A DNA stretch of 64,000 bases. It comes from Strigops habroptila. Lineage: Eukaryota > Chordata > Aves > Psittaciformes > Psittacidae. The position numbers and the translations under genes were made by a program. Where the stretch lies: the NCBI RefSeq assembly GCF_004027225.2, contig NC_044302.2, forward strand, positions 72,784,993 to 72,848,992, written 5' to 3'. The notes below the pieces were generated by a model. It made no database searches, had not been told where the DNA came from, and worked only from the letters and a program-made list of their open reading frames with translations. Within the stretch, counting starts at the first letter, position 1; each line of letters opens with the position of its first letter. This document shows positions 1 to 64,000 of the stretch, in pieces.

Positions 1-417
1 TCATTCATAGCACAGGAAGTAGCAGAAACAGAATTCTGACTTCTTGGTCCAACGCCTTGCCTGGGCAATGTGATGAGGAGGTGGGGTGGGCCAGGACATG
101 CAGCTGGTATACAGTATTGTTCTGGAAATTGCCATTATTCTTCCACTGCAAACACTTGCAAACCCAACTCAGCCTCTAGCTTTGATCCATCCATCTTGCT
201 TGTTCATCATGCGTTGCATGTTATTCTGCAGTGTAACTGTAGCAGTATGTATACATCACTTGTCCCATAAACTTGTCATCAGACTTTGAGTAGGTACTAT
301 TCATACACATTTGGGCTTCTTTCTTGCAGTGAAATAAGCCTGTTTGTGCCAGACGTTAGAGTTTCTGTAAGCAACGTGTATTCTGAATGCCTTTTCTGGG
401 CTTTATTTGTCATTTAG
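1..417 (+). other. SLC1A1: SLC1A1 intron, partial
   Basis: This is the intron sequence upstream of the penultimate SLC1A1 exon. It ends in a usable acceptor (catttag at 411-417). No other coding or RNA feature is visible in it. The earlier exons of the gene lie outside the window. Confidence 0.75.
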
Positions 418-552
418 TGTTGCAGCTACAGCCGCCAGCATTGGGGCTGCAGGCGTCCCCCAAGCTGGACTTGTCACCATGGTGATTGTGCTGACTGCCG
501 TTGGCCTGCCCGCCGAAGATGTTACTCTGATCATTGCAGTTGACTGGCTTCT
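418..552 (+). CDS. SLC1A1: SLC1A1 penultimate coding exon (HP2 and start of TM8)
   Basis: The 135-bp exon enters in phase 2 (one base completes a codon) and leaves two bases of a Leu codon before gtaagt. It carries the HP2 hairpin. Confidence 0.94.
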
Positions 553-3500
553 GTAAGTTTAAGGCACTTGATGTTTTAATTGTTTTTGCTTCCTTTTTAA
601 TGTTTACATAAGTTGTGTGGGAACGTGTGGGTCTGAAAAAGTAGCAAAACCATTTAAGACTGTTGCAGGTATTGGCCAAAGGTTCTACATATGGCCAAGC
701 TTGTTCAATATAGATTTGAATGCAGTAATAGCTTTTATTCTGAGAGAAGTCCCACTGCATGGGATGGCAGTGAATAACCTCACATCCAGAGGCCACTTAA
801 AATAGTGGCCACAGCATTAATAAATTATAAGCGTACCAAGGAGTGCCTCTGGCATGTCAGCTGCCACTGTACTATGCTAAATTCATACACCGTTCATCAA
901 AATCACAAGCAGAACATCTCAGCTGTTTTCCACAAAGCACATAAAATCCATACACTGGTAAAGAGGTAGTGGAGCACAACATGAACTAGGCAAAGCTGGT
1001 CCTGAACTCCACGTGTACACACATGGCAGGCTGTACATGAGTCTGTGCTGCCAGCATTACTTTGCCATGACTGTTCTTCACTGAGAGTTTTTCACAGACC
1101 CAGTCCCTTGATCAGCAAGCACACACATACAAACTCAGAAAGCATTCCTTATCCTGATCCCAGCCATCTCACCTCAGAGCACATCAAAACCCCTCAGTCC
1201 CATTAAGCAGCTCAGAGAAGCATTTTCAACAAAATCTTTTCTGTTCAACTTATACTGAGATGTTTCTCTGCTACTTTTTCAAAAGCCCCAAGAATCACAG
1301 ACATCAGCATTCAGTTTTATTCCATGATTCACCTGGAAAGAGTAACAAGATTTGCCTCCTAAACTGTGCAAGCTTTAGTGCTCAGATCAGGGTCTTGTTC
1401 ATTTGCCGTAAGTAAACATGGATAATATTTCATCGGTATCAATGCAGAGATCTCAATAATATCATAGTCTCTGCATTGCTTTTTCTTAGGCTTATATTTA
1501 CACTGAAGGTAGAGTCCTGTTCCTCCCCTACCTTTCTAATCATTTTCTTCAAGGATTTCTGGCAGCAACCTGTGTATTTCACACATACGTATAATTTATT
1601 TGATTACATAACTCTGTTTTGCAAGCAGTAGAGAGAAATGCCAGTCTGTGTAAGCATACCTGCTCCAAACAAAACAGCTCCAGCCACAAGTACATTCTCC
1701 CCATCAACTGTCTCCCACAGGGCCTACTAGATTTGTTTGCTGTGCTCTCTTTTCCTAGTGGGTGTTAAGTTTTGTTAAGGGTGGTGAAGATCAGTACAAA
1801 CTCCCAACTCAGAGCAGCTATCTAAAAAATGGAAGGATAGAAGAAATATATATTGGTTCTTTTCCCAAAGTAGTGTTCTAGCCTCCTGCAAACTGCAGCT
1901 CACAGAGTTCCTGAGGTAGAGGTGGTTTTTGTTTTTAACAGTTCTCAATAGACTCTTTCTTCCATGAAAGCCTCATTGCTTTTGGGATGCATATAAACTT
2001 TTAGATTTCCACAAGTCCTGCAGAAAGGAATTCTACAACTGAACAATGTGTTGTGCAGAGAGATATTTTGTTTTGTTTTAATCTACGTCCTAATAATTTT
2101 ATTTGATGCCTTCTAATTCTTCCATGGGAGTGAGAGAGAGAGGAAGAGAATGGTAATTCCCTATTTCTCACAGTAATCATAATTTTACAGATATGAACTC
2201 GTCTCTGCTTTGAAAGTCCACAATTTACATGATTCTTAGGCACAATACAAATACATGGAAACCACCTGCTCCACCATGAAACAGACAAAGAATGCAAGCT
2301 GTTTCTAATTGAAATGTTTTTCAGATTAAGGTGTCTTGCTGTGTAAAGCAAATTAAAGATTAATTCCATGTACAAGGGATCATCGCCAGTGCATTTTGCA
2401 CCTCAGCAGATGGAATGCACATTGTGATGCCATGTAGATTATTAACACTTTCACCTTTTGTACTTATTGCCTAAAATGTATTATTTTGCAACCCACTAGT
2501 AGTGGCTTATTAACAATCCTCTAGTTAATTCTGAACTTGCCAAAGTTTTATTACATAGGCTTGAGGAGAACTTCCCTGTTTTTAATAAGGAATAGAAAAA
2601 ATTTGAGAAGTATTATGAAAGATGAGTTTCCAGTGTGGTTGGTTTCCCCACTTGTCACACTAATCCCACCAGAATTTTATTTTACACCTCTCTCTTCCTT
2701 TCCCTAACATGTATTTCCTTTCCACATGAAGAACACATGGGTCCTTTTTAGCAGTGGAGTTCAGCAGCTATAGTAAAAGAATACAGATACGAGACATGCT
2801 GATTCACTTCACTATTGCTTTTTTAGTCCCTTCTATTTGTGAATATATTCACCCCTGCACAGACTGAGCAACTCATTCTGCCAGAGAGCCCTTGCAGGGC
2901 TGTGTAGCTGCAAATTAAAACGGGGAAGCATGACCTTCCACAGCCCCTACTTGAAAATGCTAGCTTTCAAACTTTGCTATATTGCATGGTTCTGTTGCTC
3001 CTCTGCCAAATAGTGGCAGATTTTTAAGGCTTGCAAGCCACTTTTTGTTCAGAGAAAAATCAACAGTACACAAGTATTGTATTTCTTTAAAGTGACAGGC
3101 TTAATACAGCTTTGTATTTCAACCTTTTAACAATGAGAAGCTAACAGAAGATAGCCTTTCCCACTTCCAGGCTTGGAGCCAGAATGCTGAAGAAACTGGT
3201 CTAAGTGCTCCTGTGACTGAGAAAATGACTGTTAGAAAGACAAAAGGCACAATGCAGTCTCTTCTGCTGCACCACACAGACTTTCCTCCCAACAAAAACA
3301 GTCTCGCTACAGAGAACCAGCTGTGTAGCATACTTCAGGGCCTGAGAAGTGTTCCCTACAACATTCTGTAAGGCTGTGCACAGCAGTGTGATTGCTGCTG
3401 TAAGAGACTAGTGACATGACTTGCAGTTTTGCACACTCTGCACAAAGTAATCTGTCATGAAAGTGACTCCAGGTTTCTTTAAATACATGAGTGGAAAATT

Positions 3501-3913
3501 CCATTTCTTGTTCTACACAATTTTTTCCTTTCAATTGCAGAATTACCCTAAATGTGCAGTGGGCAAAAGACACTCTGTGTTTGCTAGAGTACCTTACTTT
3601 TACTAAAACAATTTTCTTCTAAGTAACACACAGAACGGTTTGTCTGACAACATTTTTATTCCATAGGGATCGATTCAGAACAATGGTAAATGTCTTGGGA
3701 GATGCCTTTGGTACAGGGGTAGTGGAGAAGCTCTCTAAAAAGGAGCTGGAGCAGATGGATATCACCTCCGAAGTCAACATAGTCAATCCTTTTGCCTTGG
3801 AAACAACAATCCTTGATAATGATGAAACAGAGACCAAGAAATCATATGTCAACGGAGGCTTTGCTGTGGATAAGTCTGATGCCATATCCTTCACACAGAC
3901 ATCTCAGTTCTAA
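418..3913 (+). CDS. SLC1A1: SLC1A1 (EAAT3/EAAC1 glutamate transporter), last two coding exons
   Basis: Sodium-coupled glutamate, aspartate and cysteine transporter of the plasma membrane (SLC1 family). Only the carboxyl-terminal part lies in the window, as two exons: 418-552 and 3667-3913. The first encodes re-entrant hairpin HP2 ([19 protein letters not shown]) and the start of TM8 (AVDWLL). The second continues TM8 with the family signature [12 protein letters not shown], whose Arg and Asn residues bind substrate in this family, then gives a cytoplasmic tail of about 60 residues ending TSQF, the PDZ-type terminus of this transporter. The junction is phase 2: CT in exon one joins G in exon two to make Leu. 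Splice sites are consensus (tag/T..., CT/gtaagt, atag/G). The tail [17 protein letters not shown] closely resembles mammalian SLC1A1 (recalled, not aligned), so the identification is firm. Nothing looks broken. Confidence 0.96.
553..3666 (+). other. SLC1A1: SLC1A1 last intron
   Basis: This 3.1-kb intron starts gtaagt and ends ccatag. Short open frames on either strand show no family motif and are taken as chance. No recognisable repeat was seen. Confidence 0.85.
3667..3913 (+). CDS. SLC1A1: SLC1A1 last coding exon
   Basis: The exon has 1 + 246 bases and ends in TAA. It encodes the second part of TM8 and the whole cytoplasmic tail, including the terminal TSQF. Confidence 0.96.
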
Positions 3914-5800
3914 AGCCAGTAGCTTTCAGGTAAAATAGGAGCATTAAAGGACATGGCCATATGCAGTATCTCAAAAAATTAAAGCATAATTGATAATTAA
4001 TTACTTCTTACATCCATTTGATTTACCACACACAGATTCTGATTCTCCTTACCAGTTCTGCCCCCTTCTCATCACCTTTCCCAACAATTTGAACTCACCA
4101 CTTTTAGTCCTTGCTGGTAGGTTGAAGAAAAAGACAGTTGTAAAATACTTTTTTTTTTTTTTTTAATTTTTTTCCTAAGAATATACACTATTCCTGAGGC
4201 TACGAGATGCCTCTTTGGAGTCAGCGTGCTCATAAATAGGTGTCTTAGCTGGGACAGCCAAATGTGTTTTACTCAGGAGTAGTACAGCATTTCACGTTAC
4301 CCATATTACAGAGCACCCATATGACGTCCTGTCCTTGCCTTCTAAACAGATTGCACTGTACTTGACACCTACTGTAACTTGCATGTGCCAAAATACTCAT
4401 TTTTGCAGCTGAGGGGATAGCACTTGGGTGATTCAGGAAGTAACAGACCAAGAAGGCCTTGTAATAAGTATTTTACCGTGAACAGGGTTTCATTTTTCTT
4501 TAATTGTGAAAAAATCGGGCATGGAAGAATTTCCAGTGTTTATGTAGCTAGTTTTCCCCATGTCTTCCATGTGAATGCCAGTGCTAGGATTGCCCTTCAG
4601 ATGTGAAATAAATTGCTGTGGGTTTGTCTTCGGGCATTTGCAGAGCTTTTGTAAAGTGATACTTCACTGATTTAGGTCCACTTTGATGGCCTCCTACCAC
4701 TTTTCCATCAGAAGTAGAAATAAGTCTGTTCATCGTTGACTCTAAGCAAATATTTATCGGCCCAAAGGTAGGCAGAGGTCACAAAGATGAAAATAGACTA
4801 TACAGCAACACATAGTGCAAATTCTAACCCTTTCCTCCTTGGGGTAAAACCAGATATAATATCAAGAATATAGGAGGCATACCTTTTTTAAACAGAAGCC
4901 ACTGTCACAAAGCTTTTTACACAGACTGGTTGGGTTTTTGCTCCTTGGTTTTGTTTGCCAGTTGAACACCCAAGTTTGTAGCTGCAACACTACTACAGTG
5001 CCAACATGTCAGCTAAACTGTATCTTACAAAGCATTTCTGGACCCAGAAAGTCATGTCTTCAGTTGGCTTGCTATAGGATAAGAAGCACCAAGAACTTCT
5101 CATAAAAATCTCAATTTTCTGAAACATTTTATACAAGATTTCCATGGTGCAAAAATCACTCTCTCAAGGGAGGGGTTGCTGTTAAAAAATTTTTTTGCCT
5201 TGCATATTAGACTTGTGAGCCATTTTATATGTAAACTGAAATTCATATATAGTTCTTTGTTTGTAAATAAGCTTGTGGTAAACTTAAAATTGCACTCATA
5301 TGCTAACAAAAACCTTCAAGTTCCTGCAGTGTTACATACTCAATTGAGTCCTACACTTTTGTACTTAAGTGAAACAGAAGCGTGCCAAAGAGAACTGATT
5401 AAGAACAGGAGAAAATAGTCACTGTAGGTTTTGCTAAACTGCACCTTAAATCAACAAGTCAATGAGATGTAATACTGTATTTAGATTGAAGTTCATAAAC
5501 TGTTTGGAAGTGTTAATCTAAGTAATGGTATGTTTATACAAAATGAAGAAAATGTACAGATTGAGTAAGTCAATCTTTTATCTGTGCAGAAATGGTATGA
5601 GACAGTCTTAATTTGTACAGCTTTGCTTGTGGGAGGAAAAAACCCACCAGTTTCCAACTAGCCTATAATCTATGCTTTGTCTTTTCTTTTTTAAGTTAGG
5701 CTTTTATGATCACCCCATTATATAGTCACACTATTGTGATGTATTGTGAACAGTGTTCCTAATGTGTTCTAAATAAATAAATATATACTCTCTACTCTTG
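3914..5800 (+). other. SLC1A1: SLC1A1 3' UTR with polyadenylation signals
   Basis: This is AT-rich non-coding sequence after the stop. AATAAA hexamers occur at 4607-4612 and, as an overlapping pair, at 5772-5781, so the mRNA probably ends shortly after one of these. A T-run lies at about 4150-4165. The distal end of the UTR is inferred. Confidence 0.6.
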
Positions 5801-6580
5801 TTTTAGCTTGCCAGCCTCTCCTCAATGTAGAATATTGAATTCCTCTAGCTATAGCAAGAAAAACAAAACATAAATTTAGAATTTATGTTATCTTAGCTAG
5901 TGACTCGGCTGTGGCTTTGGGAAGAATTACTCTCTTCTTCCAATAAAATAAATGCTTCAGAGCACAATGCTGAGATTGCAAGAAAGTCCTTTAACTATGA
6001 ATTATCTGGGTTGGGAGTATACTATTAAACATACTCTAAGCAGGGGATTATTTATTTATTGTTTATTTATATGGATCAGATTCAACAAAGGAGCGGTTGA
6101 TGGTGCTGTTTTGCCATCTATTTCCCACCAAGAGACCAAAGCAGATGATATTGAAGATACTGTTAAGTTCAAGAATGATTTTCCTGACACAATATTCTGA
6201 GTATGAACCTTCTATATATGTGGAAACATCGTGCATGGGCAGTGCATCATCTTCTCCTAGTCTGGAAGCTTTGGAGAGTGGTGTAGAGTCTCCCATCAGA
6301 AAAGCATGTAGAGGCTTTGACCTGTTACCCCATGTTGTTACATTCCTGTGGGGTCTTTGAAGCTGCAGAAGCTATCACAGGATTGGACCCTGTATTTTGA
6401 ATAGCATATGTGGCTTTAAGTCATGGAAAACAAGGTTACCCACTCACACATTCCTGCTGAAATACTCAGGGACTTGTAGTTTACTCTTTATGCTGAGAAA
6501 AGCAAGCACCGGGACATAAACATAGACAGGTCTGTCAATATGCACAGGCCAGCTGTATCAGCTCCACAGGAGTTTAAACT
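5801..6580. other. intergenic, nothing recognised
   Basis: AT-rich sequence with a short TTTATT-type run near 6045-6070. A plus frame at 6097-6360 is serine-rich in its second half but matches nothing I know. No gene is called. Confidence 0.5.
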
Positions 6581-6950
6581 TGTCACAGCTTAAGTCCAGC
6601 TGGCACCTCAGTACCACGCAGCCACTCTCTCACATCCCCCCACACCATGGGATGGGGAGGAGAAATAAACAAAAGATAAAAACACATGGTTGAGATAAGA
6701 ACAGTTTAATAATTGAAATAAAATACTATTATAATAATACAATAGTAATAACAATGGGAGGGAAGGAGGAAGAGAGGGGTAAGCCCTGCCCCCCAAAAAT
6801 CCCCACAAGTGATGCACAATTGCTCAGCACCCACTGATAATGCCCCGCTCGTCCCCAGGTGGCGAGCAGCCCCTCCCAGACAACTCCCCTCAAAGTTCAA
6901 CCACCCCGAAACTCACGGTTAGGTCCTTCCCCCCTGTTACCGTTTCAGGC
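6581..6950 (-). mobile_element. old LTR fragment (avian endogenous retrovirus type), reverse orientation
   Basis: Read on the minus strand, this holds the block TTATCTCAACC... GTGAGAGAGTGGCTG... ending TGTGACA, which is the 3' part of a common avian LTR type. The TG...CA edge lies at 6581. Between 6700 and 6760 there is an AT-rich TAATAATA-type run, also usual for these LTRs. The outer end near 6950 is a guess. No intact retroviral ORF adjoins it. Confidence 0.5.
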
Positions 6951-7589
6951 CCCGTTTGACTGTGTACAATGTACCTTGGAGCACCTTGTGTCACCCGTCA
7001 GGTGAGATGCTGAACACTGGAGCATGCACAACTGTGCGGAGCTACAGCCAGGCAGAGTTTTCCTGGTTTATAACTGCAGAGCACAAAGAAGGCAGGAGTG
7101 CCAGGGCACAGGAGGCAGACCAGACAAGGGACAGCAACCAAGCCACAGCACCTTGACCACCACAACAGTATTGCGTGCTGAAAGCGCAGAAAGCGTAATG
7201 GGGAAAGGCCATGGCCTGCTTATAAATACTCTTTCTGGAAGCCGATATCTCCATTTGCGATTGGCAAAGGCAAAATTCTGAGTAGACAGGGTGTGCTTTT
7301 TCTGATCCCCTATCCTTCACAGGGTTTATCAAAAGCTGCACTGTTCTTGGCAGTCTTGATTGGCCACCCAAAGCCTACATCGTCACCAGCATTCAGAAGA
7401 ATGTGTGAGGAGGAAGGAGCAGCAGAGAGGAGCTGTTAGGGACTGACCCTTATCCCCATTCCTCATCCTCCTGGACTGCTCAGTGTGGGGTGGAAGCAGA
7501 GGAGTCAGCAATAAAGGAGTGAAGTCAAACCTGGGAAGAAGGGGAGTTGGGTTGGGTCCTGGGCTCCTCAGTGCAAAAAAGACAAGGAG

Positions 7590-8040
7590 ATGCTAGAGAG
7601 GGTCCAGCGGAGACCACAAGGATCATCAGGGGTCCACAGCATGTCTCTTATGAGGAGAGATTGCAGGAGCTGGGCCTGTTTAGTCTAGAGAAGAAAAGAC
7701 TGGGAACGGATCTCATTAATGCATATCAGTATCTCAAGGGCATGTGCCAGGAGGATGGTGCCAGACTCTTTTCGGTGGTGCCCAGTGACAGGATGAGGAG
7801 CAATGGCCATAAACTGAAACACAAGAACCTCAACATGAGGAACTTCTTTATGTTGTGGGTGGCAGACCACAGGAACAGGCTGCCCAGGGGGCTTGTGGAG
7901 CCTCCCTCTCTGGCGACATTCAAAACCCACCTGAACATGTTCCTGTGTAACCTGCTCTAGGTGGCCCTGCCTTGGCAGCAGGGTTGGACTGGATGATCTC
8001 CAGAGGTCCCTTCCAACCCAAACCATTCTGTGATCCTGTG
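7590..8040 (+). mobile_element. CR1 LINE 3' fragment
   Basis: This is the 5'-truncated tail of a CR1 retroposon. The translation gives the end of the CR1 reverse transcriptase ORF (LERVQ-type start, then [17 protein letters not shown], then [18 protein letters not shown]). It runs into the conserved 3' end GGATGATCTCCAGAGGTCCC and TTCTGTGATCCTGTG. Frameshifts and substitutions show it is dead. It lies between two LTR fragments of opposite orientation. Confidence 0.9.
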
Positions 8041-8089
8041 GGTGAGATTTTGTTTTTCACCATCGAACTGTATTTTTACTTCTCAATAA

Positions 8090-8265
8090 ATTAAACTAAT
8101 TTTCCTCGAGTCGAATCTGTTTTGCCTGTGACAGTAATTGGTCAGTGATATCCCTGTCCTCATCTCAACCCTTGAGCTTTCCCATCTTATTTTCTGTTCT
8201 GTTGTGGAGGTGTGAGAGAGTGGCTGGGTAGACAGCTGATGGTTGGTCAAGGCTAACCCACCACA
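8090..8265 (+). mobile_element. old LTR 3' end, forward orientation
   Basis: The sequence CTCGAGTCGAATCTGTTTTG, followed by a CTCATCTCAACCC block and GTGAGAGAGTGGCTGGG, ends in CCACCACA at 8265. It resembles the reverse complement of the LTR fragment at 6581 onward, so it is a related LTR in the opposite orientation. Confidence 0.55.
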
Positions 8266-8390
8266 ATGATATATACAATATATACATATGTAGAATTACA
8301 ACTAGAAAGGGGTGAATAAATGTTTATAAATATATATTTTAGTTATTTACACATAAATAGACTATGCACTGTACTACATGATATAGGTGG

Positions 8391-8414
8391 TACTACTACT
8401 ACTACTACTACTAC
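8391..8414 (+). repeat. (TAC)n microsatellite
   Basis: Eight uninterrupted TAC units just after an AT-rich tract. Confidence 0.95.
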
Positions 8415-10661
8415 GCTACACTATATAATAGATAACACGTTTATCAAGATACAGAAATATGAGTAGCTCTAAAAGCAAAGGTATAAAATAGGCAAAACAT
8501 TATTTAATAAGAGCTAATGGAATGAATAGGCCAGGGCGGGTCCTGCACTTTACCAGGCTGCAGAAACAAGCACTACATGTCTGGGGTGGGGGGAACTTGA
8601 AAAGGACAAAGGGACACCAAAAGGGTGGTGGGGCACAGACATGTTGGGATATGCCTGAGGGCTACAGACCCCTCCCAGGAGACCACCAGGAGGCCCTGAG
8701 TGCAAATCCTGTCACATGCAGAGACTGATTCTGTGAGCTGGACCATGAAGGAAAGGACCTTAAAGGAATCCCCCAAACAGCCACGTGAATGAGAAGAACC
8801 AGCTGATGGGCTTGTGAATCACACACTGGCTTTTGAAGCGTCACACAGTGAGAGCGGGTGGTGGGCAGAGCTTCCTTTGCCTGTGGTTGTGGGCATCTTC
8901 CAGCTACCTGTAAACCCACTACGGGCTGCTGCTATGTATGTTGCTGTGGCCTTAGGACAATCACCTTACAAAAGGTTTCAGGAAGGTTGGTCTGACTGAG
9001 CAAGGGGGAATCAGGACCTGGCCGTGACTTGTCTGCCTTGTCTGGGCCTGCAGAAGCCAAAGAAAGGAGCATGGCTGCAGAAGTGAAAGAAAAAGCCTGG
9101 AGAAGTCTGACTGGCAACCAAGTCCCCCCATTCCCTGTTAGCAAATTTTCTCTCTGAGCTAAATTAATTGCTCAGTGCTTCCTTTCACAAGAATGAATAA
9201 TAGCATGTGAGCAGACCTCTGTGGCACAGCTTCTGTTAGGAGGGATCTACCATCTTCCTGGGGAGGTGGGAAGATTTGGGGTTATAAATTACCTTTTTGA
9301 AGCTTCTGAAAGGAGAATTGCTGATCTCCACAGAAGCCAAGTGATCTTGGCTTGCAATCTGGCTTGCAAACCAGGATGCTTATAGCTTAGAGAAGGCAGC
9401 AAGAAAGCACTGTAAAAGAAACAGGTGGTTGTGGCAGAGGTAGGGAAGCAGAGCTGGTGGATATACAACCATTTTCCATCATAATGACGGTGTTGGCACC
9501 CCGTCAATAACAGCATAGTCATTCGAGGATTAGATTCTATTTGATATTCACCACCTCATAATGCTTGACAGATGTTAATATTTTCCTTTTCAGTCACATA
9601 CATATGCAATTGAAGGAACTTGTTTATGTCTTTTCTCTTTTCCTTCCATCTGAAGGAAGAGTGCTAACATGTTAAGTTTAACAAACATAAACCAGCGTGT
9701 GGACATGCAAGTAGAAGCAAGTGTAGTACATGATAAGGGATTTTCACCTTTACCTTTTACCTGTATTATTTCTCATAGAATGTATGATGGGTTATCACCA
9801 TAATCTTACTCATTCTGATTTCAGAAGTTTTTACATCTTGCTGGCAATAGTAACTCAGTTGGTTTTGCAAGCCAAAAATCTCCTGACTAAGCCGTGTGTC
9901 ATGCCCTTCAAGCATCATGCTGTCCACCTCATAATATCCCAGTGGTGTAAGAGGCATAACACAAAACCTTTGTTTTCAACAGTGCTGAAATAATGGGGTA
10001 AATAAGCTTTGCAGCCCTCAGTACCCAAAGCCTGGGGAAGGCTGCTTAATTTCATGGGTAGAAAATTTAAAGAGTCAGTGAAACATATGCTCAGGCCGGG
10101 TACTTCTATGCGTACGAATTCACCGTTGTGGGTGATAAACTGCACATATACACTTACCTTCGAAGCTGACTAACAACAAAGTAGCCATCCCAGCCTTTGG
10201 CATTATGTGCTAGGAAAGCGTAGCCCCAAAACTGTGTCCAGAAACAGCTGAGTAAAGTCCACCACACATACTCTCCCACCCTCATTCAGTTTTCCTCTCT
10301 GTCCCTTCCTCTTCAACCAAAGAGGCAACTGGTTCCAGCTTCGTGGCAAAAATGTAGTTTGGGTTATGTGTTGCAGTTTCCTGCATACATTCCATGTCAT
10401 AGATAATATAGCCCTGCCTCTGGATTTTTGGTCACGGGCATCAAACACCAGTGGTGGTTTACACTGCAGATGTGTTCACAGCACAGCTCGCGCTTCCAGC
10501 CTTTACACTGGTGATGTTTTTCTGCACGAGTTTTAGACTCTTCACAGAAATCTTAGACCAATTGTCAGTTTGTTTTTAACAGCCGGGGCCTTCTGCCTCT
10601 GCAAACACGTCCCAGACTTGCTCAGCAGCTTCCAGCTGGAGCACCTGATCTGTCCCCAGGT
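8415..10661. other. intergenic, nothing recognised
   Basis: The open frames here are short, overlap on opposite strands and carry no family motif. No tRNA-like fold or CR1 3' end was seen. Confidence 0.5.
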
Positions 10662-11516
10662 TCACTGCACAGCCATGAGGCAAGCAGAGCCAGCAATAAT
10701 ATTTACAGCTACAGCCATGGTTATACTATGACAAATCTCAGGTAAGTTTCTTACCCCAAATACCTTCCTTAACATGACAATAATGTTAATCATGTAAAAG
10801 CAGGAAGCAGATCTTGCAATATTAAAGACCATCATCTGGTTTAAAAGTCCCCCAAACTTTTCCCCCCCAAGAATGATGAGTATATTTATATGTTGCAGCT
10901 TCTCAAACAACACGACCCTCCTGTGCATAGCCCACCCCAGTTTGCTATGTAGGTCTTCTACTCTGCTTAACAATTCTGCATCTGTTACATCCCTCACAGC
11001 TGTAAATTCTGTGTAATGCTGCCAGAAAAATGGAGATTATTGTGACTGTTATTTAGATGAATTAAATAACACCACTTTTTGTCCACAGTTTTGAATAGAA
11101 ATATATGTTCTAATGGCTTTTACAATAATGGCAGCTGGGCAGAAAGACTCATCAGAACACAGTTCTCTTTGCACTGAGTCTAAAAATTTCACAGCCTTCA
11201 TATAGCATAAATTAATAGTGTGAGATTACAGAGTTATGCATGCTGACAGTTTCAAGACAGAGTGGAGCATTATCACCACGATCAAACAGATGATATAAAT
11301 GATCAAAATCTGCTTTAAGCCCCAAACAAATGCTTCATAAGCTTCATGTTGTGGCACCTGATCTAAATTAACTAAGCTGTATTTTACATAGTATCTAGCC
11401 TTGAACCTCAGGACCAGCCATGCCCATTGCTGAATATGCACCATAGAAGCCATGGAGTGATCTGCCACCTCCTCCACCACTCCTGGTATATATGAGGGTG
11501 GGGTAAATTTGGGCAT
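10662..11516 (-). other. two unrecognised minus-strand frames with hydrophobic segments
   Basis: Two open frames follow one another on the minus strand: 11516-11226 (96 codons) and 10997-10662 (111 codons). The first has a proline-rich start (PKFTPPSYIPG) and a strong hydrophobic helix near its end (ILIIYIICLIVVIML). The second holds two weaker hydrophobic stretches. Neither matches a family I recognise. A fragment of an old viral envelope or chance AT-rich frames are both possible. They are recorded because both have membrane character. Confidence 0.2.
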
Positions 11517-13940
11517 TCAAATGGCCCCTCAGTTCCTGGGGGTGCAGTCAGTGGAACTCCTGGGAAGCATCCTTGTTGTGTTCAGCAGCCTCTTGCTCTT
11601 CAGGGTGCTGCAGTAACTGGGAAATCCCTTCCAGGGGATCATCTTCTGCCCTAGTGGGAGACGTACTTATTGGCCCACTAGGTTCAGAAAAGCAGTTTGC
11701 ATGTAAGAGCCTCCAGTTGGAGGCTACAAAAGACTGAATCCAAGTACAGAGTCTGTATGGGGAAACTACCTCAAAAATCTCCCACCATGGTCACTGTTGA
11801 AATAATGCCACAAAAGCTCGTAGCTGGAGAACACTACATTAACCACTGTTTTAGTTACAGTCATTTAATCTTCCCCAGAGCACATCTAGCTGAAACCAAC
11901 TATGAGTAACTCCCATTGATCAAGCTGTACTGATAATGGCAACAATACTATTTTTTAAGAGGAAGGCTAGAGTGTGCCTATGTGTTACACAGGCTAACTC
12001 AGTGTAATAAAATCTGGCCTATGATATTTGCAAACACAAATAGAAGAAATTTTGGATGGAGGTAAACAATCAGTTGCATAGCACAACAGCCACAGAAAAA
12101 AAAAAAACCCAAAATCTTTAACAGAGAAAAATACTGGTGCATCTTGGTGTGGACTTTGCTGAGCTGCAGCCAGGACGAGCAAAGAGTTGGCGGTAGCTGA
12201 GTAGCAGCCCTCTCTGAATTAAAGGCAAATGAAGGAGCTCTGAAATCAGTAGAAGCCCCTATTCACAGAACAGCTCAATAAAAGGAGAACATGTTGTTTA
12301 GGTAGAAAGAGGAAAACAGTACAATGCATTGTAAAGATGTAGTGAAGGACTACAGAGTGAAAAACATGTAGGCTCTGAACCGGTAAAGAAATGACAATAG
12401 TGGAGCAAACACAGACTGCAAGTGCAATATGCACTGCAATCCAGTTGCAGTGGACCATTTTAGGAGGGCTACCCATCCCACAGGTGTTTGCATGAACATC
12501 AATCCTGCAGAACTTGGTCACAAGCAACTTGGAGTCAAGTTTGCTATGCTAACTGCATGATGCATTAGCAAGACACACAGGAAAAGATAAGAAGAAAACA
12601 GTGTATCTCACATTTACTCTCATTTCAAAATTAGCTATTGGGACTTACTACTCTCAATATCCGCAAGTTTTCTGGGACTCCTGCAGACCCAGAAGCATCT
12701 GTACTTACAATCTTTTTCAAGCTTATACCAGTTAAAGGAAAGATGTTCTGCACAAAGCCTGGCCCCCCAAAAATTGACCTCTCTGCGTTTTCATGTATTC
12801 TCTTTTAGGTGCCAAGACATGTGTTATTAATCTTTACTCATAACCTTCCAACTTAATCACCCAGTAAGTGACTCATTCTTGCCAAAGAAACGAAATAGCT
12901 CTGCTTACACTCTCCTGCATGAAGTTCCTTGTGGGATGACATATTCTCTTTCCCTTTTCTCAGACATCCTGCTCAGGCTGTTTGTTTTACGGGCATATGC
13001 ACAAACAACCTTTTTTTGATCAATATGCTTTTCCTGCTTATTAAAACAGAGCACTGAGCACTCAGAAGGGTAATTTTTTATTTCATCACCAGAGCTGCAG
13101 GCAGTGTATTCAAGTTAGTTTACAGTATTAGGCAAAAACACAGCTCTTTTCCTGTTCATTAAGCTCAAGATAAGGACTGCACTGCACATTAGCAGGAAGG
13201 GCGCTGACCTTCATTTACCAAGAATCCTTTAATTTAAAATGCAGTGAGTGTATGTTTTAGGGAGGTAATAGGGACTTCAATATAACAGAATGTCGCAAGA
13301 ACATTGTTACAAGCTATCTTCTGTAATAAAGGCAGACATGATTAATATCTTTTATTTATCCCTTGGTATTACCATTAGGGATCAAAAACCTGTGAAACCA
13401 TGTCATCAACCACAACATTCAAAGATAAATCAAGAACATAAGTCACTAACCCAATTCAGGTAAGGACAACTGTCACTATGCTGCAGCAATAGGAGCTAAA
13501 ATTATAAAAGCAATTGACTGCTTCATGGGTTTCCATGGCCACTGTACCTTGGTAATTTATTATTAAGTGAGAAATAATTACATGGTGATGGTACTTTCTG
13601 CATTTTCAGGGAAACACTAAATTTAAAACTGCAATGATTAGTTTCCCATAAGACTTTTTTTCTCTTTATAAACTGATAGGGAAAACCTATTAATAACAAG
13701 AACTTTTCTCCATGTGTTCACATCCAGAAATGTTCCCAGATTCAACTCCAGGTCAGCCCTGGCTTTCTGCAAGAGAAGACAGCAACTCCCAACTCCTCCT
13801 GGAACACCTGCCTCGGCTTCTACTCTTCTTTTACTTCTGAGTTCACTTAGGAGCTCCTTACACACTCGTACCAGTCTCCTGCTGCCTTTCTTTGATTTCC
13901 TACTTGTTTGAATGGAGCTTTCTTGACCTTGGAGGAGGTG
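11517..13940. other. intergenic, nothing recognised
   Basis: No gene family, RNA gene or clear repeat was seen. A 39-bp exon-like segment at 12709-12747 was considered and rejected. Confidence 0.5.
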
Positions 13941-14427
13941 ATCATAGACTCATAGAACGGTTTGGGCTGGAAAGGACCTTAAGATCATCTAGTTCCAACC
14001 CCCCTTCCATGGGCAGGGATGCCTCACACTAGACCATGTCACCCAAGGCTCCGTCCAACCTGGCCTTAGACACTGCCAGGGATGGAGCATTTACCACTTC
14101 TTTGGGCAACTTGTTCCAGTGCCTCTGCACCCTCATAGTAAAGAACTTCCTCCTTATACCCAACCTAAAAACTCCCCTGTTGAACCTGTTACCCCTTGTC
14201 CTATTGCTACAGTCCCTGATGGAGAGCCCTTCCCCAGCATCCTTGTAGGCCCCCTTCAGACACTGGAAGGCTGCTGTGAGGTGTCCACGCAGCCTTCTCT
14301 TCTCCAGGCTGAACAGCCCCAACTTTCTCAGCCTGTCTTCATACTGGAGGTGCTCCAGACCCCTGATCATCCTCGTGGCCCTTCTCTGGACTCGTTCCAA
14401 CAGTTCCGTGTCCTTCTTATCCTTGAA
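13941..14427 (-). mobile_element. CR1 LINE 3' fragment
   Basis: Reverse-oriented CR1 tail. The plus strand starts ATCATAGACTCATAGAACGG, then GGAAAGGACCTTAAGATCATC, the conserved 3' end. The minus-strand translation is long and nearly unbroken ([19 protein letters not shown], then FSLEKRRL, then HWNKLPKEVVNAPSLAV), so this copy is younger than most others in the window. Confidence 0.92.
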
Positions 14428-14531
14428 TATCAACCAACTCTCACATAACCCTCTTCTTCTCTTGACCATATTCCACAGGATTTTTCAAAGCAGATTCCTG
14501 AAGAGGCCAAAAATGGACTTCTGGAGGTCTG

Positions 14532-14694
14532 CCTATCTGATGCTGGATATGAGTGGCTAATTAAATTACTATGTCTGAAAGGTTTTCATGCTCATAAAAA
14601 GAATAATGACTCTTTGCCTACTTAATAACTGTGTCATATATTTTTTCTCCTTATTGAAGAAACCTTGTTGAAATGGGTCTTTAATAGATGTTCT
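14532..14694 (+). repeat. 162-bp repeat, copy A (inverted relative to copy B at 21691-21852)
   Basis: It begins CTATCTGATGCTGGATA and ends TTTAATAGATGTTCT. Its reverse complement recurs at 21691-21852 with scattered differences. It directly adjoins the 5'-truncated end of the CR1 fragment. Copy B lies next to a polyadenylation signal in the proposed SPATA6L 3' UTR. Confidence 0.85.
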
Positions 14695-17279
14695 GGATAT
14701 CATTAGAGATATGCATATAATAAGGGAGAGGAACTCCAGCTGAGTGCTGGTTCTCTTCTCTCTGAACATACAGCATTTTATTTCTTCCAAGGTTAAGTAG
14801 CACTGTTGATTGAAATAAATTGAAAGCTACAGTTACAGTAGCTGAACACCAGAGTACTGAAGTGGAAATAGAGTTCTGCCATTACTTTTCATTCCTATAA
14901 ATCACTTTACCCAAGGTGTTGAGCATGGATAGTAATTTAAAATAGCTATTTTTAAAGACAATTACTTTGATAATCTTCCAGCTGCTCAGATGCAATTTTT
15001 ACAACAGAAAACATTAGGATATTGCAAAGTGATTGCAAAAATTCTTAAAGGTCAAAGTCAGGGTCAATCTGATTCTGTCATTTAAATCAGTTCTGCCCCC
15101 TCTGTCTATGAAGTCCCACACCACCAAGTAGTTATCCAAGCCTTAGGAACTGCCAGCAAGGTGTGCTGCCTTTTATTTTCTGATAGTCATATTAAATTTG
15201 AAAGAACAGCATATAACAAGAAAGAGAAGCCCTTCATTCATAAGGTTCCCATATTCCTAATGATCCATTCAAAGGAGACCAAAAGACATTGGTTTAGACT
15301 CAAATGACAAATAAAGGGTTGTTAACACTATATAAACTGAAAGTAAATTCAACCAGTGTCATAAACAAAGGCAATAAAATTCCTTGAGTTGTTATTGTAT
15401 TACACTGAAGATTCACCCAAGTCCTATGTTTGGTATGTGGAAGGTGCCATGGTGGGCGGTTGGAACTAGATGATCTTGAAGGTCCTTTCCAACCCAAACC
15501 ATTTTCTGATATTATATGATAAAAGATGACAGATGTTAACTGTTTCATATTAGCCAGCGTTTAACTCTCTCCTACATTGCTGGAGAAAGTTTTTTATTTA
15601 AGAGTGCATAATTTGTGATGGATGAAATTTATTTGCACTCTCTGAGAACACGAGATCCTTGCCTGCAGGGGAGAGAATGCTCCAGATTTTTTCAGGCAAG
15701 ATTCTCTCAAGCTAATATAGCAAAAAGGAACTTAGAGCTTCAGTCTTCCTTGGCCAGGGATAATGAAGTTCTGGAAGTTCAAAACAACTACTTAAAATTG
15801 GTGCAAAGTTCAAAGAATGTAATGTTTCCAAAATGAAGAGGGTGATGAAGACCTACTCCATCTCAAAAGTAAAACAAGTGAAAATCAGTTAGCCAAATGT
15901 AGTCTGAAATTAGTGAAAAGGTTTCTAGCTATTAAAGTGAAATTCTGAGATTAAACTACATAGATCTTCTACCTCTGCAATTGAAAGATGGTTATTTAGC
16001 CTTCTGTTTTTCAGATTTTCAGTCATTGTTATAACAGATGCTGGACTCATTACAGCAGGAAATCCCTTGCCGTATAGCAGACAGTGCTTTAGAATGATCA
16101 AAGGAGTGCTTAAGACTACTTCAGCCAACACGGGTTCATACCTGAACCACCATGTGCCAGTTCATAAGTAGAGATATATCTTCTTTCAGAAGTGCTCATC
16201 TTTTCTCCTTACTCACTCCTCTACATCTTTTGAGAGCAAACTATTATTCTCAGAGAGAGAACTTCTGATCATGCAGGAAAAGAGCAGAGTTCAGGTTTCT
16301 TTTTCAGTGTCTATCCTTGGCAAGAGCTTTATCATGACTCGGTTTTACCTTTCAATCCAAATGACAGTCTTCTGTTCATTTCTATACTAACATGTGAAAT
16401 ATAAGTTTTGCAATGCAAATACATAAATAATCAAAGAGCAATGGAATTTCAAGTTAATTTTTCTGGCTTCAAAACACAGAAAATGATGAAATGGAAGTAA
16501 TATGGCTTTCAGAGTTTGTTTCTATGAAAACAGATGAAAATGCCCTTCAAAGATAAGAAAACAATCGAAGTGCTGTGGGTTCTCTTTTTAGTGATGCTTA
16601 TGCAAGATCTCAGCTTCGCAAGACATATGGAAGCAATATGATAACTCTCCCAAATGGAACTAATAACAAATGAGGAGCTTGTATCCCTCTGAGAAAGAGA
16701 GAATGCAGAAAATCTGACTGGTCATTTTGAATTTCCCCATCATTAAAATCTTACTGAGTAGTGAATGAGTGACTGCACATTACCTTCAGGCATGTGCTGA
16801 ACCAACACATGAAACAATTTGGGACAATGAGAAGCTCCAGTATCCAAAGCAGGGATCAACCATAGCTGTCAGTCTCTTCAAAACACCCTAGAGTGAATCA
16901 CACTTTTCATTTAAATGGTGTTTTGAAGGCAAACTGTCATACTTTGAGTTTCTCTGCTGCACCGCGTCAGGCTGCCTTTAAAGTATGTTTATATCAGTTT
17001 AAATATTCTCCTGTTGCTGTTGTTGGTCCAAGTCACAGTAATGTAATTGTGTTAAAAAACAGGTGAAGTCTTAAAAATGGAGATACCAATATTGATATAT
17101 ATATCTTGAATTCTGTAGCAACCCATCCTAAACCATGTCAGGAAGGAAAGTTCTAATTAAAATCACAAAGCACACATTTACATATGATACCATCTGTATT
17201 CTAAGGAATTTCTGAACAATAATCTAAAGAAATATTACACTATTCCTCTAATACAGTCAGAAATACGTATTACAGAAAT
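14695..17279. other. intergenic with a small CR1 3' end
   Basis: Apart from the CR1 scrap at 15443-15520 I see no gene, RNA or known repeat. A short TA-rich run lies near 17085-17105. Confidence 0.5.
15443..15520 (+). mobile_element. CR1 3'-terminal scrap
   Basis: It contains GGTTGGAACTAGATGATCTT and GGTCCTTTCCAACCCAAACC, the conserved last 70-80 bases of CR1, followed by a degenerate terminal repeat. Confidence 0.85.
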
Positions 17280-19045
17280 AGAATCATAGAATGGTTGGGG
17301 TTGAAAAGGGCCTTCAAAGCTTACCTAGTCCAATCCCCTTGCAGTGAGCAGGGACATCTTCAACTAGATCAGGTTGCCCAGAACCATCCAGCCTGGTCTT
17401 GCATGTCTCCAGGGATGGTGCATCCACCACCTCTCTGGGCAACCTGTGCCGGTGTTTTACCACCCTCATTGTAAAGAATTTCTTCCTCACATCCAGCCTG
17501 AACCTCCCCTCTTTCAGTTTAAAACCATCACCCCTCGTCCTATTGCAACAGGCACTGCTAAAAAGTCTCTTCCCATCTTTCTTATAGGCCCCTTTTAAGA
17601 ACTGGAAGGCCACAATAAGGTCTCCCCAGAGTCTTCTCTTTTCCAGGCTGCACAACCCCAACTCTCAGCCTTTCCTCATAGGAGAGGTGCTACAGCCCTC
17701 TGATCATTTCTGTAGCCCTTCTCTGGACCCTCTCCAATGGGTCCATGTCCTTCCTGTGCTGAGGACTCCAGAGCTGGACGCAGCACTCCAGGTGGAGTCT
17801 CACCAGAGCAGAGTAAAGGGGCAGACTCACAGAAAGTGTGATCTGGTCACGCTCCTTTGGATGCAGCCCAGGATACAATTGGCCTTCTGGGCTGCAGGTG
17901 CACACTGCCAGCTCATGTCCAATCCTTCACCCACCAGTACCCCTAAGTCCTTCTCCTCAGGGGTACCCGCAATCCCTTCATCTCCCAGCCTGTATTGATA
18001 CCACTCCCCTCACCATCCTCGTGGCCGTCCAGCCGCCATGGAGAGTGGTGTGGCAATTACATCAGCCAATTCCCTTACAACTCTCGGATGGATCTCATCA
18101 GGTCCCATAGATTTCTGTATGTTTAGGTTCCTCAAATGGTCACGAACCTGATCTTCACTTACAGTGGGAGGGACTTTGCTCCCCCAGTTCCTACCCTGCA
18201 GTTCACCCCCTCGAGAGGAGTGGGGAGAGAATCTGACAGTGAAGACTGAGGAAAAACAGTTGTTGAGTACCTCAGCCTTCTCCTTGTCCGTTGTTACCAG
18301 TCCACCAGCCTTGCTCATCAGGGGGCATGCTTTCTTTGACCTTCTGGGTGACATACCTGTAGAAGCCCTTCTTATTATGCTTTGCATCCCTTGCCAAGTT
18401 CAGCTCCAGCCGCGCCTTGGCCTTCCTGACCCCATCTCTGCACAACTGCGCAGTGTCCTTGTGTTCTTCCCAGGATACCTGTCCCTGCTTCCCCTGCCTG
18501 TGCATTTCCTTCTTGCCCATTCGCTTGACCAGCAGGTCTCGACTCAGCCATGCTGGTCTCTTGCCTTCCTTATGTGATTTCTTATACCTGGGACCACGAG
18601 CTCTTGTGCTCTGTGGAAAGCATCCTTAAAGATCTGCCAGCTCTGTTCTGCTCCCTTGTCCCTCAGGGCGGTTTCCCAGGGGGTCCTACTGACCAACTCC
18701 TTGAACAGCTGGATATTTGCTTTCCTAAAATTCAAGGTCCTGACTGTACTCTTTGCCTGTCCCATCTCCCTCAGGACTGCGAACACCACCAGTGCATGAT
18801 CACTGCAGCCCAGCTTGCCTCCACTCTTGGCTTCACCAATTAACTCACTTGTGTTGGCGACCATCAGGTGCAGTATTGTACCCTTCTGGCAGGGCTGCCT
18901 ACTACCTGGCTTAAGAAATTATCCTCAATTCACTCCAGGAGTCCCTTGGATTCCCTACAGCTCACCATGCTACTTTTCCAGCAGATGTCAGTGGTAAATT
19001 CTAATTTCTGCTTTTCTGCTAAGTTGTCACTGAAACTTCTCAGTC
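17280..19045 (-). mobile_element. CR1 LINE, longer copy with internal deletion
   Basis: A reverse-oriented CR1 of about 1.8 kb. From its 5' side (high coordinates) the minus-strand frames give the end of the endonuclease domain (DICWKSS-like near 18970, then LGCSDHALVVF), the linker (KARLELNLARDAKHNKKGFY) and the start of the reverse transcriptase (FSSVFT, then MGPDEIHPRVVRELADVIA). The sequence then jumps near 18000-18050 to the reverse transcriptase carboxyl end ([17 protein letters not shown], then KRRLWGDLIVAFQFLKG). The catalytic core is missing. Frame breaks make it inactive. The 3' end is at 17280. Confidence 0.88.
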
Positions 19046-21650
19046 CACCAGTGTTCTTCAAGCTCTGACAGAAAAATAGAGGACTGATCTCTGAGGCAGA
19101 GAACATTTCTTACTGATTTAGATGTACAACTCCTAGCAAAGGGATCAATTCCTTTAGTGATTTGCCCCTGCACTGCTTTAATATAAACAGTAAAGGCAGC
19201 ACATGCCTCAGTAGATCACTCCATACTCTAACAAAGATACCTTCCTCATTTAGACTACATATCCTTTACATATCCTCTGACAGAAACAAGGCAAGTATTT
19301 TTCACTGTATCATACATAATAATGGAAGTGCAAGCATAAAACAATTTCCATGAAAAAGTTCACATACAGATGCTGTTCGCTGGTGATCACTGTAGTGCAC
19401 AAATAGATAAAAACATAGCACCTCCACTCAGTAACTAGTACAGTAGCATTTTAAGCTGACCTCAAGTGCATGTTGGCACAAAGGTTTTCCTATGTACTTT
19501 TATAAACTACCAGATTGAAAGCTGGATCATAAATGGAGCTTTTATAGAAACAGATGGAATAAGATACAGCCTAAAGTCTTCATATCTGTGGCACACATTT
19601 TTTAGAGAACTTCAGTAGGTATACCTGAGAAGTCTTCATGTTTATAGTATCACAGAAGTAGCCAAACTACAGATGAGGAAAATAAAGCCCCAACAAGACA
19701 GGAAGCTGCTAGGGCATTAACTCAGAACATCACCTGCATGATGCACAATCACTTTGTGGAAAAATTAACTAGTTCCTTGCTATTTCCCACTTGCTCCATA
19801 GCAGAATTAATCCAGAGAATTTACATACCCACCAGAAAGTATCCACCTAGTGCTGAAGTATTCAAATGCATGAAAAGGGTGAAGAGTTTACTTTTCAGAT
19901 GTCATTTTTGCACCTCTGAAGCAAATATTCATGGTTGTAATTTTCTCTTTCCCTTCCCCAAAAATACCAATTCAAAAAAATTTTTTTAAAAAAAAGGTAT
20001 TCGACAGGCTAATAGCAGGAGGAAGTCAGTTCATTGTTATTAACCTATGGTAGCAGAGCAGGCTGAAATCATGCAAAGCCAGGCTTCTCCATCTATGGAA
20101 GAAAACCCTTTTGTCTGCTATGATGTTTTACTACTGAGCTGCTCAGTTCATTGGTACCTCATTTAAAATATGTAATTTTGCTTTCCATAAAGCAAACACC
20201 CAGCCTGTTTCTATTCTTTCTCCACCACTCCATAGTAACTTCTCAGGGGTTATCTTTCCTACAGAACATGTAACAATACAGCTTGTGACACTTGCTCAAT
20301 GTACTCTAAGTAACAGCCAGCAGTGCACTCACTCGCTAAAGAGATTTCATCAAAGAAAACTTAGTTCTTAGATAGAGAACACAGTGTTCTTGCTTCTGTC
20401 TCCTCTCTCTTGTTATATGCTTATCTCTAAGGATTGAGATGGTAATAAACTAGATAGTGCTAACTTAATACCTTACCAAATATCTCAGAACAAGATGATC
20501 ATTCTTATAAAAAACATTTCATTTTTGTATCCTGTTATATTTCACACATCACAGCCCTCAGGCCATGAAGAATCTTATAGATTAATTCAAAATCCCCTAA
20601 GTGATCTGCTTGCTTAAAGGCATACCTTAAAGTGGTTTTGCATAAACACCACTTAGAAGATTCCAAATTCAGCAGCTTGCTAATTTAATCTACCAGGAGA
20701 TGATGATATTCCTCTGCTCACCATCTCTCTTGATGTTATCTGTGACCAACCAGATTGCTTCAGGAGCACACAGGTTATTTTTCTGGGGTAGTTGCCTGTA
20801 GTGGCTTGTGTACCATCCAGTATAGTGTGTGCTCCATTAGCTGTCTGAAGACAGACTGCTTGCAGAGAGGTAAGAGTCCCTCCCATTGACTGCAGTGAAT
20901 ATTCAGGACAAGCTCTCACTTGATGGTTTGATTTTAATCAACTAAATGGCTGCACTGCAGCAATCAGTTCCACAGGAAGTTTCTTTCTATCGCTATAGAG
21001 ACCTGTCCGTCTGCTTTCCGCTTCCCTGTGCTGGGAGCTCCTTGTTGTGATGCTGTCGCTTCTTTTTAAAGGGAGTAGCCAAGAAGAATGTCTACATGGA
21101 ACAGCTTGGAGGCTTCCTCCTTAAAAGCTCCATCTTGAACTAGTACAGCATCGTGCAGAAAGACTGATCTGAGCTGAGGTCTGAAAATACTGTGGCAGTG
21201 GCAGTGTGATACTGTGCTTATAGTTGTACTGCATCTGCGCCTGGTGTCCGCCCATGCAGTTGCTCCCTGGGTGCTTCTCAGCTGTCATGCTGAATCTGTA
21301 CCTCAGCACGGAGCCACATGTTGCAGGGCATGTTGTTATGTCATAATCAACTGGTACTACTCACTGGAAAAGGCTGGTCTTTGTTAGACCAAGACCTTGC
21401 GAGAGTCAGTACTGCTCTCCACAGTTTTGGCGTTAATTTCCCCTCCAAAGTCTAAGGGCTTATACCCACAGTCTTTATGTGGCATATGGTTGTGGTTTGA
21501 GTTTTGGGGTTTTTCTGCAAGCCTATGTTACTCTGAAAAATCATTCTTACATAAAAGCATAATGGTGCTTGCCCAGAAAATTTAACATTTAGTTAAACTG
21601 AAAAACTACAAGATTTCATTAATTCACTTAAAAGAAAATCCTGCATATTT
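19046..21650. other. intergenic, nothing recognised
   Basis: AT-rich with A/T homopolymer runs (for example 19975-19995). No supported gene. Confidence 0.5.
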
Positions 21651-21668
21651 CACAATTATTCAAAGTAC

Positions 21669-21674
21669 TTTATT
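21669..21674 (-). terminator. SPATA6L: candidate polyadenylation signal for SPATA6L
   Basis: AATAAA on the minus strand, about 340 bases downstream of the proposed SPATA6L stop codon. It is the first such hexamer in that direction that I noticed. Confidence 0.45.
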
Positions 21675-21690
21675 AAAAAGTGATGTTGCA

Positions 21691-21852
21691 AGAACATCTA
21701 TTAAAGACCCATTTCAACAAGGTTTTTTCAAGAACAATGAAGAATATAGGACACAATTATTAAGCAGGCAAAGAGTCTTCATTCTTTTTATGAGCATGCA
21801 AACCTTTCAGTATAATAATTTAATTAGCCACTCTTATCCAGCATCAGATAGC
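21691..21852 (-). repeat. 162-bp repeat, copy B
   Basis: Reverse complement of the repeat at 14532-14694. It lies in the proposed SPATA6L 3' UTR, just upstream of the polyadenylation signal. A run of A's (T's on the gene strand) abuts one end at 21854-21868 and is absent from copy A. Confidence 0.85.
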
Positions 21853-22011
21853 AAAAAAAAAAAAAAAGAAGTCTCAGAGACAGAAAATTTAAATTCTAAT
21901 TTAAATTCTGAGATTTAAAGATTTTGTCTTTGAGGAAGAGATACGAAACAGTGTAACACAAAAAGAAGCCCCCACTCAGATGGAATAAAGGCATGAGTTG
22001 CAGCAGGTTCT

Positions 22012-22047
22012 TCAGGTCAAAATCCAGCAGTCACTGAGCTGTTCCAC
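22012..22047 (-). pseudogene. SPATA6L: SPATA6L candidate last coding exon
   Basis: The minus strand has acceptor TTTCTGCAG, then eleven codons (VEQLSDCWILT) and TGA. It enters in phase 0, which matches the phase-0 end of the exon at 25103. The link is inferred from phase and position only. Confidence 0.4.
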
Positions 22048-22099
22048 CTGCAGAAACAAGAACAATTTCACTCCCAAGAATTAGAATATCTGCAAGAGT

Positions 22100-25000
22100 G
22101 CTTTATCCGAAACACTTCTAAACAACGATCTCTGAGAAAACTGGGCTTAAGAATAATCTTTGACAAAGAGACTGTTCATAAAAGGTTTCAGACTCAATCA
22201 CAGGCCATTCCATGTGCTCTTTTAGAGTTAGTTACAGTGTCAAAAAGATAAAGGAATTGACCCTGTGTCCCTAGTAAAATGAAAATTCCACTGAACTTCA
22301 TGTAAGTCTTGTGTAAGTGAAGACTCCAGGACGTGGCCCATAGGTTCTTCATGCTCCCTATTACTGTATCAGCCACCTCAACCTGGCTTTGCAGAAGGCA
22401 TCCTGCAGCTGATTGTTTCAAACTCATTGTTTCCAAGAGAAGCCACATGAGGAATTGGACATGACAGGCATGCTACATGTATCGTCACACTACCTATTCA
22501 GGACACTGGTTTTGTGTGTGATTTGTAAGGAAATGCTCAAGATTACTTTCAGTTATATGCACGCCCATCACCCACAGATAAGACCACTGCACAGGGGAAG
22601 AATTTCGTTATTTTTTACTCACAAAAGTTGAATAGCAACTGGAAGATTAAAACTAAGCATGGTTATGAAAAAAACTGATGCAAAACCCTGAGTATGAATC
22701 CGCTGGTATTTGGGAAGGATGTGTTTAGTCACTGTATTTGGCCTATAAAATTTTCATGAAGTGAGCCAATGCACTCAAAATTAGAATATGCACATGGATT
22801 CTGCAGTTGTTAACTGTGCTTAATTTACATAGACTACTTAATGGGAGTTTCACTGAGTTGAAGGATGAGAGCATCTGCTGTTTGGTTTGATGGCTGCATG
22901 CAAATATAATGCCTCGGAACTGGGACTAAGCAATGAAAAAAATGTGCGGGAATGTAACCTTGGAGAGAAAGGGGACCCTGAAAATATGGCACCTTACTCT
23001 GCAGCAGATCTCAATGATAGGTATTTCAGTTGTACTGCCACCAAAATGGATGGCTATGGTTTTTACTGTGCCTTGCCAGTTTTATTCGCTCTGTTGGTAT
23101 GCCAGAACTGAAAAAGAGCAAAACTCCTCAGAAAGTCTGAAAAAGCTAGATGCTTCAATTCCATTATAATGCACTAAAGTTTAATAGCTTAACACCTGTC
23201 CTCTTTGAAAATCTAATCAGAAATGCTATACAAAATTACTAATGCAGAATCTATCTTTCGTGCTGACAAAGATGCAGAAGTGAGGGAGATGCCCACTCTG
23301 TGAATTTTACAGAAAAGCAGTTACAGACAGACTTTAAAAACTGTTTCCCTGCACAAACACAAAACTGATAGCGAAAGCACTGAATTTCATATGTCCTTTT
23401 TAGGACCCTGAATTTAAAGTCTGAGTGACTGGATAGCTAAAAACATAAAGAGATGGCAGTCACAATCACCTGCAGTTCAAGGATGAGAAATAGGATTGAT
23501 TAGACTATTTTCACTACAGTTTCTCTTGCTGATACTGTGGATTTCTCATCCTAAATTTAGGATATCAAAAGTCTAAGGCTTAGGCTCCTGATAACTCTCT
23601 ATAACATCTACTTTACTCCTCTGAGTTGTTGTACAGGGAGGGCCTCAGAGAAATATGCCTTCTTTCGAGGAAATCACCATTTTCATTCTTAGAAGTTCCC
23701 TAGCAAAACCACCTCAAGTTAATTCATTGCTTATCTTCAAGAGAACTGATAAAAATATCTAGTCCAAAGCAAACCTCTCACTCATTTCCAAAAGAGTTGA
23801 ACCAGTTCAGGAGGAGAGACACTGTCCTCTGTCCGTGTAGTCTTCTCAAGAGTTTCATGCCCATTTCTTAAACCTCATTTCAGCAAGACATGGCCAAAAG
23901 AAATGTCAAAAGAACTTCAGTGGACCCCTGTCGCCATCTAAAGGTTGCAACAAAAACAGTCTCTGACTGATAGAACAGCTACACTGAACGGAACGGGATT
24001 CTTTGGGATTACAAACTTCTTATCACCAGAGAAGTGATTAGATAAGTAGCAATCAACATTCCAAAGGGCTGCTGAGAGTCAGAGGACAGAAGACAACCTA
24101 GGAACCCATTGCTATATGTTTCCCATATGCTGCCAGGTCAATTCTCAATCTCAAAGTCATTCCTGTGTAATAATGTCCTAACCAAGCAGACGTAACCACA
24201 CAGAGTATTAGTCTACTTAGGACAACTACAGAAAATGCACTTCCTCGTTAGAAGACATCAATGCTGGTGAGAAAAAACCCCACAGATTCCATCAACAATT
24301 TCTTTCTTCAGTGTTTCAGGTCAGATACAGTAGGAAGACAGGACAACAGCGGCTCTTATCACCCTCATGGGTAGATACACCATTGCTTCTGCTGGCTGTC
24401 TTTTATGTGTAGCACGTTCTAATAGTAGGTTCACAGGTTTTATTGCTCTCCCTCCTCTGTTTCATAGTTGTGAGTGAAAATAAACTCCCATGTTCCTAAG
24501 GGGATTGGCACACAACATTGCTCAGGGAAAAACCAGGACTTCCAGATGAGAGTGGAAGCTAAGTATCTAAGACACTAAGCACAGTGTATTACAGAAAATG
24601 CTTTCATGATCCTGTACCTGAAGTACTGTTTGTGCAGTTTTCCACCTCCTCTCATCCTCAAATTCTTGCTAAAGAAATTTATCACTGGATATTCAATTTT
24701 CCCACTGCTCTTCTGCAGGTACAAACAGATCAGCAAATACCATTTCAGGTGCTGAAACAAACAGTGGGCAATCATTCTACAGGTAAATTTAATGGAAATA
24801 CCAGATAAATACCAATAAATTTAGTGGGAAATACCATCTGAGGGCTTGAGGTTTGGTGATGTAAATTTCCACAACTGAAGCATCTGACCCTATCCCCACA
24901 AACACATTTAACTTGTAGCTAATTAAGGAGCTGTGAGCCACAGGCCTCTTTTCAGCAACTGCCAGATGTGTTAAATGACATAGTCTGTAGAACTAGAAAG

Positions 25001-25102
25001 CAGTAGCTAAATAGTAGCTAAATGGGCAAAAATCCTGAAATGCCAGAAAGGGTAGGTAACGAGCAGATGCTCTCAGGTCAGCACTGTAATGTTAGTACTC
25101 AC
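22100..25102. other. probable SPATA6L intron, nothing recognised
   Basis: Only short overlapping frames and no known repeat. A plus-strand exon-like segment at 24719-24782 was considered and rejected. Confidence 0.45.
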
Positions 25103-25196
25103 AGAATCAAGCTGCTGCTTGGCCTGTGCTGAGGTGAGCAGATTTTGCACCCTCTTGTTGATTTTCTCCCAGCTAAGATCCAAACTGGAATTTAAC
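25103..25196 (-). pseudogene. SPATA6L: SPATA6L carboxyl-terminal exon
   Basis: The 94-bp segment has an acceptor ending TAG and donor GTGAGT. It gives one leftover base plus 31 codons, including SWEKINKRVQNLLTSAQAKQ. This matches the conserved W-x-x-I-x-x-R-V-x-x-L-L-T-S block near the end of SPATA6L. It is open and has good splice sites, so this exon is not itself damaged. Confidence 0.68.
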
Positions 25197-27037
25197 CTAC
25201 CAAAAGAGATCCAATAGTCACATCTCTGTTCCCCTCTGGAGTGACATTATTTCTAATGCCTCATTCGTCACATCCTTTCAAACCATCACGCAAAATTTTG
25301 ATGATCCCTTCACCCCCTCCTATCAAATCTCCAAATAGGGATGCACACAAATAATTCTTTTGTTCCTTTTCCCCTCCAGGCTACTTATTTCTTCCTGCCA
25401 TTTTCTTTAGGTTTGATACTCTCAGGGGAGCTCTTGTGCCCTCTTTCATCCCCAGCTCCTGCTTCATTATTGCCCTCCATTCGGTTTTCCACTGCAATCA
25501 GCACTCTCTTTCCTGTACAGCCGTGCTTCCCTGCCTCCCCTCGTCCTCCAGTCCTCCCTGCTTCTCTGCATATTCGATGAAGACTCTTCCCCCACACCTC
25601 TGTCTTTGTTTCCTCTTTCTCCTTTGACACTCTTTTCCCCTACCCTCCTCTTTTCTGCTGCTTGCTGCCCCTGCCCAGAGCAAAGGTTTCCCCCCACCAG
25701 CCCTGCCCTCCTGTGCAAAATGCAGGGTCTACATCTCTGAAAGGACACAAGGCAGACAAGTCTGCCAGGCATATAAAGCAGTGTTGATATTATTGCCATT
25801 ATCTTCATGCAGTCTGGGCACATACTGCCATGGGAACCAGTACCGATGTAAAACCAGGAAAGAAATGAAGACACAGGGTAAGACTGAATTGCAGTACTTT
25901 CCTGCTAGGAGGTTAAGCTTCCAGGGCCTAACTGCAGGCAGCTTTTCTAGCATTTTGGACATGAAAAAGCACCCAAATTCCCACACAAGCAGGGAAATGG
26001 GAGGGAAGACCAACAGGAGGCTCACGTTCTTTCAAGGCAGCAGCAGCCCACAAAGGATAACCCATGGCATCTCAAACAGTATCAAGCTCCTGTGCTTAGC
26101 ACCTGAAAATCTAAATGGGTTTCCTGCCTGTTCTGCCTTTGAGAATCACACAGTGTAACACTGGTTAACCAGAACGTGTTTCTAAATTTCTGTTCTAAAT
26201 GTATAGAAAGTGTTGTTTTGTTAGGTAGGACTTTCTAACAGTTTTTCTTAAGACTAGTATTCTCTATACCTGCAATTTATGCACAAACCCCAGCTTTTCA
26301 TGTGAAATAATGGCATTCCTATTTTGTAGAGTAATTATAAGAACTTTCTGAAGGAATCAATGCAAAATTGAGTCTGCAGAAAGGATGATCCTCTCTGTTC
26401 AAAGCTATTCTAAGCTGCAGTGAACTCAGATTAATAAAATTCAAAGTCAGTTTTGTTGCTGCTTCTGCATACTCCAATCCATAATGCAGTGAGAAGGATG
26501 AAAATGTAATCATTTTAGGCTGTTATTGCTGCTTCAGGAAACAATAAACCCTAGCAAGAACAGGCACGGGAAGGATTTACAAAGATATGAAAATGTTAAG
26601 ACCCCCAAGAGATGAGTGAGAACAGGCAGAGTGAAAAAACAAGGCCTGTACATGAGAGAAAGAAAATTCGCAGAGTGGAGACATCCTCAAATACAACTGG
26701 TACAAAAAACCTCCAAAATCTTTCAGGCACCTGGCCCTTTCACATGATCTGTGGATGGAGGTACATAACTGAACACAAAATTTTGCTATTAGGGCTTCTA
26801 ACCTGCTTATGCAGAGAGATTATTCTTACTGTCTGTGACTGAGAAGTTTAATTGTTAGGATAGCACATATTCTATAGGTACATTCTTTGCAGCAATTCCA
26901 TATCCAAAAGAGCACAAGAGCATCCCCCTCGGCTCAAAGAGACAGTCAAACTCCGGTCCTCACAAAGTTGCTTCCAAATAGCTGAATTCCTTCCTTCTTC
27001 AGACACATATGGTAAGTACCAGTTTAAGGCAACTTAC
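25197..27037. other. probable SPATA6L intronic sequence; expected exons not found
   Basis: The exons that should encode the block after FPG and the basic, serine-rich middle were looked for on the minus strand and not recognised. The sequence near 26870-26920 weakly resembles the start of the next exon but has no acceptor. Confidence 0.35.
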
Positions 27038-27105
27038 TGGAAAATGAGAAGTTTTCATCACTAATTATCTACGCACACCAGGATATGCAGGAGTCAGCTT
27101 GCACT
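27038..27105 (-). pseudogene. SPATA6L: SPATA6L amino-terminal-domain exon with in-frame stop
   Basis: Acceptor TTCTGTTCCCAG and donor GTAAGT frame 68 bases: two bases plus 22 codons. The eleven codons before TAA and ten after it keep the spacing of the family block exactly, so the stop is a single substitution (GAA to TAA is the simplest path) rather than a frameshift. Confidence 0.62.
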
Positions 27106-30100
27106 CTGGGAACAGAAAATCTTGTGTATTCATAAAATGCAAAGTCACTCGCTACTGAAAGAACAAAAAAACACCCACAGAAAAAATAGCTGTCAAAATT
27201 CTTACATGGAATTTTCATTAATAGCTGCGCAGTGAAAACTCAGTAAATTATGAATGCCCTTCACAGAATGCTGCCTCTCTTATGCATAAAGATGCTGTCA
27301 GTAATAGGTGGTGGCTGGGACATGAGTGGGCATAGGAAGAGCGGTACAAGAATGGCAGACGCTCAGCATGATTCAGATTTCTTTGATGCAGGAAATGTTT
27401 AAGACAGCAGTTCCTTTCTAATACAGTGTCCTGCTCTGCATCAGGGAACCTTTCAGTTCGAATTCTTGAGGGTCACAGCAAACAAACCCACAGAAAACCA
27501 GCAAGCCCCACAAGCATTTGGTTCTGTAATTGTTTACAAGAAAGAACACAGCAACATCAGATCTTTTTTTGCCTGCCTGACTGAGACAATAACTGCTTCC
27601 AGCATATGGCTTACTCACTTTATCTCCAGCGCTCTGACTATGCTGCAATTGATTATTTTATCTTCTAAATATGAAAGAAAGAGGGCAAAAGGGAGGCAAA
27701 CCTTTCATCCTTTTATTAGTTTTGGAAGATTTGGCTTAGCAGAGCAGCACTGGAGTTTGATGCTGCCATTAAACATGATGTGGTTTTCCAACCACCACAA
27801 GTGCCCCGAAATATTTTGGTGATGGAGATAACTGCAAGGCTTGAAGGGAAACTAACTAGTTACAGTCTAGAGAATGTTCAAAGCTGTGACAGAAGATGTA
27901 TAATATATACAGATGATGTATAATGCATGTTTTACGAAGTATGTATAACGCATGTGCTTACACACAGCATGCTAAATCTTGGTCCAGCTGATTTGTCAGT
28001 GCTTTCAATACGACCAGGAATCATCTCATTAGGCAAACAACTAATTATTCTAATCAGCTGCCCGCAGCAATAAAATAAAAAAGGTTGCAATGCGATTTGC
28101 AATATTCCAATGTTTGTTTGGCAAATGTGTCACCATAAAATAGTGTTGAAAGACAGCCACCATTACTTTTGAAATTAATTCCCTCCAGTAAGCCAGCGTG
28201 TGGTAAATGAACGTCACGTAATTTGGCCATCTAATCACACTGCATGATACCAGTGTCCCACTAACTGAAGCATAAGCATCTACATGTTAAAAGCAGGTCT
28301 AAGTATCTACAAGTGAACAGCAGGTGAGGATCCCTCAGGGATGAGGCAAAAAACTCAGCAAATGAGAGCTCTGGCTTTAATGAAAGCATCTCATCATCAC
28401 GATGGAAGCCCCTGGTATACCAACGTCAATTAATGGGGACCTGATGCAGTGGAACCCTGCTTGGGAGCGAGGCTCAATGGAAAGCACTGCAGGGATGGAT
28501 AATAAAACTTGCACTGGGATTAACATATCACACGCATGCAATGTCTTGCTTTGCTCGCTCACTAGCAAACAGCTAATATAATGCAGCTGCTGTTGTCTGA
28601 ATCCCGAGATCTGCAGCTGGCCACCACATCGGTGCCTGTGCACAGATGGGTGTAGATGAGGGAGGAAGCAAACTCTTTACTGTGTAGGAAGGAGACACGT
28701 TCACTTCTAATCAGACTAAAAACAAAACATGCAATTGGGTGATTTCTAGACAAAGCTACGGCAGAAGGAAGAAAAAATTCAGAAAAAGTTAATAATAACA
28801 CTTTTGATCCCATTCAAACTTTCATCATTCTAGCCACACTGCTTGTAAGGACTGTCTTTCTAATGGATCCCAGCTTTACAATCACCAGGAAAAAATGCTT
28901 GTGAGCTTACGATACTACAAGAAGGCAAATAGTCAGTTTTGCCATGTAAGGTCTGGCTTCTGATGTAGTAAGGACATAGGCAGGCACCAGTTCCTCTCAT
29001 ATATACTTACTTTTTCTTAATATATTTTTAATTTATAAGGTTGAAAGTGGACAACATATCCCACTGTACAAAAAGTAAGCAAAATCTCTAAGCTGCATAT
29101 TTTTGCACAGTCAAAAAAAAAAGGGGGGGGGGAAGGGAACCAGCTGAAGTTTGATTATTTATTCTAGTATTATTAATATTAGAATAGGAGCACACAGGAA
29201 GGAAATATCAGCACAAGATAACTCTCTTGTGGTTGACACCTGATGGACTCATAGGACAGTCAGTGGCTTCTGGCTTGACCTTCTGTTAAACTTTACAGGA
29301 GTAGCTTGCTCCAAAAGGACAAAACCACAAGACCCAGCAAGGACAAAGGAATGCTAACTGAATTAAAGCTGAGGGATGAAAATTTTTCAAGTTAATACAA
29401 CACCTGTTCCTGCTGGTATGACTAAAAAACTCTGGCTAAAGTTTACGTGCAAGGATGAAACAGAATGTAGACAGACCATTGTTATAAATAATTCTATTCT
29501 CTCCCCACTCCCCTACAAACAATAAATAAGATTTTGGCTTTTAAAAGACTGCCTCATCATTACATTCACGACTTCTCACAGTCTTCGAATTAAAAGAATT
29601 GCTGACGGAAGAAATAAAAAGCAGACCTTCCAGGTTAGCCTACGGGTACACTAGGTGTCGGAACACAGCCTCGCCCAAGGACAGAAAAATCATGTAACTG
29701 CCTCAAGTGGAGGTAGTAGAGGCTGACACTCAAATGGCTCCATTCAGAGCAAGGTGTAAGGGGAACAGTGTGTTTTGTTTGTTAATGGGAAAACGGGAGA
29801 GAGGCATTCTGTCTCTTTGTGTTGACCTGAGATGCACACACTGAGAAAAACGTCATGTTTCTCAGGAAGAAAGACACCAGGACATGTAACATTTGGGAAG
29901 AGAAAAACCCCATACATTCACATGAGACTCCTCAGTCCAGTCCTACGCACATTAGCCCAAGTCTTCAGGACTCTATCTCAGAAAGGACTCAGCAGGCCCT
30001 TGTCTTTATTACTAATAATCTCAAAAGCGTGCCAGATTAAGATCTATCACTGGGAGTTCTCTCATTTTGTATTTTGGACTCTTCTTTTTTGTCATCTCTT

Positions 30101-30320
30101 GTAAACTGATTCCAAGGACTGATTGGTAGTATTACACAGAAGAGAAAAATTTGACACATACGAGGAAATGAATGAGTGAAAACCACAAATTTTTTTTTTA
30201 TATGTAATGGGAAGGCCTGTAATGACCAACATTTTACTATTGCCCATTTGCACAACAGCAACAATCCCCTTCACTAAATAAATATCACACAGCAAGAAAA
30301 CCCTCATATTTAATCTAACC
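27106..30320. other. intergenic or decayed SPATA6L 5' region, nothing recognised
   Basis: The first SPATA6L exons should lie here but I could not recognise them. An A-run followed by a G-run (about 29112-29132) is the only simple repeat of note. Confidence 0.4.
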
Positions 30321-30689
30321 TTTTCCTTGCTCACCCTTTCTAGTAGACTTTGTGCCTGCCACCCCGAGGAACCTGTCAGTGCCTCCTGTTTGGAGGAAGA
30401 GGTAAGTAACCCACGGACCAGAAACTACAGCGGCGGTGAGGGCACCTCTTCACAGGGGCACTGTCACCGCAAGAGTACAGCCTCAATTTACACCGACTTC
30501 CATCCCCAGGTGAGCACCAAGCTGCTGAAAGCCAGACAGCTCCCCAGGAGCTCTCGGACCTGAGGGTGCGCGCGCGGGTGCACACACGGATACTCCAACA
30601 CAGTGTATGTATACACAGTCGCGCACACTCATGGAGTACACATACGCGTGCCCATCTGTCCACATGTGTGTAGCTCCGCTGTGCGCGGC

Positions 30690-30975
30690 GTCACCTCAGG
30701 ATCCCGGAACAACCGCGCTCACACGCTCCGGCTCCCCGCGCCCCGCCGCCCGGGCCGGCCCCTACTGCCTCCGCCCGCCCCGCGGCCTCCCCGCCGCCCC
30801 CTGCAGCTCCACCGCCTGCACCGCCAGCGGCGGCGCCCGCGACGCGCCCGGCCCGACCCGCGTTGCCACGGCGACCGAGGCACCCCCCGCGGCGCGCGGG
30901 CCCGCCCTCTCGACAGCGCGGGGCGCGTGCCGCCCCCTGCGCGCGCACCCGCGGGCGCGTCGCCTTCCTTTCGCT
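30690..30975. promoter_or_regulatory. GC-rich, CpG-dense block (outer part of the CDC37L1 promoter region)
   Basis: Very GC-rich with many CpG dinucleotides, unlike the AT-rich sequence to its left. It ends just before a TG/TATG microsatellite. Before the retrovirus inserted it lay only a few hundred bases from the CpG-rich block that contains CDC37L1 exon 1. Long open frames on both strands are composition artefacts. It could also be the promoter of the divergent SPATA6L gene. Confidence 0.6.
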
Positions 30976-30999
30976 TTTAAACACATGTAGCACATACAT

Positions 31000-31039
<40 letters not shown>

Positions 31040-31068
31040 ATGTATGTATGTATGTATGTATGTATGTA
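31000..31068 (+). repeat. (TG)n then (TATG)n microsatellite, retrovirus insertion site
   Basis: About ten TG units followed by about twelve TATG units. The retrovirus begins immediately after, at 31069. The array resumes, with some TACG units, at 35645. Confidence 0.95.
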
Positions 31069-31569
31069 TGTCATAAATTGTGACCACAACGGATCATAAT
31101 CCAATTAAAATTTTATTAATTATAGCAAGTAGAATATGAGCAAAAACAGCGCTGGACGACAGGGGAGTCTGCGCTCCGCCACTGCCGTGCTGAGCAGTTC
31201 AAACAGTCCCTTTTTATACATCTTTACTTCCGTGTTCATGAAGTAGTGGAGGTACTCTGCGCATGCTTCAGTTGTTGTTAGGGGGTCGTTTTCTACCTCC
31301 TGGTGGTCGTTGAGGCCGAAATAAGAAGTCTTTCTCCTTTATCCCATAGTTGACCCCTCATTCACATGTCCTTATCTGGGGTTGTTTGTCCTGTTTCTGT
31401 CGGTTCCTGGAAGTCTGGCGGTTATCTCGCGATTGTGGTTATCTTATCTTACTCAAGCAGTGTCCGAGTTTCTGTCTGCATAAGCGATTTCACATCTTTG
31501 TTGCCTAACCTTTACATTGAGCTTAACATAAATCTTAATAAACAATATCCTAGTCCATAGTTTCTCACA
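31069..31569 (-). repeat. 3' LTR of the provirus
   Basis: 501 bp, TG...CA. It contains on the minus strand TATAAAAA (31211-31218) and an AATAAA polyadenylation signal (31112-31117), which is the functional one in this LTR. Confidence 0.95.
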
Positions 31570-31590
31570 ATCCCCCCTTTTTCTTTTTAT
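31570..31590 (-). promoter_or_regulatory. polypurine tract
   Basis: On the minus strand AAAAAGAAAAAGGGGGGAT lies directly before the TG of the 3' LTR. This is the plus-strand DNA synthesis primer expected at this position. Confidence 0.9.
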
Positions 31591-31604
31591 CCTATTATTG
31601 TTTA

Positions 31605-31871
31605 TTAGACGTTACTTTCATTTTCGGCACTGCGAACAAACCTTTTTCCACAATCCCAACATTTATCATAACACTCACAAGGTAATACCTCACAATTACA
31701 AAAGGCATAGTTCTCACGTGGCATAATGCATTCACAACAATCTTCATCTTCATTAATAGATACACTCTTATATTTTGCCCCAGACCTCGTAGTTAAAATA
31801 AGCAGTTTAGCTATGTCAAACCGTTCTTTAATAAAGTGTATTTTATGTTTGTTATTGTCTAGTTCATAGGT
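31605..31871 (-). other. open frame with nine-cysteine cluster in the env position of the provirus
   Basis: 88 codons with no ATG at the start. They follow a TAA (31872-31874) that separates them from an open stretch upstream in the same frame (from 32099). An acidic EDED is followed by nine Cys in about 30 residues: CCEC, then FCNC, then PCECYDKCWDC, ending in a basic tail. Spacing of C-x-C and C-x-x-C pairs suggests metal binding (inference). It may be a second exon of a spliced product or a relic. I do not recognise the family. Confidence 0.5.
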
Positions 31872-31971
31872 TTATGAGGGTTTCCATTTGCTTGGGTTAT
31901 TATCAATAACAAAACTAATGGTATACCAGAAAAAAGGGTGTCTGTTAATTTTTGCCAATTTAAGTATATTT

Positions 31972-32667
31972 TTACCAGTCCTGGGGAAGTTCAGCCATTG
32001 CTGCTTTTGTGTCCCATCGTTCTGGTTCTTTTCTCCACAGTTTGTTCCTCCTCTGCCTCGCCCGTCGACTCGGTTGCTTCGAGCCACGGGGTGTACCATC
32101 TTCTCGGCAGCAAGGGAATTCTTCAGGAGAACAGTTGTTTCGGGCTTTCTGCCTGTTTATATAGGCTTCCCACTTTGCAGCTTTAACTAATGGGGCAAAG
32201 TAAGACACGGTCAGTACTTCCCTTCTGCATTTTATAACCAAAATTTCAGCTACAAAGGGGACTGGTTCGTTGGAGTGGTAGCAATAATATTGAGGGTTTA
32301 TTCCTTTGGCAAAAATTTCCCACCACTCATGGGATTCCCGAATAATTTCTTGTTTAGACTCTAATTGTTTTAATTTCCACTCAGTGAGAGTTCTTTGGAT
32401 TTTCCAACACTGTGTGCAAACTCCTATTGGAGGGTATCCACATTCACAATGTGTCTACCATTTATCCTGGCATACCTTACACCTAAAACAAGCAAATGGA
32501 TAACAATTGCAGTTCAAATCATTACACCTAATTCGTATATCTAGAGTGCATATATTATTTACATCAACATATCTTCTATATTTAATATTGTGAGGTTGCA
32601 TAAGTTTAGCAATTTCCTTCAACACACTTTGTACGCTTCCATATATAATAGAAAAAAAGAGAAATAA
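31972..32667 (-). other. cysteine-rich and arginine-rich frame in the env position (one internal TAG)
   Basis: Open on the minus strand from 32667 to a TAG at 32455-32457, then on to a TAA at 31972. The first part (70 codons) ends in a cysteine cluster: seven Cys in its last 31 residues, including NCNCYPFACFRCKVC. Just past the TAG follow HCECGYPPIGVCTQC, a Trp/Glu/Lys-rich middle, and an arginine-rich motif (SKQPSRRARQRRNKLWRK). The sequence of a Cys cluster followed later by an Arg-rich motif is reminiscent of small retroviral regulatory proteins that bind zinc and RNA. That is analogy, not homology. Whether the TAG is fixed in the family or is private damage cannot be told from one copy. 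No ATG begins the frame near 32667, so splicing would be needed. Confidence 0.5.
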
Positions 32668-32746
32668 TTATAGCAAATATAAACAGCAATACACACTTTA
32701 TACCGAAAGGTAATGCGGCAAAATAATCAAATAAAGTCTTTATCAT
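32606..32746 (-). CDS. small single-helix membrane ORF in the provirus
   Basis: 46 codons from ATG to TAA. It starts five bases downstream of the integrase-frame stop. Residues 1-17 are amphipathic (MIKTLFDYFAALPFGIK). Residues 18-36 are a clear transmembrane segment (CVLLFIFAIIISLFFYYIW), followed by a short basic, Cys-containing tail (KRTKCVEGNC). It could be the left-over membrane anchor and tail of an envelope TM protein or a separate small membrane protein. It overlaps the start of the cysteine-rich frame in another register. Confidence 0.5.
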   Translation of the reverse strand: MIKTLFDYFAALPFGIKCVLLFIFAIIISLFFYYIWKRTKCVEGNC

Positions 32747-32750
32747 TACG

Positions 32751-33370
32751 TTATCTTTTCAGGGTTATCTTGGTGTCACCTGGAGTACTGATTACTTTCC
32801 AGTGGGGTCTCGTCACTGGGCCTTTAATGCGACTGGCATGAGTCCATCCACGCTCAGCAGTTCGGACAGCTGTTTCTGTTGTAAGCAAAACAAGATAAGG
32901 TCCCTCCCAATTGGGTTTTAGGGTTTCTTCCTTCCACACTTTAATCAATATCCAATCCCCAGGTTTAACATTATGAATTTTTAAGTCCAACGGGGGTCGT
33001 TGTACAATCAGTCCATGTTCCCAAAGCTTGTTACGATGTTCTGCTAATTGTGAAACATATTCATTAATCACACGGTCTCGAATTAAAACATTTGTTTGTG
33101 GACTTTCAATTCTATAAGACATTCCATACACCATTTCAAACGCTGATATTCCTACATCTGCTCGGGGTCTGGTTCTGAGAATTAATAGTGCCATGGGTAG
33201 GCACTTAATCCATGATAATTTGGTTTCTATCATTAATTTAGTCAAAATAGTTTTGATTTCTCCATTTATCCTTTCAACTTTTCCCGAACTTTGTGGATGC
33301 CATGGTGTATGGTATTCCCACTTAATCCCCAAGCTTTCAGCTAGATCTTTAACAATTTTTGACACAAAGT
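32751..33370 (-). pseudogene. pol: integrase carboxyl-terminal fragment of the provirus
   Basis: About 200 codons of a gammaretrovirus-type integrase from just after the second catalytic Asp region (SKIVKDLAESLGIKWEYHTP) through the third catalytic Glu (SSGKVERINGEIK) to the SH3-like carboxyl-terminal domain (KPGDWILIKVWKEETLKPNW-type). The zinc-binding amino domain and the first two catalytic Asp residues are gone, so it has no strand-transfer activity. It begins at a deletion joint near 33365-33375 and is out of frame with the reverse transcriptase stub before it. The gene ends at TAA/TGA-type stop at 32751. Confidence 0.9.
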
Positions 33371-34747
33371 GTCTTGTGCTAACAATCGATCAATTTCTGG
33401 TTTTAATCCCCTCCGTCCTTCTAGGGATATGGGATATTGCCTTACCCTCACAGGTATGTGGGGTTCGGAAAGTTGGATTTTAATCGGTGGGATTTTCAGT
33501 CTACTAATTGTGTCCGGAGAGTACCAGACATCGGGGTTAATTTGTTTTTGATCATCCACGGTTAAAGGATAAGCAGACACTGTTAGCTCCGGATTTTTCA
33601 CTTTAATTTCTAATTGCAATTCAACAATTAAATCTCGTCCTAACAGATTAAATTCTGCTTCAGGGACGAGCAAGAGTTCACCCATTCCAAATTTATTTTC
33701 AGTTTCGAATACCACATTTTTGATTTTGCTTATTTTAAAGGGTTCTCCTTTTGCCCCAATTACTTGTACCTTTTCAGGGGAAACTTTACATCCCTCAGGT
33801 ATTTGCTTAATAGTTGATTTCTCAGCCCCAGTGTCTACTAAAAAGGTGAACTCTTGTTTATGGGGACCTATTTTTAATTTTATCAAGGGCTCATGATGAC
33901 TCCGGTCCCCTAAGATATAGAGCCCCTGACTCTCTGCTTGGGGTCCCTGGGCATGTTGAGCATCCCACAGTCTCATTCCTGCTCGTCTAATCATATCTCT
34001 TTCCTCGGTAGTAAATAATTGACCAAGGATAGATTGCATCTCATCCCAAGTATAAAGGTTTGGTCCCAAAAATTGATTTAATCTTTCTGCCACTCCCAGT
34101 GGGTCCTCAATTAAGTTTCCCATTTCGGTTCTTTTAAAATCTCGTAGGTCAGCCGAGTTTAGGGGTACGGAAATATATCCGATCACAGGTTGAGGTCCCC
34201 CCATGGGTATTTCCCTTAGGGGGTACATCTGAGCTGCCCCTTTTTGACTTCTAGTTACGCGTCTAGGAAGAGGGGGAGACCCTTGTTCCGACTCTGGTGG
34301 GGGAGTGGGCGCTCTGGGGACTTCTGTGGAAGCAGGAGGAGGAATGTAAGGAGGGGGGGTTAGAAGGGTTTCGTCTAACTCTTCCTTCTTTTTCTTTTGT
34401 TTAGTTTTTATTTCATTCAGCGGATAAAGTCTAGCTCTCGGTCTTTCTAGCCACACTTCCGCATATTGACTCTCCTCCGGGTTAAGGGGATTTTTATTAT
34501 TAACCCAGAGGTTTAATTGCTGTCTTACCCAATCTTCTTCTGACCCATAGACTGGCCAAAAGACATTTTTAGAAATCTTCTTCCCTCCCCATATCTTAGT
34601 ACAATATTCTATCATTTTTTGCTTATCTTTCCCTAGGGTTCCAGGGGAATATCTCCAATTGTCTAAGATATATGCCAGAGGGGTATTTTTAGGTACAGTG
34701 TGTACCCTCCCCATGGGAGTCGAAGGCTTGCTGCCCTTCGCCCCCAT
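33341..34747 (-). pseudogene. gag-pro: gag-protease fusion ORF of the provirus, internally deleted
   Basis: A 468-codon frame starting at the first ATG (34745-34747). Its product begins MGAKGSKPSTPMG, with a Gly-2 myristoylation signal as in matrix proteins. Matrix (to about residue 115) is followed by a basic/proline-rich stretch with a PPPY late-domain motif, then the front of capsid (IPMGGPQPVIGYISVPLNS, then EDPLGVAERLNQFLGPNLYT). Capsid then breaks off: its carboxyl half, the major homology region and the nucleocapsid zinc knuckle are missing. A retropepsin follows in the same frame (active site FLVDTGAEKST, second signature LLGRDLIVEL), then the first residues of reverse transcriptase (VRVRQYPISLEGRRGLKPEI), which stop at the second deletion joint. 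Normally gag and pol are separated by a stop codon; here the deletion removed it. Confidence 0.9.
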
Positions 34748-35120
34748 CTTCTGGGTTATCCACAAACACACACTCACTCGCTCCCCTTATTCCTGGCCCA
34801 GTCCCTCGCGGGAGGTGGAAAACGCAGTACTAAAGGGTCCACACTCGCTTGGTTCAGTATATCGAACCTCTCGTTCGTTATAATCCAGGATACCCAATCC
34901 CGCCCGAACGGCGAACCCGCGAACAACTTCGCAGTATACTTACGCGTCCTGCGTCTTCGTCCGGACTTCCGTGCACAGAATTTTATGGGATTTTACCGGT
35001 CCTTTTTTGCTCAATATCCTAGAATTTAGGTTCGTCGGTAAGGTTGGAGTGAGCTGTTGGTCGCGGGGCCGCGAAATGTCGCGGGGCGCCTCCCCGGAGG
35101 ACCAAAGCCCACCGTTCCTT

Positions 35121-35138
35121 ATCCGAGTCACGGCACCA
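35121..35138 (-). promoter_or_regulatory. primer-binding site, tRNA-His
   Basis: The plus strand reads atccgagtcacggcacca, which equals the last 15 bases of vertebrate tRNA-His plus CCA. The minus strand is therefore a perfect 18-nt primer-binding site, 5 bases inside the 5' LTR. Confidence 0.92.
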
Positions 35139-35143
35139 GAAAT

Positions 35144-35644
35144 TGTCATAAATTGTGACCACAACGGATCATAATCCAATTAAAATTTTATTAATTATAG
35201 CAAGTAGAATATGAGCAAAAACAGCGCTGGACGACAGGGGAGTCTGCGCTCCGCCACTGCCGTGCTGAGCAGTTCAAACAGTCCCTTTTTATACATCTTT
35301 ACTTCCGTGTTCATGAAGTAGTGGAGGTACTCTGCGCATGCTTCAGTTGTTGTTAGGGGGTCGTTTTCTACCTCCTGGTGGTCGTTGAGGCCGAAATAAG
35401 AAGTCTTTCTCCTTTATCCCATAGTTGACCCCTCATTCACATGTCCTTATCTGGGGTTGTTTGTCCTGTTTCTGTCGGTTCCTGGAAGTCTGGCGGTTAT
35501 CTCGCGATTGTGGTTATCTTATCTTACTCAAGCAGTGTCCGAGTTTCTGTCTGCATAAGCGATTTCACATCTTTGTTGCCTAACCTTTACATTGAGCTTA
35601 ACATAAATCTTAATAAACAATATCCTAGTCCATAGTTTCTCACA
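35144..35644 (-). repeat. 5' LTR of the provirus
   Basis: 501 bp, apparently identical to the 3' LTR. A TATA box (TATAAAAA) lies on the minus strand at 35286-35293, giving transcription leftwards, away from CDC37L1. Confidence 0.95.
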
Positions 35645-35715
35645 TGTATGTACGTACCTACGTATGTATGTACGCATGTATGTATGTATACATATACACA
35701 TGTATTTACACACGC
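35645..35715 (+). repeat. TATG/TACG microsatellite, right of the provirus
   Basis: Continuation of the array seen at 31000-31068, with interrupted units (TGTATGTACGTACCTACG). The first bases, TGTA, repeat those before the left LTR. Confidence 0.9.
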
Positions 35716-35719
35716 GTGT

Positions 35720-36470
35720 AAGCCGCCAGCGCCCCGCGGTAGCCTTCAGGGACACGGCCATCCCCCGCAGGCACGGTGAGGCCCGACACACGGTATTCTG
35801 AGCAGGGGAGCGCCCCAGCGACACTCCCGCGGAGCGCGCTCCGCAGCAGGGGCCGCAGCAGGTCAGCCCCGCCGACAGCGTACGGCGCGGCGCGGCGCCA
35901 CACAGCACCCGCAGGCCCCGCCCAACGGCACCGGGGGCGGGCGCTCGGCGGCTTACTTGGGCTGGCGGAAGTGGCGCCTGCCTCACTTCCGGTGAGGTGT
36001 GCGAGCGCCGCGGGCGGCCGGGGACGGCGAGCGGCGGGGATGGCGGTGTGGCTGCCGCGCTGCCGGGACGGCGGCCCGCCGTCGGAGGAGGACAAGGAGG
36101 GGGGGCTGGCTCCCGCTTCCTGCCAGCGCCTGCCGGAAGTGCAGGTACATCCGTGCCCCCCACCCCCCGCTGCCCCGGCACCTCGCGCCGCTTCCCGCCC
36201 CCGGGGGCGCAGCTCCCCTGCCCCGGCCGGCGCGGAGCGGAGCGGAGCGGTTGCTGCGGACGCCTCGGCTGCCCCGCGGCCGCGGCCCGACCCCGCTGCG
36301 CGGAGGGGACCGCGGAGCCCGGTGCGTATCGGGGTGGGGGTGTGCGGAAGTGCCCGCACCCCCGCGGGGCCGTTGCGCTGCCCCGGGGCACGCCAGCAGC
36401 GGCAGGTGCGCTGAGCCGCGGCGGGGTCCGGCACATGCCCCCGCCGCGAGTAACAGTCCCGTCCCTGACA
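35720..36470 (+). promoter_or_regulatory. CDC37L1: CpG island with CDC37L1 promoter and exon 1
   Basis: Very GC-rich and CpG-dense. It contains GGGGCGGGC Sp1-type boxes near 35930 and CACTTCCGG (ETS-type site) at about 35985-35993, some 50 bases before the first ATG. The start site probably lies near 35990-36020 (inferred). The open frames on both strands here are due to base composition. Confidence 0.8.
36040..36144 (+). CDS. CDC37L1: CDC37L1 coding exon 1
   Basis: 35 codons from ATG ([20 protein letters not shown] and on to LPEVQ), phase 0, donor CAG/gtacat. It is acidic and little conserved. The start is supported by phase and CpG-island location. Confidence 0.8.
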
Positions 36471-39400
36471 AGTGATGAGGAAGGAGCTGGGCTGAAGCTC
36501 ACCCAGCATCCCGGTGTCTAAAAAGCAGATCTATGGGCGGTGCGTTTCTCTGTTGGCTAGGGCAAGTTGGCGTTTCGTGAATACGCTGTCAGGAATCCTG
36601 CGTGTTCTTGCAAGAAGCTGCCATTACGTTAGTTTTCCAAACAGTGACATTTTCATCTCGTTGTTAAAAGTCCTGCAGTTCCCAAAGTTGGCTCAAGAGC
36701 TTTGATGTACCGGCATTAAAGTTTCCTTTACATAAGCTTTCACAACTTGTGTCGTCCTTCATGTCCCCCTGCCAGAGGTTATCAGCAACACAGATTTCAT
36801 AATGCAGCACTGGAAGGCTGAAGAACTAATGTGTGTGCAGATGTTTTTTTCTCCACACTTGGTGGGAAGGCATGGAATATGCCACATAGGAGCGTAATTT
36901 CTCAAGTTAGCAAGTGTAAATTCCCTGGACACAGTAAGAGAGACACGGTTGCTTAAGAGGTCACTTTTCTCTCCCAGCCATGAGCAGTGACCTCCTCGAT
37001 AGATTTGACCAAAAGGAGCATATGCTCATGCTGGGCGTCAGCCACTTGGTAAGTTAAATTCCACTTTCACTGTCAGTTCAAGGGAAGATGTTGGCCACCT
37101 GCTGGGTACTAATCCTTACTGGAACACAGGCAGCAGCAGTTACTTTACTGTTGTAATCTGACATTACAAAACTGATACTTTCTTCTCAGAAGCATATATT
37201 CACAGTATTCTCGCACTTGCAGTAGTCTCTAGCATTGCAGCCCAAAGACAGCCAGAGGGGTTTCTGCTGTGTCAAAAGTATTTTTACAGCATGGAGACTA
37301 CTACTGATAGTGGTACATTATCCAGGATTTTGCAAATGCACTTAACAGTTAAGACAGCTTGAATTGGAAGTCTTTTTATAAAAAACATCTAGCGGTAAAA
37401 TACCATGCTTCATTGCTCCTGTGAGTATAACGCTGTATATCTGAAGTGACTTCCAGGTGCGTTATCTTTGGGATTTAGGTCTGTCTGCTCCTATACGAAC
37501 TATAAACTGTCAATTTTCCCTCCATAAATAGCATGTCTGATTTTCCTCACAGACATACAGCCAAGGGATCGAATTGGCCTGCCAAAAAGAAAAAGAGTTT
37601 GTGAAGCACTCTGTAGAATGCACGTGGAACCTAGCAGAAGCCCAGCAAAAACTTGGTAGCTTAGTACTGCATAATTCAGAATCCTGGGATCAAGAGTCTG
37701 CTCAAGCAAAGACTGAAGCTGCAGAGTTGAGATGGAGAGAGGAAGAGTGGAGAAGAAAAGAAGAAGCACTAAACCAGAGGGAAAGACAGAATCTATGGAA
37801 CGCAGATCCTGTTAGTAAGGAGGTATTTAATAAGGTATGACCCATATCAGTGTGCATGAAAACAAGTGTTAGCCTTTTTTTTTTTTTTTCTTTCTAGTTA
37901 TTACTGGTGTTGAATGTCTTCTGTGTCCAGCCCAGCACAAAACCACGGTGTGTGCTAAATGGCTTATTTCTCACTTTTCCTCATGAAAGGGAGCAAGCTG
38001 CAATCTGCACTCATACTGCAAATCCAGATGTCATTTCTCTACCAGAAGTGTAGATCAGAAGTTGTGTGGGTCACCTAGGTAGTATGTATGAGCCGGCAGT
38101 GTGCACTTGCAGCTCAGAAAGCCAGCTGTATCCTGGGCTGCATCAAAAGCAGCATGGCCAGCTGGTTGAGAGAGGTGATTCTCTCCCTCAACTGCTCTTG
38201 TGAGACCGCACCTGGAGTATTGCATCCAGCTCTGGCATCCCCAGTAAGACATACGTGGACCTCTTGGAGCAGGTCCAGAGGAGGGCCATAAAAACGGTCA
38301 GAGGGATAGAACACGTCTCCTGTGAAGAAAGGCTGAGAGAGTTGAGGTTGTTCAGCCTGGAGAAGAGAAGGCTTCAGGAGACCTTACCTTATTGTGGCTT
38401 TTCAATACGTAAAGAAGGCTTATAAGAAAGACGAAAAGGTTATTTTTTTATCACGGCTTGTAGTGATAGGACAGAGGGCACTGTTTTTAAGATGAAAAAG
38501 GATAGGTTTAGGTTGGATGTAAGGAAGAATTTTTTTATGAAGAGGGTGGTGAGACACTGAGACAGGTTGCTGAGAGAAGTTGTGGATGCCCCATCCCTGG
38601 AAGCAATAGACATCAGGTTGGATGGGGCTTTGAGCAACTTGGTTTAGTCAAAGATGCCCCTGTCCACAGCAGGGAGGGTGGAACTGCATGATCTTTAAAT
38701 GTCCCTTCCAACCTATGCCACGCTGTGATTCTGTGTAGTCCAAACATTGCTAAATGGACTGAACAATTGTTTCTTCACAGTGTGCTTCTCTACTGTGCCA
38801 ATTCTTAAAATGAGAAACTGTTAGTTTGCCTCTAATAATAACTATTGTAATACAGATTATCTAGCACAATCTTTTTTTTTTCTTTTTTTTTCTTTCTTTT
38901 TTTTTTTTATTTTAAGTAGAATCTTGGCTTTGATTTCACAATTTAATTTGAACAGCTAGTGTATCTCCTAATTTCACTGATTTAGCTGCATCCAGGCTGC
39001 AGTGTACTTGATTCTCATTGTTGACAGATCAGAATGTTCCTGTCTAAGGACAGACGTTTCTGAGAGTTCTCTAGATTATAATGAGACTTTTACACTCTAT
39101 TATTAGGTAATGCACTCTTTAGAAGAAAACCTTCTCAAGTATGACATGACTCTAAAATTAGAGCATAGTCCTTTAAATAGTAACATAATACTCCTGTATA
39201 TCACAAAAAGGTGTGTCTGTAGTTTCTGTGATAGTACAATTTTTCTCTTCCTCAGAGTTTTATTAATCAAAAAAGAAAAGAAACAGAAGATGAAGATGTG
39301 TCTGAACCACTTATGCAAAAACATGAACAAAAGATTAGACACTTTGGTGAGTGTGCTTTTTCCAGCAGTTTGCAGTTCAGACTTCTGCAGAATTTTGTGT

Positions 39401-42400
39401 AGGTTTACTACTTATTGTACAGAATGAATGCTAACGAATGAAAGATCTGGCTAACAGACTGTTCAGCAGACTGTTTATTTTATCAGGACAGATAATAATT
39501 TCAAAGCAAAATAAGGTGTAAACTGTTTGTTAGGAGCTTGTTACTTTATATAACCAATAAAATCTTAAAAAAAATTAATACTCAAATGAGCTTCAATCCT
39601 GATAACTGAAGTTCTAGCAACTTTTTCTGAGGTTCAGTGGGAAAAGGCAGGGACATGCATAGAGATATGTCGTGTGTATAACACTGCATGGGATTGTTCA
39701 TAGCTGTCTCCTTTTAGTAAATGTTTTTCTGATAGCTGTGGAGCTGCAAGGGTAATGACTGAAAAGGAAAATGCTTGTAAATGCCTACTAAGGGTATGTG
39801 TGCATGGAACTGTGCATTTCTTAAAATTATATTTAATTATCCACTAGGTGTCACTTTAGTTCTGTCATAATTGTTGAACCCAATTAAGCACAAAACTTAA
39901 AAAGTAATCTGAAATTTTCATGGTTCTCTGAAGTGTTTTCCATTCTTAGTTACAGGCTGGTTTCAGAGTGTGGTGTAGTGTAGCCATATTTGGAATTCCA
40001 GAACAATCAAGAACAGGACTGAGCTGGAAAAATTGAGTTCTTTGTACAAACTCGTTTTTACTAAGGTATTTCGCTTCTACGGACCTTAAACTGTTTCAAA
40101 GAAAGGGTTTCTAGTCTTGTTAGCTGTAGCAAGCCTTGCAATTACCAAGTCAAGGCACAACACTGTCAAGAGTATGCAAACAGGAGTGACAGGACCTTGA
40201 CACGCTTGAGAGGTGGGCCAGTGCCAGCCTCATGAAGTTCAACAATGTGAAGTGCAAGGTCCTACACATGGATCAGGACAATCCCAGGCACAGCTGCGGG
40301 TTGGGTGGAGGAGTAATTCAGAGCAGCCCTGCGGAGAAGGACTTGGAGGTGTTGGTTGATGAGAAGTTCAGCGTGACCCAGCAGTGTGCACTCACAGCCC
40401 AGAAAGCCAACCGCATACTGGGCTGCATCAAAAGGAGCGTGACCAGCAGGTCGAGGGAGGTGACTCTGCTCCTCTACTCTGCTCTCTTGAGATCCCACCT
40501 GCAGTACTGCATCCAGCTCTGGTGTCCTCAACATAAGAAGGACATGGAGCTGTTGGAATGAGTCCAGAGAAGAGCCACGAGGATAATAAGGGGGCTGGAG
40601 CACCTCCCGTATGAAAACAGGTTGAGAAAGTTGGGGCTGTTCAGCCTGGAGAAGAGAAGGTGCGTGGAGACCTCATAGCAGCCTTCCAGTATCTGAAGGG
40701 GGCCTACAAGGATGCTGGGGAAGGACTCTTCATTAGGGACCGTAGCGATAGGACAAGGGGTAATGGCTTCAACAGGGGAGTTTTAGGTTGGATATAAGGA
40801 AGAAGTTCTTTACGGTGAGGGTGGTGAGGCACTGGAACAGGTTGCTCAAGGAAGTTGTGAATGGCAATGTTCAAGGCCTGGTGGGACAGAGCCTTGGGTG
40901 ACATGGTCTAGTATGAGGCGTTCCTGCCCATGGCAGGGGGGTTGGAACTAGGTGATCTTAAGGTCCTTTCCAACTCTTAACTATTCTGTGATTCTATGAT
41001 ACTGTCAAATACCTTAACTGCTAAGTGTAATATAGCAGAATTAGAAGACATCTCCCCTGCTGTGTATTTCAGCAGGAAAGAAAAGAGGCTTTCTTGCAGA
41101 CTTCCTAACTAAGAGTTGGGCACAATTACTTTGTTGTCTAAATTCAGATTAAGTTTTTACAGAAGCAAACTTATTACAGAAGGTCATAATCTTTTTTCTT
41201 GCCTCCTAAATTCAAAGGCATGTTGTTATTTTAATTCAAAATACGTAAGTCCATTGTATAAAGAGACAGCGCATTAATGCTCTTTCAAGTCACTTGTCCT
41301 CTGCTAGCTTCTGCCAAGGGGCACTGTGGACTTCACTAGCCATATTGCATGAGCCCTGTTTCTGGATCCTGCTCTGGCTTCAAAGTAATAAAGAACTTTA
41401 GCAAAACAGCTTTCTTGAAAACAGTCAAAAGATATATTAGCCATTGCTTTCTCTTTAGGCATTTGCTTGCTAGAATTAAGATTAGCTTAGGTCATTACCA
41501 CTGAATTATCTTTAGCCCAGTTATAATTATATGCTGATAGATGGGTAAAGCTGTACATCTGGTACCTGTTGCCAGTAACGACTGTCAGTGATTGTCATGA
41601 AGGACAATTTTAAGAAGTCATCAGAGTATTGAGTTCTGATTTTAAAGTCAGCTATTTACATGCTAGCACAATTCAATCTTCTAGTTAACTTTCCAATACT
41701 GTTGTGGCTTTGCTTTTTGAGATCAAACTGGTCCTGTAATCAAATTTCCTAAAAACCTAGCAAATCATATCTTAAAAGCACTTTCATTTTTGACAGATAA
41801 CACACTTTTGTCTGTGTTCTTATTTGCAAATGTTTAGAGGATTTGTGTTTGCTAGAATCACCGAATGTAAATCTCTATCCATAAACTTTTTAAACTATTT
41901 GATGTAACTAATAGATACCTACACCACTTTGTTACTGGGTATGAGAACTGATTAAAAATAACTTACCAACAATGACAGAGATGCATTAAAATAGAGGAAA
42001 TTGTGACTGTTAAAATCTACTGTTAGCGTCTTCTGATTATAGCTTCATGTAATGCTCTTTAAGTGTTGGTTAGATATATAAATAAACCCCCCCAAATTTA
42101 GCTACATGCTGTCATTCTGAGGTCAGTAAATTGCAAAGGTGTTACAGATACCGAGGTGTCAGTGCAACTAACTTCCTTGATGTATTATATCAGTAATTCA
42201 TTTAGAGTATTTTAACAATGTTTCTCTTATTAGGTATGCTGAGCAGATGGGATGATAGTCAAAGATTTTTGTCTGATCACCCGTATCTTGTATGTGAAGA
42301 AACATCTAGGTATCTCATGTTGTGGTGTTTTCATCTAGAAGCTGAACAGGTATGAAAAAGATGCTTAAATTGTTTCCCACCCCACATGCATTATAGAAAA

Positions 42401-44724
42401 GCTGACCAACTTGATTAGCTGTTTAACTATTCTTCCCACCCTCTCTTGACTTTTGTGCATTGTCACAATATATTATCAGTCCCCTTGCTTTTGTGAGCAT
42501 CAATTCTCATCTGTTCAGGAACAAAAGGAAATTATGCTGAATTTTAGAAATGTAATCATAGGAAATGCCTTTAAATTGTAACTTTTCCTCCCCCTCCCCC
42601 CAGAAAAGAGCTCTGATGGAACAAGTAGCACACCAAGCTGTTGTAATGCAGTTTATTATAGAAATTGCCAGAAGCTGCAACGTGGATCCAAGAGGTTGTT
42701 TTCGTCTCTTTTTCCAAAAAGCCAAAGTAAGTCAACTTGGGTAAAGATGGAAGAAAATCTTGATGCTGTACAAGGGACCAGTGCTTTACAGAAGGTTTCT
42801 TCCTAACCATAAAAGGCTAAATATTTTATTGACTGACTTAGGTTTATGGGAAAGTGTTTTGTTAGCAATTCTTTTCTAGACAGAATATTTTGCTGTAATT
42901 CAAATTCTGACATTGAAAGTATAGTGTATTTTGCTTATCCCAGAGGGAAAGTAAGACACAGCAGGGGGACAAGTAATAGTTAAATAGCAAAAGCAGATGC
43001 AGACCAGTTTAAGGACTAATTTGGCTAATTAGTCACGTGTGCTTTCACAGTGTACCTATCTACTGTCACAACTTCTCATTTATCTGCAGTTCACAGTGGG
43101 ACCCAAAATCGTGTTCCTTTCTCATTACTGAAATAGAGCAATCCAGAGCTATGCAGGAGGAATGCAGGAAGTCTGAAACTGTGGTTTGCTGTAGACTCTA
43201 TTTGGTTATTCAAGACTCTGATGGGTCTCAATATTACCTAAAGGAGTTCAGTTCAAGTGGAAGTCAACTTACGCTTTACTTTTGACCAAAGTGTTGCAAC
43301 AAGCACCTGTACTTCTAAAGGGTACTGGTTTCTGAGCTGGAATAAAGGAAGGCTAAAATTAGGTTTATTAGAACATGCCCTTTGTCCTTTGATACTGATT
43401 AGAATGTGAACTTTGATATTAGAACATATGAATTACTTTGCTCCTATATATAAATACTACAGATTGTTCTAAAAAGAAATCTATCTGAAATTTAATTTTA
43501 AGTTGACTAACATTATTCTTAAATTGTTCACAGTTGTTACTCCCCAAATGGTATAGCATGCATTACTGCATGGCTTTTTTCAGCACTGTGTATGCTTACA
43601 ACTCAAAAGTAAATCTGGATGAAGTGCAAATATTTAATTTTTCTCTTTGCAGTCAGGAGAAGGCTATTTTGAGGCTTTTAAAAATGAACTTGAGGCATTC
43701 AAGACAAGAGTGAGAATATGGTCACAATCGCATGGCTTTCAAACTATGTTAGTACACGATCTCAGTGTCAATCCTGGTCTGGTAGGACAGCTGACATCTT
43801 TTTCACAGGTAGGTTTATTATTTCTGGAGATGAATTAAAGTAGGACTAGGTCCTGCCTTGAGAAGCTGTAATATAAAGCTGAAATATAAAGAGGATTATT
43901 CCTAGAGTTGCTAGCGTTCAGGATATAGTGTGCAGTGTTATCAATATGCAAGGCGTATATGGGCTTTCTTTTTACTTGCTGAATTCAGAAAGCATCAGCA
44001 TAAGGTCAAAAGACTGTTAGTTCAGCGCCCTTACTTTTTCATGCTTAAAATAAACACTGCATCATAAAACTGATCAGATGCTAGAACTGTATTCACAGTC
44101 TTTACCACAAGCAGTGAAATGAGCTTTCAGTGTAAAATGACTAATCCTATTCATGGGATCATTCGGGGAAGCCAAGCCTACGGAAAGTTTTCTGTATGAT
44201 GAAAGAAAGCTGAGGATAGTTAGGTCTTCTGTTACGGTACTACCATTGGCCACATGATGGAGTCAAGAAGCAACTTACAAGATTGTCAAAAATTAGTTAT
44301 TAGGGAAGAAGTTACAATCAGACTACTTATTTGAAATAATTTGATTACAGTACCTCTCAAGTAAGATCCAACAGCTGAATTTTAAGTAAATGTGCAGTCA
44401 AGTGCAAGAAATATTGAGACCAAATACAAGCTATGCAAGCAAATTTAAAGAATTCTTGACACAGTGAGATAATATTGATGAATTTTTCAAAGCTTATTTC
44501 CTTACTATTGCAAATTTGTCTCATCTTATTGTGAACAACACAAAGAGTCAAACTTCAGCTAAAATTTCCCTCCATATATATAGTTGCAGATAATTAAACT
44601 GTCAATTTTTCATTTGTTGCAGAACACAAGTGATCTACAAGGTTCCATAGATGCAGATGTCTGCAGTTTAAACTCTGTGATACAAAGAGATGAAGAAGAA
44701 TCCAAAATGATGGACATAGTATAG
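36040..44724 (+). CDS. CDC37L1: CDC37L1 (Cdc37-like Hsp90 co-chaperone), complete
   Basis: Cytosolic co-chaperone related to CDC37 that binds Hsp90 and Hsp70. Seven coding exons: 36040-36144, 37553-37834, 39256-39346, 42234-42349, 42604-42726, 43653-43808 and 44623-44724. They join without a frame break into 324 codons (the human protein is 337). Residues 36-129 are the charged coiled-coil region ([19 protein letters not shown], then [19 protein letters not shown]). The conserved Cdc37-like middle follows ([20 protein letters not shown], then [20 protein letters not shown]). The tail ends KMMDIV. The start chosen is the first ATG in the CpG island in frame with exon 2; the short amino-terminal exon is poorly conserved, as expected. 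A second possible in-frame start exon lies at 36978-37048. Introns 2 and 3 carry CR1 insertions. A provirus sits about 400 bp upstream in the opposite orientation. Confidence 0.96.
36978..37048 (+). other. CDC37L1: possible alternative CDC37L1 first coding exon
   Basis: Acceptor TTTTCTCTCCCAG and donor CACTTG/GTAAGT frame 71 bases. An ATG at 36980 gives 23 codons ([20 protein letters not shown] and on to SHL) that end in phase 0, so they join exon 2 in frame. If joined to exon 1 it would instead bring in a stop (CCA TGA). RNA evidence is needed. Confidence 0.3.
37553..37834 (+). CDS. CDC37L1: CDC37L1 coding exon 2 (coiled coil)
   Basis: 94 codons, phase 0 at both ends, acceptor CCTCACAG, donor AATAAG/gtatga. 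It is highly charged and Glu/Lys/Gln-rich. Confidence 0.96.
38093..38736 (+). mobile_element. CR1 LINE fragment in CDC37L1 intron 2
   Basis: CR1 tail in the same orientation as the gene. It runs from a CAGTGTGCACTTGCAGCTCA-type start through the reverse transcriptase end (FSLEKRRL-like) to CCTTCCAACCTATGCCACGC and TGTGATTCTGTG. It has many frame breaks. Confidence 0.9.
38870..38917 (+). repeat. T-rich tract (T/C)
   Basis: Long run of T with scattered C in CDC37L1 intron 2. Confidence 0.9.
39256..39346 (+). CDS. CDC37L1: CDC37L1 coding exon 3
   Basis: 30 codons plus one base ([20 protein letters not shown] and on to KIRHF), acceptor TTCCTCAG, donor G/gtgagt. Confidence 0.95.
40190..41000 (+). 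mobile_element. CR1 LINE fragment in CDC37L1 intron 3
   Basis: A longer, fairly well kept CR1 tail. It contains [17 protein letters not shown], then [20 protein letters not shown], then [14 protein letters not shown]. It runs to the CR1 3' end with terminal ATTCTGTGATTCTATGAT. Confidence 0.93.
41001..42233 (+). other. CDC37L1: CDC37L1 intron 3, remainder
   Basis: AT-rich intron sequence to acceptor CTTATTAG. Nothing else was recognised. Confidence 0.8.
42234..42349 (+). CDS. CDC37L1: CDC37L1 coding exon 4
   Basis: Two bases plus 38 codons ([20 protein letters not shown] and on to LEAEQ), donor CAG/gtatga. This is part of the conserved Cdc37-type middle domain. Confidence 0.96.
42604..42726 (+). 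CDS. CDC37L1: CDC37L1 coding exon 5
   Basis: 41 codons, phase 0 ([20 protein letters not shown] and on to FFQKAK), acceptor CCCCCCAG, donor AAA/gtaagt. Confidence 0.96.
43653..43808 (+). CDS. CDC37L1: CDC37L1 coding exon 6
   Basis: 52 codons, phase 0 ([20 protein letters not shown] and on), acceptor TCTTTGCAG, donor CAG/gtaggt. Confidence 0.96.
44623..44724 (+). CDS. CDC37L1: CDC37L1 coding exon 7 and stop
   Basis: 33 codons plus TAG ([20 protein letters not shown] and on to MMDIV), acceptor TTTGTTGCAG. Confidence 0.96.
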   Translation, partial: NTSDLQGSIDADVCSLNSVIQRDEEESKMMDIV

Positions 44725-45260
44725 TAATCATAAGACTGAGGCCAAGTACTCTTCCTCCCACCCCTTTTTTTCTTACTTTCCCCCTAAAGAAACAAACATG
44801 GCTATTTTCTTGACATTTATTTTTCTGGGTACTGCACTTTATTTTTGGTGTCAGATTTTTGTTGTTGTTTCGTTTGGTTTTAGGGGGGACGGAGTTTTGA
44901 AGGGTGGGTAATTCAGAAAAACTTGTAATATTGTTTGAAAACGTGCTGCTAGGTTTTTGGTTGTCCTTGAAGAGCAGGGTTCTCATATTGCTGAATGTGA
45001 AACCGGATGCGTTTTCTGCTACTAACCTTGCCTTTATGAATTTAGAAATTGAAGTATGAGAAAAAAAAAAAGAATCTGCACAAATACAATGTTTACAAGA
45101 AGCAGTAGATTCTTGGTAGAATCTGCTATTGTCTTACTACAGATGTGGACATGTTTTACTCTATGAATATTGGAGATCACAACTGTATTCACGCTACCTT
45201 GCTGACGTTATAAGCTCTCAAATTTGGTTATCACTAATAGCAATAAATCAATATCTGGTA
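44725..45260 (+). other. CDC37L1: CDC37L1 3' UTR
   Basis: Non-coding sequence with an AATAAA at 45242-45247 as the first good polyadenylation signal. A longer UTR is possible. Confidence 0.5.
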
Positions 45261-47220
45261 TCAGTATTTCAGATCTGAATGGATTAGATTAAAACACTGG
45301 CTTTCTACCTCCACTAAGGGGATTTAAATGTTACATTGTGCTTTCATTAAATGTAACTTCGTTTTGTCCTAAAATGTAAGCAACGCCTGTCTACATATGA
45401 GTGCTGGATTGTATGATTTCTCAGAGTCTTGACTCTTATTCATGAGGCTAACTCCAGTTTTTTTTAAATTAAGTCTCATTATGAGGAGAAATAGTTGATG
45501 GAGGGGATGGACAGAACTTGAGGTGCAAGGATTAGGCTAAGACCTCAGTTTATACAAAAAGCATTGTCACAGTTCATATAGGGTAAGGTGTCATGCGGGG
45601 TGTGATACATTATTTCATATGCTACTAAACTGAAGTGGGTTTCTCTCATTGCCAGCTCAAAACAATCAAAAGTGGAAAATAATTAAAAAATCTTTTTAAT
45701 GATAAAAATACTATTTCTAGACAAGGCCTTCCGCAGAACCTCTGCAATCCAAAATTCTACTGTGCTTTTCTAACTTTCTGCTATTACAACAGTTCTGTTT
45801 GTAAAAACATACTGCAGTTGAAAGACTTCAGTGGAAGACACCTTGTATCTCAAATAATGGTATTGGCACACACTCTCGGTCCTTTACTGTATTGTTCTGA
45901 TTATATGTGAGGTCTGGAAGGTATCTAGATTTCAATAGTTTGATGAACACAGTCTTACCTGTAGTTGCTAATTCAGGCAAAAGCTGCACTGAGATCCAGT
46001 AATTTTCAGCTTTGGCTACAGAAAGGTTAGGGAAAAGTCTTAAGGCTGCAGTACATACTGGAGTGAGTACTCATACAAAAGCAGTAGCAAAAGTAAGAAC
46101 TCCAGATCCACTGATAGAAGTAGTTTCTCATGTGCCTTGTGCTCTCTAGCAGGTCTCTTGCAGACAGAGGGTAAAGGACCAGGCAGCAGCTCTGTCCCAC
46201 ATGCAAATTAGAGATAACCAGCTTCAGTAGTAAATTTTTAAAGTTTGATAGATACTCCAGAGAGAGTAAGTAAACACCACCTCCTTCTTAATAATTAGTT
46301 AATTGTTAAGGGAAACTAATAACTTCAGGTTGTTTTTAACTGAATGTCATGTATAAGGGTAGTAAGGGCAGCATAGCACAGTGACTTGCAATTGCTACCA
46401 TTAGCAGTAAAGCCATACTGATCCAGCAACCTGTGATAGACTGGAAGTTATTTTTAAAGTTTCTAAGGGGGTAAAATTGGATGGTGTGGGAATAAGTGTC
46501 AAAGCATAAGGAGGTTCCCCCACCGCATTCTCCTTCCAGCTAACTGAAACTTACGTAGGCTGGCAAAAAAACAAGCATAGCTGCTTTTTATTTAAATCAA
46601 AATGCATAAATAGAAGTAAGCAGTGTATCAGGGTTTCTCCTTGTAATGTGGTAGCTACTGTTTTCTAACTATGACTTTTCTAAGGAAGTGATATCTTAAA
46701 CTCAGTCTACAGCCTCCATATAGACATTTTTGAAGATGAAAGTACAGGTGGTCAGCCTTTTGGCAAACCTTCTCTAAAATATAAGGAAAACTGCTTGCAG
46801 TGATAGCTGCAGCCAATTTGTGCACTTATACTAATGAGAAAGCTTTATGAATTCTACAGTGACCACCTTTTTTAGACTCAAATGTGTCTCAATGTTGATA
46901 ATGCTAAAACTAGATTTGCAAATGTAGTCAGTCCAAGGTACGTCAGCACCACAGCTTTGTAGTTGTCTCCAAGCAATCACTGCACAAGGAGATTGGGACC
47001 TGCATGAGCAGTACACAGCTACTTCAGGCATCGCCCAGACAGAGTTGTATGTTCCTCAGGTTTTGCTGACTCTTCTTGAAACTCAATCTGGTGAGCATAA
47101 AAAAAAGCTAGGAGAGTTCACTGAAAAATAGCAATGTCTGCGTTACCTGGACTGTTAAAATGTGTGGCCTGTGGAGTTCCGTAATTCCAGTTATCTCGTG
47201 AATAACAGAGATGTGAATTC
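45261..47220. other. between the CDC37L1 and AK3 3' ends, nothing recognised
   Basis: The two genes converge here. An AATAAA on the minus strand at about 46586-46591 could end a long AK3 3' UTR. No other feature was seen. Confidence 0.45.
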
Positions 47221-47660
47221 TTAGTATGAAACCACGAAAACCAGTGCAATTGCTGCAATGAAAGTTGCTACAATAATACGATAAAGTGTGTGAGGATCAT
47301 CTAGCTCCAGGTTTACCAGGTTACACTTAATCTGTTCAGTATTTTCTGTCTTCTTACTAGTAATGTCTTGGACAGCTGCACAAAGACAGAGGCTTTACCA
47401 AATGTGTAGCACATCAGTGAAACTCCACTTTTCATGCCTGATAGCTGCTCTGAGGGCAGACATATAAAGATAGCAATAAGGCCAATCATCCAGCAAGTGC
47501 TAAGCATAATTAAGCCCAGCAAAACCAAGTAACGTGTGCAAGCAAAGCTAGAAGAAGGTGACTGTCTTCCATGATAACGATCTATATATGTATGCCAGTT
47601 CTGGTCTGAAATGGCCTTTTGCAGAATAGTGGTTATGGTTTCTGGCTGGCCCAAACTAGT
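47221..47660 (-). other. two adjacent hydrophobic frames downstream of the AK3 stop
   Basis: On the minus strand, frame one (47663-47313) has no ATG near its start. It encodes a strong transmembrane stretch (YLVLLGLIMLSTCWMIGLIA and on) followed by a polar loop. Frame two (47394-47221), in another register, continues with a polar part (DITSKKTENTEQIKCNLVNL) and ends in a second transmembrane stretch (TLYRIIVATFIAAIALVFVV) and TAA. The change of register sits near TGTCTTTGTGCAG, which also looks like a splice acceptor. Together they suggest a small two-helix membrane protein, either frameshifted or spliced, or a pseudogene. The helix-loop-helix layout loosely recalls the CD225/dispanin group, but I cannot confirm it. 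It lies about 400 bases downstream of AK3 on the same strand and could be in its 3' UTR. Confidence 0.3.
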
Positions 47661-48064
47661 CACGCATTCAGAAACATGCTTTCATGTCCTTACCATTGAT
47701 TCACCCTACATTTCATGAGTGAGTAAATCAATAAATGTGCTTTGTAATTAAGCTGTATTCTGAAATGTGTTTCCTTCACCAGTCAGTATTTGCAAACATA
47801 AATATTTTACGAATAAAAGACAAGAGCAGCTGCTTTTGTTGAAGTCTATATTATAAGTTGTTGAAGTACTATATTATAAAAATTAGGTATATTTAATATA
47901 AATACAACATTAAAGTGAGAACCACACGCAACAAAGTTTTATCGTAATGTAAGTTAAGGACAACATTAGACTTTAATTATTGATCAGTCTGGTAGGCTAC
48001 TTAAGAGAAATCCTTGACTGCTGAATCTCGTGTAATCAAGTGTGAGCAGAATTTAGACCTATTT

Positions 48065-59674
<11,610 letters not shown>

Positions 59675-59689
59675 TTAAATACAACTACT

Positions 59690-60005
59690 TGAAAGGAGGT
59701 TGTAGACAGGTGGGGGTCGGTCTCTTCTCCCAAGTTGCAAGCGATAGGATAAGAGGAAACGGCCTCAAGCTGTGCCAGGGGAGGTTTAGATTGGATATTA
59801 GGAAAAATTTCTTGCCAGGGTGGTCAGGCATTGGAACAGGCTGCCCAGGGAAGTGGTGGAATCACCGTCCCTGGAAGTGTTCAAAAACCATGTAGATGAG
59901 GCCCTCAGTAATATGGTTTAGTGGTGGTCTTGGCAGTCCTGAGGTAATGGTTGGGCTTGATGATCTTAAAGGAGTTTTCCAAGCTAGTTGATTCTGTGAT
60001 TCTAA
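59690..60005 (+). mobile_element. CR1 LINE 3' fragment
   Basis: GGAGGTTGTAGACAGGTGGG opens a CR1 tail. It runs through a [17 protein letters not shown]-type translation to GATTCTGTGATTCT at 60005. Confidence 0.92.
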
Positions 60006-60195
60006 AACAAATTTCATTTTAGAAAGTTAAGTGGCAAAGAGCATTATGGCATCGCTGCTCTGATCAACCCCTTTCCACCCCTTCCCAGGAGCCCCATTTT
60101 GGCTGCCTCCCCTCCCCCAGAACCCTGCCCCAGCCGGTTCCCACTCTCAGCCCTAAACTGTGGTGAGGCGACACGGTCTAGTGTGGGGCCATGGT

Positions 60196-60475
60196 TAGAA
60201 TGTTCAGGGTTGGAAAGGACCTTAAGATCATCTAGTTCCAACCCCCCTGCCATAGGCAGGGACACCTCACACTAGACCGTGTTGTGCAAGGCTCTGTCCA
60301 ACCTGTCCTTGAATACTGCCAGGGATGGAGCATTTACCACTTCTTTGGGCAACCTGTCCCAGTGCCTTACCTTTACTTCAAGAAGTAAAGAACCTCTTCC
60401 TTATAGCTAACCTGAATCTCACCTCTTTAAGTTTAAATCCATTACCCCTTGTCCTATTGCTACAAATGACATCTT
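60196..60475 (-). mobile_element. CR1 LINE 3' fragment, opposite orientation
   Basis: The plus strand shows GGTTGGAAAGGACCTTAAGA and CACCTCACACTAGACCG, the reverse of a CR1 3' end. The CR1 just to the left points towards it, so the two 3' ends face each other about 190 bases apart. Confidence 0.9.
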
Positions 60476-62325
60476 CCAAATGACATCCATCAGTTCCTTC
60501 CCATAAATACATTTTAGTGACTCACAGCTACAGCAGAACATGGTGTTTTCACCAGAACAGGAGATTGCACCACTTCCTAGGGTTTGCTGTCATGTCCACA
60601 GCAGGAGGAATGAGATTTCCTGATAAGGGTTTTGGAGATGCTGATGCATCTCAACCACTGTGAGCTAGAAGGGCCGCAGTGAAAATACAATCTCACAGAA
60701 AGGAGAGCTAAAGCCAAAACATTAATGAAATTCAGCTTTCCATTTTAAAACCTTGATTAATTTCAAAGGTTTTATAAGACATTTGCAAGAGCAACAAGGA
60801 AACATTCAAATGGACTTGTGGTACTTAACAACAGTGTGAAAATGGGAATATAGCCCGAAAACTGCCCAGTTGACAAAATAAATTGCCTTAACAATTAAGT
60901 AGGAAGGCACTGGCTTAGGACGGAAATCTTAGTATGAGCATAAAACACCTTATATTGAGCAATGTGAACCTCTGTAATTGAACCTAGTAAAAACTTCATT
61001 CTATAGAGCAGAAAAAGTGAAACATTCAGGGCATTATGAATGCTCCCAGGGCAACAACTCAGTCTGCCAAAGCACCACAGTCTTAAACAAAATTTGGCAA
61101 CAAAAAGCCATTTAAATATCAGAAGCTCGATTTAAACTTCGCGCTTCACAGACTGCTGAAAGGTGGAAGTCCAGAAAATGTGTAGGCAGCATCTAAGTGT
61201 TCCTGAAACAAATCTGCGGGAAAATGGAAGGTATTATATGAAATAAATATGCAACAAATGACTAGATTTTTCAGAGAAATCAGTAACACTTATCTTGAAA
61301 ATTACCATGTACAAAAAGCAGAAATAATTTATCTGCCAGTTAAAGAGGGCTCCTGAAGTTCTGCCTCTCTCCAGGCACTATTGAGCAGCTCAGAAAAACT
61401 CCACAGAGTGCTAAAATAATCCCACTGTTGAAGACTACTTAGAAACATGTCTGAACTTCACAAACAATATGCAAAGAAGGGGTGAAAGTGGACAGAGGGG
61501 CACTTCTCTCACACACACATGCTCTTACTAACATATGGCCTTTAGAGAACAGGAGTGGGTGCTTCTATTACAAGAATTATGTAGCAAAATAAATTATTGT
61601 TCCCCTTTTTTTCGCTATCTTTACTGGAGTCCAAACCTTGTCGTAGTGATTTTGTGCAACAGCTGTGGTATATTCAGAAGTGGAGAAGGAAATAATGGGA
61701 GGATTTCTTGTACTGAAATAGGTCATTGGTTCATCACTTTGTGTATAATGTCTTACACAACTATTCTGTATTAAAGAACATGCATGTGATTTTTTTCTGC
61801 AGCCATCACTTTGATGTTTAGAACATAAAATTTGATTATTTTAATTCAAACTTAATTATTCATATCTTAGCACAGTAACCAATGTTTAATTATACAATTT
61901 ACGTTGTATTCTGAATTAATCTTTTTCTGCTTACAGAACAGCTGCCTTATTCACACACGTAGCATACAGCTGTAAGTTAAAATCCTGACTCTTGCTCAGT
62001 GAGCTTATTGAAGTTGTTCTCATGGTGGCAGAACAGAAATAAAAATTTTGTTCCAGACAAGTGCAAATGTTCTTTCCAATAGAGAGCCTTTCAGATTTCT
62101 CAGTATTTGTTCAGGCATAAAAAATTCTTTTACAAGGCTTGTTAAAACTTGTCAGAAGAGTTCCTGTCATGCCTTCTCGTTGGAGATCTAAATACTTTCT
62201 TTTGAGTTTGATACATAATTCCTCTATTACTGTGATCTAACTACTTCCAGAGTGTTCTGTTTTAGATCAGAACGGTTTATTACATGAATGAGAAGTTTCA
62301 GTATCTTAACGAGAACCTGGTAGTG
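60476..62325. other. intergenic, nothing recognised
   Basis: AT-rich, only chance-like short frames. RCL1, the next gene in the conserved order, is not seen. Confidence 0.5.
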
Positions 62326-63215
62326 TGTGTAATTTGTCGGGGTCTGTTCTGGGACTGGTCCTGTTTAGTGTCTGTAAATACCCCCAGGGAGGAGACAGAG
62401 TGCGCCCTCATCAACTTTGCCAGTAACACCAGACCACAAGATCTTTGAGGACAGGCCCAAGAGCAGGGCTGCAGTTCAGCAGGATCAGGTAGGGAAACAT
62501 GCAAAGCAGGAACCTAACACAATGTAACAAAGGCAGGTGCAAAGTCCTCACCCAGGACACACTACTGCACGCTACCAGGAACTACTGCAACAGTACAGGC
62601 TGGGGAAGGAACAGTGAGGTAGCAGCTCCGCCAAAAACGTCTGTGGGGCACAGCTGGACAGCAGGCTAAGCACAACCTAGCACCTGACCTGGCGGCAAAG
62701 TACAGTTACACCCTGGGCTGTACTAACAGGAGGGTAGCCACTACCAGGGGAAACTATTATCCCCCTTTATTAGGCAATCCTTAGACCACATTGGGATACT
62801 GTGGCCAGTTTTGGGCCTTCCAGTTGTTGTGGTTGCTGAACCCAGGACACCAGTGCAAGACAAACATTGGTGAGTAGAAGCAGGTTTAGCAGGATGTGAC
62901 CAAGATGGTCAGGGGCTAGGGAAGCAGCACTGCCAGAGGCTGAGGGAACCATGCTTGTTTGCCTGAAGAAAAGGGTTCAGAGGTACCTAACAGCAGCTTG
63001 CTATCTCCTCCTAGGGAGGTTAACTGCGAAGGCAGTGTTGGATTCTTTACTAAGGTGTGTGGCAGGACTCATGGAGTTAGGCAGTGGAGCCAAAGTAGTA
63101 GTAGTCTCAGCCCTTCAAGATTTTTAAGACCCAGCTACATAAAGCCCTCAGCAACCAAATCTGACCCTGCTTTGGGCCATAGGTTGGACTTGAGATCTGG
63201 ATTCCAACCTGAATT
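62326..63215 (+). mobile_element. old, degraded CR1 LINE fragment
   Basis: CR1-like order: TGTTCTGGGACTGGTCCTGT, then GATGA-type reverse transcriptase text (INFASNT-like), CACCCTGGGCTGTACTAACA, and an AGGTTGGACTTGAGATC-like 3' part. It has many indels. Confidence 0.75.
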
Positions 63216-63958
63216 AGGTTGTGATGTTATATTTTTAAAATAAGATACCCCATTAATCATGTTTGAAAAAAAAGGCATCAAGTACTTATCCAGTGAAGGC
63301 TACCACACATACACACTATAGTTGCAAATTCTCCCTCAAAAAAGGATACCATCGAAAACATTTGATGGGAATTTTTTTTCTTTTTTAATTAGATATAGGT
63401 TGAAATATGTGGTGTGAAATGTTGTTAGCTTTAATTTTTTTTGTCTTAAAATAGCAAATACATGACTTTTTACAAACTAAACAAACATGTACAGCTGTGA
63501 TTCTTTATTTAGATTTAAGTTCTTTTTTTTAATGGTTCACAAAGAGGAATATAACAGTATCACTTTTGTGGTGTCATTCCCACCTTGAGTAAACAATCTA
63601 ATGCATTATTCCTCCCAGATGCTGAGTACGCCAAATTATCACTTATCCATCACAAGGGTTGTCCCAAACCTCTTAATTTTCCTAGGAAATATATGTTCTT
63701 GAGACAGATGTTTACTTTCTGTACACCAAGCTTGTTATGCTCAAAATCTTACTAACAACAAAGATGAAACACACCTTATTTATAAAGTAAAAAATTTATT
63801 GTTAACACGTAATTGAAATCTTAACAGCCAGTGTTTGTTTTCAGAAGTATTTTACGTCAGTTACCTGAGGACATTGTGACTGCCGATGGAGTGAGTCAGT
63901 TTTGAGGAAGACTGATTTTATTTTCACACAGTTTCACTTGGTTTTTTATTTAACCAAG
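63216..63958. other. intergenic, nothing recognised
   Basis: AT-rich with T-runs near 63370-63385 and 63520-63532. Confidence 0.5.
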
Positions 63959-64000
63959 CCAAGTGCAAGGTCCTACACCTGGGTCGGGGCAATCCCAGGC
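63959..64000 (+). mobile_element. start of a CR1 LINE fragment cut by the window end
   Basis: CCAAGTGCAAGGTCCTACAC and GGTCGGGGCAATCCCAGGC match the CR1 block also present at about 40250-40290. Confidence 0.85.

Follow-up and report, generated by a model that had tools for sequence, protein, structure and literature searches.

In textbooks the gammaretrovirus-like viruses stand for the simple retroviruses, and members of the MLV group have, to our knowledge, few or no accessory genes. Lentiviral Tat and Rev, deltaretroviral Rex and foamy virus Tas are the products of small extra genes that overlap env, and that combine a cysteine-rich part with an arginine-rich stretch. In gammaretroviruses the cytoplasmic tail of the envelope protein (Env) is typically about 25-35 residues in length (PMC9967133 section 3.8). 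The chicken endogenous retrovirus (ERV) Ovex1 is reported, in the part of the source used here, to be without obvious accessory ORFs (PMC2717909).

We have analysed a stretch of 64,000 nucleotides of the Strigops habroptila genome (the window), where the original prediction had pointed to frames rich in cysteine and arginine between an integrase fragment and the 3′ LTR, and had suggested that these may be an undescribed accessory region. We conclude, with a probability of about 0.85, that the window contains a young, deleted copy of a gamma-type ERV, in which two of the frames (A and B) are a broken accessory gene for a proposed RNA-level regulator and the third (frame C) is the cytoplasmic tail of Env. 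The MLV-group reverse transcriptase (RT), the MLVIN_C end of the integrase, the TLV_coat Env and the 4-base flank are all shared with gammaretroviruses of the MLV group and class I ERVs. The family differs from these in that a further gene, which is conserved, lies between pol and env, and its Env tail is cysteine-rich and about 80 residues long, instead of the usual 25-35 (PMC9967133). Ovex1 is likewise an ERV of a bird, and its env-related frame is also gamma-like, but an accessory ORF is present in the family described here, whereas none is obvious in Ovex1 in the part of the source used (PMC2717909).

Anatomy of the element

The element lies on the minus strand of the window, as do all the features described here. 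Its 5′ LTR (35144..35644) and 3′ LTR (31069..31569) are identical at 501 of 501 bases, so the insertion is young. The sequence TGTA flanks it on each side, though within simple repeats. A likely primer binding site, which we take to be of the tRNA-His type, is found 3′ of the 5′ LTR at 35121..35138. The gag-protease frame (33341..34786, 481 codons; Pfam RVP, E = 5e-11) stops at a deletion that has removed most of pol, and on the other side of this is the C-terminal part of the integrase (32751..33389; Pfam MLVIN_C, E = 3e-11). The 1.2 kb that contains the odd frames is located 3′ of the integrase end. Ahead of the accessory frames is a small hydrophobic frame of 46 codons from its ATG (32606..32746), a possible gene, with five non-synonymous and three synonymous variants among copies. 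The window copy is a young, internally deleted gamma-type ERV, most likely of a bird. The gene order in full-length relatives is gag-pro-pol, accessory gene, env, LTR.

As originally described, frames A (32667-32455) and B (32454-31972) form one reading frame interrupted by a single TAG, at 32457-32455, and containing the arginine-rich motif RRARQRRNK. We count seven cysteine codons before the TAG and nine after it. The second frame with a nine-cysteine cluster was likewise found, at 31871-31605 (frame C, 88 codons), where all nine cysteines fall within 35 codons. The window has 308 frames that run for 60 codons or more without a stop, and in a single one of these, which covers a TG microsatellite, is cysteine denser over 35 codons than in frame C; frame A, with its seven, is tied third.

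An accessory gene between integrase and env

It is very probable that frames A and B are a broken copy of one accessory gene of about 209 codons, which begins at its own ATG (32601), lies between integrase and env and overlaps the start of env. The first part (32455..32601) runs for 48 codons from the ATG to the TAG and contains an N-terminal cysteine cluster, as seen from aligned relatives. The second (31972..32454, 160 codons), which is supported by database relatives, matches in the same genome and a test of selection, comprises the remainder of a Cys/His domain, a core and an arginine-rich C-terminus.

Searching with frame B retrieved 14 database proteins that are 48-92% identical to it. 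A profile made from 12 of the relatives found 16 proteins, four of them new, giving 18 in all. The only named one is the uncharacterised LOC126043156 of the goshawk Accipiter gentilis. Three of the 18 (P0002, P0003 and P0013) start at the position corresponding to the ATG of frame A and have a similar N-terminus, so that the statement that no ATG opens either frame does not hold. In an alignment of 17 sequences the usual N-terminal pattern is C-x4-C-x-C-x4-C-x2-C-x2-C, followed by a tryptophan pair, HC and another C-x2-C; short insertions occur in two members, and single cysteines are absent from a few. The Cys/His domain, which is probably zinc-binding, is followed by a core with a YCYH-type stretch. 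All 16 members that reach that far retain CCREDG, and 14 of the 16 have RRARQ followed by arginine or lysine.

The gene was also sought in the 1.15-Gb Strigops habroptila assembly. Intact copies are present. Of the best 91 matches to frame B, eight are part of frames that continue for 215-231 codons without a stop, and again eight stop-free matches are found among the best 91 when the distant relative P0012 is the query. The frames are open in some copies, and many others are broken. A stop codon at the junction of A and B is present in 23 of the 32 fetched copies with a readable junction, a sample that is not random since it consists of the 20 loci with the highest scores, one of them the copy in the window, and 12 chosen by hand, and from which L029, L030, L035 and L036 are left out as the junction is not covered. 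The TAG is therefore not private to the window copy; the junction stop is the mark of a subfamily. Half of the 32 copies also have four bases inserted or missing in A relative to the window. Copies in which the gene is broken have spread in large numbers, and so a protein made in cis was not needed for this; it was either supplied in trans or dispensable.

We note several further arrangements. In L029 (C1:69729300-69734800) and L030 (C2:87429000-87434500) a deletion has fused the integrase with the terminal part of frame B, giving a single open frame of 274 codons. Eight shorter copies (L002, L004, L008, L009, L012, L013, L015 and L016) share with the window only the sequence from about 32811 to the 3′ LTR, compared on the plus strand only. 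An LTR end lies about 1.1 kb upstream in these copies, so that pol is seemingly absent altogether, and yet they have multiplied. Among the matches listed, many of those of several ERV lineages are on contig C25 (37 Mb), which may be the W chromosome.

Within frame B upstream of the env ATG the 32 copies contain 12 non-synonymous, 17 synonymous and one stop variant. A synonymous share of 23% would be expected, and that observed is far higher (P = 8e-5, a rough value as variants were taken as independent and broken copies were included); the accessory frame upstream of env looks to be under purifying selection. Where the gene overlaps env there is no synonymous excess in either frame (15 non-synonymous, two synonymous and one stop variant in the accessory frame; 13, four and one in that of env). 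The arginine-rich stretch falls in this overlap without a signal of selection, yet it is conserved between the database relatives.

These data bear on the suggestion that nothing but decayed envelope or UTR of the ordinary kind is present in any of the frames. This is true of frame C, as described below, where decayed envelope is the outcome that the original prediction had named as refuting it. By contrast frame A, and frame B before 32099, are upstream of env, the overlap is in a different frame, and A and B have protein relatives of their own together with the synonymous excess. As an account of all the frames this is extremely improbable, and as an account of A and B it is refuted by the open copies in the same genome, the database relatives and the selection test.

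No significant match to A+B was found in Pfam. None was found in PDB sequences, nor by Foldseek against PDB or BFVD, nor in a second look at 50 chains with VIA-align. We found no description of the gene in the open-licence literature searched, and it is apparently undescribed. The idea of an undescribed accessory region is upheld for frames A and B by the open copies, protein relatives, selection and motifs, while frame C proves to be part of Env.

The lack of significant relatives in Pfam and PDB also argues against capture of a host gene by the retrovirus. Such capture by crocodilian ERVs is described in the part of the source used (PMC4299795), and the presence of the gene in some related proviruses and its absence from others (see below) would fit with it. 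Yet among the best 91 matches in the genome to frame B, and the best 91 to P0012, nothing stood out as a host gene, the surroundings having been inspected for part of these. We therefore regard a captured host gene as improbable.

Frame C and the envelope

Frame C is not a separate gene but the cytoplasmic tail of Env, so the candidacy of this frame as an accessory gene was rejected. In eight of the 11 full-length copies examined (L023-L026, L028, L031, L032 and L034) a single env frame of 721-728 codons extends over the interval between B and C and ends in frame C; the env frame is broken in L021, L022 and L027. The TLV_coat domain covers residues 140-655 of the 728 in the env frame of L026 (E = 2e-112), and frame C is the stretch behind the membrane anchor, forming the C-terminus of Env in that copy. 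Leaving aside L018 and L035, B and C are separated by 1749-1791 bases in 12 full-length copies, by 103-107 in env-deleted copies and by 145 in L030.

The window copy is without most of env, and the statement that it has no envelope gene is correct only in that sense. What remains at the 5′ side is an ATG within the accessory gene followed by what is left, with a frameshift, of the Env leader and signal peptide (31859..32099), and at the 3′ side frame C (31605..31871).

Of the 67 matches to frame C in the genome, 24 are inside open frames of 695-996 codons. The open frame around one match (G000:C6:49567886-49568125) has 996 codons, which is far in excess of the usual length of env. With the end of the anchor estimated, the tail has a length of about 80 residues. 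Within the family it has no significant excess of synonymous variants (12 non-synonymous, six synonymous and one stop; P = 0.23). A cysteine-rich tail is also present in the distant provirus L035, and is clear in two (L041 and L043) of eight further tail pieces; the cysteines are absent from L047, L052 and L054, ambiguous or shifted in L039 and L045, and L050 has no readable segment.

Overlap with env and expression

The ATG of env at 32099 lies inside frame B, within codons of the CREDG motif, and its context is strong. That of the accessory ATG at 32601 is weak, an arrangement that would favour leaky scanning. However, nine further ATGs intervene, so that separate splicing is no less likely an explanation. 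Acceptor-like sites were seen in the element in a crude scan.

A scan of RNA structure over 87 windows in two near-identical copies (L026 and L024) revealed no clear response element. The lowest folding z-scores (-3.0 and -3.7) are at the same place in both, 2601-2850, inside env. It might be supposed that the region is kept as a cis-acting RNA element for export or packaging, with the open frame a by-product, given that it is retained in deleted copies despite the broken frame. The position of these minima inside env and not in the accessory gene is against this, as are the synonymous changes above expectation upstream of env and the conservation of the protein (about 50% identity between lineages), and we consider it highly improbable.

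Distribution and retroviral class

The virus is, by its sequence, of gamma type or a class I ERV. The RT piece of the full-length copy L037 has its best PDB matches in RTs of the MLV group (E = 1e-101), the next group being at 6e-37, and this is accompanied by the MLVIN_C match and the TLV_coat Env. The integrase of L035, on contig C12, is 47% identical, and the protein in PDB that it matches best is the integrase of foamy virus (E = 1e-24). Since RT, MLVIN_C and Env are all of gamma type, this match is by itself no argument against the assignment.

At the same place L035 has broken pieces of the accessory gene, which the profile matched at E = 2e-16, 2e-12 and 1e-4 when run on a small set of sequences. 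No match to the gene was found in five proviruses with integrases 85-92% identical to that of L035, nor in two at 60-62%. As no accessory gene was detected in these seven related proviruses, not every member of the group depends on it, and its presence varies among related pols, through recombination or through loss. In L038, L040, L042, L044 and L048, proviruses in which the accessory gene is not detectable, a short stretch around the start of env is faintly like the C-terminus of the accessory protein (CC, G, PR and P), and is possibly a remnant.

A conserved reading frame is thus present between pol and env, additional to gag, pol and env. The genome is accordingly not the simple one that lacks accessory genes, but has the extra frame that distinguishes complex retroviruses.

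Possible function of the accessory protein

The accessory gene encodes an N-terminal Cys/His domain, probably zinc-binding, a compact core and an arginine-rich C-terminus. The protein would be made from a spliced mRNA and could enter the nucleus, as the arginine-rich stretch suggests. There it may bind nucleic acid, in the simplest case viral RNA, and might raise the expression or export of viral RNA. It would then act in the manner of Tat, Rev or Tas, although no kinship to these is detectable. The resemblance to Tat, Rev, Rex and Tas lies in a small extra gene with a cysteine-rich part, an arginine-rich stretch and an overlap with env. The accessory gene differs from them in that no match of sequence or fold was found, and in domain order, size and viral genus. 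We put a role as an RNA-level regulator at slightly below an even chance.

The protein might instead counter a host restriction factor, like Vif or foamy virus Bet, and not regulate viral RNA. Accessory genes just 5′ of env in other complex retroviruses are often antagonists of restriction factors, and a zinc-type domain with conserved tryptophan fits many adaptor proteins. Yet the arginine-rich C-terminus is conserved, and such a feature is more often that of a nuclear regulator that binds RNA; we think an antagonist unlikely.

Implications

Taking the envelope tail and the accessory gene together accounts for frames that on a plain reading would be put down to a missing envelope. The accessory protein belongs to a family with a fairly confident predicted model for which no fold match was found, and the annotation of a bird genome already includes one member, which is directly testable. 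That a further gene is conserved in members of the gammaretrovirus-like branch, in this case in two proviral lineages of one genome that have diverged, would show that complex genomes arose in that branch too. It is possible, though we would not put it as high as even odds, that these elements represent an unrecognised group of complex gamma-type retroviruses that colonised birds recently, with a nuclear zinc- and RNA-binding regulator of unseen fold and an Env with a zinc-binding tail. If this is true, complex regulation arose independently within the gammaretrovirus-like branch.
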